From Pseudomonadota bacterium (lineage in GTDB: Bacteria > Pseudomonadota > Alphaproteobacteria > Rhodobacterales > Rhodobacteraceae), in assembly GCA_020161655.1 (NCBI GenBank), contig JAIUPC010000004.1:248001-312000 (forward strand): a stretch of 64,000 bases of DNA. Reading direction: 5' to 3'. The position numbers and the translations under genes were made by a program. Below are positions 1 through 64,000 of this stretch, piece by piece; position 1 is the stretch's first letter, and every line of letters starts with the position of its first letter. The notes under the pieces are model-generated. The model saw only the letters and a list, made by a program, of their open reading frames with translations, was not told the origin of the DNA and made no database searches.

Positions 1-2
1 AT

Positions 3-284
3 CAGGTCTTCGACACCTCGGACCTGCCGGGCGGCGTCGTCAACATCGTCACCGGCCCGCGCGACGAACTGGCGAAGACCCTCGCCCAGCACGACGACGT
101 GGCGGCAATGTGGTACTGCGGCTCGCCCGAGGGGGCGCAGATGGTCGAAGCCGAAAGCGCCGGCAACCTCAAGGTCACATGGACGCTTGCCAATCGTGAC
201 TGGATGGGCGCCGATGGGCAGGGCCGGGCCTTTCTGACCCGCGCCACCCAAGTCAAGAACATCTGGATTCCCTACGGCGAATGA
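3..284 (+). CDS. aldehyde dehydrogenase family protein, C-terminal end (partial)
   Basis: Only the last 93 codons are inside the window; the gene begins upstream of base 1. The frame opens with QVFDTSDLPGGVVNIVTG, the conserved segment of NAD(P)-dependent aldehyde dehydrogenases just after the cofactor-binding lysine region, and ends VKNIWIPYGE, a typical end of the noncatalytic second half of tandem aldehyde dehydrogenases. No catalytic Cys/Glu is visible in this piece. The stop overlaps the start of the FAH-family gene (ATGA), so the two are probably cotranscribed and translationally coupled. Substrate unknown. Confidence 0.8.
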   Translation, partial: QVFDTSDLPGGVVNIVTGPRDELAKTLAQHDDVAAMWYCGSPEGAQMVEAESAGNLKVTWTLANRDWMGADGQGRAFLTRATQVKNIWIPYGE

Positions 285-970
285 CCAAGACGCTATTCCC
301 AGTTCCCGCCCCCGCGCTCCTGCCCGTCACCGGCACCGACGCGATGTTCCCCGTGACCCGCATCTTCTGCGTCGGCCGGAACTATGCCGAACACGCCAGG
401 GAAATGGGCAGCGAGGTCGACCGCGAGGCGCCCTTCTACTTCACCAAATCGCCCGCGCACCTCACGCAATCCGGCGCCACGGTGCCCTATCCGCCCGGCA
501 CCAGCGACTTTCACCACGAGATGGAATTTGTGGTGGCGTTGGGCGCGCCCGCGTTCCGGGTGCCGGTCGAAAAGGCGATGGAGGCGGTCTTCGGCTATGC
601 CGCCGGCCTCGACATGACCCGCCGCGACCTGCAAGCGGCGTCAAAGGAAAAGCGCCGGTCCTGGGATACCGGCAAGGATTTCGAGAATGCCGCCGTGATC
701 GGGGCGATCACGCCGAAGGCCGCGTTCGGGGAACCGGGTCCACAGGCGATCACCCTGAAGGTCGGCGAAAGGCTGGCGCAGTCCTCCCACCTCTCCGACA
801 TGGTATGGTCGGTGGCCGAGATCATCGCCCACCTCTCAACCCTCTACCACCTCACCCCCGGTGATCTCATCATGACCGGCACCCCGGCGGGCGTCGGGCC
901 GGTGGTGGCGGGCGATCGGCTGCGAGGGGAGATCGAGGGGCTGGCGGCGGTGGAGTTGTCGATCGCGTAG
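281..970 (+). CDS. fumarylacetoacetate hydrolase (FAH) family protein
   Basis: 229 aa. Members hydrolyse or decarboxylate beta-diketo or hydroxymuconic-type acids with a divalent metal. RIFCVGRNYAEHAREMG near residue 28 is the usual FAH entry motif. The metal-ligand signature HHEMEFVVALG is at about 79-89, and the later acidic ligand lies in GYAAGLDMTRRDLQ. Near the end, MTGTPAGVGPVVAGD is the conserved FAH loop. It starts inside the stop of the aldehyde dehydrogenase gene, so it belongs to a catabolic operon. The stop TAG is part of a palindromic repeat. The exact substrate cannot be read from the sequence. Confidence 0.88.
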   Translation: MTKTLFPVPAPALLPVTGTDAMFPVTRIFCVGRNYAEHAREMGSEVDREAPFYFTKSPAHLTQSGATVPYPPGTSDFHHEMEFVVALGAPAFRVPVEKAMEAVFGYAAGLDMTRRDLQAASKEKRRSWDTGKDFENAAVIGAITPKAAFGEPGPQAITLKVGERLAQSSHLSDMVWSVAEIIAHLSTLYHLTPGDLIMTGTPAGVGPVVAGDRLRGEIEGLAAVELSIA

Positions 971-991
971 GATGGGCAATATTGCCCATCC
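970..991. repeat. perfect 22-bp palindrome, copy 1 of a dispersed family
   Basis: GGATGGGCAAT followed by its exact reverse complement. The first G is the last base of the preceding gene's stop codon. The same 22 bp occur at 1151-1172 and 19145-19166. Placement at gene ends suggests a REP-like or terminator-like element; there is no T tract. Confidence 0.85.
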
Positions 992-1006
992 ACCCGGTAG
1001 ACCACA

Positions 1007-1072
1007 GCCCCGGACCCCGATCCGGGGCCTCTCCATCCGCCGCCAAACGCGGTCCCGGATCAGGTCCGGGAC
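1007..1072. repeat. pair of related GC-rich inverted repeats
   Basis: Two imperfect palindromes of about 21-22 bp lie at 1007-1028 (GCCCCGGA...TCCGGGGC) and 1052-1072 (GTCCCGGA...TCCGGGAC). They resemble each other in inverted orientation and sit between the two flanking 22-bp palindromes. The whole 971-1220 gap between the FAH and the next gene is therefore a composite repeat block with no gene that I can see. Confidence 0.6.
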
Positions 1073-1150
1073 TGCGCCCGCGCCCGCGAATGTCGGTACA
1101 GCTGTCGGGACGGATGCCCGACGCAAAGCCGACGCCTGCCAGCCCCCGCT

Positions 1151-1172
1151 GGATGGGCAATATTGCCCATCC
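1151..1172. repeat. perfect 22-bp palindrome, copy 2
   Basis: Identical to 970-991 and to the core of 19141-19170. It is followed by CTACG, which extends one arm in the way seen in the longer third copy. Confidence 0.85.
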
Positions 1173-1220
1173 TACGCCAATCGGCCAGGATGCCCGCGAC
1201 CCTGATCCCCGGAGACCCGA

Positions 1221-1802
1221 ATGACCCTCTTCCGCCTGCGCAAGATGACGCTTGTCCTTGACGAGATCCACCATGACGGCGGGCCGGATGCGACCAGCCC
1301 GCGTCTCCGGGGCGCTGTCCTCTCGGTCGTCTCCAACCCCTTCGCCGGGCGCTACGAGCCTGACCTGCAACCGGCGATGGAGGCCTTGAAACCCCTCGGC
1401 CTCAGGATGGCGGAACGGCTGATCGCGGCGCTGGGCGGGCGCGAGGGCATCGACGCTTACGGCAAGGGCGCCCTTGTCGGCGAGGCGGGGGAGCTGGAGC
1501 ATGGCGCGCTCTGGCACGCCCCCGGCGGCTACGGGATGCGGGATACCTTGGGCGCCCCCAAGGCCATCGTGCCCTCGACCAAGAAGGTCGGGCCGATGGG
1601 CGCTTCCATCGACCTGCCGCTGACCCATCTCAATGCCTCCTACGTCCGCAGCCATTTCGACGCGATGACGGTTTCCGTCCCCGATGGCCCCCGCGCCGAT
1701 GAGATCGTCTTTGCCCTCGTCATGGCCAAGGGGCCGCGCGTGCATTCGCGAATGGGCGGGCTTGAGGCCTCTGACATCAAGGGCGAGGACGGTCTGCGCT
1801 GA
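1221..1802 (+). CDS. amino acid synthesis (AA_synth) family protein
   Basis: 193 aa, the normal length for this family of small proteins of uncertain biochemical role. Recognised by NPFAGRYEPDLQPAMEALKPLG near residues 36-58, GGREGIDAYGKGALVGEAGELEHGALWH in the middle, and the basic/glycine stretch KAIVPSTKKVGPMGASIDLPL. In other alphaproteobacteria such genes accompany ABC importers and FAH or amidase genes, as here. The stop TGA shares a base with the ATG of the next membrane protein (TGATG), indicating coupling. I infer a role in the same catabolic operon; no reaction can be assigned. Confidence 0.82.
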   Translation: MTLFRLRKMTLVLDEIHHDGGPDATSPRLRGAVLSVVSNPFAGRYEPDLQPAMEALKPLGLRMAERLIAALGGREGIDAYGKGALVGEAGELEHGALWHAPGGYGMRDTLGAPKAIVPSTKKVGPMGASIDLPLTHLNASYVRSHFDAMTVSVPDGPRADEIVFALVMAKGPRVHSRMGGLEASDIKGEDGLR

Positions 1803-3157
1803 TGCGCAAGCTCTTGGTGCTGTTCGCATTTTGGCCGGGCGCCGCCTTCGCCCATGCTTCCGAGCGCATGGTGATCCTGACCCTGCCGACCGGCTGGTAC
1901 ATGCTCGGCGCGGGGCTGGCGGTGGCGCTGACCGCCATTGCCGGCGCGCTGGCCGGGCGGCTGCCGGCCTTCGGGGCGCATGCGCTTTTCGATAGGCCGG
2001 CGCTTCTCTCCCGAAGCACAACAAGCTGGATCGGCGCCGCCTTTCTCTGGCTCCTCATCGCCTCCGGCATCTGGGGCAGCCGCGATCCCTTGGCCAATCT
2101 CCTGCCGCTCACCATCTGGGTGACGCTCTGGGTCGGGCTGACGCTGGCTTCAGTGATCGTCGGCAACCTCTGGCGCGATATCGAGCCATGGACCGGCCCC
2201 GTCCGCTGGGTCCGCCGCCTGATCGGGAGAAAGGGCTCCATTGGCCTCCGCCGCCTTGGCCATCTGCCTGCCGTCGCGGGTTATCTCGCCTTCGCCTGGT
2301 TCGAGATCATCTCGCTTGCCCCCGCAGATCCCTATCTCCTCGCCCGCGCGGCGGCGGGTTACTATCTCCTCATCCTCGCCTTCGCGGTCCTCGAGGGCGA
2401 GGACTGGCTCGACAAGGGCGAATTCCTCACCGTCTATTTCGGCTTCGTCGCCAAGGTCGCGCCCTTCTGGGCGGAGTATGGCGACAGGGTCCGGGTCATG
2501 GCGGGCTGGCCCGGCGCGCAGGTTCTCAGGATGGCGCCCCTCAGTGCGTCAGCCATCGCCTTCCTCACGCTGGTCCTGGCCGCGGTCAGTTTCGACGGGC
2601 TCCACCAGACCTTCTGGTGGCTGTCGCGGATCGGGATCAATCCGCTCGACTATCCGGGGCGGTCAGCGGTGGCCGGGGTCAATGCTGTTGGCCTCATCTG
2701 CTTCTGGGCGCTCAGCGCCGCGACGATCCTCGGCGCGATCCGGGCAGGCCTGCCGGGCGCCGCCTTTCGCGAGATGGCCGGGCCGATGTTGCTGGCGCTC
2801 CTGCCCATTGCTGCGGGCTATCATGTCGCCCATTACCTCGTCGATCTCCTGACCAACGGACAGTATCTGCTGGCGGCGCTGAACGATCCCTTCGGGCGCG
2901 GCTGGCGGCTTTTCGGCCTGCCCGATCACTGGGTTTCCTTCGGCTTTCTCGCCACCCGCAGCGGGGTCCTCGCCATCTGGATCGCAGAATTCGCGGTGAT
3001 CCTTGGCGCGCATATGCTCGCCGTCATTCTTGGTCTCAAGCTTGCCACACGGGACGGTACCGGCGGCGGTTTCGCCGGCCACCTGCCGATGACGCTCTTG
3101 ATGGTCGCCTATACCGTCTTTGGCCTCTGGCTCCTCTCGGCGCCCACTGCCGGTTGA
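1802..3157 (+). CDS. polytopic integral membrane protein of unknown function
   Basis: 451 aa with roughly eleven or twelve hydrophobic segments, beginning with a possible signal anchor (LLVLFAFWPGAAFAHA). Segments include MLGAGLAVALTAIAGALAG, SWIGAAFLWLLIASGIWG, the Trp-rich LTIWVTLWVGLTLASVIVG, and a C-terminal VLAIWIAEFAVILGAHMLAV. No motif lets me name a transported substrate. The gene starts inside the stop of the AA_synth gene and is followed after 107 bases by an ABC importer, so it may be part of the same uptake/catabolism unit. Its reading frame continues well past the true stop in another frame, but that longer frame is not coding. Confidence 0.75.
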   Translation: MRKLLVLFAFWPGAAFAHASERMVILTLPTGWYMLGAGLAVALTAIAGALAGRLPAFGAHALFDRPALLSRSTTSWIGAAFLWLLIASGIWGSRDPLANLLPLTIWVTLWVGLTLASVIVGNLWRDIEPWTGPVRWVRRLIGRKGSIGLRRLGHLPAVAGYLAFAWFEIISLAPADPYLLARAAAGYYLLILAFAVLEGEDWLDKGEFLTVYFGFVAKVAPFWAEYGDRVRVMAGWPGAQVLRMAPLSASAIAFLTLVLAAVSFDGLHQTFWWLSRIGINPLDYPGRSAVAGVNAVGLICFWALSAATILGAIRAGLPGAAFREMAGPMLLALLPIAAGYHVAHYLVDLLTNGQYLLAALNDPFGRGWRLFGLPDHWVSFGFLATRSGVLAIWIAEFAVILGAHMLAVILGLKLATRDGTGGGFAGHLPMTLLMVAYTVFGLWLLSAPTAG

Positions 3158-3264
3158 GATTCCCTTGCAATTACGGGCAGTTCGTTGTTCCGTTCCCTCA
3201 GGATAAGTGCCTTCGAGCGCGGGAATCCCCAAAAACCGCGCCATATCAACAGCGGAGATGTTTG

Positions 3265-4551
3265 ATGACCAACAAACTGATTGCCCCGACTCGCCGTACT
3301 GTCCTGACCGGAATGGCTGCCGGTGGCGCCCTTCTGGCGACAGGTCTGACCCCGCGCTTTGCCCAGGCGCAATCGTCCGAGCCGATCCGGCTTGGCTTCC
3401 AGCTTCACCGCACCGGGATCGGGGCCGCCTATGGACGGTGGTACGAACGCACCGCGACCGCCGCGCTGAAGGTCGTGAACGACGCCGGCGGCATCAATGG
3501 CCGCCCGGTCGAGATCCTGTTCGAGGATGACGGCACCGATCCTGCGCGCGGGGCGGAAGTCTTCGGCAAGCTCGCCACCCAGTCGAATTGCGATCTCGTC
3601 TTCGGCGCGCTTTTCTCCCATGTCGTGATCGGCACGGCGCCGCGTGCGGCGGAACTGAAGGTGCCCTACCTCGTCTGCTCCGAGGGCCACCATGTCGCCA
3701 GCGGCATGCTGAACCGCTGGACGCTGCAACCCGGCATCACGGACGTGAAAAGCCAGGTGCAGGGCATGGCGCCCTTCGTCACCCAGAACCTCGGCAAGAA
3801 GATCGCGATGATCTTTCCGGACTTCGCCTTCGGCCACGATCACCGGGATTACTTCAGCGCTGCCGTGGCCGCGCAGGGCGGTGAGGTCATCGCCCAGATC
3901 GCGATCCCGCCGACCGAGACCACCTTCACCCGCTACTTCCCGCAGATCCCGGCGGAGACGGAGGTGATCTATCACGTCATGGTCGGCCCCGCCGTCCTGA
4001 CCTTCGTGAAGGAGCTTGGCGAGTTCTACGGCACCGGCGCGCGTCCGCAGCTTTTCGGCTTCATGGATTCGCTTGAGGCCGTGGACATCGCCTCCCCGGG
4101 TCTCGAATTCCTCGACGGCTCGCATTTCTGGGAGGCGCATCCGCGCTACAAGCAGGCCGACGCGAGCGAGGCGGAAACCACCTATCGCGCGGCGGTCGGC
4201 GTCGATGACAATGGTGCGGCGGCGAACGACCCGGCGGACGTGGCGACCTATTCGCACATGTTCTCGACCTGGGAGACGCTTTTCATCATCAAGGCGGCGA
4301 TGGAGGCTTCGGGCTATCAGGGCGCGGCCGACCGGCAGAAGTTCGTCGAAGCGCTTGAGGCAATGACCGATTTCGCCGAGGGCAACGAACATCCGCAGGG
4401 CGCCAAGACCTTCAACGGCAAGACCCACCAGACCTTCGGCATCCAGTCGATTTCGAAGGTCGAGGGCGGCAAGCTGGTGCGGGTCCACCAGACGACGCTT
4501 GCGGATGGCCAATATCCGGACGAGGTCGACTACACGACGCAATCCTTCTGA
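3265..4551 (+). CDS. ABC transporter substrate-binding protein (branched-chain amino acid/urea/amide type)
   Basis: 428 aa periplasmic binding protein. The N-terminus TRRTVLTGMAAGGALLATG followed by FAQAQ looks like a Tat-type signal with a cleavage site near residue 35. The mature protein begins IRLGFQLHRTGIGAAYG and contains the two-lobed type I binding fold signature VNDAGGINGRPVEILFEDD. The ATG at 3265 is preceded by GCGGAGA. It heads a complete importer (two permeases, two ATPases) that follows within 42 bases and overlaps thereafter. The ligand is unknown; FAH, AA_synth and aldehyde dehydrogenase neighbours suggest a nitrogen-containing organic acid or amide. Confidence 0.88.
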   Translation: MTNKLIAPTRRTVLTGMAAGGALLATGLTPRFAQAQSSEPIRLGFQLHRTGIGAAYGRWYERTATAALKVVNDAGGINGRPVEILFEDDGTDPARGAEVFGKLATQSNCDLVFGALFSHVVIGTAPRAAELKVPYLVCSEGHHVASGMLNRWTLQPGITDVKSQVQGMAPFVTQNLGKKIAMIFPDFAFGHDHRDYFSAAVAAQGGEVIAQIAIPPTETTFTRYFPQIPAETEVIYHVMVGPAVLTFVKELGEFYGTGARPQLFGFMDSLEAVDIASPGLEFLDGSHFWEAHPRYKQADASEAETTYRAAVGVDDNGAAANDPADVATYSHMFSTWETLFIIKAAMEASGYQGAADRQKFVEALEAMTDFAEGNEHPQGAKTFNGKTHQTFGIQSISKVEGGKLVRVHQTTLADGQYPDEVDYTTQSF

Positions 4552-4592
4552 CCGGGAGAGGGCGGGGCGCATATGCCCCGCCCGACCTTAGC

Positions 4593-5507
4593 TTGCAACT
4601 CGGTTCCATCTTCCTTCTCGCCCTTCTGGAAGGGCTGGCCAGCGCCTCGGTCCTCGCGCTGACGGCCTGTGGCCTGTCCTTGGTCTTCGGGATCATGCGG
4701 GTGGTCAATGTCGCACATGGCGAATTCTTCATGCTGGGCGCGGTCCTCGCCTGGTTCACCGCATCGCTGATACCGGGGCCGCCGGCGCTGGCCTTTGCCG
4801 TTGCGCTTGTCGTCTGTCCGCTGATCGTCGGGGCCATCGCGGCCTTGGCCGACATGCTGGTCCTGAAGCGGCTGAACTATGAGCCTGAGGCGACGATCGT
4901 CGCCACCATCGGGCTTCTCTACATCCTCCAGCAGGGCGCGCTCACGGTCTTCGGCCCGAACGCGCTGCCGGTGCCGGCGCCGGTGGATTTCCGCTTCCAG
5001 TTTCCGGGCTTCGGCTATTCCGGCTACAAGATCGCGGTGATCGTCGCGGCGGTGCTTCTGCTCCTCGGCCTCTGGCTGATCCTGACGCGGACACGGATCG
5101 GGCTTGTCATGCGGGCGACCCAGATCGACCGGGCGACGGCGCGGGCCTTCGGCATCAATGTCGATCGGGTCTATGCCGGCGTTTTCGCCATGGGGGCGGG
5201 GCTTGCCGCCATCGCCGCCGTGCTGATCGTGCCGATCCAGCAGGCGCATTACCTGATGGGGGCCGATCCGCTGCTTCTGTCCTTCTCGGTCGTCATCATC
5301 GGTGGCCTCGGGAGCCTGCGCGGGACGGTCGTGGCAGCACTTCTGATCGGCATGGTCGACCAGATGATCCCGATCTTCATGCCGGTCGTTTTTCCCGCCT
5401 ATGGCGCCTGGTTCACGCCGACGCTGGCCAAGATCATGGCGACGCTGGTCGTGGCGCTGGTGCTGGTGTTCCGGCCGCAGGGCTTGTTCGGGAAGCGCGC
5501 CGCATGA
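4593..5507 (+). CDS. branched-chain amino acid-type ABC transporter permease (LivH family)
   Basis: 304 aa inner-membrane permease with about eight hydrophobic helices. It carries the LivH signature ACGLSLVFGIMRVVNVAHGE near residues 25-45 and the C-terminal SVVIIGGLGSLRGTVVAALL loop that contacts the ATPase. The likely start is TTG at 4593; the first in-frame methionines lie within the first helix, too far downstream. The stop overlaps the start of the LivM-type permease by four bases. Confidence 0.9.
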   Translation: MQLGSIFLLALLEGLASASVLALTACGLSLVFGIMRVVNVAHGEFFMLGAVLAWFTASLIPGPPALAFAVALVVCPLIVGAIAALADMLVLKRLNYEPEATIVATIGLLYILQQGALTVFGPNALPVPAPVDFRFQFPGFGYSGYKIAVIVAAVLLLLGLWLILTRTRIGLVMRATQIDRATARAFGINVDRVYAGVFAMGAGLAAIAAVLIVPIQQAHYLMGADPLLLSFSVVIIGGLGSLRGTVVAALLIGMVDQMIPIFMPVVFPAYGAWFTPTLAKIMATLVVALVLVFRPQGLFGKRAA

Positions 5508-6445
5508 GGGACAAGCGGAGCCTCATCCTGCATCTCGCAGTGCTTGCAGCACTTCTCGCCGCGCTGCCGCTGCTCTCGGCCTATCACGTCACCAATGTCG
5601 CCAAAATCATGGTGCTTGCGGTCTATGCCATGGGCTACAACATCGCCTTCGGCTACACCGGGCTTCTGAGCCTCGGCCATGCGATGTTCTTCGCCGCCGG
5701 GCTTTATGCGGCAGGCATGGGGATCAGCCTTTTCGGGCTTTCGGCGGTGGGGGCGCTGGTCCTTGGGCCAGTCGCCGGGGGGCTTGCGGCAACTCTCGTC
5801 GGGCTTCTGGCGCTGAGGACCGCCGGCGTCGCCTTCATGATCGTGACGCTGATGTTCGCGCAGGCGGGCTATCTGACCATCCTCTATTTCGTGAGATACA
5901 CCCGCGGCGACGAAGGCATCGTCATTGCCCGCGCAACCCGCGCCATCGGATCGGTCGATCTTTCCGCCGACACGCCACGCTACCTTCTCGCCTTCGGGAT
6001 CTTCGCGCTGGCGCTGCTTCTCAACCTCGCCCTCGTCCGCTCGCCCTTTGGCCGGATCATGGTCGCCATGCGCGAGAATGAGGCGCGGAGCCGGATGCTC
6101 GGCTACAACCCTTATACCGTGAAGCTGACGGCACTCGCGGTGTCGGGCGTCTATGCCGGGGCGGCGGGGGCGGCCTATGCGGTTCTGTTCGGCTATGTGG
6201 GCGCGAGCCTCGCCTCGGTCCAGTATTCGATCCTGCCGCTGCTCTATGTGCTTCTCGGCGGCGCGGGGACGGTGCTTGGCCCCTTCCTCGGCGCGCTACT
6301 GATGTTCTACCTCATCGACTATGCCAGTTCGGCCACCTCGGCCTATCTCTTCATCGTCGGTGCGGCGCTGATCCTACTGGTGTTGTTCGCGCCGAAGGGC
6401 ATCCTTGGCACCCTGCGGGAAAGGCACGCGCGATGGCTGCCGTGA
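5504..6445 (+). CDS. branched-chain amino acid-type ABC transporter permease (LivM family)
   Basis: 313 aa inner-membrane permease. The LivM hallmark YAMGYNIAFGYTGLLSLGHAMFFAAG is near residue 40. The cytoplasmic coupling region ENEARSRMLGYNPYTVKLTALAVSGVYAGAAGA and the GGAGTVLGPFLGA loop follow. It overlaps the upstream permease (ATGA) and the downstream ATPase by 13 bases, so all five transporter genes form one transcription unit. Confidence 0.9.
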   Translation: MRDKRSLILHLAVLAALLAALPLLSAYHVTNVAKIMVLAVYAMGYNIAFGYTGLLSLGHAMFFAAGLYAAGMGISLFGLSAVGALVLGPVAGGLAATLVGLLALRTAGVAFMIVTLMFAQAGYLTILYFVRYTRGDEGIVIARATRAIGSVDLSADTPRYLLAFGIFALALLLNLALVRSPFGRIMVAMRENEARSRMLGYNPYTVKLTALAVSGVYAGAAGAAYAVLFGYVGASLASVQYSILPLLYVLLGGAGTVLGPFLGALLMFYLIDYASSATSAYLFIVGAALILLVLFAPKGILGTLRERHARWLP

Positions 6446-7143
6446 CCTTGCTTGAGGCGCGCGGCCTGACCCGGCATTTCGGCGGGCTGAAGGCCGTGGA
6501 CGAGGTGGATTTCGACCTTCGCCAAGGTGAAATCCACGCGCTCATCGGGCCGAACGGCGCAGGCAAGACGACCTTCGTCAGCCTCCTCTCGGGCCGGATC
6601 GAAACACAGTCGGGCCGGATCACTTTCGACGGGCGCGACATCACCCGCCTGCCGGCCCATGCCCGCGTCCGCCTTGGCATCGCCTATACGTTCCAGATCA
6701 CGCAGATCTATGCCGCGCTCAGCGTCTTCGACAACGTTGCGCTGGCCGCGCAAAGCCGGGGCAGCCATCCCCTCGGCGCCGCCGCGATGGAAGCTTTGGC
6801 CCGCGTCGGCCTTGAGGCGCGCAAGGACCAGATCGCGGGGACGCTGAGCTATGGCCACCAGCGGCTTCTGGAAGTGGCGATGGGGCTGGCGCTGAAACCC
6901 CGGCTCCTGATCCTCGACGAGCCGACGCAGGGCCTGTCGCAGGGCGAGATCGAGACCTTCAACGGCATCGTGAAATCCGTGGTGCCCGAGGCGACCGTGC
7001 TTCTGATCGAACACAACATGGATGTGGTCATGGAGCTTGCCGAGCGGATCACCGTCCTCAACTTCGGCGAGGTTCTGGCGACCGGCACGCCGGCCGCGAT
7101 CCGTGCCAATCCGGCCGTCCAGTCGGCCTATCTGGGGGCATGA
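6433..7143 (+). CDS. ABC transporter ATP-binding protein (LivG family)
   Basis: 236 aa cytoplasmic ATPase. Walker A is GPNGAGKTT at about 39-47 and Walker B is LLILDEPTQGL. The signature region reads LSYGHQRLLEVAMGL, the Y-type variant (LSYGxQ) usual for LivG rather than LSGGQ. The H-loop is LIEHNMD. It ends with the family-typical NPAVQSAYLGA and overlaps the LivF-type gene by four bases. Confidence 0.9.
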   Translation: MAAVTLLEARGLTRHFGGLKAVDEVDFDLRQGEIHALIGPNGAGKTTFVSLLSGRIETQSGRITFDGRDITRLPAHARVRLGIAYTFQITQIYAALSVFDNVALAAQSRGSHPLGAAAMEALARVGLEARKDQIAGTLSYGHQRLLEVAMGLALKPRLLILDEPTQGLSQGEIETFNGIVKSVVPEATVLLIEHNMDVVMELAERITVLNFGEVLATGTPAAIRANPAVQSAYLGA

Positions 7144-7838
7144 TGCTGACGCTTCAGTCCATCGAGGCGGGTTACGGCGCGGTGCAGGTCCTGCGCGGGC
7201 TCACGTTCGAGGTGCGGCCGGGTGAGGTCCTTTGCCTGATGGGCCGCAACGGTGCCGGCAAGACCACAGCGCTTCGCGCGATCATGGGGCAGGTTCCGGT
7301 GACGGCAGGATCGGTGGTGCTGGACGGCACGCCGGTCAACACGCTGCCTGCGCATGAGGTGCCGAAGCAGGGCATCGGCTATGTACCGCAGGGCCGGCGG
7401 CTTTTCGGCGAGTTGACGGTGGCCGAGAATATCGAGATCGGGCTGATGACGCGGGGTCGCGATGCGCGGGTACGGGAGCGGGTTCTTTCGATCTTCCCGC
7501 GCCTTCGCGAAAGGCTCGACCAGATGTCGCGAACACTTTCGGGCGGCGAACAGCAGATGCTCGCCATCGCCCGCGCGCTTTGCCTTGAGCCGAAGGTTCT
7601 CTTGCTCGACGAGCCGACGGAGGGGTTGCAGCCCTCGATGATCGCCCTCATCCGCGACACCGTCGTGGCGCTGAAGGCGACGGGCGTGACGACCGTGCTT
7701 GTCGAGCAGCGGGTGGACGCAGCGCTGTCGGTCGCCGACCGCATCGCCTTCGTCACCGGCGGCAGGGTGGCGGAGACGGTGCCGACGGCAGGGCTGACCA
7801 CGACATCGCCGCAGTTCGCGACTTACGTTGGTGTCTAG
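7140..7838 (+). CDS. ABC transporter ATP-binding protein (LivF family)
   Basis: 232 aa, second ATPase of the importer. Walker A GRNGAGKTT is at about 37-45. The signature is LSGGEQQMLAIARAL, Walker B VLLLDEPTEGLQPS, and the H-loop region VEQRVDAAL has Gln-Arg where many ATPases have His, as is common in LivF. The Q-loop stretch is GYVPQGRRLFGELTVAEN. It is the last gene of the importer; a 71-bp gap follows before the chorismate mutase. Confidence 0.9.
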   Translation: MMLTLQSIEAGYGAVQVLRGLTFEVRPGEVLCLMGRNGAGKTTALRAIMGQVPVTAGSVVLDGTPVNTLPAHEVPKQGIGYVPQGRRLFGELTVAENIEIGLMTRGRDARVRERVLSIFPRLRERLDQMSRTLSGGEQQMLAIARALCLEPKVLLLDEPTEGLQPSMIALIRDTVVALKATGVTTVLVEQRVDAALSVADRIAFVTGGRVAETVPTAGLTTTSPQFATYVGV

Positions 7839-7909
7839 CGCGGACCTGCCGCATTGCGGCAGCCGCCGGGCCGGGGTATGACGCGGCCAGACGGAACCAC
7901 GGGGCCCCG

Positions 7910-8203
7910 ATGAAGGCGAGCGAGTGCAAGACCATGGCCGATGTGCGGGCGGAGATCGACCGCGTCGATGCCGTCCTCGTGGCTTTGCTGGCCGAGCGCG
8001 CGACCTATATCGACCGCGCGAGCGAGTTGAAGCCCGCGCTTGGTCTCCCCGCCCGGATCGAGGACCGGGTCGAGGATGTCGTCGCCAAGGTCCGCGCTTC
8101 CGCCACGGCCCACGGGCTTGACCCCGCTCTGGCCGAGGCGCTCTGGCGCCGCCTCATCGACTGGTCGATCGCGCGCGAGGAAAAGGTCATCGGCAAGGAC
8201 TGA
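7910..8203 (+). CDS. chorismate mutase (AroQ class)
   Basis: 97 aa, all helical, the size of a stand-alone AroQ domain that converts chorismate to prephenate in the cytoplasm; some homologues act instead as isochorismate-pyruvate lyase. The helix-1 pattern VRAEIDRVDAVLVALLAERATYIDRASELK gives the Arg/Asp-rich active-site face, and RRLIDWSIAREE ends helix 3. It follows the ABC genes by 71 bases on the same strand. Why it sits beside a transport operon is unclear. Confidence 0.8.
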   Translation: MKASECKTMADVRAEIDRVDAVLVALLAERATYIDRASELKPALGLPARIEDRVEDVVAKVRASATAHGLDPALAEALWRRLIDWSIAREEKVIGKD

Positions 8204-8266
8204 GACCCTTGCGCCTTGCCCGAGGCTGCTGTCAGGTCGCGCACGACGCAAGGGAAGGGGAAGTCG

Positions 8267-9235
8267 ATGCCGAAACCGAAGGTACTCGTGACCCGGGCCT
8301 GGCCCGAGGCGGTCGAGGCGCGGCTGAAGGCGAATTACGACGTTACCCTGAACCCCGAGGACGTGATCCATTCCGCCTCCGATCTTCGTGCTGCGGCGGG
8401 CGAATATGACGCCATCCTGCCTACCGTGACCGACCGTCTGGGTGCCGATGTGATCCAACCGGGCGGGCGTCTGCGGTTCATCGGCAATTGCGGCGTCGGC
8501 TATTCCCATATCGACGTTGCGGCGGCGAAGGCGGCGGGCATCGTGGTTTCCAACACGCCCGACGTTCTTTCCGACTGCACCGCCGACATCGCCATGACGC
8601 TTCTTCTGATGGTGGCGCGGCGCGCCGGGGAAGGCGAACGTTTCCTCCGCGCGGGGCTATGGGAGGGCTGGCGACCCGGACAGCTTATCGGGCGCAAGGT
8701 CAGCGGCGCGACCATCGGCATCGTCGGCTTTGGCCGGATCGGTCAGGCGATGGCGGCGCGCGCCCGGCACGGCTTCGGCATGAAGGTGCTGGTGCAGAAC
8801 CGCTCCCCTATCGCACCAGAAGTCCTTGCCGCCTATGGCGCGCGGCAGGTGGCGAGCCTTGACGAGCTGCTGCCCGAGGTCGATTTCCTGTCGCTGCATT
8901 GCCCCGGCGGGGCGGCGAACCGCCACCTGATCGACGCGCGGCGCCTTGCGCTGATGCGGCCCGATGCTTTCCTCATCAACACCGCGCGGGGCGAGGTGGT
9001 GGATGAGGCGGCGCTGGCCGAGGCCTTGGCGGCGGGGCGGCTTGCCGGTGCCGGGCTTGATGTCTACGAGGAAGAGCCGAAGGTGACGGCAGCCCTGATG
9101 GGGATGGAGAACGCGGCGCTTCTGCCGCATCTCGGCTCGGCCACGCGCGAGACGCGCGATGCCATGGGTCACCGCGCGGTCGATAACCTCGATGCCTTCT
9201 TCGCGGGCCGCGAACCGCCCGACCGCGTCGCCTGA
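8267..9235 (+). CDS. D-isomer-specific 2-hydroxyacid dehydrogenase (glycerate/glyoxylate reductase-like)
   Basis: 322 aa. NAD(P)-dependent interconversion of 2-keto and D-2-hydroxy acids. The Rossmann motif GIVGFGRIGQAMAARA is at about 152-167. The catalytic triad is readable as Arg in the GGAANRHLIDARRL/NTARGEVVDE region, Glu in YEEEP and His in LLPHLGSAT. I chose ATG 8267, which has AGGGAAGGGGAAG just upstream, over an in-frame start 17 codons earlier. Glycerate or hydroxypyruvate is the most common substrate of this subgroup, but that is an inference. Confidence 0.88.
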   Translation: MPKPKVLVTRAWPEAVEARLKANYDVTLNPEDVIHSASDLRAAAGEYDAILPTVTDRLGADVIQPGGRLRFIGNCGVGYSHIDVAAAKAAGIVVSNTPDVLSDCTADIAMTLLLMVARRAGEGERFLRAGLWEGWRPGQLIGRKVSGATIGIVGFGRIGQAMAARARHGFGMKVLVQNRSPIAPEVLAAYGARQVASLDELLPEVDFLSLHCPGGAANRHLIDARRLALMRPDAFLINTARGEVVDEAALAEALAAGRLAGAGLDVYEEEPKVTAALMGMENAALLPHLGSATRETRDAMGHRAVDNLDAFFAGREPPDRVA

Positions 9236-9436
9236 TCAGCCGGCGACCGTCGCCGGATAGCCAGCCTCCTCAAGCGTCTCGGCGAGCTTGGCCGTGGAAA
9301 GCGCGCTTTCGATCCTCACCTTATGCGCTGCAAGGTCGAATTCCATCCGGGCGGCGAAGTCGGCGTCGGCGATGGCCCTTTCGATGGTCGCCTTGCAATG
9401 GCCGCAGGTCATGTCGGGTACGAGGAAAGTGGTCAT
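9236..9436 (-). CDS. heavy-metal-associated domain protein, CopZ-like copper chaperone
   Basis: 66 aa, a single ferredoxin-like HMA domain. The metal site MTCGHCKATIERA is intact (CxxC). It delivers Cu(I) to a copper ATPase or buffers it in the cytoplasm. Start at 9436 with GGAGG seven bases upstream; an in-frame earlier start lacks a ribosome binding site. It is divergent from copA and has its own MerR-type promoter. Its presumed partner copA is damaged, so here it may work mainly as a copper buffer. Confidence 0.85.
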   Translation of the reverse strand: MTTFLVPDMTCGHCKATIERAIADADFAARMEFDLAAHKVRIESALSTAKLAETLEEAGYPATVAG

Positions 9437-9455
9437 GTGGGCCTCCGTTCGATGA

Positions 9456-9487
9456 AGGATGTGGAGGTTCCAACGCGGGAAGGTCAA
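9456..9487 (-). promoter_or_regulatory. CueR-type promoter/operator of the copZ-like gene
   Basis: On the minus strand TTGACC (9482-9487) is the -35, overlapping ACCTTCC (9478-9484) whose partner GGAACCT lies at 9465-9471. A -10 candidate CATCCT follows about 20 bases after the -35. The overlong spacer with a dyad inside it is characteristic of MerR-family activation. Confidence 0.65.
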
Positions 9488-9526
9488 GGGCCTTCACCGC
9501 AAAAGGGGAAATCTGCGGGTTCTCCC

Positions 9527-9557
9527 TTGACCTTCCTGTAACTAGAAACTTTACCTC
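9527..9557 (+). promoter_or_regulatory. CueR-type promoter/operator of copA
   Basis: TTGACC (9527-9532) overlaps ACCTTCC (9530-9536), with AGAAACT (9544-9550) as a weakened second half-site. TACCTC (9552-9557) is a -10 candidate with a 19-bp spacer. The dyad is less perfect than usual CueR sites (AGAAACT instead of GGAAGGT). Confidence 0.65.
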
Positions 9558-9587
9558 ATGCGCGACCTGATCCGAGGGAGTCACGCC

Positions 9588-11896
9588 ATGGCTGATACCC
9601 TCACCCTCAGCATCGAGGGCATGACCTGCGCCTCCTTCGTGGCGCCGGTTGAGAAGGTCTTGAAGGCAGTGCCGGGGGCAGCGGTGCCTCGGTCAACCTC
9701 GCAAACGAAACCGCGCGCATCAGCGAAAGCGATCCCGCCGCGATGCCGGCGGTTCTGACGGCGCTCGACAAGGCGGGCTATCCGGCGCGCATCGCCGAAA
9801 CCGTCCTCAGGATCGACGATATGATTTGTGCCTCTTGCGTCGACCGGGTCGAGAAGGCGCTGCCGGGCGTGATTTCGGCGCACGCGAACCTCGCCACGGA
9901 AACCGCCCGCTTGCGCCTTGCCGAGGGTGCACTGTCCACGGGCGAACTTCTCTCCGCGACGGCGGCGGCGGGGTATCCGTCGCACCTGAAGGAAGCGGTG
10001 GCGGAGCCGGTCGACCGCAAGTATGCCGAATACCGCGATCTCGCGCGGCTGACCGTCCTCGCGGCGGTCCTCTCCCTTCCATTCGTCCTTCTCGAGATGG
10101 GCGGCCATCTTTACCCGCCGCTGCACCACTGGATCGCAGGCACCATCGGCATGCAGGCGAACTGGGTCCTGAAATTCGTGCTGACGTTCCTGATCCCCGC
10201 CGCGTCGCGCTCCGTCTGTTTCGAGGCCGCCGCCGTGATCGTCGTCCTGATCCTTTTCGGTCGGATGATGGAGGCGCGGGCCAAGGGTCGGACCGGCGCT
10301 GCGATCCGTCGGCTGATCGGCTTGCAACCGCGTTCGGCGGGGGTGGAGCGCGACGGCGGCGCCGTGGATGTGCCGCTCGCCGATCTCAGGGCCGGCGGCC
10401 TGATCCGTGTGCGCCCCGGCGAACGCATCGCCGCCGATGGCAGGGTGACGCGCGGCGAAAGCTGGGTCGATGAAAGCATGCTGACCGGAGAGCCCGCGCC
10501 GGTCCGGAAGGCCGAAGGCACCGCCGTCACCGGCGGAACTGTGAACGGGCAAGGCAGCTTCAGCTTCCGCGCCGAAAAGGTCGGGGGCGAAACCGCGCTC
10601 GCGCAGATCATCCGCATGGTGGAAGAGGCGCAGGGGGCGAAGCTGCCTATCCGGGCGCTTGTCGATCGCATCACGCTCCGGTTCGTGCCGGCGGTGATAG
10701 TGGCGGCGCTGACCGTCGCGGCCTGGCTGATCTTCGGGCCTTCGCCGGCGCTGACCCATGCGCAGGTTGCGGGGGGCGCCGTCCTCATCATCGCCTGCCC
10801 CCGCGCCATGGGCCTCGCGACGCCCACCTCGATCATGGTCGGCACCGGGCGGGCGGCGGAGCTTGGCGTTCTTTTTCGCAGGGTCGATGCCTTGCAGGCG
10901 CTGCAATCGGTCTCGGTCGTGGCCTTCGACAAGGCCGGGACGCTGACGGCGGGCCATCCGGTCCTGACCGATCTTCTGCCCTTGCCGGGGTTTGACGGGG
11001 CCGAGGTGCTGCGCCTTGTCGCCAGTGCCGAGGCGGGGTCGGAACATCCCCTGTCGCGCATCATCCTTGCCGCCGCCGCCGAACGCGGGCTTGTGGTGCC
11101 GCAGGCGGAAGCGATGGAGGCGGTTGCCGGTCACGGGCTGCGGGCCAAGGTCGAAGGGCATGAGGTCGTGGTCGGCGCAAAGCGGATGCTGGCGAAGGAC
11201 GGTATCGACGCCGCCCCCCTTGCCGCCGCCGGGACGGAGGTTGCCGCCAAGGGCCGCACGCCGATCCTTGTGGCGATCGACGGCAAGCCCGCCGCCGTCC
11301 TTGCCGCTTCCGACCCGATCAAGCCTTCGGCGCGCGAGGCCATCGCCGCGCTGCACCGTTTGGGCCTCAGGACCGCGCTCATCAACGGCGATACCGAGGC
11401 GACGGCGCGTGCGGTCGCTCATGAGGCGGGGATCGACCATGTCGTCGCCAGAGTGCTGTCCGGCGGCAAGATCACGGCGCTTGAGGGGCTGCGGACAACC
11501 CCCGAAACCCGGATCGCCTTCGTCGGCGACGGCATCAACGATGCCCCCGCACTTGCCCATGTCGATGTCGGCATCGCCATCGGCACCGGAACGAACGTGG
11601 CCATCGAAACGGCCGAAGTTGTGCTGATGTCGGGCGACCCGATGGGCATGGTCTCGGCCTTCGACCTGTCGAAGAAGACCATTCGCAACATCCGCGAAAA
11701 CCTCTTCTGGGCCTTCGCCTGCAATGTCGCGCTGATCCCGGTCGCGGCGGGGCTTCTCTATCCGGCCTTCGGGGTGATGCTGTCGCCGGTCTTGGCCGCA
11801 GGCGCCATGGCGCTGTCGAGCGTCTTCGTCCTGACCAACGCGCTCCGCCTGCGGTTCGCGGGGCAGAAGCTGAACGGAAAAGGAGCCACGGCATGA
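9588..11896 (+). pseudogene. copA: copper-translocating P-type ATPase CopA, frameshifted and with key motifs lost
   Basis: P1B-type Cu(I) exporter remnant. Translation from ATG 9588 gives a first HMA domain whose metal site is CASF instead of CxxC. A one-base loss near 9683-9686 then shifts the frame, and the rest (homologous from about 9686, first ATG 9743) runs 717 codons to 11896. The second HMA keeps CASC. A transmembrane hairpin appears deleted at about 10198-10212, where helix 2 runs straight into [16 protein letters not shown]6 has CPR instead of CPC (Arg codon 10802-10804), the phosphorylation site is DKAGT instead of DKTGT (Ala codon 10934-10936), and TM7 has CN instead of YN (11720-11725). 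TGEP, SEHPLS and [10 protein letters not shown] are intact. A CueR-like promoter lies upstream and cueR overlaps the end, so the locus structure survives while pumping is very unlikely. Confidence 0.85.
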
Positions 11897-12294
11897 ACAT
11901 TTCAGAGGTCGCCGAACGCGCCGGCTTGCCGCCGAAGACCATCCGCCATTACGAGGAAATCGGCCTCGTCCGGCCTTTGCGCGCCGAAAACGGCTACCGC
12001 CAGTTCTGCGACAGCGACCTCCACAAGCTGGCCTTTCTGGGGCGAGCAAGGTCGCTTGGCTTCAGTCTCGACGATTGCCGGAGCCTCCTTGAGCTATACG
12101 AGGATCACGGCAGGGCGAGTGCCGATGTGAAGGCGCTGGCCGGGCACCACCTGACCGAGATCGACCGCAAGATCGAGGAGCTGATCGCGATGCGCCGGAC
12201 GCTGGCGCATCTCGTCGATTGCTGCGCCGGCGATGGAAGACCGGATTGCCCGATCCTCGACAATCTTGCGGCGGTTCCGGTGCTGAAGCCGTGA
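11893..12294 (+). CDS. cueR: Cu(I)-responsive MerR-family transcriptional regulator CueR
   Basis: 133 aa. N-terminal winged helix [25 protein letters not shown], a dimerisation helix in the middle, and the C-terminal metal-binding loop [15 protein letters not shown], in which two cysteines of CCx7C spacing bind Cu(I) as in CueR. It activates copper-efflux promoters by untwisting an overlong spacer. The ATG overlaps the stop of the copA remnant (ATGA), so its translation depends on that transcript. Two matching operators are present at 9456-9487 and 9527-9557. Confidence 0.92.
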
Positions 12295-12368
12295 TCTGTC
12301 TCGCCGGCAATTCCGTGAATCCGGCAGATGCCATCGCATCTGCCGCGCGAGAACGGGGCCACCTTGAT

Positions 12369-12447
12369 GACCGGTGGCCCAAAGCCACCGGTCAGCGCCC
12401 GTCCCGCCCACGGCGGGCGCTTCTCGCCCGCCAGGTCGGGCGCTGAC
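12369..12447. repeat. nested inverted-repeat array after cueR
   Basis: Three perfect stems are packed together: GACCGGTGGC/GCCACCGGTC (12369-12378, 12384-12393, loop CCAAA); GTCAGCGCCCG/CGGGCGCTGAC (12391-12401, 12437-12447); and inside the latter GGCGGGCG/CGCCCGCC (12412-12419, 12425-12432). The first two share three bases. It may terminate cueR transcription or be a REP-type element. The rest of the 12295-12569 gap shows no convincing gene. Confidence 0.7.
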
Positions 12448-12569
12448 CTTTGTGGTCCCGGGCCGAAGCGGTCTGGCTGATCGGTTTCCACATGAGCGGG
12501 GCCGACGCCAGTGGCGCCGTCTGGTCCCGCTCAAGGCACAAGGTGTACCAATCAGAGATCACGCCCATC

Positions 12570-13046
12570 CTACAGCCGCGACGAGATCACCCCTGTCGCA
12601 AACCCACCCATCCTCAGTTCGCCGAAAAGCCGCTGGTACTCGATCTTCGGGCAGCGGTTCTCGATCACGCTGATCCCCGCTGCCCCGGCCTTCGCTGCCG
12701 CCTCGGGATGGCTGACGCCGATCTGCATCCAGATGGTGCGGAGATGCGGAATCTCTGCCATTGCCCCGTCGACGATGGCTGGAACGGCATCGGAGCGACG
12801 GAAGATGTCGACCATGTCGACGGGAATATCCTTCGGGATCGAGGCGAGGTCGGGATAGACCGTTTCGCCCAGAAGCACCGTGCCCGCCTGACCGGGATTG
12901 ACGGGAATCACCCGGTAGCCCCTTAGGCCAAGGTAGCGCGCCACGAAGAAGGATGGCCGCACCGGATTGGGTGACACGCCGACGACCGCGATCACGCGGG
13001 TCGTCGTCAGGATGCGGCGCAAATCTTCATCGGAATGGGCGGTCAT
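12570..13046 (-). CDS. CoA-binding domain protein (YccU-like)
   Basis: 158 aa, a single Rossmann-like CoA-binding domain. Visible signatures are TRVIAVVGVSPNPVRPSFFVARYLGLRGYRVIPVNP near the N-terminus, VDMVDIFRRSDAVPAIV in the middle and the terminal VIENRCPKIEYQRL. No catalytic function is established for the family. Start chosen at ATG 13046; an extension 27 codons upstream is arginine-rich and runs through a terminator hairpin. The stop codon lies in a partial copy of the window's palindromic repeat (GGATGGGCG on this strand). Confidence 0.85.
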   Translation of the reverse strand: MTAHSDEDLRRILTTTRVIAVVGVSPNPVRPSFFVARYLGLRGYRVIPVNPGQAGTVLLGETVYPDLASIPKDIPVDMVDIFRRSDAVPAIVDGAMAEIPHLRTIWMQIGVSHPEAAAKAGAAGISVIENRCPKIEYQRLFGELRMGGFATGVISSRL

Positions 13047-13059
13047 GCACCGGGTTCTG

Positions 13060-13094
13060 GCAGAAAAAGGCGCCCGGTCCAAGGGACGGGCGCC
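13060..13094 (-). terminator. intrinsic terminator after the YHS-domain gene
   Basis: On the minus strand GGCGCCCG (13087-13094), a ten-base loop and CGGGCGCC (13069-13076) form a perfect 8-bp stem followed by TTTTTCTG. Confidence 0.8.
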
Positions 13095-13212
13095 AGTTGC
13101 GGAACGAGGGACAGTGAATTGGAGCACAGCTGTTCCGTGCCGCGCTCCCGTAGCTTGATGTGGGGATGTAAAAGCTGCGTAAAAGACCCTGTCGCACAGA
13201 TGTGATCGAAGG

Positions 13213-13674
13213 TCAGTTTCCGCTGAGGCCGGGCCAGTTGCCGTCGGCCTTCTCGATGTTACCGTCCATGTCCTTGCCCCAGACCGTGCGGATGGCCGTG
13301 CTGCTTTTCAGATAGAGGCGTCCGCCGTGGATCGTGAAGGCTTCCGGCGAAGAGGCGGAAAGCGAGCCGCGCGATACCGCGTAGGCGCAGTAGCCGCCAT
13401 ACTGCGGGGCATAGGCGGCAGGGTTCATCTCGAAGGCTTCCATGTTCGCGGCACTGGCGAAGTACCAGGTCGCGCCGCGCCAGCGCAGGGCATGGTCGGC
13501 CTGACCCTGGACCGGCTTCTTCGCCATGAAATAGGCGACCGGGTCATAGCCGGAAATCGCCACGCCGCTCGGCGCGTAGATTTCCGGCTCTTCGGCCAGT
13601 GCCGGGCGCAGGATCGTGCCTGCGACGGGCAGCGCGAGAATGGCCAGGATCAGGGTGCGTCGCCTCAGTGACAT
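13213..13674 (-). CDS. YHS domain-containing exported protein
   Basis: 153 aa. SLRRRTLILAILALPVAGTILRPALA is a signal peptide, possibly Tat-like because of RRR. The mature part carries the YHS fold: GVAISGYDPVAYFMAKKPVQG, the hydrophobic WRGATWYFASAANMEAFEMNPAAYAPQYGGYCAYAVS, then a second short repeat. YHS proteins are linked to metal (often copper) handling, but a specific ligand is not evident. ATG 13674 has GAGGA upstream. Intrinsic terminator at 13060-13094. Confidence 0.85.
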   Translation of the reverse strand: MSLRRRTLILAILALPVAGTILRPALAEEPEIYAPSGVAISGYDPVAYFMAKKPVQGQADHALRWRGATWYFASAANMEAFEMNPAAYAPQYGGYCAYAVSRGSLSASSPEAFTIHGGRLYLKSSTAIRTVWGKDMDGNIEKADGNWPGLSGN

Positions 13675-13817
13675 GTCGTCCTCTTCTCGTCTGGCGTCCG
13701 GTCGTGTCGCGGATGATCGGGGCGCCCCTCGCGAACAACATGGCACGCCCCGCGCTCCCGGCAAACCGGCCTCCCGCAAGCGTGATCGCTTGTGCGACGG
13801 ATGACGTGGTGTCGCGG

Positions 13818-14606
13818 TCAGATTCCGCGTGCGGTGGCCGCGTAAAGCGACACGGCGGCGGCGTTTGAAACATTGAGAGAGCCGAAGCCGCCCGAAAAGG
13901 GGATGCGGGCGAGAACATCGCAGGTGTCGCGCGTCTTGTCGCGCAGTCCCGGCCCCTCGGCGCCAAGGACAAGGCCAATGGGCCTTGAGCCGGCACCGGC
14001 CACCGCCTCTGCCAGCGTGACGATGCCGTCGCCGTCGAGTCCGATCAGGGTGAAGCCCATCGCCTTTAGCTCCTCCATCGCATCGGCGAGGTTGCCGACC
14101 CGAAGATAGGGCTGGCGTTCAAGGGCGCCGCTCGCGGTCTTGGCAAGCGCCCCGGTTTCCGGCGCGGAATGCCTCAGGGGAGCAATGACCGCACGCGCAC
14201 CAAAGACCTCGGCCGAGCGCAGGATGGCGCCGATGTTGTGCGGGTCGGTCACCCGGTCGAGAAGGACCACAAGGGGGGCGCCTTCGCCGCCGATGCAGAC
14301 CTCCGCAAGGCTGCCCCAACGCAAGGGTTTCACCTCAAGGGCCGCGCCCTGATGGACGCTTTCGGGGTCGATCGGCACGTGGGAATCGAACTTCCTCGGA
14401 TCGACGATCTCGGGCGCCGGCCCCGCGCCGATCGCCTCCGGCCCCAGACGGTCGGCGGCGTTCTTGGTCAGGACGAGCCGCAGCTTTTCCCGGCGCGGAT
14501 TGGCGAGCGCATCGCGCACCGCATGGATGCCGAAGAGCCAGACCGTCTCGGCCGCCGCCGCGCGGCGCGCGCGTTCCTTGTCGATCACCCAGGTGGGTTT
14601 CTTCAT
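13818..14606 (-). CDS. rlmB: TrmH-family rRNA 2'-O-methyltransferase (RlmB-like)
   Basis: 262 aa SPOUT methyltransferase expected to methylate the 2'-OH of a guanosine in 23S rRNA using SAM. The N-terminal substrate-binding domain starts at WLFGIHAVRDALANPRR. The three knot motifs are present: motif 1 DPHNIGAILRSAEVFG, motif 2 IGLVLGAEGPGL and motif 3 SLNVSNAAAVSLY. The length fits the family. It is transcribed away from the downstream tRNA gene. Confidence 0.9.
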   Translation of the reverse strand: MKKPTWVIDKERARRAAAAETVWLFGIHAVRDALANPRREKLRLVLTKNAADRLGPEAIGAGPAPEIVDPRKFDSHVPIDPESVHQGAALEVKPLRWGSLAEVCIGGEGAPLVVLLDRVTDPHNIGAILRSAEVFGARAVIAPLRHSAPETGALAKTASGALERQPYLRVGNLADAMEELKAMGFTLIGLDGDGIVTLAEAVAGAGSRPIGLVLGAEGPGLRDKTRDTCDVLARIPFSGGFGSLNVSNAAAVSLYAATARGI

Positions 14607-14727
14607 CGTTCCGTCCTCCGGCCGTGGCGGCGGACAATGCGTCGGCGCGCCGTCCGAAACAAGCCCCGGATGCGCGGGATTTCCTCCTTGACGCCCCGCC
14701 GCCCCTTGGCTATTTCCCCCGCTCAGT

Positions 14728-14811
14728 GGGCGATATGCTACAAGGTGTGGCAGCGGACTGTAACTCCGCCGAGGCGACTCATGCCTGGTTCGATTCCAGG
14801 ATCGCCCACCA
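14728..14811 (+). tRNA. tRNA with anticodon GUA (tRNA-Tyr), atypical D-arm
   Basis: 84 nt with encoded CCA. Acceptor GGGCGAT/ATCGCCC (7 bp), anticodon stem GCGGA/TCCGC with loop CTGTAAC (GUA at 14760-14762), T-arm CCTGG-TTCGATT-CCAGG, and a 14-nt variable region containing a GAG/CTC mini-stem, consistent with the class II arm of bacterial tRNA-Tyr. G1:C72 and A73, usual for tRNA-Tyr, are present. The D-arm GCTA/TGGC has a 7-nt loop with GG. Position 8 is A and position 14 is C where U and A are normally invariant, so it may be a divergent or second tRNA-Tyr. Confidence 0.8.
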
Positions 14812-14975
14812 TTCTCTGCAATGACGAAGACCTGGCCGCGAAGGCAGCGGGCGTTCCCGCGTTTCGTTCCGCAGGCATGTCGTAAAATGACGCGTTTGTT
14901 TCGTGCTGGTGACGGTCAGGGACGGCGCTTCCGCCGCTTATGTCGGATATTCCATTTCCGGTGGGGGCGACGACC

Positions 14976-16528
14976 ATGTCAGAGATTGCGGAGCGGCAGA
15001 CCCGCGCGGGCGGGCGGGGGGCGCGCAGGGCGATGCGGTCGGCCCCGGATTTCGGGATGCTGCCGTCGCTGAAGCGGAACCTGCCGCATTGCGAGCCGAT
15101 GGACGAGGGGCAGGTCGCCAGGATTGACGATGCCTCGATGTCGATCCTCGAGGAGGTGGGTGTCATCTTCCGGGACGAGATCGCGCTTGCCGACTGGAAG
15201 CGCGCCGGGGCGAAGGTCGAAGGGGATCGGGTCTACCTCGACCGTGGCCTTGTGCGGGAGCTGATCGCCACCATCCCTTCGGGCTGACCTATAGGGCGCG
15301 GAACCCTGACCGTAGCCTGCCCTTCGGCGGCAAGCATTCGATCTTCGTGCCGATGACCGGTGCGCCCTTCCTGCGCGACCTTGACGATGTGCGGCGCTGG
15401 CCGACGATCGCCGACCTGAACATGTTCCACAAGCTCAGCCACATGTCGCCGGCGCTGCATTCGACCGCGCATCACATTGTCGAGCCGATGGACATGAAGG
15501 TCAGCCACCGGCACCTTGCGATCACCTATTCCTCGATGAAGCACTCCGACAAGACCTTCATGGGCATGACCACCTCCGGCAAGAACGCCGAGGATGTGAT
15601 GGCCATGTGCGAGATCCTGCTCGGGGCCGATGTGATGGAGGAAACCCCTGTCACCACCGGCAACTGCAACGGCAATTCGCCCCTTGTCTGGGACGAGACC
15701 ATGCTTTCGGCCATGCGCGCCTTCATCCGGCGGAACCAGCCGGTCCTCTGCTCACCCTTCGTCCTTGGCGGCGCGAACACCCCGGCATCGGTCGCCCCCG
15801 CCGTGGCGCAGCTGAACGCCGAGGCGCTGTCGGCGCTGGCCTACTCCCAAGTGATCCGCAAAGGGGCGCCGGCGATCTACGGGCACTACCTCTCGACCGT
15901 TTCGATGAAGTCCGGCGCGCCGATGGCGGGGACGCCGGAGATCAGCCTCATGAACTTCATGATCGGCCAGATGGCGCGCCACTACAACGTGCCGTGGCGG
16001 ACCTCGAACCTTCTCGGCGGGGCCAAGACTTTTGACGCGCAGGCTGGATATGAAAGCGCCATGACGATGAACGCGGTCCTCCATGCCGGGGCCAATTACA
16101 TCTGGCATTCGGCAGGCTGGAACGAGGCCGGGATGCATTGTTCCACCGCCAAGTTCGTGGTCGATGCCGAGATGCGCGCGATGGGCTACCGCATGGCCGA
16201 AGGTCCGCGCTGGGATGATTTCGATGCCGCCATGCAGGCGGTGCGCGATGTGGGGCCGGGCAGCCATTACCTCGGCCACCCGCACACGCTGGAGAACTTC
16301 GAACGCGCCTTCTTCATGCCGAAGCTCTTCGACAACAACTCGATCGAGCAATGGCAGGCCGAAGGGTCGGTGGAGATCACCCAGCGCGCGCTCGATCATG
16401 CGAAGAAGCTCTTGCGCGAGTATGAGGAGCCGAAGCTGGATGAAGGCATCGACGAGGCGCTCCGCGACTATATCGCCCGCCGGGAGCGGGAGATTCCGGC
16501 GGAAGATGCACTGAACACCGAGCACTGA
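14976..16528 (+). pseudogene. trimethylamine methyltransferase (MttB) superfamily protein, one frameshift
   Basis: MttB-like proteins move a methyl group from a quaternary or tertiary amine to a corrinoid protein. The homologous frame starts at ATG 14976 and stops at TGA 15285-15287 after PSG; it resumes one base shifted (LTYRARNPDRSLPFGGKHSIF) from about 15284 to 16528. One base is missing near 15281-15284. The body contains HMSPALHSTAHHIVEP, SSMKHSDKTFMG and ETPVTTGNCNGNSPLVWDE, and has no in-frame TAG, so it is the non-pyrrolysine class that acts on betaines. No corrinoid-binding protein is visible nearby. The enolase-superfamily gene hpbD starts 50 bp downstream. Confidence 0.8.
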
Positions 16529-16539
16529 TCCCGGTGACT

Positions 16540-16565
16540 GGCCGCCTTCCGGGGCGGCCTCCTTT
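16540..16565 (+). terminator. possible weak terminator or attenuator between mttB-like and hpbD-like genes
   Basis: GGCCGCC (16540-16546), loop TTCCGG, GGCGGCC (16553-16559), then TCCTTT. The T tract is short, so readthrough is likely. Confidence 0.5.
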
Positions 16566-16578
16566 CTAGCGGAACCCC

Positions 16579-17680
16579 ATGAAGATCAAGGAAATCCACG
16601 TCTACGCCCATGACCCGCCAGTCAAGGGTGGCCCCTATCGGATGGCCAATGCGCTTGTCCATTCGCTGGATACCACGCTGGTGAAGATCGTCACCGATAC
16701 CGGCCTTGTGGGCTGGGGCGAAACCTGCCCCGTCGGCCCGACCTATGCGCCTGCCCACGCCAAAGGCGCCCGCGGCGCTGGAGGAGATGGGGCCGTGGCT
16801 GGTCGGGTCCTTGCTGCACCCGCTGACGCTGCGCCGGAAGATGGACAGCCTTCTGAACGGCCACCGCTACGCCAAGGCCGCCGTGGACATCGCGGCGCAT
16901 GACCTGCTGGGCAAGGCATACGGAGTGCGCGTGGCCGACCTGTTGGGCGGGGCGGTGACGGACCGGGTGCCGTCCTACTATGCCAGCGGCGTGGGGGAGC
17001 CTGACGATATAGCCCGCATCGCCGCCGAGAAGATGGCCGAGGGCTACCCCCGGATGCAGGTCAAGATCGGCGGTCGCCCGGTCGAGGTGGATATCGAGAC
17101 CTTGCGCAAGGTGTGGGAGGTGATCAGGGGCTCGGGCATGCGGCTCGCGGCGGACGGGAACCGGAGCCTGCCGACACGGGACGCGCTGCGACTGTCGCGC
17201 GAATGCCCGGACATTCCCTTCACTATGGAACAGCCCTGCGATACCATCGAGGAACTGGCGGCGATCCGGGCCTCGGTGCATCACGGCATCTATCTTGACG
17301 AGAACGGCGAGGACCTGGCGACCGTGATCCGTGTGGCGGGTCAGGGTCTGGTCGACGGGTTCGGGATGAAGGTCACGCGAATCGGAGGATTGCAGCAGAT
17401 GGCAGCTTTCCGCGACATTTGCGAGGCCCGCTGCCTGCCCCACACCTGCGACGACGCCTGGGGTGGCGACATCATCGCGGCGGCATGCACCCATATCGGC
17501 GCCACGGTCAGCCCGCGCCTGAACGAGGGCGTCTGGCTGGCGGCGCCCTACATCGAAGGCAACTACGACAGGACCGGCGTAAACATCGTCGACGGTCACA
17601 TCAGGCTGCCGGATGGCCCGGGTCTGGGCGTGGTGCCCGACGAGGGCCGGTTCGGCAAACCCCTTCTCTCGTTTGGATGA
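16579..17680 (+). pseudogene. hpbD: mandelate racemase/muconate lactonizing enzyme family, hydroxyproline betaine 2-epimerase-like (HpbD), frameshifted
   Basis: The N-terminal capping domain is read from ATG 16579 ([20 protein letters not shown] ... [19 protein letters not shown]). At about 16771-16775 two bases are missing from a GCGC run, and the homologous frame continues as [13 protein letters not shown] to 17680. The barrel keeps the catalytic lysines (MQVKIGG and [11 protein letters not shown]) and metal ligands Asp in LAADGNRS, Glu in TMEQP and Asp in IYLDENGED. From memory it closely resembles the Pelagibaca hydroxyproline betaine 2-epimerase along its whole length. Role: racemise C2 of a proline-type betaine. 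Flanked by the MttB-like gene and two SDRs. Confidence 0.82.
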
Positions 17681-17685
17681 GGAAA

Positions 17686-18414
17686 ATGAACGATCTCAAG
17701 GGCAAGAAGGCGCTGGTCACGGGGGCGGCCGGCGGCATCGGGGCGGCGGTGGTCCGGGCGCTTAGGGCTGAGGGCGTCGCCGTGGCGGTGGCTGACCGCG
17801 ATGTGACGGGGATCGAGGCCGAGGCACATCTGCCGGGCAACCTTCTGGAGCCGGCCTATGCCGATGGGCTTCCAGCCGTGGCGAATGCGGCGCTCGGCGG
17901 GCTCGACATCGTCATCAACAACGCGGGCGTCATCACCCGGGGCAGGGTGGACGAGACCACGGATGCGGACTGGGACCTGTCTTTGGGCGTCAATGTCGAG
18001 GCGCCGTTCCGCATCTGCCGGGCCGCCATACCCTTGCCGCCGCCGGGGTCGGCCATCGTCAATGTCGCCTCCTGCTGGGGCCTGAGGCCGGGGCCGGGCC
18101 ATGCGGTCTACTGCATGACCAAGGCGGCGATTGCCTCTCTCACTCAATGCATGGGGATGGACCACGCCCATCAGGGCATCCGCATCAACGCCGTCGCCCC
18201 GAATGAGGTCAACACGCCGATGCTGAGGTCCGGCTTCGCGAAACGGGGCTTCGACCCCGACAGCGCGATTGCGGAACTCGGCAGGACCGTCCCCCTCGGC
18301 CGGATCGCCGAGCCGGAGGATATTGCCGACGTGATCCTCTTTCTCGCCTCCGACGCCGCCCGCTACATCTGCGGCGCGGTGATCGAGGTGAACGGCGGAA
18401 AGGCGGTCGGCTGA
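17686..18414 (+). CDS. short-chain dehydrogenase/reductase (SDR)
   Basis: 242 aa classical SDR. Cofactor motif [12 protein letters not shown] near residue 12, NNAG at [10 protein letters not shown], and the catalytic set Ser (NVASCWG), Tyr and Lys (YCMTK). The Asp after the second strand (VADRD) favours NAD. I chose ATG 17686 because GAGGAAA precedes it; ATG 17677, three codons upstream and overlapping the hpbD stop, is the alternative. It overlaps the next SDR (TGATG). The substrate is probably an oxidised intermediate of betaine catabolism. Confidence 0.85.
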
Positions 18415-19145
18415 TGCGGTTTCAGGGCAGGGTCGCGCTTGTCACCGGCGGGCGGAGCGGCATCGGGCAGGCGATTGCCCGGCGCTTCGCGGAGGAAGGC
18501 GCGCGGGTCTTCACCGCGCAGCGTGGGGCCGATGCCACGTTCGAGGGGATCGAGGCCGATCTTTCCGATGCCGCCGCCCCGGCTGCCGTCGTAGCCGAGG
18601 TTGCCGCGAGGGCGGGGCGTCTCGACATCCTCGTCAACAATGCCGGCGTGATGCAGGAGGCCGGCGTCGAGGAGATGTCTCTTGCCGACTGGGAACGGAC
18701 GATCCGGGTGAACCTGACCGCGCCCTTCCTCATGATCAAGGCAGCGCTAACGCATCTCAGGGCGGCGAAGGGCAGCATCGTCAACATCGGCTCGATCGAG
18801 GGGCTGGGGTCGAACCCCCGGCACGCCGCCTATTGCGCGTCAAAGGCCGGGCTGCACGGGCTGACGCGGGCGGTGGCGGTCGATCACGGGGCCGAGGGCA
18901 TCCGCTGCAACGCGGTCGCGCCGGGCTGGATCGACACCGACCTCAACGAGGCTTTCGTCGACGGGATGCCCGATCCGGCTGCGTTCCGCCGCGACATCGG
19001 CCGCATCCATCCGGTCGGGCGCACAGGGCAGCCCGAAGAGGTGGCGGCGCTGGTGGCCTGGCTCGCCTCCGACGAGGCTGGTTTTGTCACCGGGCAGGTC
19101 TGGACCGTGGACGGCGGGAGGATGGCGAAGCTTTCGCTGCCGTAG
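18414..19145 (+). CDS. short-chain dehydrogenase/reductase (SDR), second
   Basis: 243 aa. Cofactor motif [15 protein letters not shown]; the following FTAQRGAD has Arg where NADP-preferring SDRs place a basic residue. NNAG is LVNNAGVM and the active site is Ser in NIGSIEG with Tyr/Lys in YCASK. It starts inside the stop of the first SDR, a strong sign of coupling. It ends with a TAG that is part of a 30-bp palindrome. Substrate unknown. Confidence 0.87.
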
Positions 19146-19170
19146 GATGGGCAATATTGCCCATCCTACG
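19141..19170. repeat. perfect 30-bp palindrome, copy 3 and longest
   Basis: CGTAGGATGGGCAAT followed by its exact complement in reverse. Its central 22 bp equal the copies at 970-991 and 1151-1172. It contains the SDR stop codon and lies between convergent genes, so it could act as a bidirectional transcript end. Confidence 0.88.
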
Positions 19171-19178
19171 CCGCCCAC

Positions 19179-20519
19179 CTATTCCCGCCCCGCGCGCCAT
19201 TCCTTCCAGCGCAGGAAGACATTGGCGCCGAAGGTCGAGAAGGGCTTCGGCGGCAGTTTCGTCGGCGCTGCGTCGGCAGCGAAATGGCGTGTGGCGTCAG
19301 ATGTCTGGCCCATGGCGAGTTCGGCCGCGGCGATGCCGGTAAGGGTCGAGCGCGCGGTGCCAAGCCCGTTGCAGACGGTGGCGGCGAAAAGGCCGGGTTC
19401 CAGTTCCTTCGCAATCGAGACGGCGTTGCGGGTCAGGCAGAGATGCCCGGCCCAGGTGTATTCCTGCCTCACGTCCTTCAGCGCCGGGAAACGGTCGGCG
19501 AACTTGCGGGCGTGGACGGCAGCGGCGCGGTGAAGGTCGGCCTCTGACGCCTCCATCCCCGGCAGGAAGCTGGCGCAGGTGCGGGTGACGATGCGGTTGC
19601 CGCCAAGCGCCGTGTCGATCCGGCGCATGGTGGTGCCCATGGGGTCAGCCGGCGTGACGCCCCAGCGCGGCTGGCCGCCAAGCGCCTTCAGCGCGTCCGC
19701 GCCAAGGTCCACGGTCATCGACGCGTAGAGGAAGACATGCATCAGCCGGTTCTCGGCAAAGCCGAAGCTTTCGAGATGGCCGTTGTTGGCAAGGATCACC
19801 TTGCCGGCGCTGACGCGGCCCTTGGCCGTGGTCGCGGTCCAGCCACTGCCCACCCGCTCGATGGCCGTCACCGGGGTCTGTTCCCAAACACCCACGCCCG
19901 CGGCCCGCAGCCCTTCGCCGAAACCGCGCACGAAGCCTGCGGGTTGCAGCATCACCGTGCCGGGGGTGTAGAGGCCGGAGACATAGTGCCGGCTGCCGGT
20001 CAGCGCCTCCATCCCCTTGGCGTCCAGTCGTTCGTTCGGCTCGCCAAGCGAGGTCAGGTGATCGGCGTAGGAGCGGTTGAGCGCATCCGCCGTCTCCGAG
20101 GCCGCGCCGTTCACCTTGCCGACCGGGTCGAAGTAGTCCGCCTTGATGCCGTAGTTCTCGACCGCACCCTTGGCGAAGGCGATGGCCTGCCGGTTGAGCG
20201 CGATCATGCCCCGGTCGTCGCCATGGCCGGCGTAGTCGTCCGAGGTCAGCTCATGCGGCAGGTCGATCATGAAGCCGGAGTTTCGGCCCGAGGCGCCTTC
20301 GGCGAGGCGCCCGGCCTCAAGGACCGCGACCTTCAGCGTCGGGTCGATCTGCCGAAGCCTGCGCGCCGCCGCGAGGCCGGCAAAGCCGCCGCCGATGATC
20401 GCGACATCGACCGTCGTGTCGCCCGGCAAGGGCAGGGGCGCAGGCTGGCCCGGGAGGATCGCCGACCATGCGGCAGCTCCGCGTTGCTTAGGCGTGCGGC
20501 GCGCCTCATGTCGCGTCAT
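19179..20519 (-). CDS. NAD(P)/FAD-dependent oxidoreductase, DadA/PuuB-type amine oxidase
   Basis: 446 aa. The FAD-binding dinucleotide fold is VDVAIIGGGFAGLAAARRLR near residue 38, after a leader (AAWSAILPG) typical of the gamma-glutamylputrescine oxidase/glycine oxidase group. GRNSGFMIDLPHE follows, with NGLGTARSTLTG near the C-terminus closing the FAD site. Members oxidise secondary or tertiary amines such as N-methylated amino acids. The start overlaps the stop of the reductase gene upstream by four bases. I infer oxidation of an N-methyl or D-amino intermediate in this locus. Confidence 0.83.
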   Translation of the reverse strand: MTRHEARRTPKQRGAAAWSAILPGQPAPLPLPGDTTVDVAIIGGGFAGLAAARRLRQIDPTLKVAVLEAGRLAEGASGRNSGFMIDLPHELTSDDYAGHGDDRGMIALNRQAIAFAKGAVENYGIKADYFDPVGKVNGAASETADALNRSYADHLTSLGEPNERLDAKGMEALTGSRHYVSGLYTPGTVMLQPAGFVRGFGEGLRAAGVGVWEQTPVTAIERVGSGWTATTAKGRVSAGKVILANNGHLESFGFAENRLMHVFLYASMTVDLGADALKALGGQPRWGVTPADPMGTTMRRIDTALGGNRIVTRTCASFLPGMEASEADLHRAAAVHARKFADRFPALKDVRQEYTWAGHLCLTRNAVSIAKELEPGLFAATVCNGLGTARSTLTGIAAAELAMGQTSDATRHFAADAAPTKLPPKPFSTFGANVFLRWKEWRAGRE

Positions 20520-21286
20520 CCCCGGTTCCCGTCCTTTTCCGCAAGCTGGAGCCGCCCGCGAAATCCGTCAAGACCCCGGCGCAGGTCTGCCTTGGCGGGT
20601 TCCATCGCGGCGCGCAGGGTCGCGTTCAACCCGCCCCCGGTGGACAACTTCGCCAGAGCCCCGGCCAGTTCCCCCGGCGCTGGACGGGCAGGCAGGTAGC
20701 CCCGGATCATCGCGGCGATGTAAGTCTCCGCCGCGTCGCGGTCGCCGGTGAATCCGGCCAGCCAGTCGGCGGCGGCAAGAAGCTGGTCGAGGATCGGCGA
20801 GCAGAGGGCCGACGCGCCAAGATGGGCGCTGAGCGCCGCCTCGGAGCGTAGCGGGATCACCGGATTGCGCTGACCGAAGAGCGCCTCCACCACTGGCGAG
20901 GCCGGATAGACCGGCAGCGGGCAGCCACCCTTGGCGATGGGCGGCAGCGGGATGGTGATGGCGATGTCGGTCACCGGGGCGCAAAGCTGGCGGAGCTTCG
21001 CAAGTGGTGCATCGACCATGACGGAGATGATCGTTTGCCCCGCGCGGAACGGCAGGCCCGGCAGCGCTTCTTCTGCCACCCGGGCCAGAAGGCAGAGAAA
21101 GACCACGTCCGATCCGGCGACCACCTGATCGTTCGGGGCGACGGCGACCCCCGCAACCTCGGCGACCAGCGCGGTCGCCACGGCAGCGTTGCGGGGCGAG
21201 ACGAGGATCTGGTGCCCCTGTCCCGCCAGCCCGCGCACCATGGCGGCGGTAATCTCACCCGTTCCGATGAAGCCCAGCCGCGCCAT
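20516..21286 (-). CDS. pyrroline-5-carboxylate reductase-like NAD(P)-binding protein
   Basis: 256 aa. The N-terminal Rossmann motif RLGFIGTGEITAAMVRGLAGQG and the segment SDVVFLCLLARVAEEAL match ProC-type reductases. The C-terminal helical domain (ALAKLSTGGGLNATLRAAME) is similar in position to the ProC dimerisation domain but diverged. It overlaps the aldehyde dehydrogenase by one base upstream and the flavin oxidase downstream. An imine or pyrroline carboxylate is a sensible substrate in a proline-betaine-type pathway, but this is inference. Confidence 0.78.
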   Translation of the reverse strand: MARLGFIGTGEITAAMVRGLAGQGHQILVSPRNAAVATALVAEVAGVAVAPNDQVVAGSDVVFLCLLARVAEEALPGLPFRAGQTIISVMVDAPLAKLRQLCAPVTDIAITIPLPPIAKGGCPLPVYPASPVVEALFGQRNPVIPLRSEAALSAHLGASALCSPILDQLLAAADWLAGFTGDRDAAETYIAAMIRGYLPARPAPGELAGALAKLSTGGGLNATLRAAMEPAKADLRRGLDGFRGRLQLAEKDGNRG

Positions 21287-22779
21287 CAGCCAACGGACTC
21301 GTCCGCGTCATCGGCCAGATCGACCCAGATGGTCTTGACCTGCGTGTACTGGTCATGGGCGTGGATGCCGTTGTCCCTGCCGCCGAAGCCCGATTGCTTG
21401 AAGCCGCCGAAGGGGGTGGAGATGTCGCCCTCGCCGAAGCTGTTCACCGTGACCGTGCCCGCCCGGATCGCCCTTGCGCCCCGAAGCGCCTTCTTGACGT
21501 TGCCGGTGAAGATCGAGGCGGCGAGGCCGTAGGCGGTGTCATTGGCGAGCGCGATCGCCTCGTCGAAGCTTGCCACCGTCAGGACCGACAGCACCGGCCC
21601 GAAGATCTCCTCGCGCGCCTGCTCAGCGTCGGGGGCAACGTCAAGAACCGTCGGCTCGACGAAACCCTTCTCGGCCTTGCCGCCCATCAGGACCTTCGGC
21701 CCCTTGCCAAGGAAGGAGGCGACCTTGTCGAAATGCGCTTTCGACACCAGCGCGCCGACCCGGTTCGCAGGGTCCAGGGGATCGCCCATCGGCCATTCGC
21801 GGGCATGGGCGAGGATGCGCTGCAAAAGCGCGTCCTTCACGCCCTTCTGCACGATCAGGCGGGATGAGGCGGAGCAGTTTTCGCCCATGTTCCAGAAGGC
21901 GCCGTTGACGATATGGGCGGCGACGCGGTCGAGGTTCTCGGCGTCATCAAGGACCACGGCGGGGTTCTTGCCGCCCATCTCCAGCGTGACTTCCTTGAGG
22001 TTGCTCTCCGCCGCGTAGCGCAGGAAGCGGCGGCCGGTTTCGGTGCTGCCGGTGAAGCTGACCGCGTCGATGTCCTTGTGGCGACCGATCGGCTCGCCAA
22101 CCTCCGGCCCGGTGCCGGGGACGACGTTCAAGACGCCGGCGGGGATGCCCGCCTCCATTGCCAGTTCGGCCACCCGCAAGGTGGTGAGCGGGGTTTCCTC
22201 GGCGGGCTTGACGATGACGGAACAGCCGGCAGCGAGCGCGGGGCCGATCTTCCAGGCGAGCATCAGAAGCGGGAAGTTCCAAGGCAGGACGAGGCCGACG
22301 ACGCCCACCGGTTCGCGGACGATCATGGCGATGTGGTTGTCGGATGCCGGGGCGACCTGATCGTAGATCTTGTCGATGAGTTCGGCGTGCCAGGTCAGGC
22401 AGTTGACGGTTTCCGGCAGATCGACGGTTTCGCAGTCGAAGATCGTCTTGCCAGAGTCGATGCTCTCCAGCACCGCCAGTTCCCGTGCATTGCGCTTGAT
22501 GAGCTTGGCGAGACGGATCAGCGCCTCCTTCCGGTCACGCGGGTGAAGCTGCGACCAGCGCCCGTCCTCGAAGGCATCGCGGGCCTTGCCTACGGCCAGA
22601 TCCACGTCCTCCGGCCCGCAGGCGGCGACCTTCGCCAGGACCTTGCCGGTGGCCGGGTTCATTGTGTCGAAGGTCTTGCCCTTGATCGCCGGGCGGAAAT
22701 GGCCGTCGATGAAGGCCTGCGCCGGGAAGGTCAGGCCGGCGGCGATGGCCTTGTATTCTTCGGTTGTCAGTAGGGTCAT
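21286..22779 (-). CDS. aldehyde dehydrogenase (PuuC-like)
   Basis: 497 aa, full-length NAD(P)-dependent aldehyde dehydrogenase. PWNFPLLMLAWKIGPALAAG and the cofactor lysine in VKPAEETP, the glycine motif FTGSTETGRRF, general base Glu in LEMGGKNP, and catalytic Cys in NMGENCSASSRL. Similar in style to gamma-glutamyl-gamma-aminobutyraldehyde dehydrogenase. In this locus oxidation of a ring-opened semialdehyde (for example alpha-ketoglutarate semialdehyde) to the acid is the simplest role. Only four bases separate it from the DapA-family gene. Confidence 0.88.
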   Translation of the reverse strand: MTLLTTEEYKAIAAGLTFPAQAFIDGHFRPAIKGKTFDTMNPATGKVLAKVAACGPEDVDLAVGKARDAFEDGRWSQLHPRDRKEALIRLAKLIKRNARELAVLESIDSGKTIFDCETVDLPETVNCLTWHAELIDKIYDQVAPASDNHIAMIVREPVGVVGLVLPWNFPLLMLAWKIGPALAAGCSVIVKPAEETPLTTLRVAELAMEAGIPAGVLNVVPGTGPEVGEPIGRHKDIDAVSFTGSTETGRRFLRYAAESNLKEVTLEMGGKNPAVVLDDAENLDRVAAHIVNGAFWNMGENCSASSRLIVQKGVKDALLQRILAHAREWPMGDPLDPANRVGALVSKAHFDKVASFLGKGPKVLMGGKAEKGFVEPTVLDVAPDAEQAREEIFGPVLSVLTVASFDEAIALANDTAYGLAASIFTGNVKKALRGARAIRAGTVTVNSFGEGDISTPFGGFKQSGFGGRDNGIHAHDQYTQVKTIWVDLADDADESVG

Positions 22780-22783
22780 CGTC

Positions 22784-23686
22784 TTACTCCGCCTCGATCT
22801 CGGCCACGGTGCGCTTCAGGACGCGCACCACCTGTTCCAACTGCCGCTTGTCGTCCTTGTTCAGGCCTTTCAGCGGCGGGCGCGATGGGCCGGCATAGTG
22901 GCCGTCGATCTCGCAGCCGTGCTTGATGCACTGGATGAACTTGCCGCCCTGTTCGAGCACGCGCATCAAGGGCATCAGCGCCGACATTATGCGGCGGCCC
23001 TTGGCGAAGTTGCCCTCGACCGCGCAGGCCTTCCAGAGCGCGATGTGTTCCTTCGGCAGGAAGTTCGACCCGCCGCAAACCCAGCTCCGCGCGCCCCAGG
23101 CGAAGAACTCCAGCGCCTGATCGTCCATGCCGCAGGACATCTGGATATGCGGATAGTCGCGGGCCAGAAGGTGGACGCGGTTGATATCGCCCGAGCTTTC
23201 CTTGATCGCCGCGAAATTACGGCTGCGGCCGACGCGGTCAAGGAACTCCTCGCCCATGTTGATGCCCATGCGGCCGGGGTAGTTGTAAAGCATGATCGGC
23301 AGGTCGGCCGCCCGGTCGATGGCGAGCGCGTTCAGCGCATTCTCGCGTTCGGTCGGCACCGAATAGGGCGGGCTGCCCACAAGGATCGCCGCCGCGCCGA
23401 TCTTGGCGGCATGTTCGGCCATGCGGATCGAATCCTCCAGCCGGATCGCCACGGTGCCGACGATCAGCGGCACGCGGGTTCCGATGATCTCCTTGGCGAG
23501 GCCCGCCATCTCGACCCGCTCCTCCATCGACTGCGCGTAATATTCGCCGGTCGAGCCGCCATTGATGAGGCCGTGAACCCCGGAGGCGATCAGGTAGTCG
23601 ATCATCGCCGCGAAGGCGTCGCTGTCGATGCTGCCATCTTCCCGGTGCGGGGTGATGACGGGGGTGCAAATGCCTTCGAACTTCAT
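22784..23686 (-). CDS. dihydrodipicolinate synthase (DapA) family lyase/deaminase
   Basis: 300 aa class I aldolase-type barrel. GICTPVITPHREDGSID at the start, GLINGGSTGEYYAQS (the GGTGE-like loop), the catalytic Tyr in LYNYPGRMGI and Schiff-base Lys in FAAIKESSGD are all present. Family members in hydroxyproline pathways deaminate pyrroline-4-hydroxy-2-carboxylate to alpha-ketoglutarate semialdehyde; position next to an aldehyde dehydrogenase and hpbD supports that reading, but other keto-acid lyases fit. ATG 23686 has GAGGAG upstream and overlaps the regulator's stop. Confidence 0.85.
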   Translation of the reverse strand: MKFEGICTPVITPHREDGSIDSDAFAAMIDYLIASGVHGLINGGSTGEYYAQSMEERVEMAGLAKEIIGTRVPLIVGTVAIRLEDSIRMAEHAAKIGAAAILVGSPPYSVPTERENALNALAIDRAADLPIMLYNYPGRMGINMGEEFLDRVGRSRNFAAIKESSGDINRVHLLARDYPHIQMSCGMDDQALEFFAWGARSWVCGGSNFLPKEHIALWKACAVEGNFAKGRRIMSALMPLMRVLEQGGKFIQCIKHGCEIDGHYAGPSRPPLKGLNKDDKRQLEQVVRVLKRTVAEIEAE

Positions 23687-24405
23687 GAAGCTCCTCGTTG
23701 TTCCTCGGCGCCGGGCGCGCGGCCAAGCGGGAAATGCAGGCTGGCGGGGGTGACAAAGCTCTCGATCTGGGCGCGGGACAGTTCCCAATGGGCGACGGCC
23801 AGATCGGCGGCGGCATCGGCATTGCCGGCTTCGATCAGGTCGATGAACTGGTCGTGCTGGTCAGCGGCCAGCTCGCGCTGGTGGGAAAGCTCCACCTTGC
23901 GCGGGTTGTAGAAGGTCATGCCGATGCGGGTGTGGTCGATCAAGAGGCGGCGGAGGCTTGGCATCAGGAATTCATTGTCGGCCATCTCGCCGATGATCGA
24001 ATGAAAACGCTCATTGCCAATGGCGCGTTCGGCGGCGTCGCCGTTGGCAATCGCCTGCCGGAACGACCACTGGCACTGCTTCAGCTTCACCACTTGCGCC
24101 GGTGTCGCATGTTCTGCCGCAAGCCGCGTCGTCGCCGCATAAATCATCGGCGCCGCCATGAAGAAGTTCCGCATCGTCTTGTGCGTCATCGGCGCAACCT
24201 GCGCGCCGCGGTTTTCATTGAGGACGACGTAGCCCTCGCCGGCAAGCTGGCGCAGCACCTCACGCAAGGGCGGGCGCGAGATGCCGTAGTTTTCGGAAAG
24301 CTCGGTTTCATCGAGGTAGACACCCGGCTCTAGCGCCTGGGTCAGGACCCTGCGGCGCAGGTCATCCACGCATTGGGCCTTCTTGCTCTTGCTCTCCGGT
24401 TCCAC
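23683..24405 (-). CDS. GntR-family transcriptional regulator (FadR/FCD subfamily)
   Basis: 240 aa. N-terminal winged helix with LDETELSENYGISRPPLREVLRQLAGEGYVV, then a helical FCD ligand domain (ERFHSIIGEMADNEFLMPSLRRLL, HQRELAADQHDQFIDLIEAG) with acidic and His residues that usually hold a metal. I chose GTG 24405, with GGAGAG upstream; ATG 24483 would put the N-terminus inside the operator region. It overlaps the DapA-family gene and faces the ABC transporter, so it probably represses both sides. Confidence 0.87.
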   Translation of the reverse strand: MEPESKSKKAQCVDDLRRRVLTQALEPGVYLDETELSENYGISRPPLREVLRQLAGEGYVVLNENRGAQVAPMTHKTMRNFFMAAPMIYAATTRLAAEHATPAQVVKLKQCQWSFRQAIANGDAAERAIGNERFHSIIGEMADNEFLMPSLRRLLIDHTRIGMTFYNPRKVELSHQRELAADQHDQFIDLIEAGNADAAADLAVAHWELSRAQIESFVTPASLHFPLGRAPGAEEQRGAS

Positions 24406-24463
24406 GGTCGCTCTCCAAGCTGATTCATCCTGTCGGATCGGTGAATCAGTATCCGCACTCTTC

Positions 24464-24517
24464 TGTAGTCTACAATAATACATACTGTCTACATCATAGT
24501 TTTGTGATTGTAGTATG
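24464..24517. promoter_or_regulatory. candidate GntR operator cluster in the divergent promoter
   Basis: TGTAGTCTACA (24464-24474) is a palindrome. Further half-sites are ACTGTCTACA (24484-24493) and TGATTGTAGTATG (24505-24517), the last pairing with CATACT at 24481-24486. The segment is AT-rich in a GC-rich surrounding. A separate perfect repeat TGATTCA...TGAATCA lies at 24421-24427 and 24441-24447. Confidence 0.65.
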
Positions 24518-24537
24518 GAAGGCTGGGGAGAATCTGC

Positions 24538-25617
24538 ATGGCTGGATCTGAGCGCGAAGGCGTCATTCGGTGCGAGGGGATCTGGAAGATCTTCGGAGAG
24601 AAGTCGCGCCAGGCGATGGAGGCCGTGCAGCGCGAAGGGCTGTCCAAGCGCGAGATACGCGAACGGTTCGACTGCGTCGTCGGCGTTCAGGACGCGAGCT
24701 TCAGCGTCAGCCGCGGTGAGATCTTCTGTATCATGGGGCTGTCGGGGTCGGGCAAGTCGACGCTGATCCGCCACATCAACCGGCTGATCGAACCGACATC
24801 GGGCGCGGTCTATATCGAGGGCGAGAACGTCAATGCGATGAACCCGCAGGCGCTGCGGCATTTGCGGGCCGAAAAGATCGGCATGGTCTTCCAGTCGATG
24901 GCGCTGATGCCGCATCGGACCGTCCGCGATAACGTGGCGTTCTCGCTCGAGGTGCGCGGCGTGGCCGAGGCCGAGCGCGCCAAGGTCGCCGCCCGCGCCA
25001 TCGAGATGGTGGACCTGACCGGCTGGGACGCGAAATACCCCGACGAGCTTTCGGGCGGGATGCAGCAGCGCGTGGGTCTTGCCCGGGCGCTGGCGGCGGA
25101 CCCGACGATCCTGCTGATGGATGAGCCTTTCAGCGCCCTTGATCCGCTGATCCGGCGGCAGTTGCAGGGCACCTTCATGGAACTGTCGGCGGAACTCCAC
25201 AAGACCACGGTCTTCATCACCCATGACCTCGACGAGGCGATCCGCATCGGCGACCGCATCGCCATCATGAAGGATGGCGTGCTGGTGCAGATCGGCACCC
25301 CGGAAGAGATCGTGACCGAGCCTGCCGACGACTATGTAGCTGAATTCGTGGCCGGAATATCAAAACTCGACCTCGTGACGGCGGCGCGGATCATGCAGCC
25401 CCTGGCACAGTATCTGAAGGCCAACGGCCCGCAGGAGACCGGCGCATGGCCGGTGTCTAAGCCCTCCGACAAGCTCAATGAACTCGTCGATCTGGCGGTC
25501 GGCACCGACCATCCGATCCTTGTCGCGGCGGACGGTCAGCCCATCGGCGTCGTCACCAAGCGCGCGCTTCTGCGCGGCATTCAGGGCAGGGATGAAACCG
25601 AAGGGAGGGCCGCCTGA
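24538..25617 (+). CDS. proV: glycine betaine/proline-type ABC transporter ATP-binding protein (ProV/OpuAA)
   Basis: 359 aa. It has the ProV-specific N-terminal helix region (SREGLSKREIRERFDCVVGVQDASFSV in place) before Walker A GLSGSGKST, then signature LSGGMQQRVGLARALAADP, Walker B ILLMDEPFSALDP and H-loop ITHDLDEA. The C-terminal part after residue 260 resembles a CBS-type regulatory region (DHPILVAADGQPIGVVTKRALL). ATG 24538 follows GGGGAGAATCTGC. It overlaps the permease gene (TGATG). It imports a quaternary amine across the inner membrane. Confidence 0.88.
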   Translation: MAGSEREGVIRCEGIWKIFGEKSRQAMEAVQREGLSKREIRERFDCVVGVQDASFSVSRGEIFCIMGLSGSGKSTLIRHINRLIEPTSGAVYIEGENVNAMNPQALRHLRAEKIGMVFQSMALMPHRTVRDNVAFSLEVRGVAEAERAKVAARAIEMVDLTGWDAKYPDELSGGMQQRVGLARALAADPTILLMDEPFSALDPLIRRQLQGTFMELSAELHKTTVFITHDLDEAIRIGDRIAIMKDGVLVQIGTPEEIVTEPADDYVAEFVAGISKLDLVTAARIMQPLAQYLKANGPQETGAWPVSKPSDKLNELVDLAVGTDHPILVAADGQPIGVVTKRALLRGIQGRDETEGRAA

Positions 25618-26556
25618 TGGCAGAGGAAGGATTCAGCTGGCTCGACCCCCTTCGCCTCGGTCGACCTTGGCATCGCCTCCTGGGCGGACGGGATCAAGCA
25701 ATGGGCAATCTCGAACCGTGAGATGATCCAGCCGTTCAAGCGCGTCTTCGAATCGGTGATCGTCGGGATCGAGGGCTCGTTGCAGGCGGTGCCGCCCACG
25801 ATCATGCTCATCATCCTGTCGCTGATGGCCTGGCAGACCGCCGGGCGGCGGGCGGCCATGGTGGTGGCCGGCTGTCTCGTGATCCTCGGCCTTCTCGCGC
25901 CCGAAGCCTGGGGGCTGGCGATGACCACGCTGGCCATCGTCATCGCTTCGGTCCTCCTCTGCGTCCTGATCGGCCTGCCGCTTGGCGTGCTGGCCGGAAA
26001 GAATGACAGGTTCGAGGCCTTCATCCGTCCGGTGCTGGACACGATGCAGACGATCCCGGCCTTCGTCTATCTTGTGCCGGTCGTCATGATGATCGGGATC
26101 GGCAACGTCTCGGGCGTCATAGTCACCATCATCTTCGCCCTGCCGCCCCTGGTGCGCCTGACCTCGCTGGGCATCCGGGGCGTGAACCACTCGGTCGTCG
26201 AGGCTGCGCGCGCCTTTGGCGCCAGCCCGCGCCAGATCCTGCGCAAGGTCGAACTGCCGCTCGCCACACCCACCATCCTGGCGGGCCTGAACCAGACCAT
26301 AATGCTCAGCCTGTCGATGGTGGTCATCGCCTCGATGATTTCCGTGAAGGGGCTTGGCAACGAAGTGCTGCGCGCCATGGGCCGGCTTGACGCCGGCAAG
26401 GCCATCGTCGGCGGCCTTGGCATTGTCATGCTGGCCATCGTGCTCGACCGGATCACCCAAGGCCTTGGCCGGTCGGGTCGGGATCGCGGGCATCGCCATT
26501 GGTGGGAAACCGGCCCGGTCGGGCAAGTGACCGCCATGTTCAGGAAGACCAAATGA
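25617..26556 (+). pseudogene. proW: glycine betaine/proline-type ABC transporter permease (ProW), one-base insertion near the start
   Basis: Reading from ATG 25617 gives MAEEGFSWLDP, then a run of five C (25646-25650) puts the frame off by one. Dropping one C restores FASVDLGIASWADGIKQWAISNREMIQPFKRV, continuous with the remaining 277 codons (ATG 25723 to 26556). The main part has five or six helices and the permease coupling motif EAARAFGASPRQILRKVELPLATPTI. If real, the shift removes the normal start, though re-initiation at 25723 could still make a nearly complete permease. Confidence 0.82.
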
Positions 26557-26578
26557 AAACCAACTGGGAGACAAGAAA

Positions 26579-27562
26579 ATGAAACTTTTCTCGATGACCA
26601 CCGCAATCGCACTGGCGCTTGCCGTTCCCGCCATGGCGCAGGAAAAGCCCGGTGAGGGCGTGACCGTGCGCCCGATCCTGCCGACGCAGATCGAAGAGCA
26701 TTTCCAGTACAAGATCCTGTTCCGCGCGCTGGAAGACCTCGGTTACACCATCGCCGAGCCGAACGAGGCGGAATACCAGACGATGATCCTTGCGGTCGGC
26801 GCTGGCGATGCGGACTTCATGGCCGTGGAGTGGCGCACGCTGCATGACGGCTTTTACCAGGAAGCGGGCGGCGACGCGGTGATGACCAGGGTCGGAACCT
26901 ATATCGAGGGCGCATTGCAGGGCTACCTGATCGACAAGAAGACCTATGACAGCGGCATCACCGGCCTTGGCCAGCTTGCCGACCCGGAAGTCGCGAAGGT
27001 CTTCGACGCGGACGGCGACGGCAAGGCCGACCTCGCCGGTTGCATCCCCGGCTGGGGCTGCGAGCGGGTGATCGAGACGGGCCTCGATGCTTACAAGCTG
27101 CGCGACACCGTGACCCATAATCAGGGCGCCTATCAGGCGATGATCGCCGACACGATGGCGCGGTTCCAGAACGGCCAGCCGATCCTCTACTACACCTGGA
27201 CGCCCTACTGGGTTTCGGGCGCGCTGGTCCCCGGCCGTGACGTTGAATGGCTGAGCGTACCCTTCACCGCGCTTCCCGACGGTGCCACGGGCAATACCGA
27301 GTTCAACGGCAAGAACCTCGGTTTCGCGGTGGACGAGATCGGCATCATCGCCCGCAACGACTTCCTCGCGGCCAACCCGGCGGCGGCGAAGTTCTTCGAG
27401 GTCGCCAAGCTCGACATCAACGACATCTCGGCGGAGAACAAGCTGATCGCCGATGGCGAGAACACCCAGGAAGCCATCGACAAGCACGCGACCGACTGGA
27501 TCGCCGCAAACCAGGCCGACTATGACGGATGGCTCGAGGCGGCGCGCGCCGCTGCGAACTGA
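26579..27562 (+). CDS. proX: glycine betaine/choline-type ABC transporter substrate-binding protein (ProX/OpuAC)
   Basis: 327 aa. Signal peptide MKLFSMTTAIALALAVPAMAQE. The type II binding-protein fold is recognised by VRPILPTQIEEHFQYKILFRALEDLGY, aromatic box candidates in VEWRTLHDGFY, and the C-terminal YYTWTPYWVSGALVPGRDVEWL, where Trp residues cage the trimethylammonium group. It ends the transporter operon. An inverted repeat with no T tract lies at 27578-27600. Confidence 0.88.
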   Translation: MKLFSMTTAIALALAVPAMAQEKPGEGVTVRPILPTQIEEHFQYKILFRALEDLGYTIAEPNEAEYQTMILAVGAGDADFMAVEWRTLHDGFYQEAGGDAVMTRVGTYIEGALQGYLIDKKTYDSGITGLGQLADPEVAKVFDADGDGKADLAGCIPGWGCERVIETGLDAYKLRDTVTHNQGAYQAMIADTMARFQNGQPILYYTWTPYWVSGALVPGRDVEWLSVPFTALPDGATGNTEFNGKNLGFAVDEIGIIARNDFLAANPAAAKFFEVAKLDINDISAENKLIADGENTQEAIDKHATDWIAANQADYDGWLEAARAAAN

Positions 27563-27577
27563 ATCTCGCACACCGGC

Positions 27578-27600
27578 AGGGGCGCCCGCGCGGCGCCCCT
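27578..27600. repeat. strong hairpin after the transporter operon
   Basis: AGGGGCGCC, five-base loop CGCGC, GGCGCCCCT: a perfect 9-bp stem. No run of T follows, so Rho-independent termination is uncertain. Confidence 0.6.
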
Positions 27601-27625
27601 CGCCCCCCATTTCGACAAGACTGCC

Positions 27626-28576
27626 ATGGCCCGGACATCGCAACTGACCTTCTTCCTCCTGCACGAGTTTTCGCCCCTCGCCTTCTCCTGCGCGCTGGAG
27701 CCGCTGCGGATCGCGAACCTCGTCTCCGGCAAGCCGCTCTACCGCTGGTCACTGTCGAGCGCGAACGGCCAGACCGCCACCGCTTCCAACGGGTCCGCTA
27801 CGCTGGTCGATGCCGGGATGGAGCCGACGCGCCACGCCGACCGGCTGTTCCTGATTTCCGGGATCAACGTGCAGGGCAACGTCTCGCCCGAGGTGCTGGC
27901 CCACCTTCGCCGCGAAAGGGCGACCGGAACGCCGCTGGGCGCCATCTGTTCGGGTGCCTATGTGCTCGCCAGGGCCGGTTTCCTGAACGGGATGGAGGCG
28001 GCGATCCACTGGGATTATCACGACCTTTTCACCGAGAAATTCCCCGAAGTCCGGCTCGTCCGCAACGTCTTCGTCGCGCATGAGAAGATCATCACCGCTT
28101 CGGGCGAAACCGCCGCCGCCGACCTCATGCTGCATCTCATCGGGGCGGAGCATGGCGCAGCGCTTGCCACCGCCGTTGCCGATCAGATGGTCTATAACGC
28201 CGTGCGCGAAGGCAGCGCGCCGCAGCGCGTCTCGCTGCAATCGCGCTACGGGATGCGCAATGCCCATGTCGTCCGCGCCATCGCGATGATGGAAGAGAAC
28301 ATCGAAGACCCGCCGACGCCCTTCGACATCGCCGAGGAAATAGGCATTTCCACCCGGCAACTTGAGCGGCTCTTCACCAAGTACCTGAACGCGACGCCGA
28401 AGGCCTATCTCATGCAGATGCGCCTGCACCGCGCCCGGAACCTTCTGGTGCAGTCCGAACAGTCGATCACCGAAATCGCCGTCGCCTGCGGGTTCAGCTC
28501 GAACTCGCATTTTTCCAAGGTGTTCCGTAGCCATTTCGGCAGATCGCCGGTATCGCACCGGACGACCCTGAACTGA
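27626..28576 (+). CDS. GlxA-family AraC-type transcriptional regulator (GbdR-like)
   Basis: 316 aa. The N-terminal half is a DJ-1/PfpI-like amidotransferase-fold sensor (FFLLHEFSPLAFSCALEPLRIAN, AICSGAYVLARAGFL). The C-terminal 100 residues hold the AraC double helix-turn-helix (FDIAEEIGISTRQLERLFTKYL and ITEIAVACGFSSNSHFSKVFRSHFG). Regulators of this layout (GbdR, CdhR) sense glycine betaine or carnitine derivatives. Its place between a betaine importer and convergent gbcBA genes supports control of betaine catabolism. Confidence 0.87.
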   Translation: MARTSQLTFFLLHEFSPLAFSCALEPLRIANLVSGKPLYRWSLSSANGQTATASNGSATLVDAGMEPTRHADRLFLISGINVQGNVSPEVLAHLRRERATGTPLGAICSGAYVLARAGFLNGMEAAIHWDYHDLFTEKFPEVRLVRNVFVAHEKIITASGETAAADLMLHLIGAEHGAALATAVADQMVYNAVREGSAPQRVSLQSRYGMRNAHVVRAIAMMEENIEDPPTPFDIAEEIGISTRQLERLFTKYLNATPKAYLMQMRLHRARNLLVQSEQSITEIAVACGFSSNSHFSKVFRSHFGRSPVSHRTTLN

Positions 28577-28588
28577 ATCCGCCCCGGA

Positions 28589-29662
28589 TCAGGCGTCCAC
28601 CTCCACCTCGCCGATCGGGTGCGAACAGCAGGCGAGAATGAAGCCTGCCTCGATGTCGTCGTTGCTGATCCCGCCGTTGTGGACCATCAGCACCTCGCCC
28701 GAGTTCTTCTTCACCTTGCAGGTGCCGCAGATGCCGAAGCCGCAGCCCGACGCGGCCGGCAGACCGGACCTTTTGGCGATCTGAAGCACGGTATCGGTTT
28801 CGGTGCAGTCGGCCGAAATGCCTGCCCGCGCGAAGCGGATCGTGGCGCGGGCCTTTTCCACCGGAACGCGGTCGTGGAACTCGGTGATCTCCGCCACGGA
28901 TTCGGCGGGCGCGGCGAAGGATTCCTGGTGATACCGGCTCATGTCATAGCCGAGCGAATTCAGGATGTCCCGCACCCCGGTCATGAAGCCGGTCGGCCCG
29001 CAGCAATAGACGTCACGCTCCAGATAGTCCTTGCACATCATCCCCAGCATCAGCTGCGAGAAGGTGCCGCGGTAGCCGGTCCAGACCTCATAGGGATCGC
29101 TGCCCTTGACGACGAAATGGAGTTGCAACCCGGCGACCCGGCCGGCCATGAACTCAAGCTTGCGGCGGAAGATGAGGTCGGTCGGCTTGTTGGCGCATTG
29201 GATGAAGCAGATGTCGGGGTCCTCGCCACGTTCAAAGAGCGTGGTGGCCATCGACATCATCGGCGTCACGCCGGAACCAGCCGAGATGAAGAGGTATTTC
29301 CCGTCCGGCTGGCGCGGCAGGTGGAAGAGACCCGATGGCCCGAAGGCCTTGATCCGCATGCCGGGCTTCAGGTGATCGACCATCCAGCGCGTGCCGATCG
29401 AGCCGGGCTGCGCCTTGACCGTCACGGTGATGTAGGCGCTCGACACCGGCGAGGAAGAGATGGTGTAGGTGCGCTGCACGTTGCCGCCGGGAACCGGCAG
29501 GTCGAGCGTGATGAACTGGCCGGGTCGGTAGACGAAGGTGGAGCCTGACGGCGGGCGGAAGGAAAAGGTCCTCACCTCCGGCGCCTCGGGGATCACCATG
29601 ACGCATTCCAAGGGCTCGCTGTCTTTCCAGACCGGGCTGTCCTCCCGGGGCATAGGGATCAT
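28589..29662 (-). CDS. betaine demethylase reductase component (GbcB/HpbB-like), FAD and 2Fe-2S
   Basis: 357 aa. FAD-binding RTYTISSSP near residue 68, NAD-binding FISAGSGVTPMMSMATTLFERG, and CCGPTGFM. The C-terminal plant-type ferredoxin has CGFGICGTC with the fourth Cys in ILACCSHP. It passes electrons from NADH to the Rieske oxygenase encoded just upstream. I chose ATG 29662, four bases after the oxygenase stop; an in-frame TTG 12 codons earlier would overlap it. Confidence 0.87.
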   Translation of the reverse strand: MIPMPREDSPVWKDSEPLECVMVIPEAPEVRTFSFRPPSGSTFVYRPGQFITLDLPVPGGNVQRTYTISSSPVSSAYITVTVKAQPGSIGTRWMVDHLKPGMRIKAFGPSGLFHLPRQPDGKYLFISAGSGVTPMMSMATTLFERGEDPDICFIQCANKPTDLIFRRKLEFMAGRVAGLQLHFVVKGSDPYEVWTGYRGTFSQLMLGMMCKDYLERDVYCCGPTGFMTGVRDILNSLGYDMSRYHQESFAAPAESVAEITEFHDRVPVEKARATIRFARAGISADCTETDTVLQIAKRSGLPAASGCGFGICGTCKVKKNSGEVLMVHNGGISNDDIEAGFILACCSHPIGEVEVDA

Positions 29663-29666
29663 CGGT

Positions 29667-30899
29667 CTATTCCGCTGCGGCGAGGTTGCGGCCGACAAGC
29701 CGGTCCTGCAGCGTCCGGCAGTACCAGTCGACGAACTGGTTCACGCCGCCTTCCTGCACCTGGCTGTAGGGACCGGGCAGATAGGCCGGCGAGTTGATGC
29801 CCTTCTGGTTTTCCTCGACGATGCGGCGATCCTCGTCATTGGTGTCGGTCCAGACCTCGGTCAGGCGCTTCAGGTCGTAATCGACCCCCTCGACGGCATC
29901 CTTGTGGACGAGCCATGTCGTCGTCACCTCGGTCTCCTCCGGCCCGATGGGCATGACCCGGAAGGTCAGGACCTGATCGGACAGGAAGTGGTTCCAGGTG
30001 TTCGGATAATGGAAGAAAAGGCAGGACCCGGCATCATCGAAGGGCACCTTGCCCACCCGCTTCGTGACCGCCGCCTTGCCGTCGAGCGTGTAGCTGACGC
30101 CGCTGCCAAGGAAGGGGATGCGGACGAAGCGCCACTGTTCGTTCTGGGCGATCACGTACTTCGCCGGAAGGCCCGCGGCCTCGCAACGCTCGACATGGGC
30201 GCGGCCGAAGTTGGAGGAGGAGGAATCGTCGGCGCCGACAAGGTTCGGGTCGTCCGGGAAGGTCACGCAAAGTGCGGGATGGTTGGCGCTGCAATGGTAG
30301 CACTCGCGGTTGTTCTCAAGGACGAGCTTCCAGTTGGCGCTTTCGATGATCTTCGACTGGAAGGCGACCTTCAGGTTGGCCGGGTCGTGCGGGGCGAGAT
30401 AGCGGGCGGCCTCCGCCTCCAAGGGCGCCATGTCCGGCGCGTCCGCATCAAGGCAGATGTAGATCATGCCCTGCACCTCGCGGCAGTGGACGGAGCCGAG
30501 GCCATGCGCCTCGGGCTTGAACTCCGGTCCCATCTCGCGCGCCCAGAGGAGGCGCCCGTCAAGCTCGTAGGTCCACTGGTGATAGGGGCAGACGAGTTTT
30601 GCCGCCGTGCCCTTTTCCGCCGAACAGATGCGGCTGCCGCGGTGGCGGCAGGAATTGTGGAAGGCGCGGGCAATGCCGTCGGCGCCGCGCACGAGAATGA
30701 CCGAATAGGTGCCGAGTTTCACGGTCACGTAGTTCCCGGTCTTCGGCAGTTCGGCCCCGGCGGCGACAAAGATCCAGTCCTTGTACCAGATGTTCGCAAG
30801 GTCCGCCGCGAAGGCCGAAGCATCGCGGTAAAGGCCGCGGGGGAGCGAATGCCAGGCTCGCCGGGACAGGAGCATCGAGAGTACGTCGGGATGGGGCAT
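29667..30899 (-). CDS. Rieske-type betaine demethylating oxygenase (GbcA/HpbC-like)
   Basis: 410 aa. The Rieske cluster is CRHRGSRIC... to LVCPYHQW (CxH and CxxH) at about 82-106. The mononuclear iron site follows in ENNRECYHCSANHPAL with the acidic ligand in the C-terminal half (HFLSDQVLTF region). The SDSSSSNFG-like and NTWNHF segments are typical of glycine betaine monooxygenases. It removes one N-methyl group as formaldehyde using O2. Whether the substrate is glycine betaine or a proline-type betaine cannot be read; hpbD 13 kb away on the same side of the locus makes both possible. Confidence 0.87.
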   Translation of the reverse strand: MPHPDVLSMLLSRRAWHSLPRGLYRDASAFAADLANIWYKDWIFVAAGAELPKTGNYVTVKLGTYSVILVRGADGIARAFHNSCRHRGSRICSAEKGTAAKLVCPYHQWTYELDGRLLWAREMGPEFKPEAHGLGSVHCREVQGMIYICLDADAPDMAPLEAEAARYLAPHDPANLKVAFQSKIIESANWKLVLENNRECYHCSANHPALCVTFPDDPNLVGADDSSSSNFGRAHVERCEAAGLPAKYVIAQNEQWRFVRIPFLGSGVSYTLDGKAAVTKRVGKVPFDDAGSCLFFHYPNTWNHFLSDQVLTFRVMPIGPEETEVTTTWLVHKDAVEGVDYDLKRLTEVWTDTNDEDRRIVEENQKGINSPAYLPGPYSQVQEGGVNQFVDWYCRTLQDRLVGRNLAAAE

Positions 30900-31021
30900 T
30901 TGGGGCGGGCCTTGCTTGGGGATGGGTCTGGCGCGCAGGATAGGCTGCGGCGGGCGCCGTCAGTAGGCGAAATCCGGCAAGATTGACGCCGCGAAAGACA
31001 TCCGCCGTGCGGGTTCGGGGT

Positions 31022-32179
31022 TCAGTCGGCGGCGGCCATGATTTCGGCGAGCACATCCTCCGGCAGGACGGCAGGATTGGCCTTCATCGACGAGGATGCG
31101 GCGGCAGCCTTGGCGGCATCCGCGCGATCCTTCGCGGTAATGCCAAGCGCGGCCAGCCCCGGCAGGCCGGCGTTCCGCGACCAATGCGCCAGACGTTCGG
31201 CGGCGTCGGCCAGATCGCCCCCGTCCGCGTCGAAAGCGGCACCGATCCAGCGGCCAACCTCATCGAGCCGCAGGGCAAGCGCCGGGTCCATGACCGCCCG
31301 GCGGTTCGCCACCAGCACATGCGGCAGAAGCGTGCCGCAGATCGCGCCATGGGCGGCGCCCGTCAGCCCGCCGAGGGGGCCGGCAAGGCCGTGGACGGCG
31401 CCGAGGCCGGCATTGGCAAGGGCGATGCCGCCCGCAAGGCTGACCCAGGCGATCTCATCCCGCGCGGATTTGTCCTCCGCCTCCATCAGCCGGATCAGCG
31501 CCTTCAGCCCGCGCGGGATCGCATCGCGGCAAAGCGCGTCGGTCAGGGCATTGGCGCGGGTGGAGACATAGGGCTCGATCACTTGCGTGATGGCGTCGAG
31601 GCCCGAGGCGAGTGTCACCGCGCGCGGGCTGTTGTCGGTCAGGGCCGGATCGACGATGGCGAGGCGCGGCAGCATCCTTGGATCGCGGAGGCTGACCTTG
31701 CGGCGCTCCTCCGGCACGGCGATGACGGAATTGCGCGTCACTTCCGCGCCAGTTCCGGCGGTTGTCGGCATCGCGACGAAGGGCAGGGGCGCTGCGTCGA
31801 GCGGCAGGCCCTGGCCTACTACCTCAAGATGGTCGATCATCGGTCGGGTCGCGGGGACGAGGGCGGCGATGGCCTTGCCGGCGTCGATCACGGCACCACC
31901 GCCAAGGGCCACGACGACCTCGGCCCTGAGGGCGCGGGCATGGGCCAGCCCGACTTCGATCAGCGCCATGTCGGGTTCATGCGGCACGGCGAAGCCGCTG
32001 ACCTCGGCGCCGGTTCCGGCGATGGCGCGGCGCAGCCATTCGGCGCGGGCCGGAGTCGCACCGTGGACCAGCAGCACCCGCCGGCCAAATGCAGCGATGC
32101 GTCCGGCCGTCTGCGCGGCCTGCCCGCGGCCAAAGAGGATTTCCGAGGCGGTCATGAAGGAGAAACCGGGAAGCATCAT
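31022..32179 (-). CDS. iron-type (group III) alcohol dehydrogenase / maleylacetate reductase family
   Basis: 385 aa. NAD-binding loop VVVALGGGAVIDAGKAIAAL, MPTTAGTGAEVTRNSVI, and C-terminal metal ligands His in AVHGLAGPLGG and AAHGAICG. The usual DALTH motif reads DAITQ, replacing one metal His by Gln; this variant is known in some subgroups but could change metal use. It lies 57 bases after hutC on the same strand and before the Rieske genes. Formaldehyde or a small aldehyde could be the substrate; unproven. Confidence 0.83.
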   Translation of the reverse strand: MMLPGFSFMTASEILFGRGQAAQTAGRIAAFGRRVLLVHGATPARAEWLRRAIAGTGAEVSGFAVPHEPDMALIEVGLAHARALRAEVVVALGGGAVIDAGKAIAALVPATRPMIDHLEVVGQGLPLDAAPLPFVAMPTTAGTGAEVTRNSVIAVPEERRKVSLRDPRMLPRLAIVDPALTDNSPRAVTLASGLDAITQVIEPYVSTRANALTDALCRDAIPRGLKALIRLMEAEDKSARDEIAWVSLAGGIALANAGLGAVHGLAGPLGGLTGAAHGAICGTLLPHVLVANRRAVMDPALALRLDEVGRWIGAAFDADGGDLADAAERLAHWSRNAGLPGLAALGITAKDRADAAKAAAASSSMKANPAVLPEDVLAEIMAAAD

Positions 32180-32236
32180 GGGGCACCTATCGCTGGCCGC
32201 CTCGTCCTGCCCGGTCAGGGCCGCGGTTGCAAGCGG

Positions 32237-32974
32237 TCAGGCGCCGGTCAGCCCGCCGCCGCCCGGAGCGAATTCGGCCACAAGCTGGTGCAGGTCGCCG
32301 CGATATGTCAGCCGGGCGAAGGTGATAGCGCGGCCCTCAAGTTCCGTCCGCCGTTCGATCTCAAGGCAGGCGGCGGGCTGGCTGACGCCCAGAAGGCGTT
32401 CAAGGCGCGGCGTCGGCACCACGGCGCGGATGCGCTGGGCGGCACCGCTCCACGGCACGAGGCGCAGGAGCCAGCTTCCGGGCGGTTCATGGGCAAGGTC
32501 GGCCGCTTCCGCCTCAGGCACGGCATCGAGGTTGATAAGCCGGGCCTCGTGGCAGAAGGGCTGGCCATCGGCGCTGTGGACGCTTTCGATGGCGAGAACG
32601 CGCAGGCCGGGGACGTCGCTCCGCAAGAGCGCGCGATCCTCGGCATTGGCCGGGCGGACCACGCGGGAGATGGCCTCATAGGCATAGGCCTCATCCCGGC
32701 CGCGCACCTCTTCGCCGATGTCGGGGATGGTCATGACGGCGGATTCATGGCGCGGGCGGGCGACGAAGGTGCCGCCCTTGCGCCGCCGGTCCAGAAAGCC
32801 CTCGCGGGTCAGCTGGGTCAGCGCCTTGTTCACCGTCATCCGCGACACGCCGTATTCGGCGGCCATGTCGGTCTCGAACGGGATGCGGTGGCCGGGGGGC
32901 CAGTCGCCGCCCCGGATGCGGTCGCGCACCTCGGTCACGATGCGTTCGTGCAAGGTGGCGGGCCTGTCGTTCAC
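32237..32974 (-). CDS. hutC: histidine utilisation repressor HutC (GntR family)
   Basis: 245 aa. GntR winged helix (FETDMAAEYGVSRMTVNKALTQLTREGFLDRRRKGGTFV) followed by a UTRA ligand domain (CHEARLINLDAVPEAEA, WLLRLVPWSGAAQRIRAV, CLEIERRTELEGRAITFARLTYRGDLHQLV). It is released from DNA by urocanate. The GTG start at 32974 overlaps the hutD stop (GTGA). It is the last hut gene of the operon; a candidate operator lies between hutI and hutF. Confidence 0.93.
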   Translation of the reverse strand: MNDRPATLHERIVTEVRDRIRGGDWPPGHRIPFETDMAAEYGVSRMTVNKALTQLTREGFLDRRRKGGTFVARPRHESAVMTIPDIGEEVRGRDEAYAYEAISRVVRPANAEDRALLRSDVPGLRVLAIESVHSADGQPFCHEARLINLDAVPEAEAADLAHEPPGSWLLRLVPWSGAAQRIRAVVPTPRLERLLGVSQPAACLEIERRTELEGRAITFARLTYRGDLHQLVAEFAPGGGGLTGA

Positions 32975-33534
32975 GGGGCGCCGCCTTTCGCACTCAGCCG
33001 GATGAAGCCGCCCGCACCTTCGGTGCGAAGCGTGACCGGGCCGTCGGCGACGATGAGATCGAGCGGCTGAAGCTTGACGGCAAGCGGCAGGACCAGCGCG
33101 CAGGGGATCAGCGCGAGGAAGGCGGTGACAGTGCTGCCGACGTTCTGGCTCTGGCCGGGCAGCGTTGCGATCCGCTCCATCGCGGGGACGTAGCTGCCAC
33201 GGCGGCACATCAGGTTGAGGTCATGCGCGGGTTCGGTGTCGTCGGCATCGCAGACGACATCCGCCTCACCCGCGAAGGCGAGCGGCGTCAGGGGTTGAAG
33301 CCGATGGGGCGTGCCGTCGATGGTCAGCACCATCGCCGGCCCGTCCAGTTGCAGGATCACGCGGTCGATGCCGGGGAAGGTGGAAAAGCCCTGCTTGCCC
33401 CGGATCTCGGCCACGCTGATGCGGATCAGGGCATCGCCCGCCGCATCACGCCGTGCCCAAAGCTCGCGCGTGGTGCCCGCGCCGTTCTTCCACGGCACGG
33501 GCGGGCAGTCGGTGAAGCGGACGATCCCGGCCAT
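32971..33534 (-). CDS. hutD: HutD family protein
   Basis: 187 aa cupin-fold protein of the HutD/Ves family: VPWKNGAGTTRELWA, GFSTFPGIDRVILQLDGPAMVLTIDG and DLNLMCRRG are signatures. Its biochemical role is unclear; in pseudomonads it limits hut expression. It overlaps hutC downstream and abuts hutU upstream (TGATG-type junction at 33534). Confidence 0.9.
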   Translation of the reverse strand: MAGIVRFTDCPPVPWKNGAGTTRELWARRDAAGDALIRISVAEIRGKQGFSTFPGIDRVILQLDGPAMVLTIDGTPHRLQPLTPLAFAGEADVVCDADDTEPAHDLNLMCRRGSYVPAMERIATLPGQSQNVGSTVTAFLALIPCALVLPLAVKLQPLDLIVADGPVTLRTEGAGGFIRLSAKGGAP

Positions 33535-35222
33535 CAGTTGCCGAGGATCGTCGGCAGGCGCAGGCCGTTGTCCTTCGCGCTCTGCACGGCGATGTCATAG
33601 CCCGCATCGGCATGGCGCCAGACGCCCGAGGCCGGGTCGTTCCAGAGAACGCGCTCCAACCGCTTCGCGGCCTCCGGCGTGCCGTCGGCGACGATGACGA
33701 CGCCCGAGTGCTGGCTGAAACCCATGCCGACGCCGCCGCCGTGGTGGAGCGACACCCAGGTCGCTCCGCTCGCGGTGTTGACCAGCGCGTTGAGAAGCGG
33801 CCAGTCCGACACCGCGTCCGAGCCGTCCTTCATGCTTTCCGTCTCGCGGTTGGGCGAGGCGACAGAGCCAGAGTCGAGGTGATCGCGGCCAATCACGACC
33901 GGGGCTTTCAATTCACCCGAAGCCACCATCTCGTTGAACATCAACCCGGCGCGGTGGCGGTCGCCAAGGCCGATCCAGCAGATGCGGGCGGGCAGGCCCT
34001 GGAAGGCGATCCGGTCGCGCGCCATGTCGAGCCAGTTGTGGAGGTGCTTGTTCTCGGGGAACAATTTCTTCATCGCGGCGTCGGTCTTGTAGATATCTTC
34101 CGGGTCGCCGGAGAGGGCGCACCAGCGGAAGGGGCCGATGCCCTTGCAGAAGAGGGGGCGGATATAGGCGGGAACGAAGCCGGGGAAGGCGAAGGCATTC
34201 TCAAGCCCTTCCTCCTTCGCGACTTGGCGGATGTTGTTGCCATAGTCGAGCGTCGGGACGCCGGCGTTCCAGAAATCGACCATCGCCGCGACATGGATCT
34301 TCATCGCGGCGCGGGCGGCCTTTTCGACGGCTTTCGGATCGCTTTCCTGCTTCGCGCGCCATTCGGCGACGGTCCAGCCCAGCGGCAGGTAGCCGTGGAC
34401 CGGATCATGGGCGGAGGTCTGGTCGGTCACGATGTCGGGGCGCATGCCGCCGGCCTTCATGCGGCGGTAGATTTCCGGGAACACATCGGCGGCGTTGCCG
34501 ATCAGCGCCACCGACTTCGCCTCGCCGGCCTTGGTCCACTGGTCGATCAGCGCCAGCGCCTCGTCGAGCGTATGGGCCTTGGCGTCGCAATAGCGGGTGC
34601 GGATGCGGAAGTCGGCGCGCGTCTCGTCGCATTCGACGGCGAGGCAGCAGGCCCCGGCCATGACGGCGGCGAGGGGCTGGGCGCCGCCCATGCCGCCAAG
34701 GCCGCCGGTGAGAATCCACTTGCCCTTGAGGCTGCCGCCATAGTGCTGACGACCGGCCTCGGCGAAGGTCTCATAGGTGCCCTGCACGATGCCCTGGGTG
34801 CCGATGTAGATCCAGGACCCGGCGGTCATCTGGCCGTACATCATCAGGCCCTTCTTATCGAGCTCGTTGAAATGGTCCCAATTGGCCCAATGCGGCACGA
34901 GGTTCGAGTTGGCGATCAGGACGCGCGGCGCGTCGGCATGGGTCTTCACCACCGCAACCGGGCGGCCCGACTGGACGACGAGCGTTTCATCGGCTTCCAG
35001 ATCCTTCAGCGTCGCGACGATGCGGTCGAAGTCGTCCCAGGTGCGGGCGGCGCGGCCGATGCCGCCGTAGACCACCAGCTCATGCGGGTTTTCGGCCACG
35101 TCGGGGTGGAGGTTGTTCATCAGCATCCGCATCGCGGCCTCGGTCTGCCAGGTCTTGGCGGTCTTTTTCGGGCCGGTCGGCGGGTAGATGTCGCGGGTGT
35201 TGTGGCGGGGATTGTCGGTCAT
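33534..35222 (-). CDS. hutU: urocanate hydratase
   Basis: 562 aa, the normal length of urocanase, which adds water to urocanate to give imidazolone propionate with bound NAD+. Seen: [24 protein letters not shown] at the start, [16 protein letters not shown] for the NAD-binding loop, and [19 protein letters not shown] with the active-site Cys. ATG 35222 follows GAGGTGACGCC; longer in-frame extension is Arg-rich noncoding sequence. Four bases separate it from hutG. Confidence 0.95.
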
Positions 35223-35226
35223 GGCG

Positions 35227-36033
35227 TCACCTCGGTTGGGCAAGGGAAGGGGCAAGGTCGGCAAGGCGGGAAAGCATCCGGGCAAGGACCGGGCGCAGGG
35301 CGGCGGCCTTTTCCGGATCGTAAAGGAAGGGCGGGGCTTCACTGGCAAGGTGGCTAACTTGCGCAAGCTCCATCTGGATCGCGTGGACGCCGTCCTTGGG
35401 CTGGCCGTAATGGCGCGTCGTCCAGCCGCCCTTGAAGCGACCGTTGAGGACGTTGGTCCGGCCCGAAGCGCGGGCTTCCTCGACCACCGCCGCCTCGATG
35501 CGCGGATCGCAGGTCGCGCCGCCATTGGTGCCGGTGTTGAAATCCGGCAGCGTGCCGTCGAAAAGCCAGGGGATCACCGAGCGGATCGAATGGCAATCCC
35601 AGAGGATCGCTGTGCCGTGGCGCGCCTTGACCCGCGCGACCTCTGCCGCAAGGGCGGCGTGATAGGGCGCATGGAACTGGTTCAGCCGGTCTTCGATCTC
35701 GGCCTTGGCGGGCGAGGCGCCGGGCAGCCAGATCGGCGTGCTGTCGAAGGTCGTCGTCGGGACGAGGTCGGTTGTCGTCGCGCCGGGGTAGAGGCTTTCG
35801 CCGGAAGGGTCGCGGTTCGCGTCGATCACGTAGCGGTGGAAGGTCGCGCGCACCACCGTCAGGCCGGGGATGAGACCGTCATAGAGCCGGTCGATATGCC
35901 AGTCGGTATCGCGGAGGACGCGGCCCTCTTCGTTCAGCTTTACGCGGATCGCGTCGGGAACGAAGGTCCCGGCATGGGGCATGCCGAGGATGATGGGGCC
36001 ATCGCCCCGGGTGACGGCGACGACCGTGCTCAT
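35227..36033 (-). CDS. hutG: N-formylglutamate deformylase
   Basis: 268 aa. Hydrolyses N-formylglutamate, the last step of the five-step route. [24 protein letters not shown] and [10 protein letters not shown] carry the zinc ligands of the family; ending with [23 protein letters not shown]. It overlaps hutH by four bases. Confidence 0.93.
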
Positions 36034-37565
36034 GCCGAAAGCCCCGGCAGGATGTCCTTGCCCGCCGCTTCGGCCAAAGCGCCTGTCGCCACCAGATCGC
36101 CGGCGGCGGCCAGATCGCCTGCCATGTAGCGATCCTCGGCCAGGGTCGGGATCTTTGCGCGAACGGCGGCCTTAACGGCAAGAAGGCGCGGCGAGGTCAC
36201 ATGCGGGGCGCGGAACTCGACACCCTGCGCGCCCATCATCGCCTCGACCCCCAAGATCCAGAAGAGGTTCTGCGTCATCGGCATAAGCCGCCGGGCGCCG
36301 TGGCAGGCCATGGAGACGTGATCCTCCTGATTGGCCGAGGTCGGCGTGGAGTCGATCGACGCCGGATGCGCCATCTGCTTGTTTTCGCTCATCAGGGCGG
36401 CGGTCGTCACCTCGGCGATCATCAGGCCGGAGTTGAGGCCGGGCTTCGGCGTCAGGAACCCCGGCAGGCCGTAGCTGAGCGCGGGATCGACGAGAAGCGC
36501 CACGCGCCGCTGCGCGATGGCGCCGATCTCGGCCACGGCAAGGGCGATCATGTCGGCGGCAAGGGCCACCGGCTCGGCATGGAAGTTGCCGCCGGAAACG
36601 ACGGAGCCATCCGACAGCACGAGGGGGTTGTCGGTCGCGGCATTCGCCTCGATCTCAAGCGTGCGGCCGGCCTGCCTGAGAACATCAAGGCAGGCGCCAT
36701 CGACCTGCGGCTGGCAGCGCAGGCAATAGGGGTCCTGCACCCGTTCGTCATTGTCGGTGTGGGAGGCGCGGATGCCCGAACCGTCCATCAGCACGCGGAG
36801 CGCCTTCGCGACCTCGATCTGGCCCGCGTGGCCGCGCAGGTCATGGATCTCGGCAGCAAAGGGCGCGGTCGAGCCCATCGCGGCATCGGTCGACAGGGCA
36901 CCGGTGACAATGGCGGCCTGAAGTGCCCGCTTGGCGCGGAAGAGGCCGGCCAGCGCCAGAGCGTTCGACACCTGCGTGCCGTTGATGAGGGCGAGGCCTT
37001 CCTTGGCCTGAAGCTCAACCGGTTGCAGCCCCGCCTTTTTCAGCGCCTCTGCCGCCGCCATCGTGGCACCTTTGAAGGTCGCCTCGCTATGGCCCATCAT
37101 CACGGCGGCCATATGGGCAAGGGGGGCGAGATCGCCCGAAGCGCCGACCGAGCCCTTTTCGGGGATCACCGGCAGGACGCCCTTGGCGAGCATACCTTCA
37201 AGCAGCGCCACCAGCGCCGGCCTGACGCCCGAAGCGCCCCGGCCAAGCGACAGAAGCTTCAGGGACAGGATCAGCCGCACGACATTTTCCGGCAAGGGAT
37301 CGCCCACGCCGCAGCAATGCGACAGGATCAGGTTGCGCTGGAGCGTCGCCACATCATCCCGTGCAATGCGGATCGAGGCGAGTTTGCCGAAGCCGGTGTT
37401 GACGCCGTAGACGGCCTCATTCCCCGCCGCGACCTCGGCGATCCGCGCCGCGGACCGTTCGATCCCCGCCATTGCCTGCGGGGCAAGGGCCACCGGCATT
37501 CCCTGCCAGTAGATATCCTCAAGATCGGCGAGCGTCACGGCACCGGGCACGAGATTGCGTGTCAT
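36030..37565 (-). CDS. hutH: histidine ammonia-lyase
   Basis: 511 aa. Converts L-histidine to urocanate and ammonia. The self-made MIO cofactor tripeptide ASG is in [15 protein letters not shown] near residue 142. Other signatures are [27 protein letters not shown] and [11 protein letters not shown]. Full length; overlaps hutG and follows hutI by one base. Confidence 0.95.
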
Positions 37566-37566
37566 G

Positions 37567-38769
37567 TCAGACCTTCTGTCCTTTGAAATAACGGGCGTGG
37601 AGCGGGTTGAAGCCCATCGGGTTCACCAGTTCGGCGGGGCTTTCGGCGTTCCAGATGGCAAGATCGGCGGCAAGGCCCGGCGCGATGCGCCCGGTTTCAG
37701 CGCCGAGACCGAGGGCTTTCGCGGCATTCGCCGTGGTACCCTTCAGGCATTCATCGACCGTCAGGCCGAAAAGCACCGCCGCCATGTTCATGGCGAGGAG
37801 GAGCGAGGTCATCGGCGAGGTGCCGGGGTTCGCATCCGTCGAGACGGCTATGTCGCAGCCCGCTTCGCGGAGTGCCTGAACCGGCGGGACTTTCGTTTCG
37901 CGCAGCATGTAGAAAGCGCCGGGCAGAAGCACGGCGACGGTTCCGGCAGCGGCCATCGCGCGGGCGTCATCTTCGGTCATGTATTCGAGATGGTCGGCCG
38001 AGAGGCCGCCGTGACGGGCGGTCAGCGCGGCGCCGCCCTGCCAGGAGAGCTGTTCGGCATGAAGCTTGACCGGCAGGCCGAGGTCATGGGCCTTGGCAAA
38101 GACCCGGTCGATTTCTGCGGGCGTGAAGGCGAGATGCTCGCAGAACCCGTCCACGGCGTCGACCAGCCCCTCGGCATGGGCCACCTCCATGCCGGCCAGC
38201 ACCACGCGCTCGATATAGCCGGCGCGGTCGTCCTTGAACTCCGGCGGCAGCGCATGGGCGGCGAGCCAGGTGGTGCGGATGCGAACCGGGCGCAGCGTTG
38301 CGAGCTTCCGCGCGGCGCGGAGCATGCGGATTTCACTCTCGACCGAAAGCCCGTAGCCCGACTTGATCTCAACCGTGCCGACGCCTTCGCTGAGCAGGCT
38401 GTCGAGCCGGGGCAGGGCCTGTTCGACCAGCGCGTGCACCGAAGCTTCGCGCGTCGCCCGCATGGTCGAGACGATGCCACCGCCTGCCGCCGCGATCTCG
38501 GCATAGCTCGCACCCTCAAGCCGCATCTGGAATTCGCGGGCGCGGTTGCCGCCATAGACAAGGTGGGTGTGGCAATCGATCAGCGCCGGCGTCACCAGCC
38601 GCCCGCCGCAGTCAATGTGCGCGGCCTCAGGCGGTGCGTCCAGCCCGGTGCCGACGGCGGCGATCTGGCCGTCGCGGATCAGGATCTCGCCTGCGGTGAT
38701 TCCGCTGTCCGCGCCGGTGAAAAGGCGCGCATTGGTCCAGAGTTGCGGGGATTTTTCGCTGACGGTCAT
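37567..38769 (-). CDS. hutI: imidazolonepropionase
   Basis: 400 aa amidohydrolase that opens imidazolone propionate to formiminoglutamate. Metal ligands are visible in [19 protein letters not shown] and [10 protein letters not shown]. First gene of the operon on this strand; ATG 38769 lies 85 bases from the divergent hutF start. Confidence 0.95.
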
Positions 38770-38795
38770 CGGGAATCTCTTTCGCGGCGGCGAGA

Positions 38796-38812
38796 ATAAG
38801 TATATACATATT
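38796..38812. promoter_or_regulatory. candidate HutC operator between hutI and hutF
   Basis: AAGTATATACATAT resembles the TGTATATACA core recognised by HutC in other bacteria and is AT-rich in a GC-rich context. It can serve both divergent promoters. Confidence 0.65.
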
Positions 38813-38854
38813 GTTGCGTTTGGAAAGCATTTCGTGAACGGGGCGGAGGACAGG

Positions 38855-40204
38855 ATGACGGAAGCGGTCTTTGCGGCAGAGGCGCTCTTGCCGGGTGGCT
38901 GGGCCAGGGATGTGCGGATCGTGGTCGATGGCGCGATGATCGCTTCGGTGATGGACGGTGCTACGCCCAAGGCCGGCGACACCCGTGCCGAGGCGCTCAT
39001 TCCGGGGATGCCGAACCTTCACAGCCACACCTTCCAGCGCGCGATGGCCGGGCTGACGGAACGGCGCGGCCCCTCTGCCGACAGCTTCTGGACCTGGCGC
39101 GACCTGATGTACCGCTTCGCCTTGTCGCTGACCCCGGAGGAGGTGCAGGCGATCGCCGAGATGGCCTGCGTGGAGATGCTTGAGACGGGCTTCACCCGGC
39201 TGGGCGAGTTCCACTATCTCCACCACGCTGCCGATGGCCGTCGCCATGCCAACCCGGCCGAAATGTCGCACCGCATCATCGCGGCGGCTGAGGTGACCGG
39301 TATCCACCTGACATTGCTGCCAGTTTTCTACGCCCATTCCAACTTCGGCGGCGCAGCACCTTCCGAGAGCCAGCGGCGCTTCATCAACGATGTCGATAGC
39401 TACGGAGAGCTTTTCGCCAGAGCCAAGGCCGGGATCCGCCGCCCGCTTGACCGCATCGGCATCGCGCCGCACAGCCTGCGCGCGGCGACGGATGAGGAAA
39501 ACGCGCGGCTTCTCGAAGTTCATCCCGACGGGCCGGTCCATGTCCATATCGCCGAACAGATGCGCGAGGTCGAGGATTGCGTTTCATGGTCCGGCCAGCG
39601 ACCCGTCGAGCGGCTCTTGTCGCAGTTCGATGTCAACGGCCGCTGGTGCCTGATCCACGCAACCCACCTGACCGAGGCCGAACGCCGTGGGATCGTCGCC
39701 TCTGGCGCGGTGGCGGGGCTTTGCCCGGTGACGGAAGCGAACCTTGGCGACGGTCTTTTCCCGGCGCGGGAGTTTCTGGCCGAAGGCGGGCGCTTCGGCA
39801 TCGGCAGCGACAGCAATGTCGAGATCTCTGTCGCCGAGGAACTGAAGATTCTGGAATACGGTCAACGGCTTGCGCACCGCCTGCGCAATGTGCTGACCAC
39901 TGGCGAAAGCTCCACCGGCGGCACCCTTCTGCGCGGCGCGCTTGAGGGCGGGGCGCAGGCGCTGGGCGCGCCGGAGGCGGCGCTATCCGCTGGGGCGCCG
40001 GCGGATATGGTGGCGCTTACCGACCGCGCTGGCCTGACCTCCGCCGGGGACCGGGTGCTTGACCGCTGGGTCTTTGGCGCCGATGTGGCGGTTGCCGATG
40101 TCTGGGTCGGTGGCGCGCATGTCGTGACCGGGGGGCGTCATCGGGAGCGGGAGCGTATCGCGGCGGGCTTCGCGCGGACGATGAAACGGCTGGCGGAAGG
40201 CTGA
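38855..40204 (+). CDS. hutF: formimidoylglutamate deiminase
   Basis: 449 aa amidohydrolase making N-formylglutamate from formiminoglutamate, the branch that needs hut[20 protein letters not shown] holds the first metal His pair, [14 protein letters not shown] and [10 protein letters not shown] later ligands, and [17 protein letters not shown] the Asp. ATG 38855 has GGAGGACAGG upstream; a longer in-frame extension reads through the hutI start and is noncoding. Confidence 0.94.
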
Positions 40205-40323
40205 TGCGGACGTCCGGGTGATTCTTTCTTAACCGACTCGTCTTTAAGTTGTCAGATTTGCTTTTCCGGCGACTTGTTCCACCAGGGAAACGATCAACCT
40301 CTTGTGGCGCGACATCGTTCATT

Positions 40324-40338
40324 ACAACTTAGAGTTGT
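40324..40338. repeat. inverted repeat in the leader of the 57-aa gene
   Basis: ACAACT-TAG-AGTTGT, a perfect 6-bp dyad in an AT-rich part of the 272-base gap after hutF. It is followed directly by CAAAGTTTTGG. It could be an operator. Nothing else in the gap looks like a gene. Confidence 0.45.
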
Positions 40339-40476
40339 CAAAGTTTTGGCGCTTTTGCGGCGTGTTTCCGGCGCAAACCGGCCATTCTTCCGACATTTCC
40401 ATGCAGAAAGATGGGCATATGTAGCGAGTTAGGCCGTATTTCCGACAACATCACACCCCACCCGGAGGCCCTACAA

Positions 40477-40650
40477 ATGACCGATCTCGTTGAAAAAGCC
40501 CGTCTTGGCCGCGCCAATGCCCTCAACCACATCTCGGGCCGCGCCCATAACATCTTCGCCGACAGCCGCGCCTCGAATGGCCGCCGCTCGCTTCCCGTTG
40601 CCTTCGTCTCCAGCCGCGCCAAACTGGGCGGGCAGGCGACCGTAGTCTGA
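40477..40650 (+). CDS. small basic protein of unknown function (57 aa)
   Basis: 57 aa beginning MTDLVEKARLGRANALNHIS, rich in Arg, Ala and Ser, without a membrane segment or recognised domain. ATG 40477 has a good ribosome binding site (CCCGGAGGCCCTACAA), and the gene ends 28 bases before a strong intrinsic terminator. It therefore has its own transcript with a long leader. A start 22 codons upstream is in frame but lacks a binding site. I do not recognise a function. Confidence 0.6.
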   Translation: MTDLVEKARLGRANALNHISGRAHNIFADSRASNGRRSLPVAFVSSRAKLGGQATVV

Positions 40651-40678
40651 TCCGAGAGACCAGACACATGCTGAACAA

Positions 40679-40713
40679 GGGCGCGGCCGGGGGCACGCGC
40701 CCTTTCCATTTTT
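40679..40713 (+). terminator. intrinsic terminator after the 57-aa gene
   Basis: GGGCGCG (40679-40685), ten-base loop, CGCGCCC (40696-40702), then TTTCCATTTTT. Confidence 0.85.
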
Positions 40714-40796
40714 GAGGGGCGGAGCGATGCAACCAGCGATGCACCGGGCGTACACCCCCCGTACACCGGGCGTGCAGACGCGACCCTGGCCCCGCG

Positions 40797-41306
40797 CTAC
40801 GGCTGTTCTTCGTCGAGTGCTTCCATCCAGCCGTTCTCCCAGGCGAGGAAATCAGCGCTGTTGAGCGTATGGGGATTGGCGGTGAAGGGCTGGCCCTCGC
40901 GCCTTGCGCCGAAGCCCGCATCATAGCTTCGCGCCCGCGGATCGGTTTCGGCGCGGCTTTGGGCGCTGGTGCGGACATGGGCCGCATATTCCGGGTAGAG
41001 CATCAGATCGGACGGATCGAGGCCCTGCGGATGCTGCCGCACCGCCGCCGCGCCGCGCGGGGTCAGCTTCCAGACACCGGGGCCCGCCAGGGCGAGAAGC
41101 CCGGCAATCTCGAACTGGCCGATGTGGCCGGCGAACCGTTCCCGGATTTCGTCGCGCGGGATGGGCAGGTGTTCATGGGCCATGGCGAGCAAGGCGGCCA
41201 GACGGTCGGTGCAATCCGCGACCGTGACCGCACCGGCGGCGCCTGACTGCAGGATCACCGCGGTAAGCGACGGGGTGCCGAGGAGCGGAAAGTCATTCTC
41301 GAACAT
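40797..41306 (-). CDS. winged-helix (Mrr N-terminal-like) protein with an RMF-like C-terminal segment
   Basis: 169 aa. Residues about 60-100 (IGQFEIAGLLALAGPGVWKLTPRGAAAVRQHPQGLDPSDL) match the winged-helix domain found at the N-terminus of Mrr endonucleases, but no nuclease domain follows. Residues about 125-165 (SYDAGFGARREGQPFTANPH ... WENGWMEA) have the two-Gly, NP and W..GW pattern of ribosome modulation factor/CrpP-like domains. Start at ATG 41306; upstream in-frame sequence is not protein-like. Function unknown; nucleic acid or ribosome binding is inferred. Confidence 0.7.
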   Translation of the reverse strand: MFENDFPLLGTPSLTAVILQSGAAGAVTVADCTDRLAALLAMAHEHLPIPRDEIRERFAGHIGQFEIAGLLALAGPGVWKLTPRGAAAVRQHPQGLDPSDLMLYPEYAAHVRTSAQSRAETDPRARSYDAGFGARREGQPFTANPHTLNSADFLAWENGWMEALDEEQP

Positions 41307-41377
41307 GATCGCCCGGACTGGATGCCGGGGAAGAGTAACCCGGCGATGCGGCCACGGTAAAGCCGCCCATAGGGGGG

Positions 41378-41455
41378 TCAGAAGATATCGAGAAGATAGA
41401 GCAGTACGATGACGACGACCGGAACGCCGAGCAGCCAGGCGATGATGCCTTTCAT
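41378..41455 (-). CDS. 25-residue single-span membrane peptide
   Basis: The frame reads MKGIIAWLLGVPVVVIVLLY and ends LDIF. It is one hydrophobic helix with a Lys at position 2, preceded by GGGAGAATCTC. Very short proteins of this pattern occur in many proteobacteria, usually unannotated or hypothetical. No function known. Confidence 0.65.
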   Translation of the reverse strand: MKGIIAWLLGVPVVVIVLLYLLDIF

Positions 41456-41652
41456 GAGATTCTCCCGAGTTTGTCCTCATGGGGAACGTGCCGCGCCGGA
41501 CAAAGGTTCCGCTTCAGACGATGAAGCGGGACCAGAGGGGTCCGACGGCATGGGCCAAAACATGCCGAGAACAATCCTGAGTTGAAAATCTTCTTGCGAG
41601 AGGGCAGGGTGCGCGCAACTTTAGGTAGAAGAATGGCAGAGGGAGGCCGTCC

Positions 41653-42477
41653 ATGGCGCAGGGTGGATTTTCGGCCGTCGTCCGCAGTGGCGCGAAAGGG
41701 ATCTCCAAGCACGCGTTCCACGCCGCCGAGGGCCGGTGCCGGTTCGAATCGACGGTCTTCATGCTCGCCCATATGCGCTGCGGATCGACCGCGCTGTCGA
41801 ACGTGATCTGCGCCCACCCGGAGATCTGCGGCTATGGCGAGGCGCAGGTGGTCTATGCCGGCGAGGCCGATATCGGGCTTCTTGCCTTCAAGTCGCTCTA
41901 CAACCGGGCCTGGAAGTCCGATTTCCGCTTCTTTTTCGACAAGGTGCTCTGGAACCATCTCGACGCGGCGGCGGGGCCGGAGTTCTTCAACGCGCGCGCG
42001 GTCTTTTCCTGCCGCAACCCGCGCGACACCATCGCCTCGATCCTGAACCTCGCCACCAAGTCCGACTACATGCGCCGCTTCGATGCGGCGAAGGCCGCGG
42101 ATTACTACGAGCGGCGGATGGAGCGGCTTCTGGAGATGTGGGACCGGTTCCCGCCCGAGCGCCGCATCGGCATCACCCACGACAGGATGATTGCCGAGAC
42201 CGGGCCGGTGCTGACCGAGATTTCCACGATGATCGGGCTGAGGGAGCCATTGGCCAACAGCTATGCGTCCTCCGCCCCGGAGGTGAAGGTCGGCGTGGGC
42301 GACCCCCTCGACGCGGTCCGCTATTCGCGGATCGTGAAGAAGGCAAGCGCTGCGGGGCGGTTCCATGAGGTGGTGGACGGGTTGCCGGGGGACCAGATGC
42401 GGCGGATGTCGGCGCTTTATGCGGAGTTCCGGGAGCGGGTGGAGGTGGCGGCGCGGGCGAGGGCGGCGGTGCATTGA
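41653..42477 (+). CDS. sulfotransferase family protein
   Basis: 274 aa. The PAPS 5'-phosphosulfate loop is MLAHMRCGSTALSNVICAHPEICGYGE near residues 36-62, and the 3'-phosphate site is AVFSCRNPRDTIASILNLATKSDYMRRF. It would transfer sulfate to an unknown acceptor, possibly a glycan. ATG 41653 has AGGGAGGCC upstream. Isolated, with minus-strand small genes on both sides. Confidence 0.8.
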   Translation: MAQGGFSAVVRSGAKGISKHAFHAAEGRCRFESTVFMLAHMRCGSTALSNVICAHPEICGYGEAQVVYAGEADIGLLAFKSLYNRAWKSDFRFFFDKVLWNHLDAAAGPEFFNARAVFSCRNPRDTIASILNLATKSDYMRRFDAAKAADYYERRMERLLEMWDRFPPERRIGITHDRMIAETGPVLTEISTMIGLREPLANSYASSAPEVKVGVGDPLDAVRYSRIVKKASAAGRFHEVVDGLPGDQMRRMSALYAEFRERVEVAARARAAVH

Positions 42478-42565
42478 GGGGGGGGTGCCCGCCGCAGGGC
42501 GGAGGCCGAAAGGGAGAGACGGTTCAGCCGCCGCCCGACGGTGGCAGGCAAGGGCAAGAAAGGTC

Positions 42566-42673
42566 TCAGATCGCCGCCCAGTCGTCGAAAGTCCATTCCC
42601 TCGGCGGTGCCGCGCGCCGTTCGTCGGCGGGTTTTTCCGGCACCGGGCCGGGCGGTTGCGGTTGCCATTGCAT
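42566..42673 (-). CDS. 35-aa ORF downstream of a structured RNA
   Basis: The frame begins MQWQPQPPGPVPEKPADERR and ends REWTFDDWAAI: Pro-rich start, charged middle, aromatic/acidic tail. ATG 42673 is preceded by GAAGGAG with a 7-base spacer, an excellent ribosome binding site, but that site can be hidden in a hairpin. No gene follows on this strand before the antisense sulfotransferase. It could be a small protein or a regulated leader peptide. Not recognised. Confidence 0.5.
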   Translation of the reverse strand: MQWQPQPPGPVPEKPADERRAAPPREWTFDDWAAI

Positions 42674-42693
42674 GGCGGTTCTCCTTCATTTGC

Positions 42694-42817
42694 GAAGGAC
42701 ATGGGGGTGCCGGGCGCAGGTATGCGCGCGTCCGGCGGGGATGTGACCTGTCGTAATCGTCGGCCCGGAAATCGGGGCCGGTGCGGGCCAGATGGCGGCC
42801 CGTTCGAAATGTCCTTC
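42694..42817 (-). ncRNA. candidate riboswitch-like structured leader RNA (124 nt)
   Basis: On the minus strand a 9-bp stem GAAGGACAT/ATGTCCTTC (42809-42817 with 42694-42702) closes three hairpins: CGGGCC-GCCATCT-GGCCCG, CGGCCC-CGATTTCC-GGGCCG, and GCCGG(ACGC)GCGCA-TACC-TGCGC-CCGGC. A 20-odd-nt single-stranded stretch (ACGATTACGACAGGTCAC, then ATCCCC) lies between the second and third. The 3' arm of the closing stem can instead pair as TCCTTC with GAAGGA of the downstream ribosome binding site (42682-42687). It does not match a riboswitch class that I know. Confidence 0.5.
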
Positions 42818-42972
42818 TTCAATGGGATCAGGTTAGCAGAAAGACGGGGGCGGCGCAGGTCGGGAAAACCAGAGGGGGTGGAGGAGAATCGGGGCAAGCC
42901 CCGACCTACGGGGCGGCCAAACGCGGGGCCATCGCCCCGCGTTCCGCGAGCGGGTTCCGTAAGCCCGACCGT

Positions 42973-43004
42973 GCGCCCGCCCTGGGGGCGGGTCGGGCGC
43001 GGCC
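42973..43004. repeat. 32-bp repeat, copy 1 (second copy at 48522-48553)
   Basis: Begins GCGCCCGCCCTGGGGGCGGG and ends TCGGGCGCGGCC, identical to 48522-48553. It contains the hairpin GCCCGCCC...GGGGCGGG. Located just after ettA on its 3' side. The neighbouring 42890-42960 sequence holds further GC-rich hairpins (CGGGGCAAGCCCCG, CGCGGGGCCATCGCCCCGCG). Confidence 0.8.
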
Positions 43005-43034
43005 AGATTTGCACCCTGCCCGGGGCGATGCCTG

Positions 43035-44690
43035 CTACCTCGTAAACTTCTTATACTTCACCCGCTTCGGCTCAATGCTATCCGGCCCCAACCGCCGCAC
43101 CTTGTCTTCCTCATAGGCTTCGAAGTTGCCTTCGAACCATTCGACATGCGCGTCCCCTTCGAACGAAAGGATGTGGGTACACAGCCGGTCGAGGAAGAAG
43201 CGGTCGTGGGAGATGATGACGGCGCAGCCGGCGAAGTCGTCGAGCGCCGCTTCCAGGGCCTGCAGGGTCTCCACGTCGAGGTCGTTGGTCGGTTCGTCAA
43301 GCAAAAGCACGTTGCCGCCCGACTTCAGGAGCTTCGCCATGTGGACGCGGTTGCGTTCACCGCCGGACAGGAGGCCGACCTTCTTCTGCTGGTCGCCGCC
43401 CTTGAAGTTGAAGGAGGAGCAATAGGCGCGGGAGTTGACCTGGGCGTCGCCAAGCTCGATCTGTTCGGCGCCGCCGGAGATTTCCTCCCACACGGTCTTG
43501 TTGGCGTCCAAGGCGTCGCGGGACTGGTCGACATAGGCCAGTTTCACCGTGTCGCCGTAGCTGACCACGCCGGCGTCGGGCTGTTCCTGCCCGGTCAGCA
43601 TGCGGAACAAGGTGGTCTTGCCGGCGCCGTTCGGCCCGATGACGCCGACGATGCCGCCGGGCGGCAGCGCGAAGGTCAGATCCTCGATCAGCTGCTTGTC
43701 GCCCATGTGCTTTTTCAGCCCCTCGACCTCGATCACCTTGCCGCCGAGGCGCGGGCCGTTCGGGATGATGATCTGGGCGCGGGTCAGTTTCTCGCGTTCG
43801 GACTGGCCGGCGAGGTCTTCATAGGCGTTGATACGGGCCTTCTGCTTGGCCTGACGCGCCTTGGCGCCGGCGCGGATCCATTCGAGCTCACGCTCAAGCA
43901 CCTTCTGCTTGGCCTTGTCCTCGCGCGCTTCCTGCTCCATCCGCTTGGCCTTCTGCTCGAGCCAGGCGGAATAGTTGCCCTCGTAGGGAATGCCGCGGCC
44001 GCGGTCGAGTTCGAGGATCCAGCTGGTGATGTCGTCGAGGAAATAGCGGTCGTGGGTGACGGTCAGGATGGTGCCCGCGTATTCGATCAGGTGCTTTTGC
44101 AGCCAGGCGATGGTTTCGGCATCGAGGTGGTTGGTCGGTTCGTCGAGAAGCAGCATGTCGGGCGCTTCGAGGAGAAGCTTGCAGAGCGCGACCCGGCGCT
44201 TTTCGCCGCCGGAGAGGCTGTCCACGTTGGCGTCATCGGGCGGGCAGCGGAGGGCCTCCATCGCCACGTCGATCTGTGAATCGAGGTCCCAGAGGTTTTC
44301 GGCGTCGATCTCATCCTGGAGCCGCGCCATCTCGTCGGCGGTCTCGTCGGAATAGTTCATCGCAAGCTCGTTGTAGCGGTCGAGCTTGGCCTTCTTCGCC
44401 GCGACGCCGAGCATGACGTTGCCGCGCACGTCGAGGCTCGCATCAAGCTGCGGTTCCTGCGGCAGGTAGCCGACGGTGGCGCCCTTGGCGGCCCAGGCCT
44501 CGCCGGAGAAATCCTTGTCGATGCCGGCCATGATCCGGAGGAGCGTGGATTTGCCGGCGCCGTTGACGCCGACGACACCGATCTTGACGCCGGGGAGGAA
44601 GTTGAGGCGGATGTTCTCGAAGCACTTCTTGCCGCCGGGATAGGTCTTGGAGACGCCGTCCATGTGGTAGACATACTGGTAGGAAGCCAT
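43035..44690 (-). CDS. ettA: energy-dependent translational throttle protein EttA (ABC-F)
   Basis: 551 aa soluble ABC-F ATPase that binds the ribosomal E site and gates elongation by ADP/ATP ratio. Two ABC domains: Walker A GVNGAGKST and GPNGAGKTT; signatures LSGGEKRRVALCKLLL and LSGGERNRVHMAKLL; Walker B LLLDEPTNHLDAET and LLLDEPTNDLDVET. The EttA-type arm and the linker (RMEQEAREDKAKQKVLERELEWIR) are present. ATG 44690 gives the usual MASYQYVYHM start; GTG 44699 is an alternative. Confidence 0.95.
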   Translation of the reverse strand: MASYQYVYHMDGVSKTYPGGKKCFENIRLNFLPGVKIGVVGVNGAGKSTLLRIMAGIDKDFSGEAWAAKGATVGYLPQEPQLDASLDVRGNVMLGVAAKKAKLDRYNELAMNYSDETADEMARLQDEIDAENLWDLDSQIDVAMEALRCPPDDANVDSLSGGEKRRVALCKLLLEAPDMLLLDEPTNHLDAETIAWLQKHLIEYAGTILTVTHDRYFLDDITSWILELDRGRGIPYEGNYSAWLEQKAKRMEQEAREDKAKQKVLERELEWIRAGAKARQAKQKARINAYEDLAGQSEREKLTRAQIIIPNGPRLGGKVIEVEGLKKHMGDKQLIEDLTFALPPGGIVGVIGPNGAGKTTLFRMLTGQEQPDAGVVSYGDTVKLAYVDQSRDALDANKTVWEEISGGAEQIELGDAQVNSRAYCSSFNFKGGDQQKKVGLLSGGERNRVHMAKLLKSGGNVLLLDEPTNDLDVETLQALEAALDDFAGCAVIISHDRFFLDRLCTHILSFEGDAHVEWFEGNFEAYEEDKVRRLGPDSIEPKRVKYKKFTR

Positions 44691-44794
44691 ATCGGTCACT
44701 CGCTCGGGTCAGAGGGATTTCGGGCGCTTCTACCGGCTGGCGGGGCCGGGATCAATTGCCGGGGACGCGCTGGCGCAGACGGAAGGAAAAGAAC

Positions 44795-45547
44795 ATGGGA
44801 ACGAGACGGGCATTCATCCAGGGGGCGGCGGTGCTGCCGGTGCTGGCGGCCTTCGGGCCGCAGGCGGCTGAGGCCAAGATGAAGGTGCTGAAGGGGAGCG
44901 TGACTTACCGCGAACGGATGGCGCTGCCGGAGGGTGCAACGGTGAAGGTGCAGCTTCTGGACGTGTCGCTGGCCGATGCGCCTTCGGTCACGATTGCGGA
45001 GCAGGTGATCACGCCCAAGCATGAGGTGCCGATCCCTTACGAGCTTCACTATGACGATACCGTCATCGTGCCGAACAACAGCTATGCCGTGTCGGCGCGG
45101 ATCGAGCTGGAGGGGCAGCTTCTCTACATCAGCACGACGCGCTATGCGGTCCTGACCGGCGGCGCGGACGAGACTGACATCCTGGTCGAGCGCGTGGCCC
45201 AGGATGACGGGCCGCCGAAGGGCCATTGGCTGGCCGAGAACATCCTTGGCGGCGGCGTCATTGACCGGGTGGAATCCCGGCTGGAGATCACTTCGGATGG
45301 CAGCGTCTACGGCTCGGGGGGCTGCAATGCGATCAGCGGCACGGCGAAGATCGTCGGCGACAGCATCGAATTCGGCCCGATCGCTGCGACCCGCAAAGCC
45401 TGCGTGCCGGCGGTGGGCGATCAGGAGCAGAAATTCTTCAAGGCGCTCGGGCTGACGCGCCGCTGGCAATACGATGCGCAGCAGGAGAAACTGATGCTTC
45501 TGGGCAAGGGCGGCCGGAAGCTGATGGTTCTGGCGCGGATCGGCTAG
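44795..45547 (+). CDS. exported YbaY-META domain protein
   Basis: 250 aa. Signal peptide with twin-Arg feel (GTRRAFIQGAAVLPVLAAFGPQAAEA). Residues about 30-125 form a YbaY-type beta domain (KGSVTYRERMALPEGATVKVQLLDVSLADAP), and residues about 140-245 a META/HslJ domain (GHWLAENILGGG ... YGSGGCNAISGTAKI ... MACTR-like ATRKACVPA ... MLLGKGGRKLMVLAR). Both occur in envelope stress proteins. Start at ATG 44795 after GGAAGGAAAAGAAC. Confidence 0.83.
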   Translation: MGTRRAFIQGAAVLPVLAAFGPQAAEAKMKVLKGSVTYRERMALPEGATVKVQLLDVSLADAPSVTIAEQVITPKHEVPIPYELHYDDTVIVPNNSYAVSARIELEGQLLYISTTRYAVLTGGADETDILVERVAQDDGPPKGHWLAENILGGGVIDRVESRLEITSDGSVYGSGGCNAISGTAKIVGDSIEFGPIAATRKACVPAVGDQEQKFFKALGLTRRWQYDAQQEKLMLLGKGGRKLMVLARIG

Positions 45548-45566
45548 CCTGAAGCGGCTTCAGGCT
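45546..45566 (+). terminator. hairpin at the end of the YbaY-META gene
   Basis: AGCCTGAAGC-G-GCTTCAGGCT, a perfect 10-bp stem that begins in the TAG stop, followed by TTGG. The T run is short. Confidence 0.65.
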
Positions 45567-45584
45567 TTGGCCGGAGCTTTCGAA

Positions 45585-45640
45585 TTGTGTGACGGCGCCA
45601 GTCCGGGGAGACTGACGCCACACACAATACGCCGTCACAC
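45585..45640. repeat. two mutually exclusive hairpins between convergent genes
   Basis: Form A pairs TTGTGTG/CACACAA, GGCG/CGCC and CAGTC/GACTG within 45585-45627. Form B pairs GTGTGACGGCG (45587-45597) with CGCCGTCACAC (45630-45640), whose right arm overlaps the stop codon of the DUF1269 gene. Both use the same left arm. Confidence 0.65.
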
Positions 45641-46138
45641 CGAAGCTGGCTGCGCCCCGAGCGCTTCCTTCAGCCGGGCTTCCTGTTCGTTGGTGAGCGA
45701 GGTCCGAAGCACCGTGCCCTTGCCGGCGAAATCCTTGAGCCCGGCCAGCACCTTGTCCGCCGTCATCTTGCGGATGAGGATGCAAAGCGCGGCACCGCCC
45801 GGCGGCAGGTTGTCGCCAAGTGCCTTCATCTCTTCATCCTTGATGCCGATGTCGGTGAGCCAGCCCGAGAGCGCGCCGGCGCCGGCGCCGACCGCGGCGC
45901 CGAGAAGGGGGTTGAGGAAGAGAAGCCCGACCAGCGCACCCCAGAGGCCGCCGCCCGCCGCACCGGCGGCGGTGAGGTTCACCGCCTGATGCAGCTGCAC
46001 GCCGCCATCGGGTTTGCGGGTCACCACGACCGCATCCTCCATCTCGATCAGGTACTCGGACTGCATCTTGACGAGGGCGGCGCGGGCCTCGAAGGCGGTG
46101 GCTTCGTCGGGGAAGGACATGATGACGAGATCGGGCAT
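45635..46138 (-). CDS. DUF1269 domain-containing protein
   Basis: 167 aa. PDLVIMSFPDEATAFEARAALVKMQSEYLIEMEDAVVV at the N-terminus, a central glycine-zipper segment GGGLWGALVGLLFLNPLLGAAVGAGAGALSGW that could insert in a membrane, and a C-terminal domain with ALCILIRKMTADKVLAGL. Function unknown; stress-linked in several bacteria. ATG 46138 chosen; an upstream extension is antisense noise. Confidence 0.87.
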   Translation of the reverse strand: MPDLVIMSFPDEATAFEARAALVKMQSEYLIEMEDAVVVTRKPDGGVQLHQAVNLTAAGAAGGGLWGALVGLLFLNPLLGAAVGAGAGALSGWLTDIGIKDEEMKALGDNLPPGGAALCILIRKMTADKVLAGLKDFAGKGTVLRTSLTNEQEARLKEALGAQPASV

Positions 46139-46286
46139 TCTTCGACTCCTGATGAAATGACGGATGGCGGCGCGGGAACGGACTGCGCCGGCAGCCGATA
46201 ACGCGCGGGGCGCGCTTTCGGTTGCATGGGCCAAGGCGGGATGTTTAGGCTGGCCCCGGAAACGCGGCGGGAAACGGACGGCTGAG

Positions 46287-46895
46287 GTGGACAGAAGCGG
46301 TTGGCCACTGGCCTTTCCCGGCGAGGCGGTCGGGCTTCTCGGCGGATCGTTCGACCCGGCGCATGAAGGCCATGCCCATATCACGCGGGAGGCGCTGAAA
46401 CGGCTTGGCCTTGCGCGGGTCTGGTGGCTGGTGTCGCCCGGCAATCCCCTGAAGGCGCGCCAGCCTGCACCGATGGCCGAACGGATCGCCCGGGCCGAGG
46501 CGGTGATGAACGATCCGCGCGTTGTCATATCCGACATCGAGGCGCGGCTTGGCACCCGCTACACGGCGGCGACCTTGAGGCGGCTGAAGGCGGCATATCC
46601 CGGCGTGCGCTTCGTCTGGCTGATGGGCGCCGACAACCTGGCGCAGTTCCACCGCTGGCAGAACTGGGAATGGATCATCGGCAACGTGCCCATCGCCGTC
46701 TTCGCCCGCCCAGGCACGAGGCTTGAGGCGCGGGGCGCGCGGGCGGTCGAGGAATATGCGCGCTACCGGATTCCGGCGGAAGCTGCTGGCGTTTTGCCGC
46801 GGATGGCGCCGCCGGCCTGGTGTTTCCTCAACGTGCCCATGATGCCGCATTCCTCCTCGGCGATCCGGGCGCGGGGGGATTGGGTAAAGGGCTGA
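46287..46895 (+). CDS. nadD: nicotinate-nucleotide adenylyltransferase
   Basis: 202 aa from GTG 46287; an in-frame ATG at 46164 would add 41 residues that do not look like the family. [24 protein letters not shown] holds the GSFDPxHxGH nucleotide-binding motif, [10 protein letters not shown] and [20 protein letters not shown] follow, and SSSAIRARG is the C-terminal ISSTxIR-like motif. It makes nicotinate adenine dinucleotide in NAD synthesis. Confidence 0.9.
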
Positions 46896-46971
46896 GCGTC
46901 ATCGCGATGTGATCGTCCTTCGGCTTGCCACTGGCGGCGCATCGGGGGAAAACGAAAGCCGGAGGTGAGCG

Positions 46972-48450
46972 ATGGCTGAACTGACTCGTCGCGGGGTTGT
47001 CGCCGGGCTGATGGCGGCAAGCGCCATGCCGGTCTGGGCCGAGGCGCCGTTGCGCTCACCCGTGCCGCCGGCGCGGCCTGTGAGGACGGGTGGCGGCGTC
47101 GTGGCCGCGGCCGACGCCATCATCGCCGAAGCGAAGCTCGGCGGCGAGGTGGCCTATGTCGTCGCCGATGCGGCGACGGGTGGGGTTCTGGAAGCGCGCG
47201 GGGGCCATCGGGAGATGCCGCCGGCATCGACCGCCAAGGTCATCACCACGCTTTATGCGCTTGAGAGGCTTGGCGGAGCCTACCGCTTCACCACGCGGCT
47301 GATCGCCACCGGGCCGGTTTCGGGCGGTATCGTGCAGGGAGACCTGATCCTTGCGGGCGGTGGCGATCCGACGCTCGACACCGACGATCTTGGCGACATG
47401 GCGCGGGCGCTGGCGGCGGCGGGGGTCAGGGGCATATCGGGGGCGTTCCGGGTCTGGGCGGGGGCGCTGCCCTATCTGGCGGCCATTGATCCGGCGCAGC
47501 CAGTCTGGCTTGGCTACAATCCCGCCGTCTCGGGCCTGAACCTGAACTTCAACCGGGTGAACTTCGTCTGGAAGCGCACCGCGAAGGGCTATGACATCGG
47601 CATGGATGCCCGGGCCGAGCGTTTCGCGCCGCCGGTCTATTCGGCGACGGTGGCGGTCGCGGACCGCGACCTGCCGATCTACAGCTACCGGAACGGCAAG
47701 ACCGAGGACTGGACCGTGGCGCGACCCGCGCTTGGCAAGGGCGGCAGCCGCTGGTTACCGGTCCGGCGGCCGGAGCTTTACGCGGGCGACGTGTTCCAGA
47801 CGCTGGCGCGGGCCGAAGGGGTGCCGCTGCCGGCGCCGGTGGTCGCGGGGGTCTTGCCGGTGGGGACGGATTTCGTCCGGCATGAGAGCGACGATCTGCG
47901 CACGGTTTTGCGCGACATGATGAAGTTCTCGACCAACATGACGGCGGAAGCGGTCGGCATGATGGCTTCGGCGCGGGTGGGTGTCACGGACCATGTCGCT
48001 TCGGGCCGGGCGATGGCGAACTGGCTGGCGCTGGCGCTCGGCACCGGGCCGGTGCCGCTCGTTGACCATTCCGGGCTGTCGGGGGCGTCGCGGATGACGC
48101 CGGATGAGATGGTCCGGGCGCTGGTGACGATGGGGCCGAAGGCGGGGTTGAGGGGGCTTTTGAAGGAAGTTCCGATGCTCGACGCCAAGGGCCGGAAGGT
48201 TCCGGGGTCGCCGATCCGGGTCGATGCCAAGACCGGGACGCTGAATTTCGTCTCGGCGCTTGCTGGCTATGTCTCCGCCCCCGGCGGACGGGAACTCGCC
48301 TTCGCGATCTTCACCGGCGATGTTCCCCGGCGCGATGCAGTGCCGGATGGCGACAAGGAGCAGCCCCCCGGCGTCGTCGCCTGGAACAAGCGGTCGAAGC
48401 GGCTGCAACAGCAGCTGATCGAGCGGTGGTCGGCGGTTTACGGGGCGTGA
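46972..48450 (+). CDS. dacB: D-alanyl-D-alanine carboxypeptidase/endopeptidase (PBP4, DacB)
   Basis: 492 aa periplasmic peptidoglycan peptidase (S13). Signal peptide GVVAGLMAASAMPVWAEA. Active-site motifs: SxxK in PASTAKVITTLYALE (nucleophile Ser near 81), SxN in FSTNMTAEAVGMM, and KTG in DAKTGTLNFVSALAGY. Full length. GAGGTG precedes ATG 46972. Confidence 0.92.
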   Translation: MAELTRRGVVAGLMAASAMPVWAEAPLRSPVPPARPVRTGGGVVAAADAIIAEAKLGGEVAYVVADAATGGVLEARGGHREMPPASTAKVITTLYALERLGGAYRFTTRLIATGPVSGGIVQGDLILAGGGDPTLDTDDLGDMARALAAAGVRGISGAFRVWAGALPYLAAIDPAQPVWLGYNPAVSGLNLNFNRVNFVWKRTAKGYDIGMDARAERFAPPVYSATVAVADRDLPIYSYRNGKTEDWTVARPALGKGGSRWLPVRRPELYAGDVFQTLARAEGVPLPAPVVAGVLPVGTDFVRHESDDLRTVLRDMMKFSTNMTAEAVGMMASARVGVTDHVASGRAMANWLALALGTGPVPLVDHSGLSGASRMTPDEMVRALVTMGPKAGLRGLLKEVPMLDAKGRKVPGSPIRVDAKTGTLNFVSALAGYVSAPGGRELAFAIFTGDVPRRDAVPDGDKEQPPGVVAWNKRSKRLQQQLIERWSAVYGA

Positions 48451-48521
48451 GTGCGACCACCTTCGGACGTGAACCATAGTTGAAACAGAGGGTTGCGCCT
48501 GACCCGAGGGTGGGCGCCATC

Positions 48522-48553
48522 GCGCCCGCCCTGGGGGCGGGTCGGGCGCGGCC
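48522..48553. repeat. 32-bp repeat, copy 2
   Basis: Identical to 42973-43004. Next to it GCCCGGTCGCTTTGGGCGACCGGGC forms another hairpin (48551-48575). The 48451-48615 gap between convergent genes holds only these repeats. Confidence 0.8.
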
Positions 48554-48615
48554 CGGTCGCTTTGGGCGACCGGGCGATGGAGAGGGCCGTAGCGGGTTCC
48601 CGGAGCGTCCCGGCC

Positions 48616-49875
48616 TCAGCTCGCGTAGCGCGCCATCGTCAGCCCGTCGAAGTCGATCTCAGGCTTCTTGCCCATGACGAGATCCGCCACCGCCTTCCCG
48701 GACCCGCAGGCCATGGTCCAGCCGAGCGTGCCGTGGCCGGTGTTGAGGAAAAGGTTCTTGTAGGGCGTCGGCCCAAGGATCGGCGTGCCGTCGGGCGTCA
48801 TCGGCCTGAGGCCGGTCCAGCCTTCGGCCTTGGAAAGATCGCCGCCATTGGGGAAAAGGTCGCCGACCACATGACGAACGGTTTCGGTCGCATGGGGGCC
48901 GAGGCGGTTCGAATAGCCGGCGATCTCTGCCGTGCCGGCCACGCGGATGCGGTCGCCGAGGCGGGTGATCGCGACCTTGTGGGTTTCGTCCATGATCGTC
49001 GACTGCGGCGCAAAGCGGTCGTCGGTCACCGGCAGCGTCACCGAATAGCCCTTCACCGGATAGACCGGCAGGCCGATGCCGATGGGGCCGAGGAGCTTTG
49101 GCCCGAAGCTGCCGAGGGCGGAGACATAGGCATCGCCATGCACCCGGCCCAGATGTTCGGTCATCACGCCGACGACCTTGTCGCCCTTGATCTGGATGGT
49201 GCGGATGCGCTGGCCGTAGTGGAACTTGGCGCCAAGCTCAGCCGCCTTGTCGGCGAGCGCCATGGTGAACATGCGGCAGTCGCCGGTGCGGTCGGCGGTC
49301 AGCCTGAGGCCGCCGACGAACTTGTCGCGGACAAGCGAAAGCGCCGGTTCGACCGCGATGCAGCCTTCGGGGTCCAGCACCTCATAGGGGCTGTCGAATT
49401 CGGCGAGGATGTCCTGATCGGCCTTGGAACCTTTCAGCTGCTTTTCGGTGCGGAAGAGCTGGAGCGTGCCCTGTTCGCGCAGGTCGAACTGGATGCCGGT
49501 GTCCGAGATGAGGTCGGGCAGGAGGTCGCGCGAATAGTTCGAGACGCGGACCATGCGCGACTTGTTGATGGCGTAGGACGCCTCGTTGCAATTGGCGAGC
49601 ATCCTTGCGCCCCAGCCCCACATGCGGGGGCTGATGAGCGGCCAGATGAACAGGGGCCGGCGCTTCATGAAGAGCCATTTCAGCGCCTTCACCGGGATGC
49701 CGGGCGCCGCCCAGGGCGAGGTCATGCCGTAGCTGAGTTCCCCCGCATTGGCATAGCTCGTCTCCATCCCCGGACCGGGCTGGCGGTCGAGAACCGTGAC
49801 CTCCGCCCCCTGTTGCGCCAGATACCAGGCCGTGGTGACGCCGATCACCCCGGCGCCCATGACGACGACTTTCAT
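48616..49875 (-). CDS. dadA: D-amino acid dehydrogenase
   Basis: 419 aa FAD enzyme oxidising D-amino acids at the inner membrane. MKVVVMGAGVIGVTTAWYLAQQGAEVTVLDRQPG is the FAD fold; ETSYANAGELSYGMTSPWAAPGIPVKALKWL and GLRPMTPDGTPILGPTPYKNLFLNTGHGTLGWTMACGSG are DadA signatures. ATG 49875 chosen. Confidence 0.93.
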   Translation of the reverse strand: MKVVVMGAGVIGVTTAWYLAQQGAEVTVLDRQPGPGMETSYANAGELSYGMTSPWAAPGIPVKALKWLFMKRRPLFIWPLISPRMWGWGARMLANCNEASYAINKSRMVRVSNYSRDLLPDLISDTGIQFDLREQGTLQLFRTEKQLKGSKADQDILAEFDSPYEVLDPEGCIAVEPALSLVRDKFVGGLRLTADRTGDCRMFTMALADKAAELGAKFHYGQRIRTIQIKGDKVVGVMTEHLGRVHGDAYVSALGSFGPKLLGPIGIGLPVYPVKGYSVTLPVTDDRFAPQSTIMDETHKVAITRLGDRIRVAGTAEIAGYSNRLGPHATETVRHVVGDLFPNGGDLSKAEGWTGLRPMTPDGTPILGPTPYKNLFLNTGHGTLGWTMACGSGKAVADLVMGKKPEIDFDGLTMARYAS

Positions 49876-50027
49876 AGCGACCTGTCCCCTTGCATTCGCG
49901 TTTCCCCTTAGAATGAAGTGCGGCGCGAGGAGAGGCAATGGGGGCGTTGAAGCTGCCCGGCCCGCGCGCTATGGCTTGCCCCCTTCAAGAGTTTGCGCGA
50001 CCGCGCCCGGCACAAGGAGCAACGCCC

Positions 50028-50852
50028 GTGACCCAACCCATGCTGACCCTGAACGACGGCCACCTTATGCCGCAGATCGGTGCCGGTATCTGGCAGGTGC
50101 CGCAAAAGGAGACTGCGGGCGTTGTGAAGGATGCGCTTGCGGTCGGCTACCGGCTGATCGACGGGGCGATGGCCTATGAGAACGAAAAGCAGTTCGGCGA
50201 TGCCTTGCGCGAGACGGATGTGCCGCGCGGGGAGATTTTCGTCACGACGAAGCTCTGGAATGCCGATCACGGGTTTGACGCCGCGCTGAAGGGCTTCGAT
50301 GGTTCGATGAAGCGCCTCGGCCTCGATTACCTCGACCTTTACCTGATCCACTGGCCGGTGCCTGCCGCCGACCTTTACGTGGAAAGCTGGAAGGCGCTGA
50401 TCCGGCTGCGCGCGGAGGGAAGGGTGCGGTCGATCGGGGTGGCCAACTTCAATACGCCGCATCTCGACCGGCTGATCGCGGAGACCGGCGTGACGCCGGC
50501 CCTGAACCAGATCGAACTGCATCCGACGCTGGGGCAGGCCGAGATGCGGGCGGCGGACGCAAAGCGCGGGATCGTGACGCAAAGCTGGACGCCTCTCGGG
50601 CGGGGCGATTTCGATCTGCCAGAGGTGAAGGCGATTGCGGCGCGGCTGGGTGCGACGCCGGCGCAGGTGGTCCTTGCCTGGCATATCCAGCACGGGCTGT
50701 CGGTCATCCCGAAATCGGTGCGGAAGGAACGGCTGGACGAGAATTTCGGCGCACTTCAGGTCAGGCTGACGGCGGCGGACATGGCGGCGCTCGACGCGCT
50801 CGATGGTGGCAACCGGGTCGGGCCGGACCCCGACACCTTCGACATGCGCTGA
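50028..50852 (+). CDS. aldo/keto reductase
   Basis: 274 aa NADPH-dependent barrel, diketogluconate reductase-like. MPQIGAGIWQVPQ, RLIDGAMAYENEKQFGDALRE (catalytic Asp; the usual Tyr is in AMAYEN), FVTTKLWN (Lys) and LIHWPVP (His) give the tetrad. IPKSVRKERLDENFGAL is the cofactor segment. GTG 50028 has AAGGAGC upstream. The usual DTA.Y motif reads DGAMAY. Confidence 0.88.
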   Translation: MTQPMLTLNDGHLMPQIGAGIWQVPQKETAGVVKDALAVGYRLIDGAMAYENEKQFGDALRETDVPRGEIFVTTKLWNADHGFDAALKGFDGSMKRLGLDYLDLYLIHWPVPAADLYVESWKALIRLRAEGRVRSIGVANFNTPHLDRLIAETGVTPALNQIELHPTLGQAEMRAADAKRGIVTQSWTPLGRGDFDLPEVKAIAARLGATPAQVVLAWHIQHGLSVIPKSVRKERLDENFGALQVRLTAADMAALDALDGGNRVGPDPDTFDMR

Positions 50853-50858
50853 GACGGC

Positions 50859-51299
50859 TCAGTTCACCAGCCGCAAGAGCGACCATTCCTGCAGCCGGTG
50901 GCTGCGGGTGGAGCGGGTGACGCGGTAGACCGGGCCATTGCGATAAAGGATGCCGCAGGAGGATGTGCTTCTGCCGGAAGTGGTCCGGCAGAAGACGCCG
51001 TTTTCAAGCGTCCAGGTGCCGGAGGTATGGACCGTCTGGTCGGCGTTCCTGATCTGATAGACGCCGTTCGCGCCGAAAACCCAGGTTCGGCGGCCATCGG
51101 AAAGACGGATCTTCGCCGGGTCGGGGAACATGTCTTCGGTAACGGCGGGATGGCCGCCGAGGGCCTCAAGCTCCCCCGATACGGTGGCATTGCGCGAGGC
51201 ATGGACGACGGGCGAAACGGTCAGCGGCGCGCCGTTCCTGGCCTCGGCGCCGGTCGCGAATGCTGTCATGAGAGCAAGGGCGAGGATTCCGGGCTTCAT
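50859..51299 (-). CDS. exported hypothetical protein
   Basis: 146 aa with signal peptide KPGILALALMTAFATGAEA. The mature part has the pattern of a small beta protein with two Cys pairs (VFCRTTSGRSTSSCGILY), repeated charged turns and TWTLENGVFC. ATG 51299 has GGAGG upstream. No function recognised. Convergent with the aldo/keto reductase. Confidence 0.65.
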   Translation of the reverse strand: MKPGILALALMTAFATGAEARNGAPLTVSPVVHASRNATVSGELEALGGHPAVTEDMFPDPAKIRLSDGRRTWVFGANGVYQIRNADQTVHTSGTWTLENGVFCRTTSGRSTSSCGILYRNGPVYRVTRSTRSHRLQEWSLLRLVN

Positions 51300-51376
51300 C
51301 TGAACCTCCGAACGATCCGATCTGCCGGGCAAGCTTCGCGCCGGTTCAGCCAAAGGTCAACATTGCCGGTGGTCGA

Positions 51377-51799
51377 TCAAAGCGTCAGGTGCCGGGCCCT
51401 TGCACCACGTTCGATGGCGGCGGCGTGAAGGCGGTCGATGTTCAGCTCTTCCCGGATCTCCTCCAGGAGCCTGAGTTCGGCCTGATCGAGGACACCGCTG
51501 GCGGCGGCGACGTCGCAGGCGAGCGCATAGGCGGTTTCCCAGAGCCGTTCGGGCAGCGCATCGCGGACCATGGCGAAAAGCGTGTCGAGGCCGTCTTCCT
51601 CTTGCACCAGCCGGTAGATGGTCTGCGCCACGCTTTGAATCTGTTCGACATCGTAGCGGGCGAAGACCGGCAGGTGGTTGACCTGACGTTCGATCGCGAT
51701 GAGCTCCGAGGTGCGGACGGTCTCATCGGAGACCGAGACCATCATCATGATGGCGATGAGCGCGTCCTGCGCGGTGAAGGCGGGAAGGGAATGGGGCAC
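51377..51799 (-). CDS. TerB-family (tellurite resistance-like) protein
   Basis: 140 aa all-helical. AFTAQDALIAIMMMVSVSDETVRTSELIAIERQVNHLPVF and ALACDVAAASGVLDQAELRLLEEIREELNID match the paired helices of TerB/DjlA-type domains, with acidic residues that bind metal in relatives. No ter operon nearby, so a tellurite role is not implied. Confidence 0.8.
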   Translation of the reverse strand: MPHSLPAFTAQDALIAIMMMVSVSDETVRTSELIAIERQVNHLPVFARYDVEQIQSVAQTIYRLVQEEDGLDTLFAMVRDALPERLWETAYALACDVAAASGVLDQAELRLLEEIREELNIDRLHAAAIERGARARHLTL

Positions 51800-51910
51800 G
51801 CTTACTGTCCTTGTCTGGTTTGACGGGCAAATTATTGACGATTGCGCACCCGTTCAATAGGGACGGGCCATGCGGCACGAAGGGTGCCGTCCTTTCCGGG
51901 ATTGAAAACC

Positions 51911-53482
51911 ATGTCCTCTCTGCGCGATGCCGCGATGAACTCCAAAGCCTGGCCTTTCGAGGAAGCGCGCCGCGTGCTGAAACGCTATGAGAAAAAGGCA
52001 CCGGAAAAGGGCTTTGTGCTATTCGAGACGGGCTATGGTCCGTCCGGTCTACCACATATCGGCACTTTCGGCGAGGTACAGCGGACGACGATGATCCGCC
52101 GGGCCTTCGAGATCATCAGTGACATTCCGACGCGGCTTTTCTGCTTTTCCGACGATCTAGACGGGATGCGGAAGGTGCCGGAGAACGTGCCGGAACAGGC
52201 AATGCTGAAGGCCAATCTTCAGCGGCCCCTGACCTCTGTCCCCGATCCTTTCGGCGAATACCCGAGCTTTGGCGACCACAACAACGCCATGCTGCGCCGG
52301 TTCCTCGATACCTTCGGCTTCGAGTACGAGTTCTTCAGCGCGACGGAATTCTACCGGTCCGGCCAGTTTGACGACACCCTGCGGCTGGCGGTGGAGCGCT
52401 ACGAGGCGATCATGGAGATCATGCTCGCATCGCTTCGTGAGGAGCGTCAGCAGACCTATTCCTGCTTTCTGCCGATCCACCCGGAAACGGGCCGGGTGCT
52501 TTACGTGCCGATCAAGCATGTCGACAAGAAAGAGCATACCGTCACCTTCGATGACGAGACGGGCCGCGAATGGACGCTGCCGGTCACGGGCGGCAATGTG
52601 AAGCTGCAATGGAAGCCGGATTTCGGCGCGCGCTGGGCAGCGCTCGACGTCGATTTCGAGATGTACGGCAAGGACCATTCGACCAACACGCCGATCTATG
52701 ACGGCATCTGCGAGGTTCTGGGCGGCAGGAAGCCCGAGCATTTCACCTATGAGCTATTCCTCGACGAGCATGGGCAGAAGATCTCGAAGTCGAAGGGCAA
52801 CGGGCTGACCATCGACGAATGGCTGACCTATGCGGCGACCGAGAGCCTTGGATACTTCATGTACCAGAAGCCGAAGACGGCGAAGCGGATGCATTTCGAC
52901 GTGATCCCGAAGGCGGTGGACGAATATCACCAGCAGCTCCGCGCCTTCCCGGATCAGGACGAGGGCGGCAAGCTCGCCAATCCGGTCTGGCATATCCACA
53001 ACGGGTTGCCGCCGGTATCCGACATGGTGGTGCCGTTCGCGATGCTGCTCAATCTGGCGTCGGTCGCGGGGGCCAAGGACAAGGACGGGCTCTGGGGCTT
53101 CATCCGGCGCTATGCGCCCGACGCGACGCCGGAGAAGAACCCGCAGATGGATGCGGCAGCCGGTTTCGCCGTGCGCTATTTCAATGACTTCGTCGCCCCC
53201 ACGCGGGTCTTCCGCGCGCCTTCGGACAAGGAGCGTGCGGCGATGGAGGACCTGGTCGCGCGGCTCAAGGTCTGGGACGGCGGGCTCGATGCGGAAGCCC
53301 TGCAGTCGATGGTCTTCGCCGTCGGCAAGGAGCACGGGTTCGAGCCGCTGCGCGACTGGTTCACGGCGCTTTACGAGGTGCTGCTGGGCGCAAGCCAAGG
53401 CCCGCGCTTCGGCGGTTTCATCGCACTTTACGGCGTGGATGAAAGCATCGCGCTGATCGAAAAGGCGCTGAAGGGCGCCTGA
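51911..53482 (+). CDS. lysK: lysine--tRNA ligase, class I
   Basis: 523 aa class I LysRS of the archaeal/alphaproteobacterial kind. HIGH motif [13 protein letters not shown] and KMSKS motif [11 protein letters not shown] are clear; SWAWPFEEA-like [15 protein letters not shown] opens the catalytic domain. The C-terminal helical anticodon-binding domain follows. ATG 51911; a second ATG eight codons on is possible. Confidence 0.94.
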
Positions 53483-53488
53483 GGCGCC

Positions 53489-54364
53489 TCAGCCGCGCCA
53501 GACGTCCCACCAGTTCCGCCAGCGGCGGGCGAGGGCGGGGGCCGGTTCGGCGAAGAGCCGCGCGCCGGCGCGCCAGGATTTCGCGAGGAGCTTCGCTTCT
53601 TCGTCGCCCGCCGTGGCGGCGATCGCGGCGGCGATCTCATCCCCGGCGAAGGCGTCGGTGCCGAGGGTTTCGACCAGATTGGCGAGGTCGCGGGCATCGC
53701 CCAAAGCCTCGCCGAGCTTGTCGCAGGCGGAGACATGGGCGGCCATCATCTCGGGCCAGATCGGGCTGAGGAGGCGGGCGTGGTACCAGTGGTCCTTGAC
53801 CCGCTTGCGGAACAGATGGAGCGACTCCGCACCGGTCTTGTCGCGTGCCTTGCGCATGGAGCGGCGGCAGGCGTCCCAGGACCGTTCAAGCCCGCCTGAG
53901 AGGCTGTCGAAGCCCTTGTGGCGGATCTTCCAGTCTTCGATGCCGGCCGCGATGGTGGCAAGCGCCTGACGGTGTGCTTCCAACCGCTCTTCGGGCTTGA
54001 TCGCGTCGCCTGAGGCTGGGGCGAGGCGGTCGCGGAGGGCGGCGGTTTCCGCCCGCGGCAGATCGGTTCGCGCGACGGCGCGGTCGAAGGTCAGGGTGAG
54101 GACATCGGCGTCGCGAAGGGGCGCGATGAGGCGGGCAGCCTCGCGCAGGGCGGCGTTCTCACGTTCGAAGTCGCGGAAGCCGGGGCGGACGAGGCGGAGG
54201 AGCGCGCGGGTCTTCTTCACGTTCTTGCGAAGCTCATGCACCAGCGTCTCGCGCGGCAGCGAGGCGTCGTCGAGGATCAGGCGGGAGGTTTCGAGAAGTT
54301 CGCCGGCGATGCGGCGCACGGCCTTTTCGCTGGATTTGTCATCGGGTCTGAAGGCGAAGGGCAA
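53489..54364 (-). CDS. CHAD domain-containing protein
   Basis: 291 aa helical protein with conserved His and basic residues for polyphosphate binding: VHELRKNVKKTRALLRLVRPGF, LIAPLRDADVLTLTFD, LHLFRKRVKDHWYHARLL and LGDARDLANLVE. I chose TTG 54364, since GGAGACCACC precedes it and the family usually begins PFAFRPDD; GTG 54415 is the alternative. Convergent with lysK. Confidence 0.8.
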   Translation of the reverse strand: MPFAFRPDDKSSEKAVRRIAGELLETSRLILDDASLPRETLVHELRKNVKKTRALLRLVRPGFRDFERENAALREAARLIAPLRDADVLTLTFDRAVARTDLPRAETAALRDRLAPASGDAIKPEERLEAHRQALATIAAGIEDWKIRHKGFDSLSGGLERSWDACRRSMRKARDKTGAESLHLFRKRVKDHWYHARLLSPIWPEMMAAHVSACDKLGEALGDARDLANLVETLGTDAFAGDEIAAAIAATAGDEEAKLLAKSWRAGARLFAEPAPALARRWRNWWDVWRG

Positions 54365-54462
54365 GGTGGTCTCCGGGCGGGCTGGCCAAGGGGAATTGAT
54401 TTTGGATCGCGTCACCGGGCAGCTACACTCCCAATGTAACAGATTGGTGGAAGGATGCGGAG

Positions 54463-54870
54463 ATGAAGCTGATCCGTCTTGCCGGTGCCGCTGTGTTGAG
54501 CCTTGCCGCCACTTTCGCCGGGGCGGATGAGGCGGCGGATATTCGCGATGTCATCGGCGATCAGGTGACGGCCTTTGGCGCCGGGGATCTGCCGACCGCC
54601 TATTCCTTCGCCTCGCCCGATATCCAGGCGATCTTTCCCTCGCCCGAGATATTCGGCGGCATGGTGCGGCAGGGCTATCCGATGATCTGGCAGCCGGCGG
54701 AGGTCGTCTATTTCGACCTCAGGACCGAAGGCGGCAAATGGCTGCAGCGGATGGGGTTCCGGGACGGGTCCGGCGCGTTGCACCTTTTCGATTACGAGAT
54801 GATCCCCGGCACAGGCGGCTGGCGCATCGACGGCGTGGTGCCTGTGGCGGACCCCGGTGCTGCGGTCTGA
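54463..54870 (+). CDS. DUF4864 domain-containing exported protein
   Basis: 135 aa. Signal peptide LIRLAGAAVLSLAATFAGA. DIRDVIGDQVTAFGAGDLPTAYSFASPDIQAIFPSPEIFGGMVRQGYPMIW is the DUF4864 pattern, related in fold to NTF2-like proteins. ATG has GAAGGATGCGGAG upstream. Function unknown. Confidence 0.85.
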   Translation: MKLIRLAGAAVLSLAATFAGADEAADIRDVIGDQVTAFGAGDLPTAYSFASPDIQAIFPSPEIFGGMVRQGYPMIWQPAEVVYFDLRTEGGKWLQRMGFRDGSGALHLFDYEMIPGTGGWRIDGVVPVADPGAAV

Positions 54871-55045
54871 GGAGCGCGCGGTGGTCTAAGACCTTTCTTA
54901 CCACCGGGCGCTAGAACCGGCGGCGAGGGCCGGTGCGCCCGAGGGCATTTCCGACAGGAGCAGGCAGCCTGCAGCGGCGGGCGGGGAGGGGCGACCCTTT
55001 CCCGCCCGACCTATGCGGGGCCGCGCAGCAAGAAGGGTTCAACGG

Positions 55046-57343
55046 ATGAACAAGGCGATTACCGACGGGCTGGTCTTCATGCCGCCGGCGTTCCAACTGG
55101 GGCTTGATGTCTGGTCGAGTGGCGATGGCACGCCGGGCGCGCCGAGCTGGAACGGGTCGCCCGACGCTGTGCTGGTGCCGGCCGATCAGGATTTCGGCGG
55201 TTGTCTTGAGCTGGTGAAATCCTCTGCCACCATCAAGCTCCGCCATACCGGCGACACCCCGATCCTGCCGGGCTGCTACCTTCGCGTCCGCGCGAGGGTC
55301 AAGGCGATGAGCGGCAACCTCCCGGCAGCGCGCATCGCCGGATGGGCGGGCGGCGCCGGCAATGTCAATGTGGCTGGCGTGGTGGAGACCGGCGCCTCGG
55401 TGCAGTTGACCGCCTATGGCAAGGTCGAGACCGTCGAGGCCATCGTCGGCACCGGCAGTCGGACGGGCGTCGACATGAGCTGGGGCACGGCGGCGATCTT
55501 CGGTCACTTCGGGCTGGACCTGACCGGGCCGAATGGCGGCGTGGTGCGCATCGACGATATCGAGATCGAGGATGTGACCGCGGTCTTCCTGCGCAACATG
55601 CTCGATGTCGTTGACGTGCGCGACTACGGCGCAGTCGGTGACGGCATCGCCAATGACGCGGCGGCCTTCGAGGCGGCGGATGCGGCGGCGGCGGCGACGG
55701 GGCGCACGCTTTTGGTTTCGGCCGGGACCTATTTCCTTGACGGCGATGTCACTTTCGAGGCGCCGGCTCGGTTCGAGGGCAGGGTGACGATGCCGGTGAA
55801 CCGCCGTCTTGCGATGACGCGGAGCTTTGACCTGAACAGCTATGCCGCGGCCTTCGGCGACGAGGAGCTTGGCTTCAGGAAGGCCTTCCAGGCGCTTCTG
55901 AATTTCGCCGACCACGAGTCGCTTGACCTTTGCGGCCGGCGGATCGAGGTGACGGCGCCGATCGACATGCAGGCGGCGGTGAACAACAAGACCACCTTCG
56001 CCACCCGCCGCGTGATCCGCAACGGGCAGTTCAACGTCATCGACGGGCCCGCCTGGGCGCCGACCGTCGCGACGTCGCAGGCGACCTACAGCAGCACCAA
56101 CGAGCGGGTATTGTCCGGAGTGGTGAACATCGCGAACGTCGCGGTGGGGTCGCTGGTCACCGGCACCGGGGTCGGGCGCGAGGTTTACGTGACCTCGGTC
56201 AATGTCGGGGCGGGGACGGCGGCGCTGAGTCAGCCGCTTTACGGTGCGGCGGGAACGCAGGCCTATACCTTCACCCGGTTCAAGTATGTTCTGGACTTCG
56301 CGGGCTTTTCGTCGCTCTCGAAAATGACGCTCGACGATGTCGAGTTGCAGTGCAACGGCAGCGCTAGCGGCATAATGCTGGCGCCGAGCGGCTCGGTGTT
56401 CCAGATACGCGACTGCCATATCACCAAGCCCCGCGACCGCGGCATCACCTCCATCGGCGACGGCTGCCAGGGCATGATGATCGACCGCTGCCAGTTCGCG
56501 TCAAACGAAAGCCCGCTTCGGTCGCAGGATCGCCTGTCGATCGGCTTCAACGCCAATGCCAACGATCTGAAGATCCGCGACAACCGGGCGATGCACTTCC
56601 GGCATTTTGCCGTCCTTGGCGGGGCGGGCAACCTCATCTCAGGCAATCACTGGTTTCAGGGCGACGATCAGGCGGCGGGGGTGCGGCTTCCCGGCCTCGT
56701 GCTGTCGGGCACCGATGTGAAGACGACGTTGACGGGCAATTACATCGACAATTCGTACATCGAGTGGACGAACGAGTATGAAAGCGATCCGTCCTTCGCC
56801 AACCAGTATTCCTTCAGCGGGCTGACCGTCACCGGCAACAGCTTCACCGCCAGCGATGTGGCGCCCTGGTTCCGCTGGTTCGTCATCAAGCCGTACGGCG
56901 CAGGGCATTTCGTCCAGGGGCTGAACCTCAGTGGCAATGTTTTCAAGGCCCTGAATGGGGCGGTTGACCGCGTCGAGGCGGTGGACACGACCTTTGCGCC
57001 GCTCGACAATTCGCGGATGCGCAACATCTCGATCGGGGCGAACAGCTTCACTGCCGTGACGCAGCTTTGCGCGAACCCGGTCCGTATCCGCCACGATCAG
57101 GCGAGCGTCGCGACGGTCTGGACGGTGGATGGTGCCGCATACCTTCCGTTCGGCGGCTGGGCGCGCAATGTGGAAGCGGTGGTTGCACATGGGATGATCA
57201 CCGGCCCGGTCGGTGAGCGGCGGAGCGACATGCCCTATGTGGGCGTCGAACAGGGGGCGGCGAAAGACCGGGTCACGCTGAACTGGCTGGGCGGGTCGAA
57301 GGGATCGGTGCTGGTCACCCTTCGCATGGACAACCCGAACTGA
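55046..57343 (+). CDS. large right-handed beta-helix protein (pectate lyase/GH28-related)
   Basis: 765 aa without a classical signal peptide. Around residue 190 VVDVRDYGAVGDGIANDAAAFEAADAAAAATG is the start motif of GH28-related/pectate-lyase-3 proteins; then many short beta repeats (FQIRDCHITKPRDRGITSI, NDLKIRDNRAMHFRHFAVLGG). N-terminal 180 residues look like a jelly-roll. Such proteins may cut or be part of exopolysaccharide machinery. ATG 55046 follows AAGAAGGG. Substrate unknown. Confidence 0.75.
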   Translation: MNKAITDGLVFMPPAFQLGLDVWSSGDGTPGAPSWNGSPDAVLVPADQDFGGCLELVKSSATIKLRHTGDTPILPGCYLRVRARVKAMSGNLPAARIAGWAGGAGNVNVAGVVETGASVQLTAYGKVETVEAIVGTGSRTGVDMSWGTAAIFGHFGLDLTGPNGGVVRIDDIEIEDVTAVFLRNMLDVVDVRDYGAVGDGIANDAAAFEAADAAAAATGRTLLVSAGTYFLDGDVTFEAPARFEGRVTMPVNRRLAMTRSFDLNSYAAAFGDEELGFRKAFQALLNFADHESLDLCGRRIEVTAPIDMQAAVNNKTTFATRRVIRNGQFNVIDGPAWAPTVATSQATYSSTNERVLSGVVNIANVAVGSLVTGTGVGREVYVTSVNVGAGTAALSQPLYGAAGTQAYTFTRFKYVLDFAGFSSLSKMTLDDVELQCNGSASGIMLAPSGSVFQIRDCHITKPRDRGITSIGDGCQGMMIDRCQFASNESPLRSQDRLSIGFNANANDLKIRDNRAMHFRHFAVLGGAGNLISGNHWFQGDDQAAGVRLPGLVLSGTDVKTTLTGNYIDNSYIEWTNEYESDPSFANQYSFSGLTVTGNSFTASDVAPWFRWFVIKPYGAGHFVQGLNLSGNVFKALNGAVDRVEAVDTTFAPLDNSRMRNISIGANSFTAVTQLCANPVRIRHDQASVATVWTVDGAAYLPFGGWARNVEAVVAHGMITGPVGERRSDMPYVGVEQGAAKDRVTLNWLGGSKGSVLVTLRMDNPN

Positions 57344-57345
57344 AC

Positions 57346-59028
57346 CTAGAGCGGCGGCGGCGGCGGGTAGGCTGACAGGATCTCGGACCAGAGCACGCGC
57401 CGGTCGAGAGGCTTTGTCAGGAAGCCGTTCAGGCCGATCATGCGATAGTGGTCGCGCAGGTTGCCGAGCGTATCGGCCGTCAGCGCGACCACGGGCACGT
57501 CGGCCCATGTCGCGCCGGATTGCCGGATAGACTGCAGCGTCGCCTCGCCGTCCATGTCCGGCATGTTCATGTCGAGAAGCACGAGGTCGTACTCACCGGT
57601 CGCCAGGCGTTCGAGGGCATCGGGACCGCTGGCTGCTTCGGTTGCCTCGATCCTGAGGCTGCGCAGCATCTGGGCAACGACGAGCCGGTTGCTGGAGATA
57701 TCGTCGACGACAAGGGTGCGGAGCCGGCCATAGACCGTCTCCGCCCCCGTCACTGGTGGATCGGGCACGGTGACGAAGGGCAGTTCGATCCGGGCCACAA
57801 GCGTATGGTCAGGTGCCCGCAGGACGGCACTGTTCGCGCCCATCACGCCGGCGATGCTGTTGATGAGCGACAGGCCGATGGTTTCCCCTTCCAGCCCGGC
57901 GAGGCGGGGACGCTCACTGGCATCGGGGAGCACGGCGGCGGGCTTGTTTGCCGCCATGGTGAACCGCAGGCGATCCTTGCGGCCCGGCGCAAGGGCGCAG
58001 CGGGCGTTAAGCTCCACGGGCAGCGCCAGATCGTGTTCGCTGATCGCGATGGTAGCGAGATGGGTGAGGCACTTGCGCAGGAGAATCGGATCGAAGCGGC
58101 CAAACTCCGGCACTTCGGGGGCAATCTCGGTCGTGATCCGCGCCGGGCTCCCGCCGATGAGCGGCAGGATCTGCCGTTCGATCCTTTCGATCTCGGGCCG
58201 GATGACGACGGTGGCGGGACGGAACTGCAACTTGCCCTCGGCGGCGGCGGAAAGGTCGATCACATCCTCGACCAGCGTTTCAAGCCCGCGGGCGGCAAGT
58301 TCGATCTGGGCGGCGTGACCGCGCGCGGCCTCGATGCCATTGGCGTCCCGCAAGAGCTGGCTGTGGCCGAGAAGCGCGTTGAGCGGCGTCCGCACCTCAT
58401 GATCCATTGCCGCGAGGAACCGCGTCTTTGCGGCACTCGCCTCGCGGGCGCGTTCGGCGACCTCGACCAGATCGCGCTGGGCGCGGTGGTTTTGCAGAAG
58501 CGCCGAGATGAAATAGCCCAAGAGCGCGATGCAGCCGCCAAGCGCCAGCGCGCCACTCAGCTGCGTTTCGGCGCTCGTCATCTCAGAAATCGGCATCCAG
58601 AGGGCGACAAGTGCCGCCGGCAATCCGGTGGCGATGCCGCAGGGCAAATGGGCGGAGCGCACGCTGGAGGCATTGAGTAGGGCTCCGACAACGGCAAGGA
58701 AGGCAAGGAACTTCAGCAAGGGATCGTCCATGTGCCAGACCAGCGCCGCAGGGAGCAGGTAGATGACGTTGGTCAGCGCCGAGACGACCAGGAACATCAG
58801 GTGGCGGAGCCGGGTCGGTTCATGCGTCAGGTGACGCAGCAGCCGGGTCTGGGCAATGTCGGCGCCAACCAAGGCGATGTAGCTAAAGAAGATGACCCAG
58901 AACGGCAGGAGAAACGAGCCGAGGGCAAAGGTCAGGAGAATGCCGGTATGGCGGGAAACCAAATCTGCCTTGAGCCGCAGAAGCTGGCGGCGCACGTCAT
59001 CCTGCCAGGCTGGGCTGAATTCTCTCAA
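57346..59028 (-). CDS. hybrid sensor histidine kinase/response regulator with degenerate ATPase domain
   Basis: 560 aa. About six transmembrane helices (residues 25-180), a HisKA domain with the phospho-acceptor box AAMDHEVRTPLNALLGH near 210, a region where HATPase should be (about 280-415), and an intact receiver (VVDDISSNRL, DLVLLDMNMPDMDGE, ALTADT, TKPLD). In the ATPase region the N-box reads LLRKCLTHLATIAISE with the Mg-binding Asn missing, and no DxGxG box is seen. So it may not autophosphorylate. No partner regulator adjacent. Confidence 0.83.
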   Translation of the reverse strand: MREFSPAWQDDVRRQLLRLKADLVSRHTGILLTFALGSFLLPFWVIFFSYIALVGADIAQTRLLRHLTHEPTRLRHLMFLVVSALTNVIYLLPAALVWHMDDPLLKFLAFLAVVGALLNASSVRSAHLPCGIATGLPAALVALWMPISEMTSAETQLSGALALGGCIALLGYFISALLQNHRAQRDLVEVAERAREASAAKTRFLAAMDHEVRTPLNALLGHSQLLRDANGIEAARGHAAQIELAARGLETLVEDVIDLSAAAEGKLQFRPATVVIRPEIERIERQILPLIGGSPARITTEIAPEVPEFGRFDPILLRKCLTHLATIAISEHDLALPVELNARCALAPGRKDRLRFTMAANKPAAVLPDASERPRLAGLEGETIGLSLINSIAGVMGANSAVLRAPDHTLVARIELPFVTVPDPPVTGAETVYGRLRTLVVDDISSNRLVVAQMLRSLRIEATEAASGPDALERLATGEYDLVLLDMNMPDMDGEATLQSIRQSGATWADVPVVALTADTLGNLRDHYRMIGLNGFLTKPLDRRVLWSEILSAYPPPPPL

Positions 59029-59078
59029 AGCTTTCCGTCCGTTATGGCGCGACAGGCGACAATTCGAATTTCACTACA

Positions 59079-59573
59079 TTACCAAACTGTAAGATCATTT
59101 TTTGCAAGAGCATAGGCCTTGCCGAAGCCCGCATTGAGATGCCCGCCGTGAATCTCGAAGGCGACATATCTGAAGTCAGGAAAATCGACATAGAGTTTCG
59201 CCTTCGGGTGGAGTTGCAACCAGCCCTCGCGGCGGCGCGCATGTTCCGCACCCTTCGGCACCACCCGTGCTGTGGCCCTGAGCGAGAGGCGCGGATGGGT
59301 CAGGGGATCACCCCTGGTGTCCGGATCGCCGATCAGAAGGGCCGCGCGCGGGTCGGCCTTGAGCGCACGGGCATGGTAGGAAAGGTCCGAGATCAGCGTG
59401 AGGAATTCGCCCTCAGGGCTTACAGAAAAGGCAATTCGGCTGACATAGGGGCCACCATGTTCAGGATCGGTCACGGCGAGCGCGGCGGTGCGCGCCGCGG
59501 TCAGAAGCTGCCGTGCGAGGTGCCGGGCGTCGTCATCCGTGTCGCGGAGGGTCTTCGGCGGGTCGGTCGTCAT
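59079..59573 (-). CDS. pyridoxamine 5'-phosphate oxidase-fold / HugZ-like protein
   Basis: 164 aa split-barrel flavin or heme binding fold. ARQLLTAARTAALAVTDPEHGGPYVSRIAFSVSPEGEFLTLISDLSYHARALKADPRAALLIGD is typical of HugZ/PNPOx-like proteins with the SxLxxHxxNL-like SDLSYHARAL. Function in heme or flavin chemistry is inferred. Confidence 0.82.
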   Translation of the reverse strand: MTTDPPKTLRDTDDDARHLARQLLTAARTAALAVTDPEHGGPYVSRIAFSVSPEGEFLTLISDLSYHARALKADPRAALLIGDPDTRGDPLTHPRLSLRATARVVPKGAEHARRREGWLQLHPKAKLYVDFPDFRYVAFEIHGGHLNAGFGKAYALAKNDLTVW

Positions 59574-59671
59574 GGTCTACCGGGGCATGAACAGAAGGGG
59601 GTACTTGACAGCAGTCGGACCACTCATCAGGGTCCGGCGCAAGGCAGAAATCGGCGACCGAGAGCCCGGCA

Positions 59672-61387
59672 ATGCGCAGCGCAACCCCAAGTTTCAGCGA
59701 ACAGTTTCTTCCCAAACTGGCAACAGTGCTACGCGAAGGTTATGGCCGGAAAGAACTCAGGGCCGACCTGATCGCCGGGCTGACCGTCGCGATCGTCGCG
59801 CTGCCCCTGTCCATGGCCATTGCGATCGCGTCGGGCGTCGGGCCGGAGCGCGGGCTTTTCACGGCGATCGTCGGGGGCGCGCTGGTCTCGGCGCTCGGCG
59901 GATCACGGTTCCAGATCGGCGGGCCGGCGGGCGCCTTCATCGTGCTGGTCGCAGTCTGCGTGGCCGATATCGGGGCGGCGGGCCTGGCGACGGCGGTGCT
60001 GATGGCCGGGGTGTTTCTGGCCGTGGCGGGGTTCCTGAGGTTCGGGACCTACGTCAAGTACATCCCCTATCCTGTCACCGTAGGGTTCACCGCTGCCATC
60101 GCCGTCATCATCTTTGCCAGCCAGGTGAAGGACCTCTTCGGCCTGACGTTGGCAGGGGCGGAGCCGGCCGCGCTCTGGCCGAAGATCGAGGCGCTCTGGC
60201 AGGCGCGCGGCACGGTGACCTGGCAGGCGGTTGCGGTGGCGATTGGCACCATCGGGTTGATCCAGGGCCTGAAACGGTTCAGGCCACACTGGCCGGGGCT
60301 TCTGATCGCCGTCACCGCCGCTTCGGTCGTCGCCGCCGTCCTGAAGCTGCCGGTCGAAACCATCGGTACCCGCTTTGGCGAATTGCCGCGGCTTCTGCCG
60401 GCGCCGGCGATCCCTGACCTCAGGCCCGGCGCGCTGATTCAGGCGCTGCCCTATGCCTTCAGCTTCGCCCTTCTCGGCGCCATCGAGTCGCTTCTTTCGG
60501 CCGTCGTCGCCGACGGCATGACCGGGCGGCATCACCGGTCGAATGCCGAACTGGTGGCCCAGGGCATCGCCAATATCGGCTCGGCGCTCTTCGGCGGCAT
60601 CATGGTGACGGGGACCATCGCCCGCACCGCAACCAATGTCCGCGCCGGGGCGCATGGCCCGATGGCCGGCATCTTCCATTCCGCCTTTGTCCTTCTCTTC
60701 ATGCTGGCCTTTGCGCCGCTTGCCTCGGCCATTCCGCTGGCGGCGCTGGCCGGGGTGCTGGCCATCGTCGCCTGGAACATGATCGAGAAGGAGGAGTTCT
60801 GGATGCTGCTGCGCACCTCCTCCGGGGATGCGCTGGTGCTGCTTGTCACCTTCCTGCTGGTCATCTTCCGCGACCTGACCGAAGGCATCCTCGTCGGCTT
60901 CGTCCTTGGGGCGGTGCTCTTCATCCGCCGCATGTCCGAAGCGGCGCAGGTGGAGGAGCGCGCGCCCCTTGCGCCCGAGGATCGGGCGGACGAGCTTTCG
61001 CAATACGACAGCGGCAGCGCCACCGGTGAAGAGGTCATGGTCTACCGGATCAAGGGCGCCTTCTTCTTCGGTGCGGCCTCGACCGTGGGCGCGGTGCTTG
61101 ACCGCATCGCCGACCGGCCCCGCGCCTTCGTCATCGACTTCACCGAGGTGCCGTTCCTCGACAGTTCGGCGGCGCATTCGGTGGAGCTTCTGGCGCGCAA
61201 GATGGCGCGGAAGGGCGGGCGGCTTTACATCAGCGGCACCAGTGCTGACATCCGCCGCACGCTCCTGTCGCTCGGCCTCAGGGCGCCGCGCGCGCATTAC
61301 GCGCTCGACATCGACGAGGCGGTCGCCGCGGCCCGCCGCGATCTGGCCGGGGCGCAGGGCGGGATGCAACCTGACGCGGTGTCCTGA
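59672..61387 (+). CDS. SulP-family inorganic anion transporter with STAS domain
   Basis: 571 aa. LRADLIAGLTVAIVALPLSMAIAIASGVGPERGLFTAIVGG and GSRFQIGGPAGAFIV are SulP signatures; about 12 helices follow. The C-terminal STAS domain begins VMVYRIKGAFFFGAAS with DFTEVPFLDSSAAHSVELL. It moves sulfate, bicarbonate or another anion across the inner membrane. GAGAG precedes ATG 59672. Confidence 0.9.
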   Translation: MRSATPSFSEQFLPKLATVLREGYGRKELRADLIAGLTVAIVALPLSMAIAIASGVGPERGLFTAIVGGALVSALGGSRFQIGGPAGAFIVLVAVCVADIGAAGLATAVLMAGVFLAVAGFLRFGTYVKYIPYPVTVGFTAAIAVIIFASQVKDLFGLTLAGAEPAALWPKIEALWQARGTVTWQAVAVAIGTIGLIQGLKRFRPHWPGLLIAVTAASVVAAVLKLPVETIGTRFGELPRLLPAPAIPDLRPGALIQALPYAFSFALLGAIESLLSAVVADGMTGRHHRSNAELVAQGIANIGSALFGGIMVTGTIARTATNVRAGAHGPMAGIFHSAFVLLFMLAFAPLASAIPLAALAGVLAIVAWNMIEKEEFWMLLRTSSGDALVLLVTFLLVIFRDLTEGILVGFVLGAVLFIRRMSEAAQVEERAPLAPEDRADELSQYDSGSATGEEVMVYRIKGAFFFGAASTVGAVLDRIADRPRAFVIDFTEVPFLDSSAAHSVELLARKMARKGGRLYISGTSADIRRTLLSLGLRAPRAHYALDIDEAVAAARRDLAGAQGGMQPDAVS

Positions 61388-61750
61388 GCCGCGAATCCTT
61401 CGCGCGAATCGCCCCTGAAGTGTCAGCGTTAACAGCCGTTGCGCCGCTTTGCGTGGCCTTCCGGGCGGAGGATTCCGGCGAGATTGCCTGATTTTGGCCA
61501 GAGCAGGCTGCATCACCGTTCCGTGAACAGCCAAATCCTTGATTTCAGCGGATTTCACCGGAGAAGACGGCAATTCGTTTACAGTGTCATCACTTAATCA
61601 GTCAATAAATTAACAGAAAAACTCAATGTTTAAAATATGTTAGAAATCTGGCGGCATTTAGTTTACTATTTCCCGTGACGCGATGTGAATGCGCAAGATT
61701 CTTGCGCGGGGCCGGCATCGCGGGGGCAAATCACTAGGGAGGTCATCGCC
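61388..61750 (+). promoter_or_regulatory. AT-rich regulatory region upstream of acsA (no gene seen)
   Basis: 363 bases without a credible ORF. From about 61585 it is strikingly AT-rich (TCAGTCAATAAATTAACAG, AATGTTTAAAATATG) compared with the surroundings, the usual look of a promoter with upstream activator sites. The acsA ribosome binding site AGGGAGG is at its end. I could not assign a factor. Confidence 0.5.
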
Positions 61751-63724
61751 ATGAGCGCAGGCGGGCAAGCTTCGGTCGAAGCCACGGAAATGCGGGCGAT
61801 CCCCGCCGGGTTCGAAAACGCACATGCGACCCCCGAGGTCTACCGTGAGATGTATGCCGCCTCGATCAACGATCCCGATGCTTTCTGGGGCAAGGAGGGC
61901 AAGCGCCTCGACTGGATCAAGCCTTATACCAGGGTCAAGGACACCGATTTCACCTTTGGCAAGGTCTCCATCAAGTGGTTCGAGGATGGCGTCCTCAATG
62001 TCGCCGTCAACTGCATCGACCGGCACCTGAAGGACCGCGCACTGCAGACCGCGATCATCTGGGAACCCGATGATCCGAAGACCCCGGCCCGCCACATCAC
62101 CTACCGCGAACTGTCGCGGAAGGTGAACCAGATGGCCAACGTCCTGCTGTCCCAGGGCGTGATGCGCGGCGACCGCGTGGTGATCTACCTGCCGATGATC
62201 CCGGAAGCGGCCTATGCGATGCTGGCCTGCGCGCGGATCGGCGCCATCCATTCCATCGTCTTCGCCGGCTTCTCGCCCGACGCGCTGGCGAACCGCATCA
62301 ACGATTCCGGCGCCAAGCTCGTCATCACCGCCGACAGCGCCCCGCGCGGCGGCAAGCGCACGCCGCTCAAGGGCAATACGGATGCGGCCCTTCTCCACTG
62401 CTCCGACAAGGTGCGCTGCCTTGTGGTCAAGCATACCGGCGACCAGATCTCCTGGGTCGAGGGCCGCGATGTCGACGTGCTTGCGATGATGGACATGGTA
62501 AGCCCGGATTGCCCGCCGCGCCCGATGAACGCGGAAGACCCGCTCTTCATCCTTTATACCTCGGGTTCGACCGGCAAGCCGAAGGGCGTCGTCCATACCA
62601 CCGGCGGCTATCTCGTCTATGCCGCGATGACGCATCAATACACCTTCGACTACAAGGAAGGCGATGTCTTCTGGTGTACCGCTGATGTCGGCTGGGTCAC
62701 CGGCCACAGCTACATCATCTACGGCCCGCTCGCGAATGGCGCGACGACCCTCATGTTCGAAGGCGTGCCGACCTTCCCCGATGCGGGCCGCTTCTGGGAG
62801 GTTTGCGCCAAGCACAAGGTCACCCAGTTCTACACCGCGCCGACGGCGATCCGCTCGCTGATGGGGCAGGGGCCGGAATGGGTCGAAAAGCACGACCTCT
62901 CCTCGCTCCGCGTCCTTGGTTCGGTCGGCGAGCCGATCAACCCCGAGGCCTGGGTCTGGTATGACAAGCATGTCGGCAAGGGCAAATGCCCGATCGTCGA
63001 CACCTTCTGGCAGACCGAGACCGGCGGCCACATGATCACGCCCCTGCCGGGAGCGATCCCGACGAAGCCCGGCGCCGCCACGCTGCCCTTCTTCGGCGTG
63101 AAGCCGGTGGTGCTCGATCCCGCCACCGCCGTCCGCCAGGGCGAGACCGAGGCCGAGGGCGTCCTTTGCATCGCCGACAGCTGGCCGGGCCAGATGCGGA
63201 CGCTCTGGGGCGATCATGAACGCTTCCAGGAAGCCTATTTCAGCCAGTACCGGGGCTACTACTTCACCGGCGACGGCTGCCGCCGCGACAAGGACGGCTA
63301 CTACTGGATCACCGGACGCGTCGATGACGTCATCAACGTCTCCGGCCACCGCATGGGGACGGCCGAGGTCGAAAGCGCCCTGGTCGCGCACCAGTCGGTC
63401 GCCGAGGCCGCTGTCGTCGGCTACCCGCATGAGATCAAGGGTCAGGGCATCTATGCCTATGTCACCCTGATGAACGGCATCGCCCCGTCCGAGGATCTGC
63501 GCAAGGAACTGGTGAAATGGGTGCGGACCGAGATCGGCCCCATCGCCTCGCCCGACCTGATCCAGTGGGCGCCCGGCCTGCCGAAGACCCGCTCGGGCAA
63601 GATCATGCGCCGCATCCTCAGGAAGATCGCCGAGAACGACTATGGCGCGCTGGGCGACATCTCGACCCTCGCCGATCCTTCGGTGGTCGAGGAGCTTATC
63701 ACCAACCGCATGAACCGGGCCTGA
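61751..63724 (+). CDS. acsA: acetyl-CoA synthetase
   Basis: 657 aa. AMP-forming activation of acetate. [24 protein letters not shown] is the AMP-binding motif, [20 protein letters not shown] and [18 protein letters not shown] are acyl-CoA synthetase A5-type motifs, and [17 protein letters not shown] holds the Lys normally controlled by acetylation. ATG 61751 has AGGGAGG upstream; an earlier in-frame start is not supported. Confidence 0.95.
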
Positions 63725-63727
63725 CGG

Positions 63728-64000
63728 ATGAACGAGGTGACGACAGGCCCGGCCGTCCTGATCCTTCTCGGGCCTCCGGGCGCCGGCAAGGGAACGCAGG
63801 CACGACTGCTGGAGGAGCGCTTCGGCCTGATCCAGCTTTCGACCGGCGATCTTCTCAGGGCAGCCGTCGCCGCGGGAACGCCGGCGGGCCGCGCCGCGAA
63901 ATCGGTGATGGAGGCCGGCGGCCTTGTGTCCGACGACACCGTTCTGGCGATCCTCGCCGACCGGATGGCCGAGCCGGACGTGAAGGCGGGGGTGATCCTC
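63728..64000 (+). CDS. adk: adenylate kinase, N-terminal part (runs off the window)
   Basis: First 91 codons. Walker [41 protein letters not shown] and [21 protein letters not shown] are adenylate kinase core motifs. The LID region is outside the window. It starts three bases after acsA, so they may be cotranscribed. Confidence 0.93.

Follow-up and report, generated by a model that had tools for sequence, protein, structure and literature searches.

The SAM/SAH riboswitch controls translation through a hidden ribosome binding site, and in the FourU and ROSE RNA thermometers a U/C-rich strand pairs with the Shine-Dalgarno (SD) site without any need for a long-range closing stem. The SAM/SAH riboswitch (RF01727) of Rhodobacterales is located before metK and binds its ligand in vitro (PMC2864571). 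Another study (PMC8632094) describes odc1 (uORF-25-1) of alphaproteobacteria, which has a predicted binding site within P1 and a conserved very short ORF, and uORFC-8-2 of Rhodobacterales, which is located before cysS and is described as a cysS attenuation element.

Here we have analysed a leader on the minus strand of a 64,000-nucleotide stretch of Rhodobacteraceae DNA (the window), which had been predicted from the letters of the DNA to be a riboswitch-like RNA whose closing stem (P1) competes with a hairpin hiding the binding site of a 35-codon ORF. Similar to FourU and ROSE, this leader has a U/C-rich strand on the SD site, but unlike them it has a long-range closing stem as the alternative partner. 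With the SAM/SAH riboswitch (PMC2864571), it shares a structured leader and the same bacterial order, while its target is a tiny gene instead of metK and no Rfam family matches. Like odc1 (PMC8632094), it is a structured RNA with a P1 that would act on a binding site and with a conserved very short ORF; however, the P1 of odc1 hides the site whereas P1 here would free it, and the 11-residue ORF of odc1 is upstream of a longer gene whereas the small gene here is the only target. The uORFC-8-2 motif (PMC8632094) also is a leader with a short ORF, but no same-strand gene follows here as cysS does there. Overall, no family of Rfam 15 was matched in the 64 kb at the gathering cut-off, and the best sub-threshold match was nadA, with 14.5 bits against a cut-off of 37.5, which agrees with the original remark that the element matches no recognised class.

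The features of the locus are listed in Table 1. The 9-bp closing stem, the second pairing of its 3' arm as TCCTTC with the GAAGGAG site, and the 35-codon ORF served by that site are all present as originally claimed. If P1 is enforced in the folding, the three inner hairpins are formed as predicted, and the linker, which was claimed to be unpaired, is so apart from a weak 4-bp helix.

Table 1. Positions in the window of the leader, its pairing elements and the small gene.
Feature	Position	Strand	Remarks
35-codon ORF, MQWQPQPPGPVPEKPADERRAAPPREWTFDDWAAI	42673-42566	minus	small protein of the F-x-D-W-A-x-[IL]-stop kind; has homologues within the genus and elsewhere in the family
SD site GAAGGAG	42687-42681	minus	8-14 bases 5' of ATG; invariant in 9 leaders
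P1 5' arm GAAGGACAT	42817-42809	minus	partner is 42702-42694; resembles an SD site itself
P1 3' arm ATGTCCTTC	42702-42694	minus	its TCCTTC (42699-42694) doubles as the anti-SD strand
Inner hairpin 1 (CGGGCCG...)	42802-42784	minus	fold with P1 enforced; form not conserved in relatives
Inner hairpin 2 (P3)	42780-42761	minus	fold with P1 enforced; other GC-rich hairpins roughly there in relatives
Linker	42760-42737	minus	unpaired apart from a weak 4-bp helix; TCAC at 42746-42743
Inner hairpin 3 (P4, GCCGG/CCGGC)	42736-42709	minus	fold with P1 enforced
P_up block GGTTTTCCCGACCTGCG	42870-42854	minus	conserved in genus; likely part of the leader promoter
Extended -10-like box TGCTAACCT	42838-42830	minus	TGCTAnnCT in 6 of 8 aligned genus sequences

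We propose that this is probably a genus-level translational RNA switch with two folds, which controls a small protein of an apparently unnamed group. The leader of ~150–170 nt would be the 5' end of a one-gene mRNA for the 35-residue protein, and translation would be controlled by the choice between two RNA folds. The RNA would be made from a conserved upstream promoter (GGTTTTCCCGACCTGCG), and the -10-like box would place its start at roughly 42824-42820, immediately upstream of the P1 5' arm. The 3' arm AUGUCYUUC would either pair with the 5' end of the RNA (P1), leaving the SD site free (ON), or pair with the downstream GAAGGAG, hiding the SD site (OFF), with P1 and the hairpins between its arms setting the balance. 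The two folds should alternate in the cell, and a ligand, temperature, a protein, an sRNA or a choice between two promoters would move the balance. A sigma-70 consensus scan found no match, so we can only infer a promoter function of GGTTTTCCCGACCTGCG. If the proposal is true, the leader is a so far unnamed regulatory RNA, clearly of two-state design and, more unusually, with a tiny protein as its only output.

Could such pairing arise by chance in GC-rich DNA? Perfect 9-bp stems with 90–140 nt between the arms number 56 per strand of the window, against 22–43 in five block shuffles, so the P1 stem alone is unremarkable. Among those stems, only P1 has a 3' arm that also pairs with an SD word before an ATG. 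The minimum free energy of the 252 nt (42566..42817) is just mildly low, at a z of -1.87 that 9 of 200 shuffles matched, and the unconstrained optimum fold contains the binding-site hairpin, without the closing stem. Neither the stem, which is common by chance, nor the modest folding energy makes the case, which therefore depends on the comparison with relatives. Both the number of such stems and the weak folding z-scores, here and in the alignment below, would fit a chance origin; however, 9 genomes have kept the leader, with compensatory changes among them, and two genomes that a covariance model newly found have an intact P1. At the sequence level this conservation lifts the leader above chance, which we consider a highly improbable explanation.

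The upstream regions aligned within the genus share GGTTTTCCCGACCTGCG, TGCTAnnCT (6 of 8), the P1 5' arm, a AAGGGACCGAAGGGU-like stretch, a GC-rich hairpin, TCAC, P4 with UGAAAC in its loop, and then CCCCCATGTCYTTC before the SD site. The block GGTTTTCCCGACCTGCG shows at most three differences in each of the 8 aligned sequences, that of genome G167 included, and is also present in G157 and G161. The AAGGGACCGAAGGGU-like stretch is absent from the window's genome, and most relatives carry it where the window has inner hairpin 1; the UGAAAC of the P4 loop is degenerate in the window. We have built a covariance model from 7 leaders (those of G157, G161 and G167 not among them), which matches in 10 of the 22 genus genomes at E ≤ 7.4e-8, the next best hit having an E-value of 0.0175. 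All 10 matches are directly before the small gene, although in G161 the contig ends inside this gene and the rest is on another contig. The leaders of G157 and G161 were newly found by the model, while G167 was already known from its ORF. The other 12 genomes, some of which are incomplete, gave no strong leader match, and at E below 0.01 no leader copy was found before any other gene in the 22 genomes. P1 is lost in G167, which keeps the upstream block GGTTTTCCCGACCTGCG. Among the nine leaders keeping P1, the window's own has the lowest score (91.6 bits vs 111.5–182.2). G157 (L101, about 1468-1508) carries a tandem duplication of the P1 5' arm region, with GACGCTATTCCTGAAAGACA present twice.

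Across the nine leaders, 79 of 81 P1 pair cells are standard, the exceptions being one A-C cell (G154) and one C-C cell (G010), and P1 is kept in 9 of the 10 matched leaders. Two double changes are found, each in a single genome: an A-U pair has become C-G in G010, and one has become G-C in the window. A third pair alternates between A-U and G-U. This result was reached by 19 of 500 shuffles; six slid versions of P1 are 33–58 percent paired, one of them with one double change. The anti-SD helix (GAAGGA with 42699-42694) is standard in 53 of 54 cells over the same leaders, with zero covariation, and its slid versions still pair at 46–87 percent, so the conserved purine-rich SD site could explain much of this pairing. 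The two exclusive helices, one of which hides the SD site, are both conserved in the nine leaders as the original prediction of mutually exclusive pairing expected, and covariation is seen for P1 only.

For P4, one pair is A-U in 5 leaders and G-C in 3, and 83.7 percent of the cells in this helix are standard, a count in which the window's own P4 is partly unaligned. P1, a short P1 extension and P4 together have 3 double-changed pairs, which was equalled in 106 of 500 shuffles, and a covariation score that just 2 of 500 shuffles attained. When RNAalifold was run unprompted on a MAFFT alignment, the structure it chose contained P1, P4 and one other helix, at an energy z of -1.8 (8 of 200 column shuffles as good). 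Inner hairpin 1 in the window's form is absent from the other eight aligned leaders; at the position of P3 the relatives have other GC-rich hairpins, where the alignment is too poor to count covariation. Between the P1 arms the one covarying pair is in P4, and at the level of these alignments covariation is small overall. The original prediction had offered covariation in all four stems as a check: covariation is seen in P1 and at a single pair of P4, and hairpin 1 is unconserved. Two candidates read from the sequence were rejected, namely a UUUCA/UGAAA pseudoknot with P4, which was seen by eye and is not kept in several members, and an upstream mini-ORF starting at AUGUC, whose frame and stop differ between relatives.

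The predicted energies of the two folds have also been compared. The P1 state minus the OFF state is near balance in the window (+0.6 kcal/mol), G150 (-1.7), G149 (-0.5) and G152 (-0.1), and amounts to +2.9 in G168 and +3.6 in G161, whose stretch is cut by the contig end, so that the two states lie within 4 kcal/mol of each other in 6 of the 9 leaders. Far from balance are G157 (-5.5), where P1 is favoured, and G154 (+7.1) and G010 (+8.6), where OFF is favoured by 7–9 kcal/mol. For the window, the folding gives an SD accessibility of 0.71 if P1 is formed and of 0.14 if the OFF hairpin is; in G149, G152, G168 and G157 the SD site is only about half accessible (~0.5) in the P1 state.

Profile searches found homologues of the 35-codon ORF in other species of the genus and beyond it. 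A single-sequence search gave mainly chance hits, yet it gave the true homologues of G010 and G130, and the profiles found the rest. The genus homologues are 31–38 residues long, with many prolines and basic residues, and their C-terminus reads W/Y-x-F-x-D-W-A-A/M-I-stop. As a DNA pattern, the tail F-x-D-W-A-x-I/L-stop matches in 84 of 295 family genomes and, both groups of small proteins counted together, in 14 of the 22 genus genomes, while a control pattern one base out of register matches in 24 of 394 genomes. The pattern demands a TAA or TGA stop and so misses members such as that of G154, and some of its matches are not small ORFs; the collected loci yielded 67 distinct ORFs that are shorter than 90 residues, have a start codon and carry the tail. 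Judged by these homologues, the 35-codon ORF is a conserved gene, and it looks like a member of a group of low-complexity proteins, all of them short, which are widespread in the bacterial family and have an exact C-terminal motif in common.

For the few members tested, neither Pfam at E up to 0.1 nor NCBIfam at E up to 1 gave a family, and among the papers listed by the literature searches we recognised no description of the leader or of the tail motif. The group is apparently unnamed so far, judging from the literature, Rfam, Pfam and NCBIfam searches. A search of plasmid DNA gave no match, and a genus search at the DNA level gave, besides the window, only short matches of at most 67 bases, among which is the end of the homologue in G010. 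The exact shared motif makes the switch and the protein's partner directly testable. The window's genome has a second group member (L173, G000:C8:12726-12749), which is glutamine-rich, ends with QFRDWASI and has ndk nearby; of five other loci like it, two have ndk nearby and three have TfoX_C. In G168 (L051/L259), two different F-x-D-W-A-x-I genes are located ~1 kb apart on opposite strands, and in G263, G144 and G125 tail matches lie within 1.3 kb of each other.

Outside the genus, 21 genomes of a 394-genome family sample gave covariance-model hits at E up to 0.1. Three of these hits (G076, 6.3e-7; G289, 1.7e-5; G239, 0.004) are just before small genes of the same group, and an exact tail-pattern scan of the collected loci found no group member beside the other 18. 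The P1 5' arm was seen in none of 11 checked loci of other genera. The succession TCAC-15/16-TGAAACA-22 to 26-CCCATGTC recurs at a near-fixed distance before the ATG, with a block score of at least 16 in 14 of the 67 loci (6 in the genus, 8 outside) against 0 of 201 shuffles, a comparison that is partly circular since the consensus was derived from the same loci. The 16-base spacing of TCAC and TGAAACA is promoter-like; more RNA-like are the nearly unvarying distance to the ATG and the strong hairpins of 3 of 11 non-genus loci. Concerning the predicted conserved linker, TCAC is kept, the TCAC/TGAAACA stretch recurs in other genera, and this part of the linker may be a promoter and not an aptamer.

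These observations bring in an alternative that is mostly about DNA, in which TCAC-16-TGAAACA followed by CCCATGTC would be an internal promoter and start region, transcripts would lack the P1 5' arm, and RNA structure would be minor or act via promoter choice. We regard it as somewhat unlikely. The recurrence and scores of the blocks in the 8 loci outside the genus suit it, and taken one by one, just 3 of 11 non-genus loci and 0 of 6 genus loci have a significant P4-like helix; combined over the 11 non-genus loci, however, the P4-like helices are significant (Fisher p 0.002). Promoters also seldom keep so constant a spacing to the ATG, the copy in the window has a score of 13, which 13 of 201 shuffles reach, and the P1 covariation would be left unexplained. 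An exact scan for TCAC...TGAAACA...CCCATG in 280 genomes gave 19 matches (backward control 0 throughout) and no clear regulon: 3 are before a small gene, all previously known, and 12 of the remaining 16 sit inside open frames of more than 200 codons. At L231 and L234, from two genera, a TCAC-TGTAACA-CCCATG match precedes a gene that is TusA-like by eye, possibly as a promoter pattern or by chance.

A hairpin that hides the SD site or start codon, as in RNA thermometers, is found here in predicted folds and pairing counts. It is quite unlikely, in our estimation, that the locus is just a thermometer or plain sequestering hairpin, opened by temperature, the ribosome or an sRNA, with P1 only tuning it. 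The SD site and sometimes the AUG are paired in the local folds of homologues, including those of genera without P1. In 18 of the 67 loci (the 17 best block scores and the window), the start regions fold better than shuffles (Stouffer z -4.2, over related sequences that are not independent), and in some the start codon is hidden too (G112: CCAUGUC/GACAUGG). Yet the individual z-scores are uneven, with six below -2 and 10 above -0.9, four of the latter being positive, and a thermometer leaves unexplained the compensatory changes of P1, with its arms more than 100 nt apart. In two genera other than the window's, the small gene comes after a cold-shock gene, which would suit a thermometer: in G289 (L125) this is a cold-shock-domain gene by Pfam, and in G270 (L075) one read by eye.

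A ligand-binding translational riboswitch of a new class, in which the junction between P1 and the inner hairpins would bind a metabolite, stabilise P1 and turn the gene ON, is a special case of the two-fold switch, and we consider this special case unlikely. The layout, the unpaired stretches conserved in the genus (AAGGGACCGAAGGGU-like, UCACGACC, UGAAAC) and the lack of an Rfam match are what a new class would show. On the other hand, the single target is a tiny gene without a known metabolic link, in the 22 genus genomes no other gene is preceded by a copy (E below 0.01), promoter DNA may account for the UCAC and UGAAACA stretches, covariation is weak, two of the three inner hairpins are poorly conserved, and the window's leader scores lowest of the nine. 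The riboswitch-like layout that was predicted stands in part: the exclusive pairings are kept, P1 has two compensatory double changes and the ORF is conserved, but hairpin 1 is unconserved, P1 is lost in G167, the binding-site helix lacks covariation, the P1 5' arm is unseen in the 11 loci of other genera and part of the linker may be a promoter. The term 'riboswitch' goes beyond the evidence, which at sequence level consists of the sequences themselves, two conserved pairings, compensatory changes in P1 and a conserved gene; from it, the best reading of the element is a real two-state leader that acts as a translational switch and is conserved, as is the small gene behind it. The alternatives overlap with this reading, as a riboswitch, a thermometer or a second promoter could be how the switch works. 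A combined scheme appears decidedly doubtful to us: an orphan riboswitch class of one Rhodobacteraceae genus, in which a metabolite would turn on the 35-residue protein, the F-x-D-W-A-x-I/L tail would dock a partner, part of the leader would be an internal promoter, and promoter choice would set switchable versus OFF transcripts.

The leader stretch begins 217 bases past the stop of an ABC-F gene (43035-44699, minus strand), which has two ABC_tran stretches and an ABC_tran_Xtn linker in Pfam and which we infer to be EttA-like. The next gene past the small ORF is a convergent sulfotransferase-like gene at 41653-42477 (+), so the tiny ORF is indeed the only downstream gene, and with no same-strand gene between the two the arrangement of a leader-peptide attenuator is not found. 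The next gene is also convergent in G149, G150 and G168. The Pfam neighbours of the small gene differ among genomes: ABC-F in the window, amidohydrolase and GFA in G010, a ferric-reductase-like protein in G150, thioesterase in G168 and Usp in G157. The small gene of G112, which belongs to a different genus, likewise comes after an ABC-F gene with an end similar to that in the window, and a search within that genus (one genome, G112) found nothing beyond G112 itself; the ABC-F and small-gene neighbourhood is thus common to the two genera, and otherwise the neighbours vary. Within the small ORF and antisense to it, a terminator-like hairpin with a T run is located at 42615-42630 (+) of the window.
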